From contig SMSO01000007.1 in NCBI GenBank assembly GCA_004764695.1, positions 1,681,270-1,745,269 on the forward strand: DNA of 64,000 nucleotides. The letters are read 5' to 3'. Below, one piece after another: positions 1 to 64,000 of this stretch (position 1 is its first letter; every line of letters starts with the position of its first letter). Source of the stretch: Schizochytrium sp. TIO01 (lineage: Eukaryota; Sar; Bigyra; Thraustochytrida; Thraustochytriidae). Under the pieces are notes generated by a model. That model was not told the DNA's origin. It saw only the letters and a program-made list of their open reading frames with translations, and did no database searches. The position numbers and the translations under genes are program-made.

Positions 1-2451
1 AATAACCTTACCGCGTGTTTCCTCTGGATTCATTTCAAGCATCTCTTGAACTTGCTCACGGGTAGCAAAAGCAAGCAAGTGCGCATGGCGCTCTAGAGCA
101 TCAAAGAATGCCCACGTTGACACAGGAAGATTGTGTGGACGATTCAGGCGTTCAGCTTGTTCGCTAAATTTATGATGCAGATAGCGCATGATGTCACGCG
201 AATTAGAGGTCCATTTGTTTTCAAAGAACACAGCAGGTGTTCGCGCAGACGGAACCGCATCTGTAAACCACGCAGGTTTGTTGTCCCAATCTATGTCAAT
301 GATTTGGTACGGGATACCTGCTTCCATGATGAACATGGTGACCACCCGAGAATATGGGCATAACCGAACTAAATAATTCTTTACTCGCACACAGCCATAA
401 CAAATGTAGACAACATTAGCAAGAGGCTCAGCTGGCAGAGAAGTTTGCACTAAGGCTCGTGATGTGTCATTGCGAAGCTCTTCCTTGCGTTTGCGCCGCC
501 GTCTCCTAGAGTGAGAGGCGACACCACTCCAAAGCTTATCTCGAGCTTGTTCTGAGTCACTTGCCTCGGACTCAGAGGGGATATCAGAATCCCCGCTTGC
601 ATCAGCAAGCGCCTCCATTAATTCTTCATGGGTAATACCTACAGCAGCCTGCACAGCGTCGAATTTGTCAAAGTTGGCGCGAATGCCTTTCCCGCCAGCC
701 CGCCTTTCCATCATATCGCCAAAAAGAATACCTCCAAGTTCTAGGTCTATTCCTTTATATTGTGTTGTACAAACAAGCATATCATTATAGACAGAGTCAT
801 GCCCCACAAAGCTGACACTTAAAACAATATTCGCCATTTCATCTGGATCAAGTAAAAATCTTCGCAATGGTGACTTTTGATCAATTTCATGAATAATAGT
901 AGCCACAGCCGTAATGGTTGGGGGGAAGCTTGCTTGTAAATTCTCGTAGCTCACAAAATGTTCTCCCTCCTCGGTGTCGTGAAATCGTAATAACGCTACT
1001 GCCACACGGGTCTCGTAAACAAGGTTGACACGTCGATTACCTACACGAATTAACAGTGTAGGCTTCCCATCACGGGTTGTAACGAGAGCCTTCTTGCTAA
1101 AAACGATGTCTGGTTTAGGAATCTGAAATTTTGATACAACAACAGACAAAACAATCACATTGAGCATAAGACCAGTAAACTGTTGAGCGCAGGCAAGTGT
1201 ATAACAGCCGTACGAACTCGGGAGACAAGGCCCATAGCCAAGTGTTAGTACATTGCTTGTTGCATAGACAGCAGCAATTCCCAGAGTGCCTTGTAGGAAC
1301 GTATCCATTCCTGATTGGCACTCAATACTATTTGCAATAGGCCAAGTGAGTAGTGACCAAAAAAAGCAAGTAATTACATACGAGAGCAAAGACAAGAAAA
1401 ATACAAAGGCCCAACTCCAGTCCAAGAGTACATAATACCAGTTTTTGGCCTCATACCACTTTGACGACCCTGTCCCATGCAGAGCAGATCGTTTCTTGCG
1501 TTTTCCTGATTCAATTTGATCTGGCGCATACCGGCGCTGGGTGTATGAATGTTTATTCTTACGTCGCAGGCGTTCGACACGAAATCGTCGCCATTCGCTC
1601 AAGGAGAGCCCCATGTGATGAGTCTGAAGTCTAGGCATGCGACACTCTTTGCATACATCTTCATCGTTGTGCCGGTGGAAGTGAGAACCAAACCTGGTCT
1701 TATTCCTGCGCCTTAAGCCGGTTTCCTCGTTATGAGTACTCATTTCACTTGCAGATCTAGGTAGGCTGCCCATGGAATTCCTTCGAGTGTTCGGTCCCAG
1801 TGGAAGTTCGCCACTCTCGACAATCATGGCATTCTCCTTGGGATTTTCCGGCTCCTCATCGCTTGATGGTGTGTTACCCATCTGTACTTCATCTGGCGTG
1901 TACACGCACGTTTGCAATGCCGAAATGGGTTCATTTGCGTGCTCACCCCCAGAAGTTGCATTTGACTTCGATCCTGGCATCGTTCCAGACTCAACATCGT
2001 GCTCTATATTCGCCTCGTTGGAAGAGTTTGCCAACGTTGATGTCGAACTCGATGTTCTGCGATTTCCTACACTAGCACTGTGCCTCGTTCGACAAGCATC
2101 GTCATGATTCCTGATGTCATGGATACTCATAACATCTAAATCCTCAACAGCCAGACTTCCATTGCTATTGTCATCGGTGACGTTGATATTATTATTGTCC
2201 TTGTTGTTGCTGCTGCTGATGTTCATGGCACGGTTCATGGTACTGGGGGTGAACCTGTTGGTCAAGCGGTGTGAAGGGAGCGCACTACTTTCACTAGATT
2301 GTCCGCTTGCAGCATCAGAGTGCGCGATGGAGCGAGCTCCCGACGCCTCCTGTGAGGAGCCCGTGCCCATGAGACGGCAGCTGCAGCGATGTTGGAGCAG
2401 ACCAAAGCGACACTGATGAGGGACTTTCTCGTTGCGATCTCCAAGTGACAT
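1..2451 (-). CDS. Inward-rectifier K+ channel (Kir) fused to a CLIC/DHAR-like GST domain; 3' end beyond left edge
   Basis: One uninterrupted minus-strand frame of 817 codons, open at the window edge. The start is the first ATG after an in-frame stop at 2509-2511. Residues 1 to about 330 look disordered (Asn/Ser-rich, later basic). Residues about 338-370 hold a Trp-rich slide helix and TM1. A pore loop carries the filter TLGYG (residues 403-407; animal Kirs usually have TIGYG), followed by two Cys as in Kirs, then TM2 (about 414-440). The cytoplasmic Kir fold follows, with recognisable KPTLLIRVGNRRVNLVYE, EGEHF, IIHEIDQKSPL and CTTQYKGIDLELGGILFGD segments. After an acidic Ser linker and an Arg/Lys cluster (about 647-657) comes a thioredoxin-like GST N-domain (about 676-770). 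It has CPYS at 698-701 and NKPAWFTDAVPSARTPAVFF, close to dehydroascorbate reductase and CLIC proteins, then the start of a helical C-domain. Expected role: plasma or endomembrane K+ channel. A redox or glutathione link through the Cys-type GST is my inference. Confidence 0.92.
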   Translation of the reverse strand, partial: MSLGDRNEKVPHQCRFGLLQHRCSCRLMGTGSSQEASGARSIAHSDAASGQSSESSALPSHRLTNRFTPSTMNRAMNISSSNNKDNNNINVTDDNSNGSLAVEDLDVMSIHDIRNHDDACRTRHSASVGNRRTSSSTSTLANSSNEANIEHDVESGTMPGSKSNATSGGEHANEPISALQTCVYTPDEVQMGNTPSSDEEPENPKENAMIVESGELPLGPNTRRNSMGSLPRSASEMSTHNEETGLRRRNKTRFGSHFHRHNDEDVCKECRMPRLQTHHMGLSLSEWRRFRVERLRRKNKHSYTQRRYAPDQIESGKRKKRSALHGTGSSKWYEAKNWYYVLLDWSWAFVFFLSLLSYVITCFFWSLLTWPIANSIECQSGMDTFLQGTLGIAAVYATSNVLTLGYGPCLPSSYGCYTLACAQQFTGLMLNVIVLSVVVSKFQIPKPDIVFSKKALVTTRDGKPTLLIRVGNRRVNLVYETRVAVALLRFHDTEEGEHFVSYENLQASFPPTITAVATIIHEIDQKSPLRRFLLDPDEMANIVLSVSFVGHDSVYNDMLVCTTQYKGIDLELGGILFGDMMERRAGGKGIRANFDKFDAVQAAVGITHEELMEALADASGDSDIPSESEASDSEQARDKLWSGVASHSRRRRRKRKEELRNDTSRALVQTSLPAEPLANVVYICYGCVRVKNYLVRLCPYSRVVTMFIMEAGIPYQIIDIDWDNKPAWFTDAVPSARTPAVFFENKWTSNSRDIMRYLHHKFSEQAERLNRPHNLPVSTWAFFDALERHAHLLAFATREQVQEMLEMNPEETRGKVI

Positions 2452-2738
2452 TTGAGGACAAAGGTCACAGAACTCTGAGTATATACATAGTAGGTACCTA
2501 TGTACATATTACTAGGCCTACCAGAAGGCTGGTTGGTGAGGGCCTGGGTTTAGAACTCTGTGAGAATGAAGGGGGCAGAAGACCATTTGGAGACAGTCGT
2601 GATGACCTGTTCGTGATGACCTAATTGTAAAGCAAAACTCGAATGCAAGTTGAAGAAAAGAGCTAAATTTTGGAGGTAGGTAAAATCGAAGAAAGTGCGT
2701 ATGGTACGTTTGTTTATTCTCAGTTATGGGCAATTTTG
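2452..2738. other. Short intergenic gap: Kir-GST promoter side and EF-hand gene 3' side
   Basis: The 287 bp between the Kir-GST start and the stop of the next minus-strand gene must hold the terminator of the upstream gene and the promoter of the channel gene. A 7-bp inverted repeat (TACATAG at 2484-2490, CTATGTA at 2498-2504) spans a KpnI-type GGTACC core, 33 bp upstream of the ATG. Nothing else is recognisable. Confidence 0.5.
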
Positions 2739-5700
2739 TTATATCTTGTCCTCGAGCTCCTTGATGAGGCAAACCATAATGTTTTCGTTGTCGTATTTCC
2801 AGTACGGTAACTCAAGGTTCCTGCGAATGCAGATTGTTGCAAATGCTTCTGGCGTGATTTTATCATCGTCGTCGTCGTCCTCATGGTCGTTTACTTCGAT
2901 CCAGAGATCCATGACCTGCGCCTCGTTAAGGGGTGGCTGGGGCTGGGCTGTACTGAGAAGTTTTTGAAATTCTTCGAATGAAAGGACACCATCTCCATTG
3001 ACATCAAAGGTACGAAAAAGCTGCATGATCATTGTTCGGTCAAGTTCAATTTTGCTCAAGAAGACCTGTGTAACTTTACTAAGAAACAGATCTAGATTTA
3101 CAACCTTGATGTCACTTGTGGTAGCCTTGTTCACCTCAGATTCAGGTACGCTGTTTGCATCAATCCATTTCAATATCTTTTGTCGAAATGCACCAGGCAT
3201 CGCCCAATATCTCTGTGGAACACCCGAGCCATCATCAACTTCGTCTACAATATCCGAACTTGCTTTGAGGCCATCACCATCAACCAGTCGGAAAACCGTG
3301 CGAATCGCACGGATTGCACTTGTACTTTGAACCACAGTTTGGTTTGTTCCATACTCTAGAGCTTTTGCAATAAGATCCGAGCGGGGGAAGACGGATGCGA
3401 AAACACTCATTATGGCATCGCAGAGCGTGGGAGTATAATGTTCAGGATCAATAACGCCAACAAGCATGCCAAAGAGCTGAATTCGAAGTGAATGTTCGTA
3501 CTCATCTCGAATTGCTTGCACGATTCCGTAAAGGTATTCCTCGGCAAGCTTTTTAAGTCCATATTTTTGAGTGAAGTAATGCAAAATAGTTTTCGCGAGA
3601 GCATGTGACTTGCGCCCTGACTCCCGAAGAGTTTTATCACTTTGCACTTTCTTTTGGTAAACTTCACCAATAATAACATCTTCGAGCTGAGAGATCTCGA
3701 TTTTCCGTGCGCGACGGTGCTTTGGTGGTTTGTGAAGATACTTCTCCCAGGGTAGCGATTCGTTGAGCAAAGGGGTAATGAACTTTGCTTCAATGCGGCG
3801 CAATGTTACCATAACAGCTAGTTCGCCACCTTCTTTAAGAAGAGATTTGTTGCGAATACTTACTGTTGCAAATGTAGTATTCTCCAGCTTGGAGCGTTTT
3901 GATTTTTGTTTCTGTGGCTTTTGCATCGAAGTTTCCGACGTATTTGGCGATTTCAAATCCTTATCTTGGTCTTCACCATCCTTTTCAGCTTTCTTTGAGC
4001 TATCACCGTGTACTTCATTTGCATCAAGATCATCACAATTATCTCCTTCGGCAGCCTTCGTTTCGGCAGTTTCCGTTTCGAGCTCAGACTCTTTGCCTAA
4101 GGCCTTCCCATCTTTGGTTCGTTCGTCTTCATCGTCTTCATCGTCTTCGTCGTCTTCATCATCTTCGTCGTCTTCATCGTCTTCAAGGTTTTCGTCATCT
4201 TCATAGTTTTCGTCATCTACAGATTTCTTAATTGCCTTGATAATCAGTCGCCTAGCATTGTCACCCGGATGCTCATACATTGGTATTGAGAGATCGGTTT
4301 GCGAATATTTGTTTGCAGTACGATCTGATGATTCTGCCTCTTCCCATTCAATTGTTGGCGAGTGTCCTGGTTTGTTGGCAGTGCCTTGTACATCATTAAC
4401 GATTGTTAGCAAGCGTTTAGAAGACATGGTAGTTACAACATTTGGTGCAATCATATCAAGCTCATCCGCGTCAAGAAGTTGCATAAACTCTAAGACAAGA
4501 TCAACCCGATCTCGGCTTGACTTGGTTTGCCGAAGAACCTCTCGAATAAAGTTGGTTGCTCGACCATCAGCTGCACTTTCTAATAATGATGCAACAAGAC
4601 TACGCTGCCCAGCTTCATCAAGCTCCATAATCATGGCTTTAAGATGTGGCTCATTTGCTACTTTAGTGAGCCAATTTGCCATGACTTGAGACTGTTGAAT
4701 CCCATCTAATTTTTGTACGTGATTTTCAATTCGATCTTGCAGCGCAAGGGATGACCGTCTTTTATTCGATCCGCCAACAACAACAACCTTTCCATATTCA
4801 TTACGTTCCGGCTCCTGCTCATCAAATTCACTGACTTCATCGACTGCGTCAGGGTACACATCAGTTTCTTCATCTTCTACATCTTCCCCTTCACCAGAAC
4901 TCTTCGTGGCACGAACCCTCTCGAATAGGGTCTGACGATTGTCTCGGGGTCCACCAGCACTGCTTTCACTAGCATTGACATTTTCATGGGACTGCCATGA
5001 ATTGCGTCTACTGCCATCTTCCACAGAGTAGTCTGACCAAGATCGTTCAAGACGCTGCCTGCGTGCGAAAGCTACTTTGCGCATATGCTGAAGGAGGCGT
5101 TCCAATGCGTCTGTGACTCCAGAAGGCTTAAGACGGCTGATTTCAAGCCTCAGAAGTTGGAATTCCTGATCCTCCTCATCACACACTGCAAGCGCCTGCA
5201 GAATGTCATTACTATGGTCAAGTGCTTGCTGAAGCTCGACTATCTTGCTATCTCTTAATTGAACTTCACGATGAAGCATTTCATTTGCTTGTTCCAAAGC
5301 CGCGGATAAACTTGGGTCAGTATCACGCTGATACACTCTGCGTTCGTCCTCATAGCGCTCTAACAAAAAATACAGAACCCTATGTTCAGCTCTCCATAAT
5401 CGCAACAGTTTTGCACTGCGCTGCCAGCAAGCATCCGTTACCTTTTGTGGTACAAGATCTATGCTGCCAACCATTGACTGTACAGACACGTCTTGCACGT
5501 CTTTTGCGGGAATTATAAACTTTTGTAGAAAGTTTAAATCTTCCCGCAAGAACTGCAAGCAAGCATCAAATTCAGTACCGCATACTTCAATACATTCTTT
5601 GCCAATTTGCACCGGGTCAGTGTGTGCTTCCGACAATTCTCTTAGCCATTGATCCACACGTGGAGTTTGTATTGAAGATGAATATCTCGAGTTGCTTGGG

Positions 5701-6521
5701 TGTAAGCTGCTTCTTGTTTTCTCTTCAAGCTCGTCTAATAGCTCGTGAGTGTCGTTCTCATGTAAATACGTCCATTCATCACCTTTCGATTCTAGTGTAA
5801 CATTATGTTGATCCTCTTCATCGCGAGTTCCATTTGAGTGACGGGTTGCACCAACCACTGGGGATTGTGGCAATGGATCGAGGTGGTTTTGCTGTCGTCT
5901 CCTTCGGAGTTTAATTTTTTTGTGATACAATTTTTCAAGTCTACAATCAATGTGCGAAAGACGCTCGAGCTCATCGCTGGTAACAGGAGAGCTATAGCGG
6001 AGCATGTTTTCCGTACATAACTCACTCGCATCAACTGTTTGCAATACATGAGAAGTATAATGCCCAACCTTGCCTGTATTTGTTGTTGCAGACTTTGGCG
6101 ATCCTAGCTCCTCAAGCTCTTGGCGGGCAGATCTTCTCAACAGCTCAGCTTTACTAATCGGAAGATCAAGTGCTCGCTGCCCACTGCGTTTTATTGGGCT
6201 TAAGCTTCTTGATAAGCGTTGCTTTCCATGAGAATCTTCAGCTGTAGTAGTATTTATAGCGGGGCTTCGACTGCGTGTTTTCCATTGAGGTTGTGGTTTG
6301 AGCTGTACTTTATCTGTAGCTCCTCTATTTGGCGAATGTAAGATTGGATAAATGTCATCGTCATCGTCATCATCTATTCCATCATCTTTTCCGCCATCTC
6401 CTGCACCTTGAAGCTCGGTCAAATCATCACTTTCGTCAACATCGGATTTAGACGACTTCTTTAGCCTGTTCTGAGAGGGTGTCATATTGAAGGACATGCC
6501 TTCGAGCATAGTATGCTGCAT
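2739..6521 (-). CDS. Large acidic coiled-coil protein with C-terminal EF-hand
   Basis: A 1260-residue frame with ATG at 6521; other in-frame ATGs follow at 6509, 6497 and 6485, so the exact start is open. The N-terminal third is polar and Ser-rich. A helical/coiled-coil stretch lies around residues 400-440. A nearly pure Asp/Glu run (about 769-799, encoded by GAY/GAR repeats at 4125-4215) is followed by a Lys/Glu-rich linker. A conserved-looking helical module then runs from about 920 to 1060 (KIEISQLEDVIIGEVYQKK, KYGLKKLAEEYLYG). One canonical EF-hand loop, DVNGDGVLSFEE (about 1173-1184), has all calcium ligands; the following DHEDDDDDDKITPE region looks like a degenerate second hand. I do not recognise a named family. 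The helical module plus EF-hand resembles large ciliary or cytoskeletal EF-hand proteins of protists, which is only an impression. Ca2+ binding is likely; the rest of the function is unknown. Confidence 0.85.
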   Translation of the reverse strand: MQHTMLEGMSFNMTPSQNRLKKSSKSDVDESDDLTELQGAGDGGKDDGIDDDDDDDIYPILHSPNRGATDKVQLKPQPQWKTRSRSPAINTTTAEDSHGKQRLSRSLSPIKRSGQRALDLPISKAELLRRSARQELEELGSPKSATTNTGKVGHYTSHVLQTVDASELCTENMLRYSSPVTSDELERLSHIDCRLEKLYHKKIKLRRRRQQNHLDPLPQSPVVGATRHSNGTRDEEDQHNVTLESKGDEWTYLHENDTHELLDELEEKTRSSLHPSNSRYSSSIQTPRVDQWLRELSEAHTDPVQIGKECIEVCGTEFDACLQFLREDLNFLQKFIIPAKDVQDVSVQSMVGSIDLVPQKVTDACWQRSAKLLRLWRAEHRVLYFLLERYEDERRVYQRDTDPSLSAALEQANEMLHREVQLRDSKIVELQQALDHSNDILQALAVCDEEDQEFQLLRLEISRLKPSGVTDALERLLQHMRKVAFARRQRLERSWSDYSVEDGSRRNSWQSHENVNASESSAGGPRDNRQTLFERVRATKSSGEGEDVEDEETDVYPDAVDEVSEFDEQEPERNEYGKVVVVGGSNKRRSSLALQDRIENHVQKLDGIQQSQVMANWLTKVANEPHLKAMIMELDEAGQRSLVASLLESAADGRATNFIREVLRQTKSSRDRVDLVLEFMQLLDADELDMIAPNVVTTMSSKRLLTIVNDVQGTANKPGHSPTIEWEEAESSDRTANKYSQTDLSIPMYEHPGDNARRLIIKAIKKSVDDENYEDDENLEDDEDDEDDEDDEDDEDDEDERTKDGKALGKESELETETAETKAAEGDNCDDLDANEVHGDSSKKAEKDGEDQDKDLKSPNTSETSMQKPQKQKSKRSKLENTTFATVSIRNKSLLKEGGELAVMVTLRRIEAKFITPLLNESLPWEKYLHKPPKHRRARKIEISQLEDVIIGEVYQKKVQSDKTLRESGRKSHALAKTILHYFTQKYGLKKLAEEYLYGIVQAIRDEYEHSLRIQLFGMLVGVIDPEHYTPTLCDAIMSVFASVFPRSDLIAKALEYGTNQTVVQSTSAIRAIRTVFRLVDGDGLKASSDIVDEVDDGSGVPQRYWAMPGAFRQKILKWIDANSVPESEVNKATTSDIKVVNLDLFLSKVTQVFLSKIELDRTMIMQLFRTFDVNGDGVLSFEEFQKLLSTAQPQPPLNEAQVMDLWIEVNDHEDDDDDDKITPEAFATICIRRNLELPYWKYDNENIMVCLIKELEDKI

Positions 6522-7722
6522 GCTTCTAAATTGCCTCGATTCAACTGGAGTGGATGACGTCGCTCTGAGAGAGACGTGGCCAGAGGATACCCCCTGCCCT
6601 CCACGCCGGCTCCGTATGTCGTCAGGTGGGCAAGGTAATCTAACAACTTGTTTGCCTACTGACCTCCGTACTGACTGACTCCCTGAATATTGTACGCATG
6701 CACTTTTGTAGCAAAATGTAAATCAGATCGATAAAAGTAAAACTAATCCTCTTAAATGGTATTTAATGTCCAATAGTTCTGCCAGTTACATACACACCTC
6801 TGAAAGCAAACCCGTGATACTGAAGGCTTTCTAACATGTTTCATTTTAAATACTCTTTGATATCTTCTCTATTTTTAAAGTTCTCGACTCTTGGTTTGCG
6901 GCGCACACTAATAAAAAAACAAATAAAAAAACAACAGCGAAGCAGCTGCATGCGTCAATTCCAAACATTCAACTACGAAACTTAAAATGCTTCGAACCAT
7001 TCCTGCATGGTATACCACATTCTAACTTCTATAAGTCAAGTGCCAGATATTTGCAGAAAAGATACTACAATCCATGAGTACTCATACTTTGTCTATTTTC
7101 CTACCTCGAACCTTTCACCTTGCAGGCGCTATCAAGCCTTAACGGATCCTGGGAGTACACACAGTGTGGTTATTAAAAGGGACTTATAGGATTAAAACAA
7201 GAGACTTTAAAAAAAGGCCGTGTCGAAGCTGACTCGACTACTACTACATCGGCCCGAGCGTCGGCAAGACCCTCTCGCGGGCTCTCGGAACTCCGCTTGG
7301 TCGGGGGAGGGGATTCGCAAGGTGTCTGGTCGCTTGAGGAGAGCTTTCGCCAGCCTCCTTCGGCTTCCCTCACCCAATCTGCGGCTCATACCTCGCCTGA
7401 TCGCGGGATTTGGGGTCTCCGAAGTCCTTCAGGGAGTGCACATCATCATCCCCATTAGAACCTAGTACCTGCTTTGTTACAATACACTATATTATATCGC
7501 AGCTGCGCATTGCATCTGTGCGCTGCTACACGTCACGTCAAGTTCCAGTGGCTTGAGCCTTTGATACTGCTCGTATTGAAATCAAATATATACATGCAAA
7601 TTGATTGATTGATATTAGGTTCTTTCTGCATTGGTGCATTTGCCTTCAGCGAAAGCTCAACTTCGCTCGCATCTATTCGGGTACAAGTTTTTCAAAGTGG
7701 TTCCCAACAACCTGTTGTGATA
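6522..7722. other. Divergent intergenic region between EF-hand and EDEM genes
   Basis: About 1.2 kb shared by the two divergent 5' ends. A CRE-like TGACGTC lies at 6555-6561, 34 bp upstream of the EF-hand ATG. The middle (about 6700-7200) is A/T-rich without repeats. A GC-rich patch lies at about 7222-7400. A small GATT repeat sits at 7601-7612. An in-frame open stretch at 7609-7722 precedes the EDEM ATG but has no ATG of its own (it would start at TTG), so I treat it as 5' leader. No gene is supported here. Confidence 0.4.
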
Positions 7723-10425
7723 ATGCTGCTAACTTTTTTCTACGTTGCTGCTCTGGCTTTGCTAGGGTGTGTCGAAGGTGCTGGGACCTTGGATGTGGAC
7801 ATGATGGTTGATCTCCGAAATCAGGCTGGCCGCATGCTGGACCACGCTTTTCAAAGCTACATGGACAACGCTTACCCGTGGGACGAACTCAAACCCCTAA
7901 GTTGCTCTGGCCGGCGCTGGGACCGACGGGAGAGGGGCACCATTGATGATACTCTCGGTGGCTTCTCCCTCACATTGATTGACTCTCTGGATTCTCTCGC
8001 TGTTATGGGTCGACACCGCCAATTTTACGAATCTGTGGATCTTATTCGCAACGAGATTTCTTTTGATCGTGATGTCACTATATCAGTCTTTGAGACTACT
8101 ATTCGTGTCCTTGGTGGCCTGCTCTCGGCGCACGTCTTACTTGCTGATAAAGTTGTGCCGGAGGCTCCGGAATCATGGGCTTATGATGACGAGCTACTGC
8201 ATCTTGCCGAAGACCTTGCCGAGAGACTCTTGCCAGCTTTTGAAACGGAGACAGGTATTCCATATCATCGCGTCAACTTACGGCATGGCGTGGAGCGCAG
8301 TGAGTCCCGCAAGACCTGTACCGCTGCTGCCGGGACTTTGCTCGTGGAGTTTGGCGTGCTATCTCGCCTCACTGGAAGGCGTGTGTTCGAAGATAAGGCC
8401 CGTACTGCTTTGTTCGCTTTGTGGGAGCGTCGTAACCCCTCTACAGGCCTTGTGGGCAATACCATCAATGTCCAAACTGGCCAGTGGCTTCTGTCCAAGA
8501 CCGGAAGCGGCCCTGGAGTAGATAGCTTCTTCGAGTACCTCCAAAAGGCGAGTGTTCTTTTGGACCATCCCGCAAGCCCCTTCTACCGTGAAAATGGTGA
8601 ATTCATAAAGGTTTCAGATGTCCCAGACAAGGCGACCCCGTCACACGACGGAGACATTACGGACAGAACACATGCCTCCTCTCACGGCGCCAGCTCAACG
8701 GGGCGCGCAGCCCATCACACGAACAATGAGAAGGCTGATAATTATAGGGCTGAAAGTACTAGCAGTAGCAGCAGTCGAAGCAGCAGCAGCAGCAGCAGCA
8801 GCAGAAGTAGTACTAGTAGTAGTAGCAGCAGCAGCAGCGGCGGCGGCGGCGAAGGAGCCTCCGCACCCCAAGCTCTAGGAAGCGCCTTTGAGGAGGCCGT
8901 GCGTAAGGTGGATGAGCACCTGTCTTTCGGCCCATGGCACATCGAGGTCGATATGAATGTTGGACGCGACCAGCCTTTGCAATACAGCGTGTCTGCTCTG
9001 CAAGCCTTCTGGCCTGGCCTTCTTGCCTCGACGGGGCGGCTCGAGGCTGCTTCGGAAAGCTTTGACGCCTTTTACAGCCTGTGGCGGAACAATCGAGCCA
9101 TGCCAGAGGAAGTGGACCTCTTGACTCGGTCCACCACCTACTACGGCAAAGGATATTATCTCCGCCCAGAGTTGGCGGAGAGCGCAATGGTTCTGTACCA
9201 CAAGACTAGGGAGGCAAAGTATGTACGTGCTGCAGCTCGGATCATGCGAGACATTGAGACGCGCTGTCGCGTCGCGTGTGGCTATGCCACCCTCCGCAGC
9301 GTGCATGCAAAGCAGGACGGCTTCAACCGCGAAGACCGAATGGATAGCTACTTCATCGCCGAAACCCTCAAGTACCTGTACTTGACATTCGACATGGCAG
9401 CCCGCAACTCCACACAAATTTCCACGCTCGGCGAATCGCCCATCTTCAGCACCGAAGGGCACCTGTTTTTCCTGAAAAACGCAAGCGTTTTCGACCACCT
9501 CTCCAGCAGCCTGTCCGCAAGCCCTCTGGACGACCCGCTCTCGCCCAAGCCTGCGCTCAATTCGAGTGTCCCGGGGGCAACTTGTCCGGCGCACCAAGGA
9601 GGTCCATCGACGACAACGACTACGCCATCTCGAGACTCGCAGCGCCCGGAGTTCATCACTGCCCGCGTAAACGTGGAAAGTGTGCTCACTCCTCATATTA
9701 GCGCGCCAGTCCAGGTGCCAGCCGGCCACAGCAATGCCAGGCGATCTGACTTCGTCTTAGCTCCGGCAGCCTTCGGCCGTGCCGTTGCCGGGGACTTGGA
9801 GGCACACGTAATCCTGGTCAAGGCCGAGCCTCTGGACTCCTGCGACACGATCAGGAACTCGGAGGAGATTCTTCGTGCTCAGAAGCTCGCGAGCGACCTT
9901 CGGCTGAGCGACGGACGCTCCCTGGCTGTGGCGGTTGTCGCCGCCCGTGGGGGGTGTAGCTTTGTGCACAAGGTTGCAAATATAGCCAACGCGACCTTGG
10001 GGAGAGTGGAGACGGTGATCATCGTGAACCGTCGCGCGGATGGCGATGAGCTGCACACGATGGTGGACGATGGCACTCTTCATCAAGAAGGGCCGCTGCT
10101 GGGCTACGTGCGGGGGCTCATGGCTCCGTACTCGTTCATGAGCTTCTTCAAGCAGATTGGCTTCCCCATTATGCCAGGGCTTCCTCACGCCCGGGCTTAT
10201 CACCAATCGCACTATGCCGTCGCGCACCTAGCCGGTGCACGGCGACACCTTGACTCCAAGCAATCGCCTCGTGGCGCAGCTTATTCGGACAGGTCCACGC
10301 CTGGTCAGCGCGCGCCTTCGCAAGCGCCCTTCGTGCAGGACTTTCTCATTGGCGAAGTTGCGAAGCTTTTCGAGCATCTTTTTGCGTCCAGTCCAGCGAC
10401 CGGTGCCGTGAAGGAGGACCTCTGA
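7723..10425 (+). CDS. EDEM3-like ER mannosidase-family protein (GH47 + PA domain, KEDL tail)
   Basis: A 900-residue protein. The chosen ATG is the first in the frame and begins a clear signal peptide (MLLTFFYVAALALLG). GH47/EDEM landmarks appear in order: GTIDDTLGGFSLTLIDSLDS (from residue 72), SVFETTIRVLGGLLSAH (about 121-137), TAAAGTLLVEFG (about 200), GVDSFFEYLQKA (about 265-276) and GYYLRPELAES (about 477-487). A Ser-rich insert of roughly 90 residues, including an AGC-repeat poly-Ser run (8755-8850), interrupts the GH47 domain just before the WHIEVDMNVG segment. A protease-associated domain follows near residues 685-800 (ARGGCSFVHKVANI). The protein ends in KEDL, a KDEL variant, as expected of an ER-lumen protein; human EDEM3 likewise combines GH47, PA and a KDEL end. 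Predicted role: trimming or recognising mannose glycans on misfolded glycoproteins for ER-associated degradation. Confidence 0.96.
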   Translation: MLLTFFYVAALALLGCVEGAGTLDVDMMVDLRNQAGRMLDHAFQSYMDNAYPWDELKPLSCSGRRWDRRERGTIDDTLGGFSLTLIDSLDSLAVMGRHRQFYESVDLIRNEISFDRDVTISVFETTIRVLGGLLSAHVLLADKVVPEAPESWAYDDELLHLAEDLAERLLPAFETETGIPYHRVNLRHGVERSESRKTCTAAAGTLLVEFGVLSRLTGRRVFEDKARTALFALWERRNPSTGLVGNTINVQTGQWLLSKTGSGPGVDSFFEYLQKASVLLDHPASPFYRENGEFIKVSDVPDKATPSHDGDITDRTHASSHGASSTGRAAHHTNNEKADNYRAESTSSSSSRSSSSSSSSRSSTSSSSSSSSGGGGEGASAPQALGSAFEEAVRKVDEHLSFGPWHIEVDMNVGRDQPLQYSVSALQAFWPGLLASTGRLEAASESFDAFYSLWRNNRAMPEEVDLLTRSTTYYGKGYYLRPELAESAMVLYHKTREAKYVRAAARIMRDIETRCRVACGYATLRSVHAKQDGFNREDRMDSYFIAETLKYLYLTFDMAARNSTQISTLGESPIFSTEGHLFFLKNASVFDHLSSSLSASPLDDPLSPKPALNSSVPGATCPAHQGGPSTTTTTPSRDSQRPEFITARVNVESVLTPHISAPVQVPAGHSNARRSDFVLAPAAFGRAVAGDLEAHVILVKAEPLDSCDTIRNSEEILRAQKLASDLRLSDGRSLAVAVVAARGGCSFVHKVANIANATLGRVETVIIVNRRADGDELHTMVDDGTLHQEGPLLGYVRGLMAPYSFMSFFKQIGFPIMPGLPHARAYHQSHYAVAHLAGARRHLDSKQSPRGAAYSDRSTPGQRAPSQAPFVQDFLIGEVAKLFEHLFASSPATGAVKEDL
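8755..8850 (+). repeat. AGC/AGT trinucleotide repeat inside EDEM coding sequence
   Basis: Imperfect AGC/AGT/AGA units encode a poly-Ser run ending in Gly codons. It lies in frame within an insertion in the GH47 domain, so length changes would alter only the linker. Confidence 0.9.
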
Positions 10426-11536
10426 TAAGATTTCCCGCCCCTCTGAGTCCCTCGCTGCCTAGGTGCCGCCTGCGTGTTTACCTAGCTACAGAGTTCGTTG
10501 TCAAGCTTTCCTAGTTACCATGCCTTACTCCTCTGGCGCTTGGCCCGTGGGTTTGTTTGTTGGTAGGGAGTGCTGGAAACTACAGCTCGGATAGTATTGG
10601 GTGCTCGGTTAGTATTTCGCATTTGAGGGCACGCACATGTGCTTTTGACAGCGAGTCTGACGCGTGCTTTCTTTCTTTCATTCATTCATTGAGCGAGACT
10701 AGCAGGCGGCGGATACCTGCCGAGGTACCACGGTGAACTCACATTTACTCTGAAGTGGCGGAGAGACTTGAGGATCGGTTTGATCAGGGCTATCTCGACA
10801 TCGTTGTAGTCAATGAACTATTTGTGGTTTTCCCTCTAGTAGAGTAGTTCAAGAAGGTTTGAGCTGTTATTTTTTATTATTGTAAATGTCAAAAGTCCAA
10901 ACCTCAACGCTATGAAATATGAGTAATTCTGCGACGAGTGTGGCCGGAACCAGGTAGGTTTGTGCTGAGCCTGGTGTTTCTTTTGCACAAGCTTGCCATC
11001 CATATCTCGACGTTTCTTCTTTGTCTATGCGCTGCCGGTGTTTGCCATGAGTGGTCGGGCTTCTCCAGGGAATTGGTTAATTCAACTGTTGTGGCCTTCG
11101 ATTATGCAATGGAACTTGATGCTTTGGGATGTGAGATGATGGATGATTGATCTTAGGGATCTTTCCATGAGAAAAGGCAAATTGTAATCTCGTGTTACCT
11201 GAGAAATCAGTTCTATTGGGGACTGCTAGTAGACCAGATAGGACTCGTAAGCGCGTTTGTACAGATTGTCGTGATTTTCAAGTTGATGCTCTATGCACCC
11301 TAAGGGGATGTAAACCATTATAATGTACTTAGTTTCGAAAATGATACCGATCAAATTTTTTGGATGCAGAGACTGCGTAAGTGGTAGACCATAGGTTAGA
11401 CTTACCTACTCGGTGTTCTGGAGTTGGTTTTTCTCTGCCTTCTATTGTAAACACAATTCGTTGGATTGTATTGTATTGCATTGCACTTCATTGCTATCGT
11501 TAAAAATAAAATAAAAATGTCCTCCTGCCATGTGGC

Positions 11537-11601
11537 TGATTGCTTTGATTGCTTTGATTGCTTTGATTGCTTTGATTGCTTTGATTGCTTTGATTGCTTT
11601 G
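11537..11601. repeat. 9-bp tandem repeat (TGATTGCTT)n
   Basis: About seven near-perfect copies in a row. The unit length keeps a reading frame, giving Ala-Ile-Lys on the minus strand, but no gene surrounds it. Confidence 0.95.
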
Positions 11602-12253
11602 TTTGGTACGTCAGCTCTTGTAGGAGAATTTGATCTGGAGTAGGACCAAACAGTCAAAATCCTACAAATGCAAACGGCCATGCTTTAATTTCATCAACAA
11701 GTCAAGTCCACTACAGTCATATGATATTCTAAAGAGAAGCGTGGCATCATTCGCGGCAGCAATAGAGCTTCTCGGCGGTCTTGGAGGCGGGTGTGCAGAC
11801 ATAGGAGGTACCACCGCGATCAGGAAGGCTTCAGAATTTTGAGTCAAGCAATACCTAACTTGGGATAGTTACGAGTGATGCTAGAAGGCTGAGTACAAGT
11901 GGGCTACTTTCTCGCCGTAATGTTGTTATGCATACGTAATTTTATAGACTTGAAATCCTCCGCATTTATATTGAAAATTCGGTTGCTAGTATGGAAATCA
12001 ATCATCCGTATAATAGAATTAGAAAGTAAAAACGAAAATCAGATTCATGAGAAGAGAGACATCGTTGTAAGTAAATACATTTATGCATACATTCATGAAC
12101 TCAAACCGCCTCGAAAGAAACAAGTGGCGATGAATTGCGGGCTATTGATTGATTAAATTCTACAAACGTAAGTACGTAGGTACTGCTGAACAGGAACTGG
12201 GCAGGCGGGGGCCTTCAAGGCATATTTCTTGATCATCCTATGGAAGTAAAAGA

Positions 12254-12293
12254 ACCTACCTACCTACCTACCTACCTACCTACCTACCTACCT
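12254..12293. repeat. (TACC)n microsatellite
   Basis: About ten perfect TACC units. Confidence 0.95.
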
Positions 12294-12935
12294 GTTACTG
12301 GGTGCCGATCTTTTGAAGTTAAGCAATTGAAAATACGTCGATATCATGCAGAACTAGCAGCATAACCTCAATCGTGCAGTCTGCGCGCCAGGTTGGTTCT
12401 TCTTTCCAACTACAAGCGTTCAAAAGAGAAATCCAGATAAACTGCAACAACGACAATCTGACTAACCTAGCTAGCTAGGTTTTCCAACTGATACTCGCAA
12501 TCCTATCACTGCGTTGGTCGAGTCAGTCATCAGCGGAATTACCTTCGGTACTCACTCACTTATTCACTCCTGGGTACGTGTCAGTAGAAAGTGCTTTTTT
12601 TCTTTGTCTTTTTTTTTACACGCACAGGAAAGGAGAGGAGTTCGTTTCCAATGACAAAGCTGCCACAAGTTACGCCAGCTACGAGTAGCAAGCCGCGAGT
12701 AAAGAACTAGCTAGATGACTTTTCATGCATGACCTTTTCGTTCTTTCCTTTCGACTTGTAAATTCAGCGTGGGGTTTGGACAACGAGTAATGATTGTGCT
12801 GGTTTGAGTTTTCGCCCAACCTTGAAGCTAAAAGGTTTCAACAACTACTACTAACTGCTGAGAGTGGAGTTCTCCCAGTTTTAATCTAGCGGTACTAGTC
12901 CGCGGTGCTAGCTAGCTACTAGCTACTCACAAGAA

Positions 12936-12955
12936 AGAAGAAGAAGAAGAAGAAG

Positions 12956-12985
<30 letters not shown>
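12936..12985. repeat. (GAA)n microsatellite
   Basis: About 50 bp of GAA/AAG units. It follows a CTAGCTAGCTACTAGCTAC stretch. Confidence 0.95.
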
Positions 12986-12986
<1 letters not shown>

Positions 12987-13323
12987 CCTTTTCGCTATCA
13001 AATCTTGATTTCGTGACCTGGAACTGAGAGATGCCAGATGCCAGATTGCACTTTATGGCAAAGAAAGCAAAGATGCCAGACAAGTCAAAGTCTCCAATTG
13101 GATCGTGGGACACTCATTCACCTGCCAGCGAAGGCTCCGCACTCGCTCATGGCGGTCCTCGTGAAGTGCATTCCATCATACATTCCATGCGATGTGCGAT
13201 ATGCGATATGGATTGTCCCATTCTCACAAGTTTTTCGCTCACACGGGAAGTGCCGCGGCACTACAGCAGCTCGAGCCTCTGTAACGCGGCTCTGTAAGCA
13301 GCGGCAGCAGCAGAATCTAGATA

Positions 13324-13394
13324 CAGGCAGGCAGGCAGGCAGGCAGGCAGTCTTCGTTCGCTCCACGCAATCAATCAATCAATCAATCAATCAA
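13324..13394. repeat. Paired tetranucleotide repeats (CAGG)n and (CAAT)n
   Basis: (CAGG)n at 13324-13350 and (CAAT)n at 13369-13394 are separated by 18 bp of unique sequence. Confidence 0.93.
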
Positions 13395-13536
13395 TTCTTC
13401 TTCATTCCCTGGCGCTGCCTGGACTGAGACGCACAATCAAAAGCAAGCACCAAGTGCCAACCCCGCAAGCAAGCCAGTCTCTCTTCGCAAGCTCTCAAAT
13501 TGCAGGCCAGCAGGTTGGGCTTGGGCACACACCCAC

Positions 13537-13635
13537 GCATCCAAACATCCAAACATCCAAACATCCACGCGTACATCCATGCGTACATACATTCATTCAT
13601 ACATTCATTCATTCATACATTCATACATTCATGCA
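13537..13635. repeat. ACATCCAA repeats followed by (CATT/CATA)n
   Basis: Three ACATCCAA-type units near 13541-13568 are followed by mixed CATT and CATA tetranucleotides to 13635. Confidence 0.85.
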
Positions 13636-13725
13636 GAAGGGGCCCAGTCGTCATCCAGGCCCGGCAAAGTATCAGAGCAAGAGCTTCTTTTTCTTGCCTA
13701 CCCTCGCACTGCTACAACCACACCA

Positions 13726-13930
13726 AGAAGCCAGACAGCCAGCCAGACAGCCAGCCAGCCACACAGCCATACCGCCATAACACACAGCCAGGTCTCTCTC
13801 CTTTTCCCCTTTTCCTTTCGCTTTCTGTTTTCTGCTTTCGTATTGCTGCTGCTGCTTCTGCTGCTGCGTAAGCCCGCTCTGAGTCGCTCTGCCGCCGCTG
13901 CGTTCCGCTTGCCGCTCGCCGCTCGCCGCG

Positions 13931-13965
<35 letters not shown>
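13726..13965. repeat. CAGCCAGA/CAGC and (CTGG)n repeats
   Basis: Imperfect CCAGACAG/CCAGC units lie at 13728-13768, short CTG/CTT runs near 13844-13868, and (CTGG)n at about 13933-13964. Confidence 0.8.
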
Positions 13966-13966
<1 letters not shown>

Positions 13967-14528
13967 TGATCGTGCGTGCGTCCGGCGTCTCCACAGGGCG
14001 CTGCGCTGCGCTGCGCTCGATCGATTCCGCCACCGCCTCGATTTCGCTACCGCGGGTTTCCTTCCACAGCCCCCGCCGTCAAAGCTGAGCGAAGCTGCTG
14101 AGCGACTTATACAAAGCTAAGCGAAGCTGATTGCGCCGCTTTACCCCGACGCCTCCCTCCCTTTCTCCCTCCCTCCCTCTGCTGCTCCTGCTCCTGCTCC
14201 TGCTCCTCGAGTGGTTTCTGTTCTCTCTCAGGCTTCGCAGGCTTCGCTTCGCCTGCCACGTTCTGGGCAGGAGGAGGAGGAGGAGGAGGAGGAGAGAAGG
14301 CTTTGCTGAAGAACTGAAGGCACGCCGTCTCAGCGCCGGTTCTCCAGGCAGAGCGAGCGGGAGGCCTGGTCGCTGTCAGGCAGACTGGCAGGGCTTAAGC
14401 GGAAGCGGCGCCGCACTCACTCACTCGCTCGAGGAGAGTCGAGGAGACTCGAGGAGACTCGAAGAGGGGAGGTCGTGCGCGCTCCAATGCTCCAAACCCG
14501 TATCGCGCCGCGAGCTGCGAGCGGCCTT

Positions 14529-14602
14529 CAGCGCCGAGAGCGGCAATATTGACGGCGAGAACGGCAACGTCGACGGCGAGAGCGGCAATATCGACGGCGA
14601 GA
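14529..14602 (+). repeat. 21-bp tandem repeat, three units, coding-like
   Basis: Three units read GAG-ARC-GGC-AAY-RTY-GAC-GGC. In the plus frame they give ESGNIDG, ENGNVDG and ESGNIDG, so all differences are silent or conservative. The surrounding frame (14131-14736) has no usable ATG and is otherwise low-complexity, so I do not call a gene. Confidence 0.7.
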
Positions 14603-14995
14603 AGATCGGGCTCAGCCGTTTGTGGCGGAGTTACGCGGAGCCCTCGCGCTCTCGCGGAGACGAGGTCTCTTTGTCACCAAAGTTACTTTCTGAAGGTGGA
14701 TGCGCTGAAAGGAGCAGAATGGGAAATGGGAGTTAGAATAACAAAGTGACGAAGTGACACAGAAATGGGCAAGAAATGAAAAGAGAGAAAACAATCTCAA
14801 GAATTGAGTCTGAGAAAAAGAAAATGAAAGGATTGAGAGGGAGGAAAAGAAATGAGCACCACAATCATATGCATGAATGAGCTTGACACCATGGAATTGG
14901 CAAATGCAGAATGAGCGTGATATCAGCATTGCATTGACAAGTGCAGAATGAGCATGATACGGAATTGACAAATAAAATGATAATGGCAACGACAA

Positions 14996-15067
14996 TGAAA
15001 ATGAAAATGAAAATGAAAGTGAAAATGAAAACGATAATGAAATTGAAATTGAAAATGAAAATGAAAT
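14996..15067. repeat. Imperfect (ATGAAA)n repeat
   Basis: About twelve hexamer-like units with scattered substitutions, followed by A-rich GAA runs. Confidence 0.85.
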
Positions 15068-15435
15068 GAATAGGAGGATTAAGGATATTTTAAAAAAAGA
15101 GTGGAAAAGAAGAAGAAGAAGAAAAAACCAGAAGAAGAATAAACGAAGAATCGAAGAGGCGCTAGCTAGCTCAAAGAACATGAACTTTGTGTCGTGAGGG
15201 TCAGTCAGTTGCGCTGGCGTGGTAGCGCTAGTCCAAGAAAAAGAAAGGCTCATTCCTGCTCGATCAATCGTCGACCAATCAATCGATGCGTGCGACTGAG
15301 CCCTTTTCTTTATTTTCTTTCTTTGTTTCTTTCCTTCTTCTTCTTCTTTGTTTTCTTTCTTCTTCTTCTTCTTCCTCTTCTTTTGACGTGTCTTTCTGTC
15401 TTTTTTCGTTTCTTTATTTTCCGCGGCAGGTACTA

Positions 15436-15500
15436 TATAGATAGATAGATAGATAGATAGATACATAGGTACATAGGTACTATGTACTACCTAGCTACGA
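15436..15500. repeat. (ATAG)n then TACATAGG-type repeats
   Basis: About seven ATAG units (15436-15462) run into ACATAGGT copies and a TACTATGTAC palindromic stretch. Confidence 0.85.
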
Positions 15501-15645
15501 TGCCTTCTTCTCCTTCTTTGCTTTTTGCTCTTTTCTCTTCTTCTCGCAAGAAAAGAAAACAGCGACCAAGGCAAGGCGAAGAGGCGGCCACCGCGCGGAG
15601 CATCGCGAACAAGACCACGTTAAGGAACTGAAAGGCTTCGAGCTG

Positions 15646-15905
15646 GTTGGTTGTTGTTGTTGTTTGTTTGTTTGTTTGTTCGTCTCTCTCTGTGTTCAGG
15701 CAAGAACAGTCAGAATGGACATCTTTGCGCTGTCATCTCTTTCTTGCCTTTTCTCTCTCTCTCTCTCTTTCTCTCTTTTACTTTTCTTTCTTTTTGGTTG
15801 TGGTCCCCTCTTTTTTCCTTCAGTGCTTTCGTTTCCCTCTTTTTGTTGTTGTTGTTGTTGTTGTTGTTGATGTTACTTTCTTTCTTTCTTTCTTTCTTTC
15901 TACCT
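15646..15905. repeat. Cluster of GTT, TTTG, CT and CTTT repeats
   Basis: (GTT)n/(TTTG)n lies at 15646-15680, a (CT)n-rich stretch at about 15752-15780, (GTT)n at 15845-15869 and (CTTT)n at 15876-15902. The long frames here translate only these tracts. Confidence 0.88.
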
Positions 15906-16504
15906 TTGTCTTTCTTCGTTTTGATGGATCTTCTGCCTTTTCCTGGCGACAACGCCTTTTGGGGACGAGGCCCTCGCTTTGTAGGGCGTCTTGGCGACGG
16001 AACAGAGACACATTTGACCACGTGGATTAACGCCAAAAAAAATGTTTTTGGTGTCACGTCTTGTGTGGAGAAATTGCAGGTGAGTACGAATGAGAGAGAG
16101 AGCACATACATACGTGTTTTGCAATGACAATAATGAATCTCAGAGCCAGGCAGTAGACCTTGTGCATGGCAAAACGAAGAAGAAGAAGAAGAAAGCGGCA
16201 GGAGTGAGAGGTCGGTAGAGGCCACAGCAACAGCAACAGCGGCAAGACGGGCAACAAAAGCGACGATCAAATTCACATTTGGTAAATACGTTGTTGCTGT
16301 TGTTCAAGTTCTGCGATTTGATGTTGACAGGGCGAGCGAGCAAATAAAATGCCGCGAATGGCAACGTAAGCAAGCAAGCAGGCACGCAAGCAAGCCAGCC
16401 AGCCAAAAAAGAAAGCGGCGCGGCAACAACTCCCTCCCACAGATCACTCGGACATCATCATGTCCTGTGTGTGCTCACTATCAGTACAACGCACGAGGGA
16501 GGAG

Positions 16505-16545
16505 TAAGTGAGTAAGCGAGTGAGTGAGTGAGTGAGTGAGCGCGT
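16505..16545. repeat. (GTGA)n microsatellite downstream of the NYN gene stop
   Basis: GTGA/GCGA units lie within 50-90 bp of the NYN gene stop codon, so they are probably in its 3' UTR or just beyond. Confidence 0.85.
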
Positions 16546-16594
16546 GTGAGAGTGGGTGGAGTAGTGGTGGTGGCGGCGTTGTTGACTTTCGATT

Positions 16595-19500
16595 CTACTT
16601 TCTGCGCACTGGCATGCCTTTCGGGGGCAAGGGCGCGTCGAGGTTCTTCACGAAGGAAGGCAGGATGTGCTCTGGCGAAGAGACAATCGTCCAATCTACC
16701 AAGCCAGGGCCGACCTCCTTCTTGAACTCCTCCAATGAAAGAACAGAGAGTCCATCCAACATTTGGAAGGTGTCAACAGCTCTCTTCTTGAGGTCAGTCA
16801 TCGTTGTTCCATTCGGGAAGGCTTCGTCGCAGACCACGCTTAACCAGCGCTTTCTTCCGTGCAGAGTCACATGCAGACTCATGGACGGCGGAAGCTCCGT
16901 CGTGATAAACTTGACCATGGTCTTGATGTGAACTTGGTCCGGTCTCAGCCGTTGCGGGGCCCCGAAGAACAGCGTGCGGTCTGCAGGCGGGTCGCTCGGG
17001 TCGCACACATTGCGCCCAACTCGGATCTGAGAAATGATCTCGTCCAGCCTGTGGATGCGGAACTTGGAGTAGCGCTCCTCGAACTCCAGGTAACACGCCG
17101 CGATGTCCGCATTCCAAGCCCAAAGCTCCACCGTAATGCCCATTTCTAGTGCCGCGCCAATGACATCAAGGAACTCCACCGACCCGGAGATGATGATGTA
17201 CGAGCGCGTCACAGTGCGCCCTCCCATGAGCCTCTGCGCGGTCATGGCTCCAAGGTCGCCGGCGATGATGCGGGCCATGCGGGCGGCGGTCGCAGCCACG
17301 GTGCGCGCGAGCTTGGCCTGCTCAATCAGAGCCTGCGTCGCCGCCGACACAGTCTGACCAGGTGGCGAGGAGGCCCCACGGTCTTTCGGTCCTCCGATTG
17401 AGCCAGGGTCGCCGCAATTGCTGGTGGCTTCCCGAGCGACCGCCCCATCGCCCTCGTGCGCATCCTTTCCGTCTTCGCCGTTCCCGTTCCCATTCGCATC
17501 AAAGTCAGCGTCGCCATCGCCGACGGCACCTGAAGAAGAAGAAGAAGAAGAAGAAGAAGGACGAGGCAACACTGGGCTCCACGCCGAGAAGGAGGAGGAA
17601 GAGGGAGAGGGCGAAGCACCACGCGCACCGCCACCACCAACAGCAGCAGCCGGTGTGGGAGCAAGATTTTGCACAAAATCTTGGGACTGCTGCCGTTTCT
17701 CTTCCACGGTCCCGTCGCCGCTGTGGACGTGAACGTTCTTGTCACTCTCAGCGTTCCCAGGGGACGCATGAGAAGCAGAGCAAGTGGATGGCTCTGCTGC
17801 AGGATATTCTGCGACAGAATTTCCAGGGAGGGGTGCCGGGAAGGAAGCAGCAGCAGCAGTTGAGGCGACATCAGAGTTACTCTGGGCACTAAGCGCAGAA
17901 GTCTTGAGAGAACCGTATGGAGTCCCTACTCCGCCGTTGCTGTCTACCTTAGTTGCCGGCTCCTGAGCGGCAGAAGAACCATTGATAGTCTCGCCAGGCA
18001 GACCCTGAGCATCGCGAGCGTTATGGGCATGGGAAGTAGTGCGAGAACTAGAGGCAAGATTAGTAGGACTAGTACCACTAGCACTCTTTGTAATCTTGTT
18101 AGCAGAGATAATAGCTGTGGCGGCGGCAGGCGGGGTAAGATGTAGGGACCTCTTGAAAATACGCACAAGCGTAGCCATGCGTGGCTTGCTTGTCTGCACG
18201 ACGGATCCTCGCACGGCTTTGATGAGGTCGTGGATATGCACCCGGTGTCCCTCTTCCGCGCTGAGCTCGTGCAGGTAATCATCGTCAATCAGCACAATGG
18301 CACCCTCTTTACGGAAAAGCTGGAAGTCCTCTTTAGACTGCGGGTTTGCAGGAGCTACATTTGTCGCGCTATTACTGCTGCCGCTGGAACTGCTGTTCGT
18401 CGCACTATTACTCCCAGCTGCTGCCATCGCAGCGGCCGCAGAAGCCGCTGGTCCACCGAGTCCGCCAACGCTAGACGCAGACGCAGACGCTTTGCTGCTG
18501 CTGCTGCTGCTGCTGGTGATGGTGGTTGTTGCGCCGTTGGCTCCGTTCTCGGAGGTGCTCGCGGTTGGGGAGTAGATGTCGCTCTCGGCGTCGCTCTCGC
18601 TCGCCAGGGCGGCGGCGTACGATGATGGCAGCGGCGAGGCGGCAGCGTCTTGGGATGTGAAGCCCGAAGGCTGCTCAGAGTCCGGCAGCAGACGGACGTG
18701 GACTGCGACAGGGTTTGGATTGGGGCGGCGACTAGACTTTGCGAAACTCACGCGCATGCCAACCTGAGCTCTGTCTGCGTCAGGAAAGTTGGCTCCGAAA
18801 GCACTCGTGAAGTAGAGATGCCGTGAGTGCGTGTTGGCGGACTGGTCATCGCCACGGATGAACCATTTTGCGTACCCTGTGCGCTGCACAATCTCGCCCT
18901 TGAGCCGCGGAGCAACGGCGCTGTTTGATGATTTGTCCTCGCTCCCAGCATCGGATTGGTCCGAGGGCAAAGGGAAACTAGGAATGTTTTCGACGCGGAT
19001 AGGGTTTCCGTGCTCATCACGAATTAGCTCAACATTGGTGACGACCGGGTTAGGCTTACGCGGGGCGTCTGCTGCAACAGTGAAGCAAGCACGCATACCG
19101 ACCTGCGCAAATCGGGACTCAGGAAAGTGGCGGCTGAATCCAGAGACAAAGTAAACCATGTCATTTGTAGGCTCCTGTAAAAACTGGTGTGAATACGTAG
19201 AAGAGAGAGAGGCTGCAGACGAGGAGGAGGACAGAGAGGTTGGTGTCGCAGAAGTAGGTGTCATTCCAAGAAATCCTGCGTTGAGTCTGTTGACGTCCTG
19301 CTCGCCGAGAATGAACCAATGGGCTGGTGATTGATGCTTGATAAGGATGCCAGTCATGCGAGTGCCTGAACCAGCATTTTTACCTCCACCGAGACCACCC
19401 TGTGCATCATCAATGGGGTAAATACCATAGTAATCAAAGTCATTTTTCATCTCTACCACATCTTCACGCATGCGGAAAAGATGACTCTGACTGCGGACAA

Positions 19501-20053
19501 TAGCGGCAACAGGTTTTGTTGTAAAACGATGCACAATCTCACGGCCAACTTGAGACGGAACCTCCTCAAGAACAGTAGCACCAAGGATACTTCCCTCATT
19601 GCGAATCAGGGCAAGAACAAGGCCTGCTACAATAGCTGCATCAGAGAGAGTCCCCGCAGGGACTCCCTCATCTTCCCAAAGGCCATAAAGGTACTCAAGC
19701 ACACCATTGCGTTCATGGATTTCAAAGACGCCAGGCGGAGAGAGTCCAATGAGTTGACGCACGGCTGGTGCACCGCCTCGTGCAACTAGAGCACGTCGAG
19801 CCCACGCCGGCAACTCACCAAGGACTGAATCGAGCATGAGGCTACCACCAGAGAGTTCTGCAGTTGCCGCAAGGGCAGCAATAAGGAGTTCATTTGGAAT
19901 CCGTTCTGGATCGTTGTGCTGGCTGCTGTTTGTGATGAAGTTACTCTTCATGGTATCTTCTGCATGAGTTGAGCTACTAGTCGTATCTCTCGAGTATAGT
20001 CGTCTGGAGTTCGATGATGAAGATGATGAGGGCATGTAGAACGATGAAGACAT
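16595..20053 (-). CDS. Predicted RNA-binding protein: paired winged-helix-like repeats, two cold-shock-like domains, split NYN domain
   Basis: A 1152-residue protein from the first ATG of the frame; the open sequence upstream to 20182 lacks ATG. Two similar 70-residue helical segments (about 50-122 and 135-204), each ending FxxxxxVxE-like, look like winged-helix modules of the LOTUS/OST-HTH sort (tentative). Two cold-shock/OB-like units follow (about 234-342 and 380-455), both with a WFI...VGMR...PNPV pattern. Near 582-640, GAIVLIDDDYLHEL resembles the first strand of a NYN (PIN-like) nuclease. After roughly 285 residues of Ala/Ser/Gly-rich sequence, TRSYIIISGSVEFLDVIG (about 945-962) and ELWAW...FRIHRLDEII match the second half. 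The usual SGDSDF acidic motif reads SGSVEF, so nuclease activity is doubtful. The last 130 residues are unrecognised. Such architectures (MARF1/limkain-like) act in RNA silencing or decay; that role is inferred here. Confidence 0.85.
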   Translation of the reverse strand: MSSSFYMPSSSSSSNSRRLYSRDTTSSSTHAEDTMKSNFITNSSQHNDPERIPNELLIAALAATAELSGGSLMLDSVLGELPAWARRALVARGGAPAVRQLIGLSPPGVFEIHERNGVLEYLYGLWEDEGVPAGTLSDAAIVAGLVLALIRNEGSILGATVLEEVPSQVGREIVHRFTTKPVAAIVRSQSHLFRMREDVVEMKNDFDYYGIYPIDDAQGGLGGGKNAGSGTRMTGILIKHQSPAHWFILGEQDVNRLNAGFLGMTPTSATPTSLSSSSSAASLSSTYSHQFLQEPTNDMVYFVSGFSRHFPESRFAQVGMRACFTVAADAPRKPNPVVTNVELIRDEHGNPIRVENIPSFPLPSDQSDAGSEDKSSNSAVAPRLKGEIVQRTGYAKWFIRGDDQSANTHSRHLYFTSAFGANFPDADRAQVGMRVSFAKSSRRPNPNPVAVHVRLLPDSEQPSGFTSQDAAASPLPSSYAAALASESDAESDIYSPTASTSENGANGATTTITSSSSSSSKASASASSVGGLGGPAASAAAAMAAAGSNSATNSSSSGSSNSATNVAPANPQSKEDFQLFRKEGAIVLIDDDYLHELSAEEGHRVHIHDLIKAVRGSVVQTSKPRMATLVRIFKRSLHLTPPAAATAIISANKITKSASGTSPTNLASSSRTTSHAHNARDAQGLPGETINGSSAAQEPATKVDSNGGVGTPYGSLKTSALSAQSNSDVASTAAAASFPAPLPGNSVAEYPAAEPSTCSASHASPGNAESDKNVHVHSGDGTVEEKRQQSQDFVQNLAPTPAAAVGGGGARGASPSPSSSSFSAWSPVLPRPSSSSSSSSSGAVGDGDADFDANGNGNGEDGKDAHEGDGAVAREATSNCGDPGSIGGPKDRGASSPPGQTVSAATQALIEQAKLARTVAATAARMARIIAGDLGAMTAQRLMGGRTVTRSYIIISGSVEFLDVIGAALEMGITVELWAWNADIAACYLEFEERYSKFRIHRLDEIISQIRVGRNVCDPSDPPADRTLFFGAPQRLRPDQVHIKTMVKFITTELPPSMSLHVTLHGRKRWLSVVCDEAFPNGTTMTDLKKRAVDTFQMLDGLSVLSLEEFKKEVGPGLVDWTIVSSPEHILPSFVKNLDAPLPPKGMPVRRK
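17530..17560 (-). repeat. GAA/CTT trinucleotide repeat in NYN-protein coding sequence
   Basis: GAA units on the plus strand encode a Ser run on the minus strand. It is part of the low-complexity insertion between the two NYN halves. Confidence 0.9.
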
Positions 20054-21414
20054 CTTTTGTCCTTTTCTCTCTTGACTGGCTGGCTGGCTGGCGAGTGCGT
20101 GTGCGTGTCTAGTCTGGTCAACTAAGACTGAACAACTACCGAAACGAGCTGAGCAGTGGTTCGCAAATTGTAAATTGTACACGACTAGGACAAGGTAACT
20201 TTGTAGCTAACTGGCCAGCTAACTAAAAGAGAACCTGACAGAGTTTACGTGCAAGCGTTGGCGATGCAAAAGATCGGGTTCACAGAAGCAAATACGTGGG
20301 ATCAGGCAGGCAGTCACTCTATCCACCCAGGAAGGTTACTGCTCAACCAAGATCCAATTTTTATTGCCCAAAGAGTAAACCGCGACTTCAATAAGTCACG
20401 CCAAACAAACAAAACAAAAAGGGTATAGGTCCTCTCACCTACCACGAGGACTTATGCCAGAGGAGGAGAGGTTCTGTTACCCAGCAAAGCAACCCAGCCA
20501 GGCTTGGTAGCAACACCGACCAAAGGCAGAAGGTAGGTAGTTGCTCTCTTTTGTTGTAGCAAAAGAGGTGCGAATGTATAATAGAAGGAACACGTGTGTG
20601 TGAGAGAGAGAGAGAGAGAGAGAGGAAGCAGGAGAGCTCGAGCTCAAATATACGATGGAGACACTTGCCGTTGCTCGCTCTGCGTCCACCGCAGGCAGGT
20701 CGGCTTGTCGAGAGGTATTTGGTTCTCGTTCGGGTTCGGGTTTTGACTGGGTACGCGGGATTCTAGTACGTTCACCGTTTCTAAGACTCGCAGCCAAATG
20801 CAATATTCTTCACTTGAAGTTCTGTAGTGTAGAGGACTTCGGGAAGCCTTCACACGAGAGCCCAAGTCTACAGAGAAGTAGCTTGATACAGACGTTGAAC
20901 GAAGGCAGTCAATCAAGGGAAGGGAGAGCTTAGGTTTGCTAGCTTAAAAATAAGCTAGCTGATTCGTTCAAGGAGACCGGAGGAGTTGACCGGCTGCGCG
21001 TACACCTCGACTTGGGCGTCAGCAACTTCAACAGATGCAAGAGCGCCAAAGAATGAAACAGGCAATGCCAAGCGAATGCCAGTGACCGGGTCTGGTGCAG
21101 TCAATGTCCACCGCGGAGCCAGCCGAGGACTCGTGCGTGCTGCTCACGCGCTCGCGCACGAGAAAGGCGCCGTCGAGTTTTAAAAATTGATGAACGACCG
21201 CGCTCGCCGCCGGTCGCGTGGGCGGGCGTGCTTCTCCGCGCTGGGCCGAGACAACCTTCGCCGTCGCCCGCCAAGCGAGAGAGCAGACCTGTCCCGCCGC
21301 GCCGCCGACACCCGCCCGCGACCAGCTAGCGACCGAGCCAGCGAGCTAGCTAGCTAGCTGCTGCCGCCAACCGGGTCTGCGAGGCTGCCGCAGGCGGTCT
21401 GCGCCGGCGGTTTG

Positions 21415-21500
21415 TTCTACTGTGGCTCTTCCTATACTCTACTGTGGCCCTCCCTATAACCTACTTCTGCCAGCCTATAACCTACTTCTGCCAAGTGCTT
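21415..21500. repeat. Two adjacent short tandem duplications
   Basis: Two copies of a TCTACTGTGGCYCT...CCTATA unit are followed directly by two copies of CCTATAACCTACTTCTGCCA, then a third partial GCTTCTGCCA. Confidence 0.85.
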
Positions 21501-23261
21501 GCTTCTGCCACACACAGACAGACGGCGGCTTACAGCTTTCTTTAGCTTAGATTGGAGTGGATTGATTATTGTTTTCTTTCCTTCTTTCTTCTTCTCTCTT
21601 TGTGCCCACGTACCTCAATAATAACAGCGAGGGAGAGAAAGAGACTAAGAAAGAAGAAAGAGAGCGATCGGTGGGTCGAGTTACCAGACACGGGGTCGGG
21701 CGCGCTCTTCTTCTGCGCCTTTTTCTGGCTCTGGTAATAGAGGGAGCGCGGAGAGAGGGAGGTATTTTCGAAAAAGAAAAATAGGCGGCAAAGCAAAGGC
21801 CTTTTCAAGAGAAGGAGAAAGAAAGAAAAACACCTCGAGACAAAGAGCGGAGCGCAGAAACACAGGAGCGGGTAGAACTGGAAAAGGAAAGCTAGCCAGC
21901 TAGCTAGCTAGCTAGCAGGCTTCACACGTGCACTGACGTGCAGCTGGGCTGATGGCTGGCTGACTGGCGTAGCTGTCGGCCTGCCTGGGCGCGAGGTTTG
22001 CAGTTTCACGGCGAATGGAGAGGCGGAAAGGGATCACAATGGAGGCCGGGACGCTTGGGATATGTCAGAGGGCACCCGCGTGTTCGTTGTTTCTCTTTAT
22101 TTCCTATTTTCTTTTTATTCTTATTCTTCTTTCTTTCTTTTTATATGTTTATTAGTAGTAGTATTATACAAAAAGAAAGAAAGGAAGAAGGGCAAGGAAA
22201 GAAAGAAAGAGAAAAATCTTTTGGGAGACGGGCGCGTGAAACAAAGAAGAGATTGAAAGAAGAAGGAGATAAAAGAAATATGCACGGGCGGGCAAACGAT
22301 GAGGGCTTCGAGAGAACTCGGAGAACCCCAAATCGTGGGAGACTTTCTTTTCGATTGAATGGCAGAAGCAATGCGAGCGACTGCCACTCACTTATTCGCT
22401 TGCGGAGGCGAATAAGGGGCGCCTGGTTAAAGGAGAGGTTTGGCCGATTTTATTCGATTCAGGCGGGGATCTGATGAAGAATATAACTAATAGCGCAAAA
22501 TCTCCAGAACGTGCCTCGACAGAGTTAATCGAGACTTGCAAACAAGAGCTAATGCAGTTGCAACCCGATCCGTGTATAGAAATGAATGCTTCACTGTAGT
22601 GTATGGTCAACTCGTATGATGCAGAGTCCGATTTCGTTCTTCGATTTGCAAATTTGTTGCAAGACGATTTAGAGTTCAAGCAAGAACAACGCACACAAAG
22701 CTAGCACGTCACAACAAGTGTTGAAAGCTGCTGCGTTTGCTGCTTCTACTCTCTCCCAAAGGCTTTGCTTCAGATCCAGCTGACTGGCAAAAACAACCAA
22801 TAGCGAGCAAGTTGCAACTGTGAATTTAGATCTATATGTCCAGCTTTTCTAGTTTGCTTGGACCAGACTATTTTTCTGTGTCTCCTGGGCACTTGGCGCG
22901 CTCGGCTCTAGCTTTTGCAATACGGGGAACACTGCTGGAGGCCTGAGTTCTAGGCGCTCACCTTCACGAGTGCGTACGCGCCACCGAGTTGGCGGCGAGT
23001 CCAAGTCCGAGGCGGAGCAGCCGCAAGGAACCTATGACGAAGATGACGGCGATGAAGAAGACGAGGCTCCCTCAATAATTCCACGGCTGATTAGCGAAGA
23101 GGCGCCAGCCACTCGCGCGTGCGAATGGCCTGCCAGGCAGCGAACGAACAAAGCAACGAAAGCACAGGCAGTCAGTCGTGCGAGCCAGCGCTGGCACGCT
23201 CGCTCGCTCGCCTGGTGGACGCGCGAAGGCTGCGGCTTTCCGCAGCTGCTTCTCTGTCTTT

Positions 23262-23279
23262 GTTTGCTTGTTTGTTTGT

Positions 23280-23317
<38 letters not shown>

Positions 23318-23375
23318 TTGCTTTGCTTGTTTGTTTGTATGTTTGTTTCTTTGTTTCTTTGTTTGTTTATTCGTT
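23262..23375. repeat. (TTTG)n / (GCTT)n / (TTTC)n compound microsatellite
   Basis: Tetranucleotide runs of TTTG, then GCTT (about nine units near 23279-23316), then TTTG/TTTC mixtures. Confidence 0.92.
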
Positions 23376-23727
23376 CTTTCTCCTCTTTTTGGTTTTCGTC
23401 GATCAGTTCTTTCTATCTGTTTTATTTTCATTAATGAAAATACTAACTACTCATCTTTTTCTCTTCCACCTTGTTTATTTTTAAGTTCTTAGCCAGGAAA
23501 GTGAAAAATGAATAAATAATAATAAATGAAGAAACGGGAATGGACCAAGCAACCAGACGAGGATAAAATACTTCAGGCCACCAACACAAGGCAATCAACG
23601 ACATGTCTAGACAGGCAGGTACTTCGTCTACTCAGACACAGAGGCCGTCCATGTGTCAAAGAGCTGGTCAGAATTGGCGAAGGTGCCTTTCTGCTTGAAC
23701 CAAATCTTACGGACGAGTCAAGCTGAT

Positions 23728-23940
23728 TAACTTAAAAAAACAACATTTTTTTTTTTTTAAATTAAATGACTGACTTTAAAAAATAAAATAAATATCGCAA
23801 TAGGTCTATGTACGTAATAAAACATGTATGTATAGGTACGACCTAATTTCACACTTTTTTTGTTTTTAAAATATGTAAATATAGGGCATATTTATATAGT
23901 TTTTAAAAAGTTTTTTTTTTTTTTTTAAATAAAAAAAAGA
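23728..23940. other. A/T island with poly-A and poly-T runs
   Basis: Almost pure A+T over 210 bp, with a 12-13 base T run, a 16-base T run and several TTTTTAAAAA junctions. It could be a matrix-attachment, replication-origin or nucleosome-free segment; sequence alone does not decide. Confidence 0.5.
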
Positions 23941-25075
23941 GTGAGAGAAGAGAGAGTCCATCCGGAAAATGAAGCCCTGTTTAGAAATGTAATCTCATCA
24001 GCGGAGTTCTGAAGGTAAGTTTGTGGCACTTGAACGAGGCCTGAGTAACATGCTCCTCGGCAATGACTTTGTGAATGCTGGGCACACAATCAAGCAAGCT
24101 TCGTCTAGTTTCGGCAATTTGTGATTGGCTACAGGGAGCTACGGGACGGGGCACCCGATCAAAGTTACAGGCAGCGGCCTTCAACTTGAGGTCCTTTGCA
24201 TGCGTTGTTTCAGGTATCTTTCCCATCAACATTACCAACGACGACGACAATAACAGCAACGACGACAACGATAATAAGAGTCACTCACCACGATGATAGT
24301 AATTAAACAGTTAAACACAAAAGGAGCGCTCTGAAAGGAGGCGAAAAGGAGGAAAGCTCAGCTAAGCTCAGCTAGGCTCAGCTAGGCTAAGCTAAGACAA
24401 GGAAGTCAGATTTTTTAGAGATGGCGCACAATAATTGTAGCAGGTGCCCAAAATAGAATTGGCGATACCACGCAGGCGCAGTGCACCCTCGCCTCCTTTG
24501 TTTCTTGAAAGCCAAATGCCCGTGCGCCACCTGCAAGTGCCGGGGCTGCCGGCGCGCTTGTCGGCCGGCGCTGGTGCTTGGCCCGTGGGCCGCTGCTCTT
24601 CGGCTCGGTGCGTGAGCATGGGCGGCGGCGCCTTTGGAGGCGATCAAATGAATGCCTCTCTCTTCGACTTATTGTATTCTGTTGGCCCCATTAATGCTCC
24701 TAGTGCGTACCTACATAGTACTAGACTCTCCTTGAATAAAAATAAAAATAAATAAAAATGTTTTTATTTATTTGTTACTCATATAACTATCTATCTTCTC
24801 AAGCTGCTAATTAATAACTTATTTCTTTTTTTCTTCAAAGTAAAATGGAATATTATGCATGTGTATGTATGTGCGGCATTCCATAAAACAGACAAGAGAC
24901 CTTTCTATTGCATTGCAACCAACATAAAGCGCCTTAACTTATCCATCTCAAGCAGATGCAACGGTGAAGCGGCCAACTGACAGATAGGCTGTTAAGAGTT
25001 CTGAGATGGATGGGCTCCACATGTGCAGAGACATGAAAGCCATTGCTCTTCTCCTCCTTCACATTCACGTCACTC

Positions 25076-25102
25076 ACTCACTCACTCACTCACTCACTCA
25101 CT
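25076..25102. repeat. (CTCA)n microsatellite
   Basis: About seven perfect units. Confidence 0.95.
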
Positions 25103-25307
25103 CATTTGCAGAGAACGAAAGCTCTAGATCGATCGATCGTGAGTGAGTGGCGCAGAGGTATTCGCTCCTTCGTATTCCAACCTACCATTCTCCAAACCAA
25201 ACAAAGCGCAGTAGTTGTAGCAGGCAGTTTTTCAGGAACCTATATGTCTACGTATCAGTTGCAATGAAATTGCAGCGATAGATCGAACAATCACATAGGG
25301 TGGTGCT

Positions 25308-25354
25308 TTCTTCTTCTTCTTCTTCTTCTTCTTCTTCTTCTTCTTCTTCTTCTT
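25308..25354. repeat. (TTC)n microsatellite
   Basis: About fifteen perfect TTC units. Confidence 0.95.
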
Positions 25355-25462
25355 TTATAACGGAAAAGGAAAGAAGATCGAAGCTATCGTGGCTTCTGGC
25401 GAGTCCTTGGAGGCGCTTGCCTACTCGCCGGTGCCACGGTGTCAGGAAGGCGGCCCCTAGCT

Positions 25463-25498
25463 AGCTCAGAGCAGGCTCAGAGCAGGCTCAGAGCAGAG
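25463..25498. repeat. 11-bp tandem repeat (GCTCAGAGCAG)3
   Basis: Three perfect copies lie directly after a CTAGCTAGC element. Confidence 0.92.
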
Positions 25499-25585
25499 AA
25501 GACCAAATCAAATCAAACCAGAACGGATCAGGATGTATGAATGTTCTTGCAATAAATGCATGAAAGGGTACGATGGTCTCCCTTT

Positions 25586-25704
<119 letters not shown>

Positions 25705-28235
25705 TTCTTCTTTTTATACCTGCCAACAGGAAACTTTTCATTTCCCAGAAAACATTCTTCTCCTCGCATTTGCTATTCTTTTCAGATTCTGCTTAGTTTT
25801 GTCTCTAAAGAATATATATATATATATTACTTTTTTTATTTATTTATTAAAATAGAAATCTTACAAAAGAAAGGAGAAAGAAGTTGAACAAGTAACAGTT
25901 TATTAAGCGGCTGATAGCAGTGGTGGGCACTTTTTTCTTTTTCTTTTTAAAAGTTTCAACCGAAAGGGAAAGGAGAAACACTTGCCTGCCTGCGTGCCTG
26001 CCTGGGAAAGAAGGATGTTCGGGAGGCACGAATGGGAAGAAGGCAAAAGGGCAGGTGAGTGGCCAGAAGGCGACGGCTTGGCGTCGGCCTCCCGATTAAA
26101 TCTGGAAGCGGGGAGGGAGAGGCCTGGGCGTCCTCGCCTCCTGCCTGCTGCATTCCCGCCTGCCCGAGCTCTGAAGGCTGGTGTCACGGAGGGTGCAAAG
26201 AAAGAAAGAAAGAAAGAAAGAAAGACTCAGCTCGCGTTTCAAAATTATGGCAAGAACGGCTGAGGCCTGAGCTGCGGGAATATCTGGCCCACAGTAGCAG
26301 CTTTTCAGAGAGGTAGTGTGAGGACCGGGGAGACCGGCGTAGGGGGAGCCGTGAAACCACAGGCTGAGCTAGCAAAGGGGAAAGTAAGCGGGGCGTAATT
26401 TCGTATGCAGCGGAGAGTCCACAACACGTGCGTCTTGCTTGGTCCTGGTGGTTTTGGGGGGTCGAGAGAGAGAGCATGCAAAGCGCCGACACGGAAATAG
26501 CGCTCGCCGAAAGAAATTTAGTCACGAAAGTTCGCTGCTAGGACGGCCTATTTTGCCGCAGAGGGCCAAGTCTTGTCTTTATGTTTTTCTGTTCCTTTTC
26601 TTTCCTTCTTCTTTTTCTTCGTTCTCCTTTTTGTTTTCCTTTTCCTTTTCCTTTTCTGTTCTTTCTTGTTTGTTTGTTTGTTTGTTTGTTTTTTTATCCT
26701 CTCTTTTACAATTAAAAGAAACGCTTCATCATCAGTAAACAGACAGATTAAAGTCATGGAGTAAGAGGGAGAGCGCAGTTTTTGGGGTTTTAACTTATAA
26801 GATATATATATATATATCGGATATATCGTTTGATCTATGATACCGTATTGTATAGTGCTGTTAGCATATACTGTATTGGGGAAACCACTGTCAGCGATGC
26901 GAGATGTGACAACAAGGCACGGCCATTACGCCGTCCTGCGAGCAAAGACAACAAGCTGGGCGAATGTCGCACGCATGCATGCATACATACATACGCTCAT
27001 CGCACATCATGCAAGCACGACGCAGGACCAATGGCTTCATCATGTCAGCTGTTCTGGGTTTTAATCGAATACCAATACAAAAAGAGCGCAGCGCGTAGCT
27101 TTGCCAGCTGGACCAACCAACTGATTATGTGCAAAGGTAGTTTCCCCTAAATCCTTCAAAATCTGGTGGTAAACTACTTTGAACGACCAAGTGGTCAAAG
27201 AACACCGTGCGTGAAATAAGAAGGAGCGCAATATATTTAGTAGGGAGTATGTCTCCGCTGGAATCCTGATTCTTAGACTGAGATGATTAAAAAGTTATCA
27301 GGATCTTCTAAGCCAGTCAGAATAGATTGAAAAGATGACTACATCAATCGAGTTTAGCTTATTGTTATTTAGGTAAGACTGTCATTGATTTTATCTTTTT
27401 TAACTCTTCAAGTTTCGCATGTTTTCTTATGAATAGTTCAAGCAGGAAAATAACAGCGCGAGAGTGCCAAGCCCTCGGTAGACATAATGCCTATCATTAA
27501 ATACTGCAAGCAGAGAGCCAAGAAATCCAGAATGTAGAGTAAGTAGCTGGATTATCGAGATGCGCATTGCAACTTGACTACGAAACAAGCAACAAAGAAA
27601 GAGAATGATAGACACAAGGATTTACAAATGGAACTTTTATTATGTAGCCTTATACATTAAAAAAGAAAAAGAATAAAGTTTGAAAAAAAAAAGTTTCTTT
27701 TTTACAATAATGTTTAAAAATGGAAATATGCTATTTCTTTTAATCATATATATTTACCAATATATGCCCTAAGAAAACTTGTAGTAGATGGTGTGTTTGA
27801 TCCACTTTTTTTATTCATGTTTTAATTTAATGTTAAAAAATAAAACAATAAAAAGGCTAATGAGCATAGAGAAGGAATTGGCTTGGCAAATTTACGTTGG
27901 TGCTCTGCACGTGGCGAGCTACTCCTGAATAGCTCCAACTGCTGCAACCGAAGTCTATCACAGGCCCAAGCTAGTACTCACTTTGCCATCTCTTCCGTGT
28001 CCAGAGCGCGGTTGCAAACCAATTTCTGTCACGAGATTTCCAGCAGCCAAATGCTATACAGAAATCTGCACAATAAATTAGCTTGTTTAATATTCCGTCA
28101 AAAGGCTTTTCGCCCCACACCTCCCTCACAAGCCGACATGTTTGAGGATGTATCAAAGCTTTAAGCACTCACCTACTCCACTAGCTAGCTCGAGAGAGAC
28201 AATAGAAAGGAAGAAAGTAAGAAAGTAAAGTAAGG

Positions 28236-28291
28236 AAGTAAGAAGGTAAGAAGGTAAGAAGGTAAGAAGGTAAGAAGGTAAGAAGGTAAGA
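28236..28291. repeat. 8-bp tandem repeat (AAGGTAAG)n
   Basis: About six perfect copies preceded by degenerate AAGAAAGT units from 28206. Every unit contains an AGGTAAG, the consensus 5' splice-site core. Confidence 0.93.
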
Positions 28292-29096
28292 GGAGAGGGT
28301 GGATTGCATATACCGGAAATGGTGCTCGGACGCCCGAGGGCTGTTTTTGACTATGCTAGATAAGGGAGCGAGCTTCTCTCGTCCTGAGTCCGGTTTCTGA
28401 GGTGCCGCGAGGCCTAGGCGCATGTTTGATGAGGGTCTCAAACGGAACAACCGCGGCAGTTCGGTCTGAAGCGAGTCCACGAGAAATTTCAAGTCAAACT
28501 CACCGTCTTCACAAGAAAAGGTTGCTTTGAAATCAAAAGCTGATAGTCAAGAGCGCTCGGGCTACGGCCTACCTAATTTAAACGCAAAAGTTAGTTCAAC
28601 TCGGCGATTTCAAGACTTGAACGAAAGCTCGACCCCCTTTAAGAGGAAGCCGGCCAGCACTTTGTAAACACTAGTAGGAGTAAGCGGAACAGAAAGTTTA
28701 GAACAGAACGCGTAATTTTGGAGTGCCTTGGTTTTCCACACGTGTTCCAATGGAATCGGCGGAAAGAGGGGGGCTATAGCGGCCAGGTGCTGAAAATAGT
28801 AGGATGTTGCCTTATCACGTCTGTCCACACTGCCTGCCGGCCCGGTATTCACATATCTATTTATTCAAAAACTAATGTTTAATTTTTAATAAAATAATAT
28901 TTAATTTTATTTAAAAAGGGTTTTTAAGTTTTCTGTTTTTGTTTCATCCAAAATGACGAAGCATGATGATCATCGCAATAAAGAAACAAGTTTCTGTTTG
29001 TATTTCGAATTTCAACTCTAAAGAGGCCTACCTGCATCGAGAATGGAATTAGAAGAGTCGGCGTCAGTACTAGCTAGAGGTATACTTGCTTCTCAA

Positions 29097-29196
29097 ACTC
29101 TCTTTCTTTGTTTCTTTGTTTCTTTGTTTCTTTGTTTCTTTGTTTCTTTGTTTCTTTGTTTCTTTGTTTCTTTGTTTCTTTGTTTCTTTGTTTCTT
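29097..29196. repeat. 8-bp tandem repeat (TTTCTTTG)n
   Basis: About twelve near-perfect units. Confidence 0.95.
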
Positions 29197-29493
29197 TCTC
29201 TTTTCTTTCTCTTTTCTTTTTCCTTCTGTGGCAATAATGCTGAAGGAGAGGATGGTCTGATCGAGACCACAATCGACGATGATAACGATAGATAGATGCG
29301 ACAAGGACGGTGATACCTGCTGCCTTTCTCTGCGCCAGCTTGGGAACTGAGCTCGTGCGCGAGCAGCAAGCTGGCTGCAGTCGGCCCAGAGTTGGACTCG
29401 GCGAGCACGACCAAAGTTGGCCACAGTAGCAGCAGCAGCAGCAGCGCTTCCTATCCCTGTCCAGACCAGCACTCGCTCAACATGAGTTCGCGA

Positions 29494-29660
29494 GAGTGAG
29501 AGAGTGAGAGAGTGAGCGAGTGCGTGGGTGAGTGAGTGAATGGAATGAATGAAAGTGAACGAATGAATAAAAGAATGAATGAATGAAAGAATGAATGAGC
29601 GAATGGAATGAATGAGCGAATGGAATGAATGAAAGCGAATGAATGAAAGAATGAATGTCC
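29494..29660. repeat. GAGTGAGA and (GAAT)n repeat array
   Basis: GAGTGAGA-type units to about 29535 are followed by GAATGAAT with GAAA/GGAAT variants to 29660. Confidence 0.9.
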
Positions 29661-29767
29661 AGCGACAAGTCTTTCGCGAAAGAGCAGCTGGAGAAGACTT
29701 TCAAGGAATGAAGGCAGTTTCTCTAATAAGCTGGCCCAACTCGACGCAAACTTATCGCTGGCCTTCT

Positions 29768-29868
29768 TTGCATTGCATTGCATTGCATTGCTTTGCTTTG
29801 CATTGCATTGCTTTGCATTGCATTGCATTGCTTTGCTTTGCTTTGCTCTCTATTGCATTGCAATGCAA
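29768..29868. repeat. 5-bp tandem repeat (ATTGC/TTTGC)n
   Basis: About 20 pentanucleotides alternate between ATTGC and TTTGC variants. Confidence 0.94.
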
Positions 29869-30981
29869 TCATAGTTGTGGTGGCCGGTACCTCAAAGTCT
29901 CTCAAGAAGCTAGATCTCATTTACTGTGTAGCTGTAGCAAGCAAGCAAGAAGCTGCTACATAGCTTTGTGGTCTCGCTGGCTGGCAGGAGACACCCACCA
30001 CACAAGTGCTCAAGCGCTGAGGAGGGCGAGCGAAGTCGTACGAGTTCCCAAGCTTCTCGCCTCTGGAGGCGCCCTCAATGCAGATAGCTTTTGGCTGGCT
30101 CCTGTACCAGAGTTCTTTTTCCGCACAGGTTTGGATCAATCACAGGTGGTGGTGCTTGGCTGTTGTTGCCTGCTTCGTAGAGTGATGGCAGTTCTCTTGC
30201 TCAAAAGACGAAGAAGCTTTCTTCGCCTCCGAGTTGAACTCGAGCACGGGGGGGGAGGAGTTCTTGCTGTTGCTGGTTTTACTAAAGTCTTGCGCAGGAA
30301 CCGCTGTTCTTGTTTTCGTTGAGGCGGCAAGGCAAGTAAGTCTTCAGCTGAATGGTTTTTTGTTTTTGATGGTGGTTTTGTTGCCATTATAAACCTAAAG
30401 ATCTGCATATTCGCAACTGTGTATATGTGCGACAAATCCGTATGCAGACCAAAGGCTTCCACGGCCAGTAATTCGCAAGGGGCGGCGAGCTCTGTAATTT
30501 CCGGAAACTATCGTGTCGGTCTGCTCATGAATCGTCCATCACGGGCTACGCCGGTTTCAACTGTGTAATTTTAACTTTACTCAAAGCATGCATGGCGAGC
30601 ACGCCGCGGAATTGATGAGCCAAGTCTTCGTTTCTAGCCATCTCGCGCTTGCTCTGTTTGTTTCAAAGTTCGACTAGTTTGCTTGCTCTTTGCTCTTTAT
30701 TATAAAATTGCTTACAGAGTTATAAGTTTCCGTGTTTACTTTAATGCGCTAATTCTTTCCAACTTATTTTTCTAATTAATTAAAATATATTACTTTTAAA
30801 AAGAAAGAAAGAACGAAAGAAAAGTTTTCGATTACACTCAGCAAAGAGCAGCGACTGACTTTGCTATATATAATGAGTCCGTCCAGATCTCAAAATAGCA
30901 AAGGCCCTCCCTGGCTGGCGGCTTCTCGAAATGGCAAACCGGCGCGACGGCTCGTCTGATATGCTCTCCCAGGTAGGTAGG

Positions 30982-30982
<1 letters not shown>

Positions 30983-31035
<53 letters not shown>

Positions 31036-31043
31036 CGCTTGCT
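30983..31043. repeat. (CTTG)n microsatellite
   Basis: About fourteen TTGC units with one C substitution near the end, preceded by GGTAGGTAGGTA. Confidence 0.95.
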
Positions 31044-32670
31044 GTTTGTGCGCTTGTGCGTTTCTGGCAGGAAGCAAGTGCGAACTCGCTGCGAATCCAC
31101 TTGGCTTCGTGCCCGATTGTGCCGTGCTTTCGGCGCCATACCACGGTGGGGTCAAGTCATGGCCAAATAAACTGAAAACTGAGAGATCATCATGATGATA
31201 AGAAAGGTGTGCTTGCGAGAGGCCTTCTTCTTCTCCTCCTTCTCCTCCTTCTTCGTGTCGTAATATAAATTGAAAAGTAAAAATTCCAGGGAGGAGGGTT
31301 TATTATAATCTTTTTAATGCTTTTTCAATTTCCAAGCATTTTTTTAAAGGTTAAAAAACGAATGATCATTCATTCATTCATTGATTCATTACCTGAGAGT
31401 GGAAAAGTACGTGTAATTTTTAGTAGTTCCATCCTCTTTCTTTTCCCATACAGCCACACTAGGAACACGTGAAGCGATGAAATTTTGTGATTTTTAGAAA
31501 ACGTACGCATGCCAAAACATCATTTCAGGGGGCGTGCCCGCTTATTTTGCTGCATACGCGATTGACCAGCCATGTCAGGTTGTTCATGGACTTTTTGCCG
31601 CCTTGCGAACGGAGCAAATCAAATCTCCACCAGGCCTGAAATAGCTGGGATAAAGCCCTTGTTAGCAACAACCGGGTCAGACTGCTGCTCGCTCCCTAGT
31701 ACATGATGATTATCGTTTGAATGAATTAAAACCTTTTTCAATCCACATCACATTACATCGCACTATATAGCAAACAGTATTCTAGATGAATAGAAATAAA
31801 AGGTCTACTACTGCACTCAACAACAGGCGCAAACAGGGAGCGCTACAAATGCTCGAAACCAAAGAAGTTGACTGCTTCGCACCTGCACGTGATGATAGAA
31901 TGAAATGAATGGGTCTGCGCAGTCGAGCCTCGCCTGCGCATGTTCCAATGGTTATTCTGTCGCAGAGTTAGTTAGCTCGAGGCAAGGGACGTCTCTCGCG
32001 CAAGCTCGTGCGAAGAGGCGCGGCGAGGTGCAGATGAGACCAGGTCAGCACACAAAGACCCGGAACGTCGACACGAAGCAAGGCAAAGCTAGACAAAGCA
32101 AGAAGTCAAAGCAAGACAAGCTCTCTGATGCGCATGTCAGCCAGGCTTACCCACAGACAGGCAAGTCGTAACCCCTCGGGACAAGCTTAGCCAAAGCTCC
32201 TCGAAGCTGAGACGTCGTGAAACATTATTTTTCATCAGCACGTTCGTCTGAAAGAGCTTGCGCCCCTCTGCACAGAGCCCAACCAAAGAGAAGCAAGCAG
32301 CATTGCTCTGCAGTTCCAAAGGTGTTTCCGTTTACATCCCCACGAACGCTTGGGAGGACGCAACTCCGATTTCGATCAGCTTTCTCTTCAACAACGCCAT
32401 TACAGCATTACATCGCACCGTCAAAGTCCTTGTAAGTTGTTTTTGGTTTTGTTTGCTACCTAGATGGATAGCTAAATGGCTAGCTACCTACTACCTAGTG
32501 GAGAAATAAAACGAAAGCCAAAACAAAAGCTTTGACTGTGTTCAAGTTAATATGTAATTGTTCCTTTTTCTTTTTCTTTTCCTTTTTTCTTTTTTCTTTT
32601 TTTAAATAAATAAAGTGTGATCTTACCTTCCTACATAGCTACAAAGAATACAAAGAACCTCCTACTGCTT

Positions 32671-33093
<423 letters not shown>

Positions 33094-35661
33094 GTAAATA
33101 AAATAACAAACCTTTCAAAAAAGGTACCATAGACTTTAACTTGAACTTGTCTGCTTTGTTTTTGAAAAAACAAAAACCAACGAGTGAATATCTGAGGAGC
33201 GCGCAGATGGTGACAATAGCTACTGGGAACCATGATTCAACAATAGAATTCAGATCGACTTGTGATAGTTAGTTCACAGATTACGAAATTTTATTATGGC
33301 AATTGGAATTGGCAATTGGTATTGGCAAAATTACTTAGTTTGTCTATAACGTAAAATTGCATAGAATATTGCAGCTGTAGGAGTAGAACCTGTCAAAATA
33401 TACCCTGCCGTGTTACCTATTGGCATCACTCTTTGACATTTATTTGAATTTAGCATCAATATTTTGTATGTTTGCGTAGAGATGCATCAAGGATCATTGC
33501 CTCGTCACTTTCACCTTTCAATCAATCAAATTGCTCACTTACTCATACCTTAGATGACAGCACTTTCCAAATACACAGTTTCTACTCGTCAAAGAAACAC
33601 GATCTTTAGGCATAAGAACTTACCCTCAAGCGAGCAACCTCGGCGAAGCGCTCAATAGATTGTACTACGATTTCAATATTAGCGAAGGGACTCGAAAGAC
33701 ACTACCCAATCGTAGATTTATAACGTATCGGAGGCAAACGGGCTAAGAAAATATCAGAAGAGGTATATCGTGTTTGATCAAATTTATTAGCAGGAAATGA
33801 ACACGAAAAAATTGGAGAGAAGGGTATACCAAATTAACGGGAAACTCATTATGTTTTATTAACATAAATGGGCTACATTAATTTGTTATCCAAGCAGCAC
33901 TGTGCAAAGTTTTGTACTATTTGGAGGTTCCTAATTGCTTTCTTTCTCTCTCAGATTTCCTGCAGCTAGAGGCAATATAGTTTATGCACCAGAGTAATTA
34001 ACTTACCCCTTTGCATTACGTCAGTATAGTATAATGCCCTTCATTTCATCAGTCTAGGTTCTGCAAAAACCCACTGCTCTTATTCTATGTGGATGAGCTC
34101 ATTCTGAGTAACGTCGAGAGGCTCAAAGTTCAGTCTCAGCGCGGTGGCCGCGGAGTTTAGAAGCACGAGCGAGCCATGTAGGAGTGGGGAGATAAACGGT
34201 AGTGATACACACGCGGGAGGAAGGTTTTCTCTGTGTGGTCCCAGTCCAAGCCAGCAGTGCTCCAGACTATGATTTGACCTCGGAAATAGAAGAGTTTTCA
34301 GGTAGGGTAGTCATTCGGCGAAGAAACGAACTACTCTGCCTGGACCTACAAAGCCAGGGCTGCATTTGGTTTATGCTCAACAAAAAAAGATCTGCGCTTC
34401 ACTATGGCTGAGAGAACATTCTTCAGCTCCGCCTTCACGCTTCATCGGCTCGATTCTTGTTTGTTGGACCAGTGCAAGCTGTACGCAAGGCAAGGCTTCA
34501 CTTCCAATCGACTTGCGACAGCCTGTGCGAAGAGCAAGGTTAGCATCCGATGCATGTATTGTTGTCAACGCCAAAGCTTTCTGTTCGTGCCCGCACTACT
34601 CATAGAAAGCAGGCATATGTCTTCGAAGTTGCGTTTGTTCATCTCAGATGCACCAATTCCAAAAAGGTAGTATACCATACTTTTCAGCAAGTCTCAAAGT
34701 AATCCTTTCAAAGATTTGAATCTGAAGTTTTTAAATGTGAGTTATTATCCCGCTCGAAGAAAGTCTCCTCTGCTTGGCACAAGTAGCAGAGTTCACTACT
34801 AAAGCACATTCTCCGAGTAACCCCAAAAAGTTAATCTATGCACGTGAGCAAATCTGATAAAAGATTCAATGTTAAGAGCTAAAAAATAGCTGAATAAAAG
34901 GAGATTTTATGTTTTGACATAAAAGAAACGCCGAGACTATTTACTATCTGGAGCTCCTCGTCAATGCCTCGCGTCATTAAATTCAAATGGGCAAAGCTAG
35001 AGAGCAGTCGAAATGAGAGTGATGGGAGATAAAAGCCAGGTCTTGCGGAACTAATCGGCGATCTTGACCAATTTCAATTGAACATGTAAAAAAGAAAAGA
35101 AAAAAGAATTGATATTTGTTTTGTATTCGACATCAAACAAGCGTGGAAATCCGCTGCACGAACTTGGTCCGATCGATTCAACTTTTTCCGGTGCTAAATT
35201 CACCAGTTAGTTTGCAACCATAACGTGGAAAAACAGATAAATTTCTCTCAGAGTAAACCCAACGTTCTGATTTAGGCTTTAATAGTTTCCTTTTCAAGCA
35301 TTGATGTGCGAGTGTATGCCAAATATTCCAATCATCCATGAAGTGTTTAAACTTTCATTTACATACAGGGCTCAAATTTCTGAACAACTAACTCGCGAGA
35401 GGCACCATACTGAAGTATGAGTTGAGCATCACAATGCCTACAACATAAGGAAAGCCAAAAAAATAAGATGATTTTTGTTAAAAAGAAGCAAGCCAGAAGA
35501 TTTTGCTGACGGTCATTATGTGTATACTAGAGGTTATTTTATATTGTAGGATGAAGGCAAAGCCGCACATAGGTAGTGTGGGATACGAGAAACATAGGAG
35601 GCTTATGTTTCTGAAAGCTCCTAGAAAAACATATTGTGCCACATGACCTCTGGGAAACGAA
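33094..35661. other. 2.6 kb A/T-rich spacer, few repeats, no gene seen
   Basis: Unlike the preceding 20 kb this stretch has almost no microsatellites, only a small GGAATTGGCAATTGGTATTGGC duplication at about 33303-33330. Short frames at 34202-34670 translate to ordinary-looking peptides but show no recognised domain. Confidence 0.5.
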
Positions 35662-36885
35662 TTAAGCCAGGAAAACGACAAAAAAGGTCATAAAAAACAT
35701 GATGACAAAAAGAATCTTAGCCGCGAGCCAGCGGTTGTTACTAACACCCATCCATGTGCGCACAAGCTGCTCATATCCCTGTTGAATGTTCTCCTGCGCT
35801 GCCGCAACATTGTCATCTATCCTCTCAATGGAGATTCGTGAGTCTGCTACCATATGTGCCAGCTGGTGAAAGACCTCGCCGAGTTCCGAAATATGTGTCT
35901 CAATTGAATTCATAGCCTGAACTCTGCTTGATAGGTATGCATTATCCTGGACAGTTGCGGTCTGCTGAATAAGTGGTGCCTCGTCGAAGCCAACCTCCTC
36001 GTCGTCATTTCCTTGAGTTCCTGGAGATCTCTCTCCGAACGGAGTAGGTGAGTACGGTGATGGTCTCTGCTCTACCACCGATACACCCTGCGGCCTTGGA
36101 AGCGCCGCCGCGCCGTCCATGGGCGCGGGACCTCCGCTCTCGGTTTTGCCACTGCTGCTGTACCCCGCGCCATTTGCGCCTACATTGCCGCTGCTACTAG
36201 GACTATTGGGTCCATGTGCGCCTGCACCACTACCGCCCCCAATGTTGTTCCGTGCCGCTTGAGAACCTCTGTGTTGCAGGCCTGCCTTTGGAACTGTGGG
36301 TGCTGCAAGTGGGGCCCTCTTGGTGCCAAAGAGGCCTCTACGATCTGCTTTCTTGCGCATATTTGCTTGGCGTTGCTCCAAAACATTCTTAAAGTCTGCC
36401 GCAGTCGAACTAAGTTGCATTTTCATTGTCTGCACAATAGCGCTCGAGTGCTCAACCGCATTGCCGCTGCCGCCTCCGACTTGCTGCCTGTTTCCATCGA
36501 GAAAAGCCTGGAGCTGGTCCAATTCGTACTTGATAAGCTTTGTGTCCTCCTTCAACCTTGCCGAGAGCACGTTAATTTCGTCCATCGGGTCATCGAAGGT
36601 TCCTTGTCGCCGGGTGAGCTGCGCCAGATGTTGTAGCTTTTTGGATGTTAGGCTAATCTTGCCAGAAAGCTCTGCAGCGCGACGACCGAATGCGCGGGCC
36701 TCTTCGGTTGGCGTCAAGCGCCCTCCATGGCCACCACCTGCAGAGGGTCCGCCAGGGGGGGCTGAAGAGCCACTCAGACCTGCCAGAGGGCGCACACCAG
36801 CCTGAACCTGAGCAGAAACAGCCCCGAAGAACTCTGAAGTGCGGTCCACCACGGCACCCTCAACGCCGCCCTTCCACTGTGCCAT
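35662..36885 (-). CDS. STX5: Syntaxin-5 / Sed5-type Qa-SNARE
   Basis: A 407-residue protein; the ATG sits in a GCCATGG-type context. The N-terminal DRTSEFF (14-20) matches the Sly1-binding N-peptide (DRTxEF) of syntaxin-5. A helical Habc-like region follows (SGKISLTSKKLQHLAQL, LKYELDQLQAFL), then a Gly/Ser/Pro-rich linker. The SNARE helix (MNSIETHISELGEVFHQLAH...IERIDDNV) and the C-terminal anchor (NRWLAAKILFVIMFFMTFFVVFLA, about 384-407) correspond closely to human STX5 and yeast Sed5. It should act as the target SNARE for ER-Golgi and intra-Golgi fusion. Oddity: by alignment with human STX5 (MVKEQEETIQRID against MVADSRISIERID), the central zero-layer Gln is Ser349 here. Confidence 0.97.
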   Translation of the reverse strand: MAQWKGGVEGAVVDRTSEFFGAVSAQVQAGVRPLAGLSGSSAPPGGPSAGGGHGGRLTPTEEARAFGRRAAELSGKISLTSKKLQHLAQLTRRQGTFDDPMDEINVLSARLKEDTKLIKYELDQLQAFLDGNRQQVGGGSGNAVEHSSAIVQTMKMQLSSTAADFKNVLEQRQANMRKKADRRGLFGTKRAPLAAPTVPKAGLQHRGSQAARNNIGGGSGAGAHGPNSPSSSGNVGANGAGYSSSGKTESGGPAPMDGAAALPRPQGVSVVEQRPSPYSPTPFGERSPGTQGNDDEEVGFDEAPLIQQTATVQDNAYLSSRVQAMNSIETHISELGEVFHQLAHMVADSRISIERIDDNVAAAQENIQQGYEQLVRTWMGVSNNRWLAAKILFVIMFFMTFFVVFLA

Positions 36886-39800
36886 GGTCGTGGAGTTTGC
36901 TACAGGAACAGACAGTAGAGCAGGAGAAAGTGCAGAAGGAGCTACAATTTAGAAACGGGAAAGGCAGAGTGATTCTAAAGTGAAGAGACTAAACGAAGAA
37001 CTTTGATGAAGAGCTTTTTTGGTTCAACTTGAAGATGAAGATGACCGTGGCAAAGGACAGCGAAGTTAAGACTGGAGGCACGCAGCGAGCGTGTGAGATA
37101 GGAGGAGATAGGAAGTTTGGATCAGAAGGAGGCGCAAGAGGACGGCGCCTCCGCGAGAACCCTTCTCGCGGCAGCAGCACGCGATGCTTCTTTGCCAGCA
37201 GCGTCGACGTGGAGCACGAAATGATCTATAATCAATGCGTTGCTGTTTTGCAAGGTATCTTACTCATCAAGTTATCATATATCGCATCTTTAATGAAGTG
37301 AGAGCCTCTGCCTACTTGTATCAGACTATAAAACTCAAGGTTATAAACGTGCACTTACTCTACATTTTGAATGTATAACCCATAGTATAAAATATATAAT
37401 TCATAGTATTTATTTTATAATTCACATTAGTGAGTAAAGTTCACTGCAGTATACTACAAGTCACACCTCTATCGAAAATTAAGATTGCGGATTTGAGTGC
37501 TGATTATAGAATAGGAACTGCTGAGAAGTATCACGAATGATAATCTGAGAGAGCTTAATCCAGATAGTTGGTGACTTTGCTTGGTTAAAGCATCAAGATT
37601 ATAAAACTCTGGACCCTCTGTGCTAGATTGGCATTTTTGATAGAAGGAAGAAGAGGAACCGCAGATAGTCGATCGAGATCAGCGCAGCACTACTAAATAT
37701 AGTAGGACTTTGCTAAGAATCATAAAGAAACACCTTGGAAGAAGCTTGGCAAGTGGCGAATGACTCTGGGTCTACACGGGTTCCGACAATACGTCTGATC
37801 TGATTCGACAATCTAAATGAGCATAACCATTCGAATATAGAATAGTTGCTAAGCGGTGCTTGCAGAAAAGGCCAATTAATTTGTACGAGTGATTTGCGGG
37901 TGTGGTAAGTCCCAAGTTTCTAAACTTTATATTTTAACTGCTTATAGTGTAAAATCATTCTACGGTCAATGTTTCCTTTAATCACACGAGATCAAAAGAA
38001 GAAAAATCATCACTATCCCAAGTTTACAACTTCCTTCAATTCTGAGACTCATTCACGAGCTTTCTATAAAAACCCAATGATCTCTTGCAGTTGCAAACAA
38101 TATTTACGAAGATCGAGCCACTCGAACGAAAAAAAAAACAAGCTCACATAGATGTCACTGCAGTTTTCATCCACAGAAAAATCGTCGGCACCAATCCCAA
38201 TCATTACTGCTTCCTGTACGATGAGCAGTGGAAGAATCTACAATGTCTTCTAAGACAATGTTTTGTACTTTTCGCATGCTTTACCACGTTTTAAAAGTCT
38301 GTTTAGTTTACCAAAAATCAAACGATGGCAGCAAAAAGAGTGTCTGTTTTTTTATCCAAACTGGTTTACAACGGAATTCAGAGTTAATTGCCAAAATATT
38401 ACCTCTGACTTGTCGGTGCTGATGCACCAAAGCTTTCAGGATATCCAAGAGATTCAAAGATCGTTCACCACCATGCGTCAGCACAAATAAGTTATAGCCA
38501 GGGCTTCAGTTATAAGTGGTAGTCACTGCAAATTTTCTGACACACAAGGATGAAGTTCAACACAAATTTCGGCAATATAAAAACTATAATGGCGAGTAGT
38601 AAAATCTAAGCAAAACACAATGTCTCTGAAGGCAATCCTGTGTTAAGATGAAGTAGAGTTCTCTTCAAATTTATTCAAGGGATCCTTCTGAAAGTTTCTG
38701 TGGAAAAGAGATCAACCCATCATAGTTGGTCCAAGCTCTTCTATTAGCCAGCATTAAAATTTTATCGAACGTAGTTGTCGGAAGAACAGCTAAAAGGTCA
38801 AGACAAATACGCACTTCGAATTTGAATAACTAGAGCACGAATATACCAATCCTTATCAACTGGACAAAATAAACCTTGTATAATACACAAAGTATGTGAC
38901 ATGTATCCTCACCCCGCCGCAAGGTAGGTCCGATAAAAGCTCTTTATATTGTGAATTTGCATAAGAATAACAATGAACTCGGATAAGACGTCCCAAATTT
39001 GTTCGATAGTCGTGTCAACGACATTAGGGATACATTTGAAAAATCAACACCATTTCTGGTGATGCATATTATTCACCAGGAGCCCCTAACCTGCATTTTT
39101 TGTGTGGATGTATAATCTATAGAAGAATAGCAACACATTCGCTCTCAAAAAGTCTTCATGACCTGCTGCCACATAGAAACGTAGTACAGTTACTGGGTCC
39201 CAACGTTACCATACAGGTAGAGTTGATTCTTATCACCTTCACTTCCTCCGTCAGGCGAGGGCCCGACATCCATAAACTCCTTTTTTTCGCAATTCTGTAA
39301 ATCTCATGATACATAGGACCTCTTCAGAGTTGATATGCATCATGGAAGCTTGGCGTCCGCTACTTTAAATCAGTCCGGCGACTATAAGATCATTTCCAAG
39401 GTGGAGAAGCTCCTCAATGACATGATCTTTTATCCGGTGAAAGTTTTCACATCTAAGTGACACCTTGTAAGAATCTGCTACTGCAAATTTCGTATGCAAA
39501 GAAAACCTAAATGTGACTTACACCAAGCCAAACCCTCCCGCCAAGTAGCCTCTAACCTTATACCCCAAGCGTTAAAACCAGCACGAGACTGATTGTTATC
39601 ACACTCCTCTATCTACCTCCCACGTAGGTCAAAAGCATAAATCAGCAGATACCTCAAACTTACTTCTTTCCAAAGCTACCTTGGTTACTTGCTTCAAAGC
39701 AACGTGACATACATCGCCCTGCGCAAACCACGCACTGACAAAGTTCGTGCCTCGTTTCCTGCACCCTCGCAACCAGTATTTACGCACCTGCTCATGCATT

Positions 39801-41054
39801 TTGCAAACTCCACAGCAGTCAACAGCATCTCAGACCTAACGTGGCGCGTGTCAACAAAGTAACCAGTGCTCACTCGCAGGTGTGTATCGGGGACCCTCGG
39901 GGACCCCTCTTCGAAAGCGATGACGCGCGAGTGGAGACAGTTTCACAGCCAAAGCGAAGGCTCTGCCCTCCAGACGAAGGCCAGGAGCCAAGGAAACCCT
40001 GACGAACGGGCGGCGGTGATAGATAGCTGGTCAGGCTTGAAGGACCACGCGTGGAAGTCCTCTTCACTGGCAGCTTCGTGGAATAATGGGACGAAGCGCT
40101 TGGCCACCCAAAAGGAAGGAGTGGCGCGAACGAGCGCATCGAAAGGGGACTGACTGTAAAAAATGCGCATCTCGTCGCAATATTAACGATTGGAAATTAA
40201 AAATGTAATATTGTCTATATTTAAGATAAATACATACATATTAAACTAAACGCGTTGCTCTCCTTTTCAAGTAGGTAGGCCTAGAAGGGCTTACCTTATC
40301 CAATGAAAGTATGAGGCGGCAGAAGGAGTACCATATACCTACCTACCTACCTTTAGTAGGAGGCTGAGTTATGGATGTCTGAAGTAAGTAGCACTATAGT
40401 TCTGGGTAGAGGTCCGGTAGAAAGTAGCGAAGAAAGAAAGGCTTTTCGAAAATTTCAGGGCGTACGAGGTACGGTTTACGGTAGAAGTCTGAAGAGAAAG
40501 GAAAGTGAAAGTGGAAGAAGAGGCGACTCAAATCTATTAAAGTTTCGCCAATTCAAATCCGACTTGGAAAAAGCTCATTTTTGAAAATCGAAAGTCAAAT
40601 TCGAGTTCAAATTCGAATTTGAATTTGAATTTGAGTTTGAGTTTGAATTTGAATTCGAATCGAATTAGAATTGAAACGCGCCTCTTCAAGCTGGACGCGG
40701 GGCCCTGCGTGGAGGGCGCCTCTCGGATTGGCCGCGGCGAAGGCGCGAAGCAAGCCGGCGTGAGGGCTGCTTGCTGCACAGCTCCAGTGCTGCAAGCGGA
40801 CCGGAGTGTGGAGAAACATCCCGCCAGCGGGAGGTCCATCCATCCCGTCCATTGCTCGATCTGTTCTGACCTGATCGATTCCGTGGCCTGGAGTCTTCTG
40901 GACCCCACGGCTGACCTGACGCAGGTTTCTCACGCTTTGATCTCACCGCGTGCACTCCGCTCAGCGCGAAAAGAGTTTGCGAAACAGCTCGCAAGCGAAA
41001 GGCCGCTTCCGTAGAAATTGTTCGTCGGTTCGTTTGAGCCGGCGTCTTGGGAAG
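36886..41054. other. 4.2 kb intergenic; A/T-rich, mostly repeat-free, no supportable gene
   Basis: The STX5 promoter lies at the left end. From 37300 to 39860 the sequence is A/T-rich with only short frames; none resembles a transposase or reverse transcriptase. A GC-richer island at 39866-40153 holds a 77-codon ATG frame (39920-40153), coding-like but unrecognised. TACC repeats lie at 40333-40352. An imperfect GAATTT repeat upstream of the first cyclin is listed separately. Confidence 0.5.
40590..40672. repeat. Imperfect hexamer repeat (GAATTT/GAGTTT)n
   Basis: About twelve six-base units ending in GAATCGAATTAGAATTG, 380-460 bp upstream of the first cyclin ATG. Confidence 0.9.
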
Positions 41055-42254
41055 ATGGCTGAAGCGCGTGTTGTCGCAGCCATGCGCATGGCAAAGACCT
41101 CTCGGGACCAGGAACTCCAGTGGCGCTCTGGAACCCAGATCACGAACATAGCCGCTGGGAAGTTAGACACAGCTCGCATGCCTCGAGAAGCTCGCGCTGC
41201 TAGCCACACCGTCGACGACGACGACGCCAGAGACTTTGAACGGCGCAAGAATGGGCAGTTGTTATTGTTGGAGAATTCGAGGATGAAAGCTCATGCGGCA
41301 AAGGTTGGAGCTCTGGAGCGAGGACCAGAGGCGGCCTCCCCAATGGATTTGCTCGTGGAGAACTCGGCTCGGCTTAGCAGCGAGGACCACTGTGAAGGAA
41401 AAGGGGAAGCTTGGTCCAGGAGAGTGGCTCATCACGTTTTGCCGAGGAAAGTGGGCCTTCGACGAACAAGGGCACTGAGTCACCAAAGCGTAACCAGCAC
41501 GAGCACCGTCAGCACTGCAGCATCCTCTGAGTTTTCTGGAGAGTTTTCACCGGCGAGGGACGACAGAGACCTTGGCGGTTTGCAGGAACGAATCGAGCCG
41601 CGCTCTCGGGAAGAGCAATCTGAAGCGCAACCAGCACTGGAGGTGGCTATTAATACAAAGGACAAACGCAAGAGCGTCTTGGAGGATGAGGCAGCTCTAA
41701 TTTCGGTGCTAGGCCAGAGTCTCGATGCCATGGCCGCGATTGCCTCTATGACACCTGTAAAGACTTCTTGTAAAGATGCAAAAGCAATGAACTGGAGTCT
41801 CGGATGGGGATCCAAGCTCGTGCCAGAGCATGAGACCGTCGCGTCTTGCTTTGTTGGTAAAAAGGTCCCCTCAATCACAGTTGTGGCATACTTGAGACGC
41901 CTGGTCGGATATGTAAATGAATGGCAGCCGAAGCTGGTCGGTGAAACTTCTGTGGGTGTACGTTCACTGATTATGAGCATGATCTACGTTGACCGTCTGT
42001 GCTCTCGGCACCCGACCTTTGCCATCACGCAAGCTAATGTACACCGTGTTTGCATGACGGCTTTCCTAATCTCAATAAAGTTCCTCGAGGATGTTCCGTT
42101 TCCCAATTCTTTTTGGTGCCGTGTTGCAGGCGTCTGCTTGCACGAACTTAACATCTTAGAAGAGAAAATGATTCGCCTTCTCGACTGGGATCTTGCAGTT
42201 TCGCAAGAACAATTTGACCACACACTCCAACTTCTAGGCATGCAATCATGCTAA
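41055..42254 (+). CDS. PHO80-like (P/U-type) cyclin, copy 1
   Basis: A 399-residue protein. The ATG at 41055 (GGGAAGATGGCT) is the first in the frame and well placed; the open frame upstream begins at GTG. Residues 1-230 are charged and low in structure. A PHO80-type cyclin box occupies about 230-390: LISVLGQSLDAMAAI, VVAYLRRLVGYV, VRSLIMSMIYVDRL, VHRVCMTAFLISIKFLEDV, FWCRVAGVCLHELNILEEK and RLLDWDLAV. PHO80-like cyclins pair with PHO85-type CDKs in phosphate response, cell-cycle and polarity control. The gene converges on a second cyclin of the same family, 843 bp between stops, suggesting an old inverted duplication. Confidence 0.93.
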   Translation: MAEARVVAAMRMAKTSRDQELQWRSGTQITNIAAGKLDTARMPREARAASHTVDDDDARDFERRKNGQLLLLENSRMKAHAAKVGALERGPEAASPMDLLVENSARLSSEDHCEGKGEAWSRRVAHHVLPRKVGLRRTRALSHQSVTSTSTVSTAASSEFSGEFSPARDDRDLGGLQERIEPRSREEQSEAQPALEVAINTKDKRKSVLEDEAALISVLGQSLDAMAAIASMTPVKTSCKDAKAMNWSLGWGSKLVPEHETVASCFVGKKVPSITVVAYLRRLVGYVNEWQPKLVGETSVGVRSLIMSMIYVDRLCSRHPTFAITQANVHRVCMTAFLISIKFLEDVPFPNSFWCRVAGVCLHELNILEEKMIRLLDWDLAVSQEQFDHTLQLLGMQSC

Positions 42255-43097
42255 TAGAATGTATATGCCAACAAATGAGCAAATGTGAGGCTAAAGTCTC
42301 GGCATTTACTCCTGTCTCGTGTTGGGTTTCCCAGCCAATTTCTATATTGTCAGCCTTTTCTTCTGGAAACGTTGTCTGAACTTTGTATACATTAGCTCCT
42401 GCAGTTGGAGCTGTCTATTTCTGCTACATTACATTTTTCCAGGCGTCTGGTTCTTTGTTATTCTGCCAACATCGCACTTGTGCGCGCAATGATGAGCGAA
42501 TGATAGATAAAGGCAGACCGTCTGACTGTACTACAAACTCTCGGAAAGGGCGTATGTTAGTTATAACTTGAACTTATGCCTACATGTAATACATCTGCGC
42601 TTCAAAAACATTTGACTTTTAATCTATATGAAAACTCGTGTCTCTTTTTAGTGATTCTTGTTCTTTCCTTTCTTCCACCTTCTCTTATCATGCGCCAAGT
42701 TGAGTAAACCTCAAGTGAAGGTGAGCAAAACAGAAAACAAGACACTAAAAATTGGAACAAACATGATTCATGAATATTTTGCATCAATCTAAAATAAATC
42801 CTAAGGCTATCTTTGTAGAACACATGGTTCACACATTTTTCTATTAGAAGCCTCAGAGCAACTTTGCTTAAAAGTGCTGTGAAGCTGGCATATCCCTAGG
42901 CAAAAACACTGATTCACAACCTCCCGCTAGCATAGTATACAGGAATATCGATGAGCTCGTTTGTCTTCATCTTGTTCATTTCATTCGGAAGGTTGTTTCT
43001 ACAATAGGTATACAATTTGTGTTCAGGAGTCAAATAACTCCTCTATAATTCTTGTGCGATTGCACGTGACGAAGCTTCGTCAGCACACGTGCGCGAG
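42255..43097. other. Convergent 3' intergenic region between the two cyclin genes
   Basis: This region must hold both terminators. It is A/T-rich. CACGTG-containing sequences occur near 43060-43095, close to the stop of the second cyclin, but their position 3' of both genes argues against a promoter role. Confidence 0.4.
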
Positions 43098-44093
43098 TCA
43101 CCCATCATTGCTGATGCTATGGCGGCTGCTTGTGATACTAAGACTACCACTACTACTTGAAACACTATTATTACTACTATTGTCAGCAGGCATCAGACAA
43201 CTGACCAGAGTAAAGCAGCTCTCATATTCATCAGGATGAACGAATAAATCGAACTTGAGCAGCGCACAAAACTGGAACTCGAGCTGGTTGAGCTCTGCCA
43301 ACTCAATACCGCCGACCTGGGACCAAAACCTATTGCTTACCCGACTATCTTCAGTAAACTTGGTTGCAACCAACATACCGGTCAAGATGATGCGGTGCAT
43401 GTTAAAGGTAGAGACACGTGCACGTGGATGCATTTGGTGAATACGATCAGCATAAATGATTGCAATCAGTAAGGAGCGTAAGCCCACATCGCATGCGTGC
43501 CCAGTCTGCTCTCGACGCCAGGCAGACAAGTAATGCACCAGGCGCGCTAGGTAATCTCGAAAAAGAAAGCTCGGTCGTTGCGAGGAGCGAAAGACAAGGA
43601 GATTATCATCTTCGGTTGTCAACTTGCAAGGGTCGCTACAAAAGCAATCGTTCAAACTCGCTACATTTTCTAAGGCGTCACCAATGAGACCAATGAGCTG
43701 ACGCTGTGAACCTTTTGCAGCTGCCATGACTTCGGTCGCATCAGCACCGCGGCGTTCGATATCTGGACTACCGACGCCATCATACAAAGAGAGACCTCCG
43801 CATGGTGAAGCGGCAGTAGTGGACGCAGAACCCGTGGATGCCTGATCGCTACCTTGGGCACTCAGCCGCCGTTTACGAGCTTTCCCGGAATCCTCTTCAA
43901 AGCGCAGTGCTGTTGAAGCTTCCATACATTTTCGTTTGCCTAGACAGGAAGAACTCTCGTCAGCGTTGCTAATTCTATCCTCAGATCCCAGTGCATGCGA
44001 CCCCAAAGCAACTTGTGCCCATCCTTTGACCTTAGCCGACACGTCTACTGCACCCTGATGCTTGACCGCTGCTGCCAGCGCAGCACGCAGCAT
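43098..44093 (-). CDS. PHO80-like (P/U-type) cyclin, copy 2
   Basis: A 331-residue protein from a clear ATG. Residues 1-125 are low-complexity with a KRK/RKRR basic cluster, possibly nuclear targeting. The cyclin box runs from about 130 to 290: LIGLIGDALENVASL, FLFRDYLARLVHYL, LRSLLIAIIYADRI, HRIILTGMLVATKFTED, FWSQVGGIELAELNQLEFQF and LLKFDLFV. This is a closer match to classic PHO80/U-type cyclins than copy 1 (VGG...ELNQLE). A Ser/Asn-rich tail ends the protein. The 5' flank is a CAGT/CAAT microsatellite starting about 53 bp upstream of the ATG. Confidence 0.94.
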   Translation of the reverse strand: MLRAALAAAVKHQGAVDVSAKVKGWAQVALGSHALGSEDRISNADESSSCLGKRKCMEASTALRFEEDSGKARKRRLSAQGSDQASTGSASTTAASPCGGLSLYDGVGSPDIERRGADATEVMAAAKGSQRQLIGLIGDALENVASLNDCFCSDPCKLTTEDDNLLVFRSSQRPSFLFRDYLARLVHYLSAWRREQTGHACDVGLRSLLIAIIYADRIHQMHPRARVSTFNMHRIILTGMLVATKFTEDSRVSNRFWSQVGGIELAELNQLEFQFCALLKFDLFVHPDEYESCFTLVSCLMPADNSSNNSVSSSSGSLSITSSRHSISNDG

Positions 44094-44145
44094 GTCTTTG
44101 CACTAAGCTTCCGCGCTTATCTACTAGCCAGCAAGTTTCCAGGTC

Positions 44146-44159
44146 TGTCAGTCAGTCAG

Positions 44160-44248
<89 letters not shown>
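44146..44248. repeat. (CAGT)4(CAAT)n microsatellite in the 5' flank of cyclin copy 2
   Basis: Four CAGT units are followed by about 22 perfect CAAT units. It ends 155 bp and begins 53 bp upstream of the minus-strand cyclin ATG, so it probably lies in the promoter or 5' UTR. Confidence 0.96.
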
Positions 44249-44659
44249 GTGTGTCAAATCTATTGCAAAGGAGGTACGTAAGTACGTTGGCGCCTTTCTT
44301 CAATATGTACGCCCCGACTAACTCCCAAGAGTTTCTGGGCCAACCTCAGTTCCGTGTCTGCTGGTCCAAACTAGAGCTGCTGCGCAAACCCTCTCAGCGC
44401 GCACCTAAGTGTAAGCTCCTTACAATCCCAGAAGAAAGCTTCGAAATTTGGGATTTGCCGTCCGTTCAGAGCAGCCAGCCACTGCAGCAGCCTGGCCAGG
44501 AAGCCTTGGGATTTGACCAAGCCAACCTGCTGACGCACAACGCTATATTGCAATGATTATCACTCCCTTACGTACCTACTTACCTCCTTACTCGCTTAGG
44601 TACTTACTTCCTTCCTTACCTCTCCGCCAAGTACTTCCTCCTCTTTTCCCAAGCCCTCG

Positions 44660-44677
44660 GGCTGCTGCCGCTGCTGC

Positions 44678-44727
<50 letters not shown>
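44660..44727. repeat. (GCT)n microsatellite
   Basis: GCTGCC interruptions then about sixteen perfect CTG units. It would encode poly-Ala or poly-Ser/Gln, but no gene is apparent. Confidence 0.95.
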
Positions 44728-44728
<1 letters not shown>

Positions 44729-45846
44729 GAATTACCGTTGTCAATGCTGCAGTTGTCTCGCCAATCGCAAAGCTGTTGATTTGGTGTGTTGCAAAGTACT
44801 AGTCCGAGGCAGTGTAATGCCTCAGGAGGATGTGTAATGCCCTCGGTGTGATGTAATTAATTAATCAATTAACGGGGCCTATTATGCGCCGGTAATGAAA
44901 GAAGCCGTGAAATGAGGTACCCAGGCGGAAATTCCCGTCACGCCAGCAGCCGGCCAGGCTCTACGAGGCAACAGCCGCCTGGCTGAACCCGCGTCGTGAT
45001 GAGAGCTCGTGTCGAGCGACAGCGGCGTATTTGCCTGGCAGGGTTCTTTCTGCTCGCCCAGGACTCGCGATGGCAAATAGCGCTCGCTCGCTCGCTCGAC
45101 TATTTCTACTTCTATCTAATGTGTTTCTTCTTGCCGCAAAGTGTTTACAGCGCGAGCGAAGAAGCAAGTAAACTCTGGGCGGGCAGGACGAGACGAGGCA
45201 AACCGAAGCGGTCTTTGCGAAATGTTTCGTGTGCCGCTTCAGGCTTCGTCGCAACCTTGGACGAGTGGCAGCAAGGTTCCTGCGCGCCGACGATCCGATC
45301 CGGTTCGATTCGATTCGATCTGATTTGAGAAACCTTCTTCTACCTACCTCCAGAGCAGAGTCAAACAATCAGTTGATCAGTGGATCGATTCGCGCTCGAT
45401 CGCACGCCGGTTCCGTCGCTTTGGTTGCGGGTCTGGCTGCGACGGGGTGTCTGCCCGGACGACCGGCTGTCTGATTCCGCCTGCAGCTTGCTTTGCAATG
45501 TTCTTTGCAGCTCTGTAGCAGTGTCGTCTTTGCTTTTGCTCAACTTCGTTCAAGCTAGATTGGTGAACTGTCCAACAAAACTACAATTTTGTAGTACCCA
45601 ATTTTCATTACTTTCAACCAAAATTAAAATACATACCCTATCTATCTATCTATTACCTACGCTAGCACTACCCACATCCTGCCTATCGAGGAATGTAATT
45701 AAAAACTCTTTCTTTCCAAAGCCATTTCATCGCTCTTTTCTGTTCTTTTCTGTTCTTTTCTTTTCTTTTCTTTTCCTTTTCTTCCTTCTTCGAAGTGCGA
45801 CTTTCTTTGCTTTCCAAGATTACGCAATAACGAGGTTTCTATATTT

Positions 45847-45878
45847 GTATGTATGTGCGTATGTATGTATGTATGTAT
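45847..45878. repeat. (TATG)n microsatellite
   Basis: About eight units with one GTGC interruption. Confidence 0.92.
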
Positions 45879-46109
45879 TATATATCTATGCTCCATTACC
45901 TCTCAATACGATACATTACAGTACAAAGAAACCCCTTTGACCCTCCACGATGCTTCACTTCTTTCTATCCGCAGCGTTCAGGTTTGTCTCTGCCATTGCT
46001 CCGCCTCGCTCAACGAACGCAGACAACGGCTGAAAGAAAGGAGTTCTCAGGCGGCCTCCGCGATGCCAATGCGGACTGCTGTGTACCCGTCTTTCTATCT
46101 ATGCAATTA

Positions 46110-46159
46110 TTCATTCATTCCTTCATTCCTTCATTCCTTCATTCATTCATTCATTCATT
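46110..46159. repeat. (CATT)n / CATTCCTT repeat
   Basis: CATT units with three CATTCCTT variants, then perfect CATT. Confidence 0.93.
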
Positions 46160-46394
46160 TGATGATGATGGATGGTAACTTATCATAGCAATTGCGCTGA
46201 TTCATTCCTCCATTTACGATGCGAGATCTGAGGAGGTGAATGAAACTCGGACAGACTGATGTCGCTTTCTTTGGCTTTGGTCTGCGACATTGGTTTGGTT
46301 AGTTGTCGGGTTACTTCGAAGCAGAGTTGATTTGGCCTCTTCGACGAACGCAGAGATCTGTCTATGGGTGCTTTTAGTTCTCGCTTGGACCAAG

Positions 46395-46484
46395 AAATGA
46401 ATGAATGTAATGTAATGTAATGTAATGAAATGGAATCTAATGTGATATGATGTGATGTGATGGGATGTAATTAATGTAATGCAG
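46395..46484. repeat. (ATGTA)n and ATGTG-type pentamer repeat
   Basis: Perfect AATGT units at 46402-46430, then degenerate ATGTG/ATGGG units to 46484. Confidence 0.88.
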
Positions 46485-49400
46485 CACCAGATCACAGGGC
46501 AGTGCTTTCCGTTCTCCTGCAGCCTGGATCTGGCCCACCGAAAGGAGGAATATCGATGCCGCCGGAGGCCTCACTTGAAGTCCGATTGGATTGGCCTCGA
46601 ACGAATTGAGCCGTATCGGAATCGATCTATCTGTCAATCGTCCTTTCTCTTTTTCTCTTTTTTCTCTTTTTTCTCTTTCTTTTCTTGTTATGTTTCGCTT
46701 TTAGAGGTCCGCGAGCCCTCGCGGTTCTGCGGCAAGCGCCCTATTAATCCTGTATCCAACGGTTTGGCGCAATCTTTCGGGCGTGCGGGTTATAGTATGA
46801 GGAACCGCGCGAGGTAAAGACTTTCACGGGGCCTGGGCAAAGGGGAGAAAGGAGGGCGCCAGCACTCGGTGGAAAAGGAGGCTCCCAGCGCCGCAAGGTG
46901 GGGCAAGAAAGAGAGGGCTTGAGATGTGAAATGACAAGAGACGGCGGAATATCGTTACCGAGAGATAACAATCGCGGTCGATGAAAGCGATGCGGCGAAA
47001 GCGGTAAATTGAGATTTCAACCAAACTTTCTTCGATTGTCAGGCACATCTAAGAAAGAAAGAAAGAAAGAAAGAACTTGAGACTGGAAAGAAAGGAGGGA
47101 CTTTCACGGACTCAGACGGACGAGGATGATGAGCACGAAGGGAAGAGGAACAATTGGCATTGCTATTATACCACAGCGCGACCAGTTTGCAGATATTGAA
47201 TGACGAAGATGAATTACGGTGTTTGTTTCCTTGTGTTTTTTAAGTTGGGTTTTCTTGTTTGCTTTTCAAGACGCTAGATTCGTTTGGACGAAGGTGCGTA
47301 CCACTTTGCTTTTCTTTGGGGAACTTGTAGAGTAGAAGGTAGGAGGACTCTTCGCGATCAGAGGAACGCTGGCGAGTATTTTCTTTTATACTTTTCTTTT
47401 CAAATTGTCTTCATAACAACTTCTTTCAAGTTTTTAATTAATTAATATAATTTGTGTATCTCTAGAGTATTATAAATCGTCAGGAAAAAGAATGTATGCC
47501 ATAAAATTCAGTTTTGCTTATTTTACTTCATAAGGAAAATCATAGCTTACTGGCAAATCGTCCTTTGCATTGTATATATTGGATAAAGTGGAAACTAAAA
47601 TAGCCAAAATAATGACAACAACAATAATAACAATAACAATATCTTATACTTAAGCCTAATAATACCAACTAATCCATTTGATCGCGCAATAGCGGGAAAA
47701 GGATTTCGTGTGAAGGAAATCTTCTCATCGCATTCTGTTATCATTGCATATCAATAGAAGTGCTAGAGAACCAATGGGACAATGAGACAAAATACATAAA
47801 GTTATGAAATGGTAACAGTGAAGGTGCTCCTAGCTCCGTGCTTGCTTCTCTCTGGTTCTATCCATGTCCATCGAGATCCTGGCGATGGAGACGAATGAAT
47901 TGCGAGGTACGGATAGCACTCCTGACAAAGATGGCATACGTGAGTTGAAGAAGGACGCTGAGCAGGCTATCAGGGACGCTGAGGAGGGTCTGGGCAGGTA
48001 GGACAGGAACAGGTCGAGCGGAGCTGCGCAGGAATTGCGCAGAAGAAGACGGTTGAGGCGGAAGGTTGTCTCACTTGGCATTCGTTGTTACTCACGTCAC
48101 CTCGTTCACTCTTCTTAAATTTTCAAAAGCCTTGCTTGTTTGTTTATTCTACACATACGTAGTGCCAGATTATGAAAGTTGATGGATAAATTAAGACACC
48201 CAAATAAAATAGAATAGTACCTCGGTGCCATGGAGACGACCAGATGAGGATTGGTCTATGGCTCAGAGGTCTACGAAGAGGTGCTCAGAGATGGTTGGGT
48301 CTGAATTGATCAAGAAGATGCATTGATTTTCATGCGACCTTTTTCTTTTGGGTGAAGGTGGTTTTAAGCACGTTTCCTCTTTCAATGCCTTTGCTACCAC
48401 GAGATCTTACCGCCGCACATTTGAGGCAGGGAATCGCCCACCTTTTGCATAAAATGCACCACATTGTTTTTTAATAAAGGTAACAGCAGAAGTAAATGTA
48501 GGTATCAGCAGAAGTTCTCGTTTTCGTGTTTTGCTGAAAACAAAGTAGCGAAACGGTAATTCCTTATAAAACGAAGAAAAGGAAAACGAAAATAAATTTT
48601 AAAACACTTATGGATCAACTTGTAGATTGGGTTAACTATTCTGCAAGGTTTCTGTATTTACGTTTTTAGCGAACCTTGAAACGTACAAAAAACTTGAATT
48701 TAGAATCTCTACTATCCAACAAAGGAAATGAAAAAAAAAAAAAGTGAACCGCTAATACTTCCCCAAGACGTGCTCTCGGATCTGTGTTTTTTTAACTCTT
48801 ACCCTTCATAACTTTACCACCCAACAGTATAATTTGGCTCCAAAAGCTTTTGCAATGCCAATTCTTACATTGTCAGGAGGCATACGTTATGCAGATTCAA
48901 CCTGCTGCATTTCTCGGTGCACCTCAACTGGTATGTATAGATAAAGTGGGGTGTTACTAGTACACTCCTTATCAGACAACCGGGAACTATGCTGAGTTAA
49001 CGGTGGCTTGGAATTCAGCAAGAAACCAACCTTTATAAACACACCAATGGCAACTTAGTTAGACGATCTCCTCTCCTATGTTCAAGGTTCTGTTTTTATT
49101 CATATTATTGTAAAAACAATATTTCTTTTTAAGTTAAAAACAAATGTCTTGGCGTCTTCCCGCGGATCCCTCTTTGTTTTGGCATTTTCTCACTCTTTAT
49201 ATTCCTGTTACATACACGGGTTGTGGGAAACTTACAGAAGCACGACACCAAAGTTGGCAAGAGTCTTTCTTCTTATTCCTCTTCTTCTTACATAGTGATG
49301 CTTTACTTTAAAGAGATTCTTTTCTCCTTTTTCATTCAAAGTGCTCTTGAAGATTGCAAGGTGCAGAGCCATTTTTGCATGCACACGCGTGGCATTCGAT

Positions 49401-50736
49401 TTGTGCAGCTCCGGGATGTGACGAAGGATCATGTATATTTCCCCGTGTAACAGATGAGCATTGTGCTCAATTCTTGATGAAGATAACGCTTTTTTTTATG
49501 CGAACTATCTGACCAGGTCGAGATGGCCTTCGAATATCATAAACACTCTTTGAAGAGACCTTTGCCGCTGCTTCTGTGCTCCAAAAAGAATGTTCACTAT
49601 TTTCTTTCCCTCCTAAAGTTGTGCGTAGGTACCCTCGAAAAGAAGCCCTCCTCTCCTGATACTTTTTGTCTGTCTAAATTGCATGCGAGATTGATTTTGC
49701 ACATTGATACTTTACTCTTACTTCTACTACTAATGTTACTACTTCTGTAGTTCAATATTTCCGCCTCACCTGTGCAAAAAATCCCGCCTTCTCCGTTCGT
49801 GCTTTTCCACACGCAATCAGAATCGTTCACGCAGGTTTACGTAATTGACTTTCATCTTATTTTAGGGGAGCAGAGCAGGCCGAGGCGTGTCCAGATGAGT
49901 CCTTGATTCAATCCCTGGTTCAAGGCAGGCGAGCGAGAGATGAAGCCAAGACTATCGATGCATCGATCGAACAGTTCGCTCGAACTCAGTTGTTGTTTTC
50001 CTCTTAAAGTCCGGCCTCCTCATCAGACTCACAGCCATGATGATGGATCCTTTTTCGTAGGAACTGCTGAGTAGTTTTCAGAAGCCGGCAAAAACCCATT
50101 CGCTCAGCACCAAGCCGAGTCACCGCCTGTTATCCTGCAACAAACGCCGCTTCGCCCTGCGCTGGACGTGGCGTGGCCACACCTCGCTGCTCAGAGCACG
50201 CCAGCACCGCATCGCATCGCATTCCTTTCAAGACCAACAAACTCCTTCAATTCCAATTAATTGATTGTCCAACGAGAGGCGCCAGAATCCTGGTACCTAT
50301 GTACTGCTATGTCCACTTCAGGATTGGTTGTACACATATTACCTCCTAATTGGCGAACTTTGAAGAACCAGATCAATGGCTTACAGTTCATGGTACTGGT
50401 ACGTATCTATGGGACAGAGAGGGTCATTTTCATTTATAAGGAAACAAGCAGAGCCATACTTTTTCCGTCCCACTCTGCGGGTCTTTAGATTTAAGAGCGG
50501 TCCACGCCGTTTGAAAGTACTAGCTAGGCGTTCTCTAGTTGAGAGCGAGGAGGTGGACAAGCGCGAGGAGGTGGACAAGCGCGAGGAGGAGTTGCAAACG
50601 GCGTGGGATTGCGGGATGGCGATACAGACACGCAAAGAAGTTGCAAGGACCGCCGCAGCAGTGGAGGATGGAGGCTTTCAGCAAGGTTGCTACTGGCGTT
50701 AGAGTTGCGGCGAGGGACGAGGCGTGTTTGTGCGGC

Positions 50737-50866
50737 ATGGAGTCTCCGCCGCGAGCCGGCAGCTCGAGCTATGAAGCGTGGACGGACGAGGATGACAAGG
50801 AGAAGAAGCCTCGCCAGATTTTGTTGAAGAGTCGAAAGACTTGGTTCCTCGCAGCGCTGCTCGTCG
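50737..50866 (+). other. Candidate cytoplasmic tail and first half of membrane anchor of the sulfotransferase, in the neighbouring frame
   Basis: From the ATG at 50737 this frame gives an acidic/basic N-terminus (MESPPRAGSSSYEAW, then DDKEKKPRQILLKSRK) and the beginning of a hydrophobic helix (TWFLAALLV). Directly after, the hydrophobic stretch continues in the frame of the sulfotransferase (WATVIIVWFMGPF). Skipping one base near 50866 joins the two into a single type II anchor of about 22 residues. The upstream ATG at 50668 is in the same frame. Confidence 0.6.
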
Positions 50867-50893
50867 TGGGCCACGGTTATCATCGTCTGGTTC

Positions 50894-52126
50894 ATGGGCC
50901 CATTTACTTCGAGGGACAGCATCACCCCGAGCACCCGAGGCTACCTCTCTTCCGTGAAGATCGTGACGGAGAGCGACGAAAACACTGGATACACCGAAGT
51001 CGCCGAGGAGGCAGGCACCGCCACGAACATCAAGTCCGAATTACTGACGCTCCAAAAACTCAGCAGCGCGCGAGACGGCATCAAGAACCGATGCCCAAAG
51101 GGATCCATCATCCACTTTCTCTTTCCTCATGTCAACAAGGCTGGCGGTCGCTCCATGGAAGCCACCTTTGGGTCAGACGCCCGGTCTAGAGTTTTTTCTC
51201 GAGAAAGATATCTCTACCACGGCCCTCGCTCGCGCACACACAAGTTCAGGTTAACTGACTCGCATCGATCGTACACGCAGCTTGCTGTCAAGTTTGGCTG
51301 GAACAACAGTGTCAAGGAGCTAGACGCCAACAGCTTGGAGTTCACCTCGCATAAAAACTGTCTCCGATGGATGTTTGGCATGCGTGACCCGGTCTCAAGG
51401 ATGGTCTCGGCATTCTACGCCATGACAGGTCGAACGATTTCAAATCCAAAGTATGGCAAGAAGAATTCCCATGGTCTTTTTCAGCACTTCTCTTGCTATG
51501 ATAAGTCGGTGGGAAGCAAACGTATGTTGGACCCAGACTTCACCATCGAAGAGTGGGCACGCCTTCCTCTCGAGGAGCGCGAGCGCTGCAGTCCATCCTT
51601 TAACCTCCATGTAAGGTATCTCGCTCCTGAGTATCCTGACAACACACCGGAGCAACTCGAGGTTGCCAAGGTCCGTTTGGCGAGCATCAGCTGGTTCTAC
51701 ATCATTGAGCAAATGCAAGAGTCCTGGCAGCTCTTCTCATACGTGTACGGAACCGATTTCGTTACGTACACGCCGACCTTTAACTTAAACGAATACTCCA
51801 AGGATCTCAGCGACACTGCGCGTCGCGTCTTGGAGGAGCACAACAAGTACGACATTGAGCTCTACCAGTACGCTGTACAACTCTTCGAGGAGCGTATTCA
51901 GATCATGAATAAAGACCCAACGGATCCGTTCTTCAAGCCGTATTCTTTCGAGTGTGACCCGGAGCAGATTTGCTGGTCAAAGAACGATGCACGCACGTTT
52001 TGGCCCGTTTCCGAGGCTTCATGGGAGAAACACTATGCAACGCCTGGTGCCGCCAAAATTTTCCAAATTTGTACGGCTACCCGTGGCTGCTGGCGCAACG
52101 ATGCGAAAGACAAACCATTTCCCTGA
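50894..52126 (+). CDS. Golgi-type sulfotransferase (uninterrupted part)
   Basis: A 410-codon frame from the ATG at 50894. The 5'-phosphosulfate-binding loop appears as FPHVNKAGGRSMEA (about 76-89) and the 3'-phosphate-binding motif as RDPVSRMVSAFY (about 165-176), the order and spacing of PAPS-dependent carbohydrate sulfotransferases (heparan-sulfate/Sulfotransfer_2 type). The rest (DFTIEEWARLPLEER, FNLHVRYLAP, WFYIIEQMQESWQLF) fits that fold. It should transfer sulfate from PAPS to a polysaccharide in the Golgi lumen, plausibly sulfated cell-wall or scale galactan if the host is a thraustochytrid. With the ATG used here there is no membrane anchor; a convincing one lies just upstream in another frame (50737-50866), so the real gene probably starts there and a one-base shift separates the parts. 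Confidence 0.88.
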   Translation: MGPFTSRDSITPSTRGYLSSVKIVTESDENTGYTEVAEEAGTATNIKSELLTLQKLSSARDGIKNRCPKGSIIHFLFPHVNKAGGRSMEATFGSDARSRVFSRERYLYHGPRSRTHKFRLTDSHRSYTQLAVKFGWNNSVKELDANSLEFTSHKNCLRWMFGMRDPVSRMVSAFYAMTGRTISNPKYGKKNSHGLFQHFSCYDKSVGSKRMLDPDFTIEEWARLPLEERERCSPSFNLHVRYLAPEYPDNTPEQLEVAKVRLASISWFYIIEQMQESWQLFSYVYGTDFVTYTPTFNLNEYSKDLSDTARRVLEEHNKYDIELYQYAVQLFEERIQIMNKDPTDPFFKPYSFECDPEQICWSKNDARTFWPVSEASWEKHYATPGAAKIFQICTATRGCWRNDAKDKPFP

Positions 52127-55100
52127 TGCCGTTGCCGTTTTCGAGGCGTGAAAGACTTTGATTGACAGATGCTCATGCTGAAATTTTCCTGCAAACAAAC
52201 GACCCCAAACAAACAAACAAACAAACAAGTAATCCCTTACGATCCATGTAGTCAGCTTGCAATGTATGTACTAGTCTCGCAAGACGGATCCAAAAACTTA
52301 GTATTCTTAAACAGAGAACTAGTTGCAAATGTTCATTTTCTCTACTCTCTCTTTTGCTGCTACATTTCGATGAATGATGACGACGATGATGCTTAAAGTT
52401 TCCACTTTTTAGGGTCTCTTCGTCATCTTTTGGCCATTTCGTTGTTCTCACTACTCTCACTGTGTCTCTCTCTTAATTATATATATATTTTTTTTAATGT
52501 TTTTATCTTTTCTTTTTGTTTAACATTTTTGTTTAATTGATTTGTTTAATTTATTTATTTATCAAAGAAAAAATGGTTTTATTTTTAGATACTATGCACG
52601 ATAAAAAGGTGCCTCCTCTCGAACCGCTGGCTCGAAGCAGACATCAATTAGGTTGTTTATTTCATGAGAATAATGCGCGAAAGGCGTTGCTGTTGCTCGC
52701 GACGTTACGCCTCCCCTCTAATAAGGACCCCTGCGTCTGACTACCTGCCTAGTGATAGTGATAATGTACAACGATATCAGCCTTCTTGCTATAATGGTCA
52801 CGGTATTAGCTGATACGAGACTATCATCAACAATTTGCAAACCTTTTCGAAGCTGGGCTCAACACAATATGTGAAGCTTTTTCACTCCTACGTACTGTAG
52901 TTTTAATTCGGGGGGTGTTATGAAAAGGCTCTAGTCGTACAAATCCCAACCAATCAATTCGCAAGGCAGCACCCATTGCGCACGACGAGTATGATTTGAC
53001 CTGCCTAAGGAAAAACATTCCAAGGATTATATTTTAACCAGCGAGTTGAAGCAGCGCTCGTTTTTCTATGTAAACTCAGAACCTCGATGAGTCAATCTTC
53101 TCTCGCGACGTCAACATGAGCAGATAGGACCGAGATGAAGCTTCTAGCAAACTCTGGTCAAACTGATAAGCCCAAAACAACGTGAACACGCATTTGTCGC
53201 GCACAGCCTTTGTGTAGAGTAGAGAGAATGAAAAGGTAGCGGAGTAAATTTGGAAACAGGCTAGTAGGAATTTCCAGGTCCTCAAGTCCTGATTCATGGT
53301 CCGTCTCTAAGTTTCTTTGGGAACGAGGTAATCTCTTCTTCGTCCCCGCATTTTAGTTTTGGCACACCATGCATAGACGATGTCTTCATGAAAGTTTTGA
53401 GTTAAACAACTTTCCACGAAACGACAAGCTCAGCTCTGAGGTAGTCCTCTGTTTCCTTTTGTCATGGGCAAGATAGTGGAGAGAACGAACAATCTGCTCC
53501 TTTAAGTTTTGGAGCTATCTCTCTAGAAAGCGGGGAGTATCTTGTACCTAGGTACTACTTGTTTCTTGTGTCGTTTGGATCAACACATTACTCAACAATG
53601 TTTTCCAAAACTCGCGCCCTTTCTCGCTTTTATCGAGGGCAGTTTCCAGATGACACAGGTGTCTTTTAAACTTGTCTTTTAGTTTATTACTTCGAACTGG
53701 GTCATCATCTTTACAAGGTTTTTCTTCTATCACATATCCAAAGGTAAAGGTCGAAAATTCTCCGTTAATTTTGTTTTTGATAAACAATATGGGCGTAAGT
53801 TGCCACTGGGAGACAGCTGATGGTTTTTGTTCCGCTTCCGAGCTTAATCAAACAAGTTACGAATGCCGTGCTCCAAACCGTCCTTTTCAAGGAAATCAGA
53901 CCCTTCATCATAGATGGTGGTTTTTTCGTTTGAAGTAATCATAATTCATCATTTCAAATCAGTCAAAGTCTGAAAACAAAAGGCCAGCTAGGTGAAAGGC
54001 GACCACAGATTGAAAAGGCGGAGCAATACTTTTTTCTTTCTTTTTTGAACATATACATTTACATTTTTTTTAATTTTAAAAATTAATAATGATAATGTAT
54101 TGGTCTACTAGGCCTAGTACAGGCATGTAAAATCTAACAATACAAAAAACAATGATTGTAACTTATTTCCTCAACTCAGCAATGCAAGCTAAGACATTAC
54201 ACCTAAAATCCACGATACCTAGTACCATAGCGAGGAGCCAACGGCACTGTGCGAAACTTTGGGTGAAATCGGAAAAGGATACTCCACAGCCACTCGAAGT
54301 GAGTAAAACCAGATGAAACGCCAGCCTGTGCCGTGAACCCGCCGAAAGTGCACCGCGAGATACGGATGTAATGGATTTTCTTTTCTTTCTCAAGGCAACT
54401 GTCTCAGGCTCTTTCAAGGTTCTCTCATTGCGCGGAGTCGTAGCTACTGGAACTCGAGACACCGCATGATAGGAGAGAACTGTGAAGGAAAGAACGAGAA
54501 CGGATGGAAAAGTTGATACAATCTTACCAAAGATGAATGAATCTAGCTGCCCAGAGAACAAACTCTCCTAATGCATTAGGATTGAGTTTGTTACTTGGTA
54601 GTCTAAATTTAAGGCGTTGCTTACCGTAGTCTGTTTGAGCTTAGCGGACAACGACACCTACCATCTCAGTGCTCTCCAGGTAAACAGAATCAACTTTTGA
54701 AGTCAGAGTAAATATAGAGGAGAATGTGTGCAGCAGCCTCATACGCGAAGTCCGAAAAGGTGTCAAATATGCATATTCGCCAATAGCTCTACCTTTAACA
54801 CCAACTTTCAACATTAATAACATCAAGTAAGATCTTTCTCGCGCAATGCCCATTGTTGTTGACAGACAAAACTGAGATAGGTATGACTAATAAGTGCGAG
54901 GAATTGAGATGGATTATGTATAGTTAAGCAAAAATACTTTTATGTATCCCACCATGCTTTAAAAAAACACTAAGATACACTACCAAGAGGAAAAGTTGAT
55001 TATTCAATGTAAAATGGCAAAACCGATGGATAAATTAATATTGTACTATCTGAATTAGTACGGGAGATCCCTTTCTTTAGATCACATACAACGCTTCAGA

Positions 55101-55549
55101 ATAACCTCAACGAAGAATGAAGAATCCACATGAGCAGTCTAACTTGCAATGATGATAGTAGAGACTAGGTTTCGGAATCTAACATCCAACTACAGATGTT
55201 TGATACATTGAAGATGTCTTTCACCTAGGAATAGTACATAGAGCTAAATGTATAGAGTTGCAATTCAAATAATAAGAGCTTGGAAAAAGACCAGGTGAAC
55301 TAGTAAAAATCGAAAATAACATCCAGGCTCTTTTTTTTTTTGGCTTTGTTAATGAGCAACGAGGGAAAGATCAAAACGAATGACATACATGTCTGAGATC
55401 TTGACGTTTAATGGTTATTTGTAGTAGTTCTTTTGATTATCTATAAAGGGGGCACGCATATGTCTTGTGCCTTTTGAGCAAGTCTTGACATCTAATTTTG
55501 TTACGACATCTAATTTTGTTATCACAGGAATAAAAAACTCAAAGGCTCA
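52127..55549. other. 3.4 kb intergenic, convergent 3' ends, no supportable gene
   Basis: The region holds an AAAC repeat (52194-52228), A/T islands at 52470-52580 and 54035-54110, and short frames. The two most protein-like minus frames (53548-53787 and 54163-54561) both begin at TTG and contain no suitable ATG, so they are not called as genes. Confidence 0.5.
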
Positions 55550-58495
55550 TTACACGAGGCGATACTGGCGGGCGCCAATACCAACCATTTCACCCCAAGT
55601 CATGTGTTTTTTGAGGAAGGAAATAATAACTTCATCAACCACAATGGCCAGCTCGAAACGTTCCTGCTGAGAAACGATACCATCAATCATTTTTGCCACA
55701 CTAAAGGCGCCTGCGGGTACATTAATGCCACGATTTTCTGCGGCGCGTAAGAGCAGCATATAAGCTGTCCTCTTGTCGGGCAATTCGCCCTCCTCATTTG
55801 GTGCAATGGCTTCTGCGAAGGCATCCTCCAGACGCATCTGCAGCTCCTTTCGTTCGTCCTTCTCGGATACAGACGGGTCGCGCAGTGATGAAGTGTTAGA
55901 GAGATGAGCCACAGCCACATCCCGAAGAAGCCCACGGTTCTCTGGCGTTGAAAGTGCTGCTAAAGTCCACAAAAGTGCTTTGGTATCAGGCAAACCAATG
56001 CGGTCATATTGACCAACATCAAAAAGAATAAACTCCTCCTTGTCTGTCTCCAAATCATGGTAGAAGTTAGCATTACCAAGATGAATATCTGAGTGGATAA
56101 CACCATCCTTCACAAAAGCTTGCATAACTGTGCGATGATATTCCTCGAGCATCTTGGCGGCACGAATTTTACGCTCATCATCCTCCGCGCAGGTTGATGG
56201 GCGCTCCAAAACATTTGCAACCGAGGTTCCTCGCGCAACCTCCTCAATGATACACTTTGGAGAGTGATGCCGGACCCGCACAACATGGAACATGGGGTGT
56301 TGGCCAATCATTGTCCGTGCGAATTCACTGAGAACCTCTCCTTCGTTGAACAAGTTAAATTCTCCATAAACTAGTCGGCCCAAACGGGTGGCAACGGAAC
56401 CAAGTTCCTCAGAAGTTTCCAAAGCTCCAATCGAAGAAAGAGCTTCATCCTCAACCTGGGCACGTAAAACTACAACAGCGTACTTCGATCCATCCTCAAA
56501 CAAGGCGGAATTTGCTTGCTTTACAGAGCCTGTACCCAGACAAGGACCAACATGGGAGATTGTGGCGCGGACAGAGCTAGGGATTTGCCACCAATACTCG
56601 GTTGCTGGCATCGGTTCGTTCTTATCACGCAGGTCACCGAGCATTTTCACAAAGTCGGCCGGCATGCGCGGGTGCTCAGCAAGCATTTGCGCTAGCTTGA
56701 CAGCAACCACACCACCACTACTGAGCAGGTCACGCACGAGCTCAGCTTGGGCTTCAGGAGATGCCTCATCAAGCGGAACCCGCGCGAGCGGGTGGCGCAG
56801 AGCAGTCAGTAAGACACGGGTCTGAAGGTCACATGGCATAGCTAAGAAGATAGATTTGACCTCCTTCAAAATGTCCTCGGTGATGCGAGCGTCGCGACGC
56901 AGGGGTCCAATAAGATCATTTTCGATTGCTCTTACATATAGATCATAAGGAGACACACCACCAACTCGCGGCATGTTGCGAAGGTTACTGATAGTGGTAT
57001 TGAGTGCCTCCTTGAGCACGAATTCCTTCATGTCGGGAGAGAGGTCGTCAAAAAGCATTTTCATTTTCATAAGTGTCTTTTCAAGTGCTGTCTGGAGGAT
57101 ACCAGCGCTTTCCAGGATACGGCGTCCCGTAGGGCGCCTCCTGAGCGCCGCGGCCGCCTTGACCTTGGCGGCCACCTCATTGTTGCCTTCTGCAACACTC
57201 TCTGCATCTTGCTGCTGAGCAGTAATACTGAGGTCGTCTACAATATCTTTGACAACCAGCAAGCGCTCCCGCTCCGAAGATGGCTCAGGTTGATCGAGGA
57301 AGTGAATCAATTTGTTCACAGGTCCTGGGAAAAAAGCAATAGCTCCGATAAGTATCGATGTGAGCACGTTCGAGCTGGATTCCGGATGTTGAGGTCTTAG
57401 TCTCTCCATCATGGACCCCGGAACATATGATCCTGACGCTAGGTAGCTATCGATCTGCTCCGACAGCGCCTTGTTGCGTTCCACGGACGGGGGGTAGATC
57501 TCCCGGATAGCTTCCACGCGCTCCTCCAAAGTCTCTAGCTCCTCAACCTCTTCCACAAGTCTCTCCCGCATCAGCTTTTTTGCCGCGAGGAAAACAGTTG
57601 ACTCCGCCTTGGAGATTGCGCTTTCCACTTCATCCGCCCACCCGTGCAAGATGCTCTCCGCAGAGACCGCCATGGCTCCCGAGGCATCGCTCTTTTCAGA
57701 AGCGTCTTTGGAAACGCCATCTTCAACGTTCTTAACCTGCTTCTGTTTGGGAGCATTCTGAAGGGCTTCCTCTATCGCCCTTTGGAAAAGCACCTCGAAG
57801 TCTGGCAAATTGGGTTCAGGCAGACCTTGGTAGACGCGCATTTTAGCACGGAATGACAGTGATCCGTCGAAGGCGCGCACAGCCTTTTCAACAACAAAGG
57901 CCTCGATAGCGCTTGGGTAGCGGTCAAGAAAGATGTAAAGGGCAGTGCCGAAAATGCCGGCACCGATGAGGATTCCAGAGCTAATGAGAAAGACAGTGTG
58001 CTCGTGACGCCAGGAGTTAAAGGCATCACGGGCGGTCTTCTGGGTGTGCTGAAGCTCCTGTATGATGCTACGGGTGTCCGTTGGGTTTTCAGCAATCTTT
58101 GCAGCGAGACGCTCAAGCTCTGCGCTGCGAGAGTTCCCTGAAGAACCCTTACTACTTCCCTCGGCACCGGAGCGAGCCTTACCGAAGAGTGATCGACGCG
58201 AGCGCCATGCATGCCCAGGATTTCGCAAGACGTAGGAAGTACCGCGAGGTTGCGGGATGCAAGCAAAATGCGAGCTCCGGGAGGCCACAGAGGAACATTT
58301 CGACGGCAGCGCAAAAACTGAAACATGCGAGGACTGAGCCAGACGCGAACACGGAGAGCTCATGGCGCGCGTTTGGACTGCATTGCGAAGTTTAGGAAGA
58401 CCACCGCCCTGGCCAACTACTCGCGAGCTGGAGAGAAGAAGCTGTCCGCACGGAAGAGAGGCCAATCGTGGAGAGGAAGCAATCGTGAATCGCAT
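55550..58495 (-). CDS. ABC1/ADCK (UbiB) family atypical kinase-like protein
   Basis: A 981-residue protein. The ATG at 58495 is the first in the frame; upstream the frame runs through a CTTT repeat without an ATG. The N-terminus (MRFTIASSPRLASLP, Arg/Ser-rich, no acids) looks like a mitochondrial or plastid transit peptide. A hydrophobic segment lies at about 168-190 (FLISSGILIGAGIFGTALYI) and a weaker one near 378-392. ABC1 landmarks follow: VKLAQMLAEHP (about 600, in place of KxGQ), GTGSVKQ (about 651, in place of the Ala-rich loop), HSDIHLGNANF (about 797-807, the HxDxHxGN catalytic loop) and FDVGQYD (about 825, in place of DFG). The usual VAVK lysine is replaced (YAVVVLRAQV, about 673). 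Family members regulate coenzyme Q or plastid prenyl-lipid metabolism; membrane location in an organelle is inferred. Confidence 0.93.
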   Translation of the reverse strand: MRFTIASSPRLASLPCGQLLLSSSRVVGQGGGLPKLRNAVQTRAMSSPCSRLAQSSHVSVFALPSKCSSVASRSSHFACIPQPRGTSYVLRNPGHAWRSRRSLFGKARSGAEGSSKGSSGNSRSAELERLAAKIAENPTDTRSIIQELQHTQKTARDAFNSWRHEHTVFLISSGILIGAGIFGTALYIFLDRYPSAIEAFVVEKAVRAFDGSLSFRAKMRVYQGLPEPNLPDFEVLFQRAIEEALQNAPKQKQVKNVEDGVSKDASEKSDASGAMAVSAESILHGWADEVESAISKAESTVFLAAKKLMRERLVEEVEELETLEERVEAIREIYPPSVERNKALSEQIDSYLASGSYVPGSMMERLRPQHPESSSNVLTSILIGAIAFFPGPVNKLIHFLDQPEPSSERERLLVVKDIVDDLSITAQQQDAESVAEGNNEVAAKVKAAAALRRRPTGRRILESAGILQTALEKTLMKMKMLFDDLSPDMKEFVLKEALNTTISNLRNMPRVGGVSPYDLYVRAIENDLIGPLRRDARITEDILKEVKSIFLAMPCDLQTRVLLTALRHPLARVPLDEASPEAQAELVRDLLSSGGVVAVKLAQMLAEHPRMPADFVKMLGDLRDKNEPMPATEYWWQIPSSVRATISHVGPCLGTGSVKQANSALFEDGSKYAVVVLRAQVEDEALSSIGALETSEELGSVATRLGRLVYGEFNLFNEGEVLSEFARTMIGQHPMFHVVRVRHHSPKCIIEEVARGTSVANVLERPSTCAEDDERKIRAAKMLEEYHRTVMQAFVKDGVIHSDIHLGNANFYHDLETDKEEFILFDVGQYDRIGLPDTKALLWTLAALSTPENRGLLRDVAVAHLSNTSSLRDPSVSEKDERKELQMRLEDAFAEAIAPNEEGELPDKRTAYMLLLRAAENRGINVPAGAFSVAKMIDGIVSQQERFELAIVVDEVIISFLKKHMTWGEMVGIGARQYRLV

Positions 58496-58602
58496 CGCGA
58501 AGAAGCGCTCAGCCCGGCAGCGCCCGAGCCTGCCTTCCGCTGAGACTCGCCGAGGCTTTCTCGCTTTGCTTTGTCTTATTTTCTTCGCTTTGCTTTGCTT
58601 TG

Positions 58603-58653
<51 letters not shown>

Positions 58654-60868
58654 TGCTCCGCTTTGCTTTTTTCCTCCTTCTTTCTTTAACTAAAATATAC
58701 CTATTCTTTTCTCCTTTTATTTTTACTTTCAATTTTCAATGTCTAATCTTAAACAAAGAAAAGAAAATGAAAATAGAAAATCACAACGATAGATAGAAAC
58801 AATGCGAATAAAAAGGACATATCTGCCCTTACAAAAGCACGAATACTTTACGAATGGGCCTTCAAGGATCAATCACATTATTATTCTTTGAGGAGAATAG
58901 GAGAAAGAAAATTATTTTATTTTACTTTACTTTACTCCTCCTCAGAAAGAGCTACACAAGATGCGGCCAGTGAGACCATCGATGACCATAACGGCGTGGC
59001 TCTTGTGCGTTCTCAGACTTCGCAAGACGGCCTTCGCCTCTGCGCCAAGCCCGACGCACAGCTTCTTCTTTGCACGGCTGCGGAGGATGCCCGGCCTGCC
59101 GCTCTTGATTTCTCCCAGCAAAACCAACACGAAAGATGACGATGCTTTCTTTACTTCGTCTTTCTTTCTCGCGAGGCTCTGGGCGAATTTAATACGCGGC
59201 GGGAGGCGTATTTTATTCGACCCTATCCTACCAGATCCGCTAGCCAACCCCTAGCTGACCGCCCGCAGATAGATTAAGAGTCTGGAGTCGAGGCGCAGTA
59301 CGTTTGTGGCATTCGTCGCGGCGCTCGGAATTGCTATTGCAAAATGAGGCGCAGTGCTCTTTGCAGAAATACAAGTGGGCTGGCTGGATGGATGGCTAGC
59401 TGCCTGCATGAATGCATGAATGCATGACTGCCTGCGTTTGAGGGAGCAAGGAGGTGAAGATGGCGTTTTCGGGGCGCCTGGAAGTCCATGAATGAAGGAA
59501 TGAAGGAATGAAAAACTGTGCGGTCCAGAGCCGTAGCGGAGGCTAGAGAGTACTAGCTAGGCGCTGCTAGATGGCCATGCTCGCACAACCAATGAAGATG
59601 GCTAAAAGTTCCAAACGATGGGAAGAAGCGATGAGATAAATCACTGCTATTGGTACCTAGATATAGAAGAAGTTGCAAGCAAGCACTTTAAGCTTGGAGA
59701 ACCCTTCATGACCCTTTGTACAGTGCATAGTTTGGTGATTGCAAAAATGGCAAGCACGTGGGCTGCACTGCAATGCACTGCGTAAACTTTGATGATGATG
59801 ATGCACCACCGGAATGAGGCTAATATCATGGCGGAGCTGAAAAGAAATGAAACACCGAAACACCTTGGTACTGCAATAACTTTGAAGGGTCTGCGAGGTA
59901 ACAGGTAGGTGAAATATTTTGTCTAGAACCACGTTGGCTTGATCAAACTAGTCGATGATTGGCTAGGTGCTTGCACATTGGTGCTCTAGAGAATACAATA
60001 CCGGGTTAAGTTGTACCAGGTAACTATTATGTTGAAGGTAGTGTGGGTTCCTCGGCGCGACCTCGGAATGGGACAGTGGTATATGAAGGAAGTTCTTGCA
60101 AGATAAGGTTCATGATCTGCGAAAATCAAAGCAATGGTAACTCTCTTCACCAGGCACGCGCCCAGACCGTGTGCAGAAGCTGACGATATGTTTACTAACC
60201 TATCTTTTGGCACTTGAAGCACCACATTCTGGTACTACTGCTCCCTTAAAATTCTGCGTTGAAGCCTGGCAAACCTGACCTTGAAAGCTTCAAAGATTGC
60301 TGGCAACAGCTGTAGTAAGCTAAAGGGATTTAAGTTTTCAAGGTCCAGCAGGCAAGCTCTTGCCCAAGCGATCGCCTCATTTCGTGGAGAGTTCTTTTTA
60401 CTTTTTCTGGAGTGCCCCTCTGCATGACATGCTTTACAATTTTATCTTTTCCACTGATGAATCTTAGTCGCCGATTGTTCGCAGAGATCAGACATCAAAT
60501 CAGCCTCGACATAGTTTTCTTCTGTAAGTTTTGCTTGCTCATCGAAACTCAGCGCAGAACAAAACAACTCGAAAGGTCGAAAACTGTATTTTCAACACCT
60601 GCATTAGAAGCAGCAGCAAAATCAAACCAAAAACCTGCGTTGCGATCGCGATGCTCCTTCTATCTGCAATGAAAATTATCCTTGAATAGCAACCTCACTA
60701 GATGGTCTTCAAACAGACCTATCACGAAATACACTCCCAGCAAGCACAACAACATGAGCTCAATTGTGGAGACTTTTATGAATAGGTAAATGATCTTTTT
60801 TCCTGTACATAAATGAGTTATTTATTTCATTTTCTTCTCTTTTATTATCGATGCAACAGAAGGATCAC
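58496..60868. other. 2.4 kb upstream of ABC1K gene; one repeat, no confident gene
   Basis: This region contains the ABC1K promoter. Around 58888-59247 both strands are open and GC-rich; the minus frame (58942-59247) gives a protein-like C-terminus (AVMVIDGLTGRILCSSF) but begins at TTG with no upstream ATG. A hairpin AATACGC/GCGTATT with an 8-base loop lies at about 59194-59215. TGCATGAA and GAATGAAG mini-repeats occur at 59402-59425 and 59488-59515. The rest is unremarkable. Confidence 0.45.
58604..58653. repeat. (CTTT)n microsatellite in the 5' flank of the ABC1K gene
   Basis: About twelve perfect CTTT units, 110-160 bp upstream of the minus-strand ATG, preceded by CTTTG units. Confidence 0.96.
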
Positions 60869-61039
60869 TCACTCTATCGTCAAAGCGCCATCCTCTGCGG
60901 CCTTGACCCGCGCCAGGACGCTCTTGTGGGCCTGAGAGGCCCTCAACGGCACCTTAAAGACAGTCCTGTACGCGCCAACTATCTCATAAAGGTCCTGGGT
61001 TGTGACTTTGAAAAGGCCCGCGCGAAGCTGGTGCCTCAT
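60869..61039 (-). CDS. Small coding-like ORF (56 aa), possibly the 3' part of an interrupted gene
   Basis: An ATG-to-TGA frame of 57 codons with strong G/C preference in third positions and an ordinary soluble composition (LFKVTTQDLYEIVGAYR, then VPLRASQAHKSVLARVKAAE). The same frame continues upstream through a single TAA (61061-61063) into another 48-codon ATG frame (61062-61207, EAWHKRSLNNLKS, REQAIKICEGAPPK). The TAA lies inside AAAGTAAGC, a good 5' splice-site match. Either the two parts are exons of one small gene diverging from the MED8-like gene (start 129 bp away), or the gene is broken, or only the 56-codon piece is translated. I do not recognise the protein. Confidence 0.35.
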   Translation of the reverse strand: MRHQLRAGLFKVTTQDLYEIVGAYRTVFKVPLRASQAHKSVLARVKAAEDGALTIE

Positions 61040-61335
61040 TGCGCAGGCCGTGGCGGGAGCTTACTTTGGAGGCGCGCCTTCACATATCTTTATAGCCTGC
61101 TCACGGTTCGTGCGATCACCCCTACTCTTCAGATTATTGAGGCTGCGTTTGTGCCAAGCTTCCCGCTCAGGTGAGGTCGCCTGGAGGCTGGGGCATAAAA
61201 GTTTCATTAGTGTTGAGACTGATATTTAATCTTGACCTCGTGATTTCGAGATTGCTTTCTCCTCGAAATTAACATCAAAAGTCTGAGTCAAAGTAAATCA
61301 CAGGGAGATTTCCCAATTTCTATCGACACAAAACC

Positions 61336-62271
61336 ATGGCATCGATGCCTGGAACAGGACCTGCTGCGGGATCTGGAGATGCCACGCTGGCGATGATGCG
61401 CGAGATTAATGAGAGCGGCAAGCGTCTGCTCGGAAGCTGCATGCGATTGGCTACATCCCTCCCAGTGACGCCATTGCAATCTAAAGCGGAATGGCCTGAA
61501 TTACTAGGACACTTTAAGAATGTGGGGCAGCAGCTTGCTGAGGTAAGCAGCAGAACTGAGCGGCATCTTGAGCATGCAGTTCCTGTACCGACTGCTCCAG
61601 CAGCCTCGCAAGACGGTTCTCCCACGATGTTCATTCCAGAGCTACTTCGTACGAAGAAACCCCCAGAGCAGGAGGCTGATGAAGAGGATGTGCGAGATGC
61701 TATTGCGGGATTTCTTCCAGATAATGACCGCGAGGAAGCTCGCGAAGAGGAGGCAAGCTTGCGACTTGCCCAATTCAACTCTGCTATCTTTAAGTACAAC
61801 CGTGACCTCGATGACCTTGTGGCAAGATTCCGCGACGGTGAGCACAGGACTTCACTTAAGCGCAAGTGTGGAGAGACTGTGACGAAGTTCTCGGCAAAAC
61901 GTCGCGTGGAGCGATCACCGGTAGCGATTGACATGATCAACTTCATGTACACTGGCCAAAACAAAGTCAAGATGATTACTATGAAAAGCGATACTGGGAC
62001 CTCACCTCCTGCAACAACAACAATGTCTTCTCCTGCAAACACAACTATGCCTTCTGTACCTGCAAGTGGGGTGTCGCCAAGCGCACCCGCAGCTCAGGCC
62101 TCACAAGCTGCGGCCCCTGCGCAGGTGCGAACGCCTATACCAGCGAAACCGCAGCAGCCTATGAGACACCCTTCAAACCCTGCCGCAAATACTCAAGGCC
62201 GCCCTGGCCCTTACAATGTACCCCCTCCATCGAAACAACTGCCGCACCAACACATGCCTCCCCGACCTTGA
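61336..62271 (+). CDS. MED8: Mediator complex subunit 8-like protein
   Basis: A 311-residue protein; the ATG is in an ideal ACCATGGC context. The N-terminal helices (MREINESGKRLLGSCMRL, WPELLGHFKNVGQQLAEVSS) align in pattern with MED8 (W at the start of a helix, then xxxFxxLxxQL). The segment FIPELLRTKKPPEQE (about 97-111) matches the diagnostic VPDHLRTKPDPEVE of animal MED8. Long helices follow (EEARAEEEASLRLAQFNSAI type, charged), then a basic patch (LKRKCGETVTKFSAKRR). The C-terminal 90 residues are Pro/Ala/Gln/Thr-rich and disordered. MED8 sits in the Mediator head and links RNA polymerase II to activators. The assignment rests on motif pattern, not on a search. Confidence 0.7.
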   Translation: MASMPGTGPAAGSGDATLAMMREINESGKRLLGSCMRLATSLPVTPLQSKAEWPELLGHFKNVGQQLAEVSSRTERHLEHAVPVPTAPAASQDGSPTMFIPELLRTKKPPEQEADEEDVRDAIAGFLPDNDREEAREEEASLRLAQFNSAIFKYNRDLDDLVARFRDGEHRTSLKRKCGETVTKFSAKRRVERSPVAIDMINFMYTGQNKVKMITMKSDTGTSPPATTTMSSPANTTMPSVPASGVSPSAPAAQASQAAAPAQVRTPIPAKPQQPMRHPSNPAANTQGRPGPYNVPPPSKQLPHQHMPPRP

Positions 62272-63704
62272 GTGCTTGCATTTACATAACCCCCAAACCG
62301 TTCGATAGTATACCCTCTAATAGTTGTTTAAGCATACAGACTCTCTTCAATTGTAACCTTCTTGTTTCGGACAATGATCACAAAAGTATTCACCATAAGA
62401 TTTCAGGGTTTGCAGCTGGTGCCTCTTATTCCGCTTCTTCAAAGGAGCTCAGAATGGACCACCGTGCTCGCGTATTTTTATGTTCCTCGGTGCTATAAAC
62501 TCCTTGGATCGCCTCTTGCCCTCGCATCTGACACATCTTTCAATCACAGACGAATATCACTCCAAGACTTCACATAACTGACAAACACGTGATAACTTGG
62601 ACAGATTAACTTCTTCACTGCATGGCAGCACATTGCACAGATCAACCTTTACAATCAAACCCTCTGGATACTACTAGTTACTTATAGCTAGTTAGCTACT
62701 TAGCAATTTGCCCGCAACAGTTTATCTTGGCTTCAATCTGCCTCTTCATGCAGGACCGACCACCACTGCCACGTACGTAAGTTGCCACGACGTTGCAAAT
62801 TCACATTCGTGAACAAGCGAGCATCGACCCAACCAACCTTGCCTGCATCCCTGCCTGCCGTTGTCATCGCAACCATGATCGCTCTCGTCGTGTCCCAAGG
62901 AAAGCACTTGCAATATCCGAGCACGCACGTTTTATTCTATTGCTTCCTCTCACTTGCACGTGTCGGGCAGCGTCCGGCCATCGAACAGTCAAGGTTTACA
63001 CATACTACCTCTGCCTACTACTACCTACAGCACCCAAACGAATGATCTTCGCTACCTTAGATCACAAATATCTCGACTCCCTGTAGGTATACCCCATCGT
63101 GACTGCTCTGCTCAGTCAGCTCTATGGGCACCGAATGAACGGAAACGATGCACCTCCAAAGAATTCGCGACGACTTGAAAGGATAGACAGTTCTTGGCTT
63201 TTCCTCTGTGTCCATAATTACTCAGAATAAAATGCGCAATTACAGGAACTGGCGCAATCGATGCCCATAAAGTGCTATTAGAGTACGAGCCATTAGCGAC
63301 GACTAAGCGGCCAGGCAGTCATTCAGGAAAGGTGCCATAACTCAATCGATCGCTCAACGCCTCGGCGGTGGAGCGAGCGAGCGAGCGAGCGAGCAGTCAC
63401 GACGGCTTGCCGAGATCCGGGCCCTCAACTTCTCCGTGTGGCGGGAAGCAGCGCCCGCTCAGAGCCTTTGGTCCGCTAGGAAACACAAACAAACGACGCC
63501 CAGCTCCGCCTCTTGTCTTGTCTTGTCTTGTCTTGTCCTGTCTTGTCCTGTCCTGTTGTGGAGCCCGTCTCCATACGCAAAGAAATCAGAGGGGAAACAA
63601 ACAAGAGGAATAGCGCAAGTCTAGAACATACTTGGGCGTACGAACCGAGCTTAGGCTGGCGCTAAAATAGGTATATATTTTACGAACGTTTGTGCGTAAA
63701 CAGC
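62272..63704. other. 1.4 kb intergenic between MED8-like gene and right-edge gene
   Basis: No gene is supported. A GAGC repeat (63374-63397) and a CTTGT pentamer repeat occur. GTATATATTT (63671-63680), 25-34 bp before the next ATG, looks like a TATA element, although the distance would leave a very short leader. Confidence 0.45.
63511..63556. repeat. 5-bp tandem repeat (CTTGT/CCTGT)n
   Basis: About nine units, the last ones with T-to-C variants. Confidence 0.94.
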
Positions 63705-64000
63705 ATGTGCTGTGGTATTTTTAGCCGACACATTACTTTGGTGCTGCTGGAGGTGGTCTTTGCGACGCCGTTCATCTTCTTATGGAAAGATCGTGCAGTC
63801 TATGGCCCCTCTGGCTTGGGATGGTTCCTTTTTGTCTGCGCTGTTTCGGTGGTAGGCTTGATTTTTACGGGTGTGCGAGGTTGCTGCAGCGGCCTTTTTG
63901 CAATTCGTTGGGCTGCAAATGTCATCTTAGTATTCTATATGATATGTCAAATTGGAATCGCAGGTGTCGCCGGATACTATTCTTACGTGTTTTGGTACCC
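63705..64000 (+). CDS. Multi-span membrane protein, 5' part (tetraspanin-like layout); continues beyond right edge
   Basis: An ATG-initiated frame open to the window end (98 codons). It starts MCCGIFSRHITLVLLEVV; hydrophobic segments lie at about 10-26 (ITLVLLEVVFATPFIFL), 37-56 (SGLGWFLFVCAVSVVGLIF) and 68-92 (WAANVILVFYMICQIGIAGVAG), followed by YYSYVFWYP. A short Cys-bearing N-terminus, a small first loop, a close TM2-TM3 pair and an aromatic start of a second outer loop fit a tetraspanin, but the diagnostic CCG loop would lie outside the window. Any other multi-TM protein remains possible. Confidence 0.6.
   Translation, partial: MCCGIFSRHITLVLLEVVFATPFIFLWKDRAVYGPSGLGWFLFVCAVSVVGLIFTGVRGCCSGLFAIRWAANVILVFYMICQIGIAGVAGYYSYVFWY

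Follow-up and report, generated by a model that had tools for sequence, protein, structure and literature searches.

At the left edge of a 64,000-nucleotide stretch of Schizochytrium sp. TIO01 DNA (the window; G000:C6:1681270-1745269), a long open frame raises the question of whether one gene can encode both an inwardly rectifying K+ (Kir) channel and domains of the glutathione transferase (GST) fold and, if so, what such a protein might do. An earlier note, made from the letters alone, had placed a Kir channel and a GST N-domain in one uninterrupted frame and read the product as a channel with a CLIC/DHAR-like tail acting as a built-in redox sensor or enzyme. The architecture was upheld and the remainder was not in every part, so that this interpretation is partly supported.

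All 817 codons of the minus-strand frame between window positions 2451 and 1 are open. The left flank of the window (L003), fetched to extend the frame, carries it along the same contig to L003:2392, giving a protein of 1609 residues (P0001), hereafter Kir-GST (whole gene G000:C6:1678891-1683720, minus strand). From stop to stop the frame runs for 1628 codons without a break. A search of the whole genome (64.06 Mb, 37 contigs) with P0001 gave a single locus, covering residues 1-1609 at 100% with no internal stops, and no paralogue of this layout, the only match among three candidates scored being the gene itself. The coding start may lie further in: an alternative start at Met28 (window 2368-2370) begins MGTGSS, the Hondaea relative P0003 starts MGASSS, and since both presumably fit the N-myristoylation motif, there is a hint that Met28 is the true start. 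P0004 starts MQAQQ; the sequences of P0005 and P0006 start without Met and may be cut short at the N-terminus.

The order of parts is a two-helix pore with a TLGYG filter, the Kir cytoplasmic domain IRK_C and then GST N-domains of the cysteine type, three in number and accompanied by GST_C matches (Table 1). Ahead of the pore, the N-terminal ~290 residues are poorly conserved (1 of 290 columns invariant), and the segment that follows (291-335) holds the conserved stretch RKKRSALHGTGSSKWYEA, with 17 of 45 columns invariant in five sequences.

Table 1. Positions of the parts of the Kir-GST gene, from the N-terminus of the protein; window positions count from the first letter of the window.
Feature	Residues	Window position	Strand	Basis or remark
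Kir-GST gene, 5' half	1-817	1..2451	minus	open frame, ATG at 2451
Pre-TM segment	291-335	1447..1581	minus	alignment of 5 sequences
TM1	341-373	1333..1431	minus	hydropathy; profile alignment with ordinary Kir of the same genome
K+ selectivity filter TLGYG	403-407	1231..1245	minus	motif, alignment
TM2	419-445	1117..1197	minus	hydropathy, profile alignment
Kir cytoplasmic domain IRK_C	449-602	646..1107	minus	Pfam
Invariant cytosolic cysteine in IRK_C	C561	769-771	minus	5-sequence alignment
Linker	603-675	427..645	minus	poorly conserved, 2/73 columns invariant
GST module 1 (GST1), thioredoxin-like N-domain	681-770	142..411	minus	Pfam, fold search
GST1 active site CPYS	C698	349-360; C698 at 358-360	minus	motif
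Stretch after GST1	771-862 (771-817 in window)	1..141	minus	short, poorly conserved
GST2 (C879) and GST3 (C1179)	within 818-1609	left of window (L003)	minus	Pfam, alignment
Further GST_C-like region	~1404-1534	left of window (L003)	minus	Pfam
C-terminal tail ending DLLFCI		left of window (L003)	minus	sequence

Evidence for the channel part comes from several methods. Exactly two segments of the window part of P0001 exceed a Kyte-Doolittle mean of 1.6 (341-373 and 419-445), and TLGYG lies between them. IRK_C matched residues 449-602 of the window part with E 7.9e-15 (Pfam; 55.4 bits, cut-off 22.5), gave 2e-14 in the whole 1609-residue protein (54.1 bits against 22.5) and was above cut-off in all four longer relatives too. 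Chains of the KirBac3.1 type aligned with residues 336-573 (PDB phmmer; 2x6a, 1.4e-17; 1xl4, named KirBac3.1, 1.9e-17), and L001, an ordinary Kir encoded elsewhere in this genome, aligned with Kir-GST in hhalign (96%, E 2e-9). The Pfam model of the Kir transmembrane part, IRK (PF01007), reached 6.4 bits on P0001 against a cut-off of 22.7, and a PF01007 search of the genome did not list the Kir-GST locus; among the four relatives it matched P0006 only (17.5 bits), P0003 instead passing Ion_trans_2 (23.9 against 22.5). The layout agrees with that of Kir and KirBac channels (Kir2.2, Kir4.1, Kir5.1, KirBac3.1), in which two transmembrane helices surround a TxGYG loop and an IRK_C β-sandwich follows, but Kir-GST differs from them in its C-terminal GST array of ~1000 residues. 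As the Kir part of the predicted whole model is of low confidence (mean pLDDT of the model 46.7, pTM 0.30), a fold search with the Kir model, which showed only GST-fold chains among the matches listed, says nothing against a Kir fold.

N431 in TM2 aligns with the TM2 Asp of the L001 Kir and, in a weak alignment (E 0.3-0.4), with that of Kir2.2. An acidic TM2 residue is a mark of strong rectifiers only and not of the Kir family. It is absent here, the residue being N, N, N, S and S in the five proteins where Kir2.2 has Asp, so that weak rectification would be predicted from general knowledge of Kir channels. C561 is the sole invariant cysteine of the channel's cytoplasmic domain in the five sequences. 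C378 and C409 form an invariant pair on either side of the filter; their identity with the extracellular disulfide pair of Kir2 was considered and dropped, the alignment placing C378 away from the first Kir2.2 cysteine.

Three GST N-domains are present in P0001, GST_N_2 matching three stretches of it (Pfam; 85.9 bits). For the 817-residue translation the domain search matched GST as well as IRK_C: GST_N_2 covers residues 698-760 (1.8e-12), GST_N_3 matched at 3.5e-9, and DHAR2 aligned with residues 695-766 (PDB phmmer; 8.9e-8). The N-domain has the thioredoxin fold, with Cys-Pro where helix 1 begins, on which the fold searches with GST3 and with the GST1 N-domain (GST1N) agree, and C698, C879 and C1179, each followed by Pro, are invariant in all five proteins. 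The helical C-domain is clear for GST3, plausible for GST2 and unrecognised directly after GST1. In DHAR, Lys47 and Asp72-Ser73 are described as contacting glutathione (PMC5307357, PMC4726096). The alignment shows such positions to be kept in GST3 (K1206 and E1230-S1231 in 5/5; Cys, Lys, Pro and Glu-Ser alike in 5/5), largely kept in GST1 (K725 in 4/5, Asn then Ser/Thr in 4/5, with Thr-Pro at residues 738-739) and mostly lost in GST2. There, residue 906 is C, P, M, P and L in the five proteins and no acidic-Ser pair was recognised; Cys-Pro is kept in 5/5 and Pro at a cis-Pro-like place in 4/5.

The CLIC/DHAR-like tail of the earlier note holds as a likeness, the nearest solved GSTs being DHARs and CLICs. 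There are three GSTs where the note saw one, and membership of either class is not borne out. The DHAR ascorbate site is given as Asp19-Cys20, and a lambda GST with DHAR activity that has no Asp19 is described in the same source (PMC5307357). In Kir-GST and its four longer relatives every module keeps the cysteine and lacks the Asp beside it, the place being taken by L/M/V/Y in GST1, S/N/C/F/A in GST2 and V/A in GST3; unlike DHAR1/2, moreover, the modules are three in number and belong to a membrane channel. The CLIC model TIGR00862 scored 29.3, 39.3 and 35.7 bits on P0001, P0003 and P0006 against a cut-off of 358.95 (NCBIfam). CLICs are described as GST-fold proteins that themselves enter the membrane (PMC4726096), whereas Kir-GST has a separate Kir pore.

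The tail model had its top Foldseek match in Leishmania TDR1 (4ags), a trimeric GST with a chain of 445 residues (5.9e-11, 562 columns). TDR1 is made up of two GST units, and the match fits several such units per chain; its identity to Kir-GST is 13%, however, and it has no channel. The VIA rows for the tail model cover mostly GST3 (453-695 of the model) and barely touch GST2 and the terminal GST_C. All five proteins end in LFCI, and only 1 of 58 columns is invariant in 1541-1598; we take LFCI to resemble a class II PDZ ligand.

Residues 330-1560 were searched against 5.8 billion proteins; 7989 candidates were scored and five matched. P0002 (904 residues, 99% identity) is a near-identical fragment on a 3.5-kb contig. 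P0003, from the thraustochytrid stramenopile Hondaea fermentalgiana (1524 residues, 59% identity over 100%), was deposited as 'Inward rectifier potassium channel 2'. P0004 (1462 residues), P0005 and P0006, all three from JGI, have 47, 42 and 38% identity to P0001. P0003-P0006 align across the whole Kir-GST region (38-59% identity) and have IRK_C and GST_N matches, with three, two, two and two GST_N_2 stretches; where there are two, the remaining module was seen through its Cys-Pro in the alignment. All five long sequences, that from Hondaea included, therefore keep Kir and GST in one protein. The fusion is real and conserved, because the five proteins share the layout, the three GST Cys-Pro pairs, C561 and the C-terminal LFCI. 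Two further protein searches, like the first, scored ~8000 candidates each. That with a profile added nothing to the relatives already found. That with residues 300-817 matched just two proteins, P0002 and the Kir-like P0007 (290 residues, 26% identity), so that no Kir bearing one GST turned up. Two short peptide patterns from the Kir part, whose reach is that of close relatives only, were run on prokaryotic genomes and on viral contigs; 45 and 49 stretches matched one or other pattern, and tblastn upheld none of them. In 5.39 million open-access papers, the matches listed included no account of a Kir-GST fusion or of thraustochytrid K+ channels. The parts are known and the Hondaea protein has been deposited under its Kir part only; the combination of Kir and GST appears to be new.

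Conservation is uneven along the protein. Identities to the four relatives are 84/73/66/56% for IRK_C, 73/62/63/61% for TM1-pore-TM2, 69/62/57/57% for the GST3 N-domain (GST3N), 66/53/45/42% for GST1N and 57/43/33/35% for the GST2 N-domain (GST2N), with 44/37/23/21% for the linker and 46/27/20/18% for the stretch after GST1. Nine of the 30 cysteines in residues 291-1609 are invariant (C378, C409, C561, C698, C879, C1179, C1340, C1463 and C1608). As a class this is unexceptional, since invariance is 30% for Cys compared with 55% for Trp, 34% for Phe, 31% for Pro and 30% for Gly (all residues ~21%). The telling point in the alignment is that all three GST active-site cysteines belong to the invariant set, with which a built-in redox sensor or enzyme would fit.

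Glutathione redox control of K+ channels provides a precedent. A study of S-glutathionylation of Kir4.1-Kir5.1 reportedly exists. In Kir6.1-type KATP channels, S-glutathionylation of Cys176 is described as inhibitory and as rescued by DTT and glutaredoxin (PMC11631806). The plant channel AKT1 is likewise reported to be inhibited by S-glutathionylation, and glutaredoxin-like activity is reported for CLICs. By analogy, modules of this kind, being part of the channel, could catalyse glutathionylation on the spot, undo it or sense it. TRPM7, with its kinase, is also described as a cation channel with an enzyme-fold domain. An enzyme fold is likewise joined to a cation channel in the case of the aldo-keto reductase partner Kv-beta. 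To our knowledge, neither of these channels is a Kir and neither has a GST.

The best explanation, to which we would give about even chances, is that Kir-GST is a chanzyme whose C-terminal GST modules gate the K+ pore according to redox state through glutathione binding or (de)glutathionylation. It would be a tetrameric Kir-type K+ channel with three DHAR/CLIC/omega-like cysteine-type GSTs per subunit, and hence twelve GST N-domains below each pore. GST1 and GST3 would bind glutathione through C698 and C1179 and serve as monothiol glutaredoxin-like (de)glutathionylases or as sensors. A rise in cytosolic GSSG/GSH or in peroxide would alter pore gating through the mixed-disulfide state of the modules; alternatively, gating could change as glutathione is added to or removed from an invariant channel thiol. 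C561 is a candidate for this thiol from its conservation, and may instead have a structural role. K+ conductance and membrane potential would then track the redox state, and the conserved LFCI could dock the channel to a partner. Against such a chanzyme stand the loss of GYG in P0004, which keeps all GST active-site cysteines, the unexceptional invariance of cysteines as a class, the loss of the Lys and acidic-Ser positions from GST2 and the missing equivalent of DHAR Asp19 in all modules.

The last two of these losses would suit modules that are catalytically silent and gate or localise the channel by binding a ligand or protein other than glutathione, a reading that we consider rather unlikely. 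The short, poorly conserved stretch after GST1 is in keeping with it, and the conserved LFCI hints at docking. However, Cys-Pro has remained invariant in three modules of 5/5 proteins despite the drift of GST2N to 33-57% identity, and GST3 keeps its Cys, Lys, Pro and Glu-Ser positions in 5/5.

The Kir part might, on the other hand, be no more than a membrane anchor or tetramerisation scaffold for a clustered, membrane-bound GST (an antioxidant enzyme or thiol-transferase) that does not control K+ flux. This is unlikely, and P0004 is the protein that speaks for it. The filters of the five proteins are, in order, TLGYG, TLGYG, TLSSS, TLGYG and TLGFG; in P0004, TLSSSV replaces TLGYG between conserved flanks, and IRK_C and all three GST active-site Cys-Pro pairs are kept, so a canonical K+ filter is evidently not needed in every lineage. 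Since Kir-type NirBac channels with unusual filters are described as functionally non-selective (PMC4607889), P0004 may be non-selective or silent. Its GST array having been kept without a canonical filter, an enzyme or scaffold role is favoured in that lineage, and an enzyme-anchoring role is possible in some lineages. Against an anchor, the other four proteins retain GYG or GFG, and in 4/4 comparisons the conservation of TM1-pore-TM2 equals or exceeds that of the GST N-domains. IRK_C, a gating domain for which a pure anchor would have no need, is the best-conserved large domain in 3/4 relatives.

The make-up of the array bears on a more specific form of the chanzyme. GST1N and GST3N are identical at 36 of 80 positions (z 38.7, 300 shuffles), GST2N is farther from both (z 17.7 and 16.1), and the terminal GST_C resembles the GST3 C-domain (34/110, z 10.0) more closely than that of GST2 (z 5.0). 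In the shuffle test, the stretch after GST1 resembled no GST_C (z 1.7, 0.7 and -0.1). As the same test fails to join the C-domains of GST2 and GST3 (z 1.7), it misses drifted C-domains, and one may still follow GST1. On one reading, a DHAR-like GST was duplicated and one copy may have been split, its C-half now lying near the end of the protein. A self-regulating redox chanzyme, with a glutathione (de)glutathionylase under the pore assembled from the GST1 N-half and the orphan terminal GST_C, is doubtful. Two whole GSTs would lie between GST1N and its C-half, and the modules would form a clamp around the cytoplasmic domain, opening and shutting with the glutathione redox state.

That two adjacent genes were read as one through assembly error, gene-model fusion or a chance open frame is extremely improbable and was dismissed, given 1628 unbroken codons, a single genome match, and the recurrence of this order, again with a short linker, in the Hondaea protein and three more.

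Where K+ channels, Kir among them, are reported to be under redox control by glutathione, in animals and plants, the modifying chemistry comes from outside the channel; here a glutathione-handling fold seems to have been joined to the channel three times over and retained across a protist family. If gated as proposed, Kir-GST would be, as far as we know, the first chanzyme among Kir channels. It would be a sensor provided by nature that converts glutathione redox state to membrane potential, and a ready means of probing how S-glutathionylation gates Kir pores. P0004, without GYG, offers a natural test of whether the enzyme part works in the absence of K+ conduction.

At least three other genes of the genome encode IRK_C: L001 (C30), L025 (C34) and L024 (C35). 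Their open frames contain no GST domain (Pfam, E ≤ 0.001), and the fusion would thus belong to one Kir lineage in this genome. Their filters read TIGYA, TIGYG and TVGYT, respectively, and in all three the IRK_C match is split in two by an insert whose length varies; in the insert of C34 a C2H2 zinc finger matches weakly (20.9 bits, below the cut-off of 27). GST_N_2 has 19 matches in the genome, two on the Kir-GST gene and 17 elsewhere; when frames from 11 of these 17 loci were compared by BLAST, only L012 matched (26%, 2e-4).

Downstream of the Kir-GST gene lie two plus-strand frames that look alike by eye, L003:59-826, with no Pfam match, and L003:1417-2265, with a Glyoxalase_4 match below threshold. 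Directly upstream, the gene is adjoined by a minus-strand frame of 1327 residues (window 2742-6722) with an EF-hand pair near its C-terminus, and beyond it a plus-strand frame of 938 residues (window 7609-10422) matches glycosyl hydrolase family 47 (3.2e-102).
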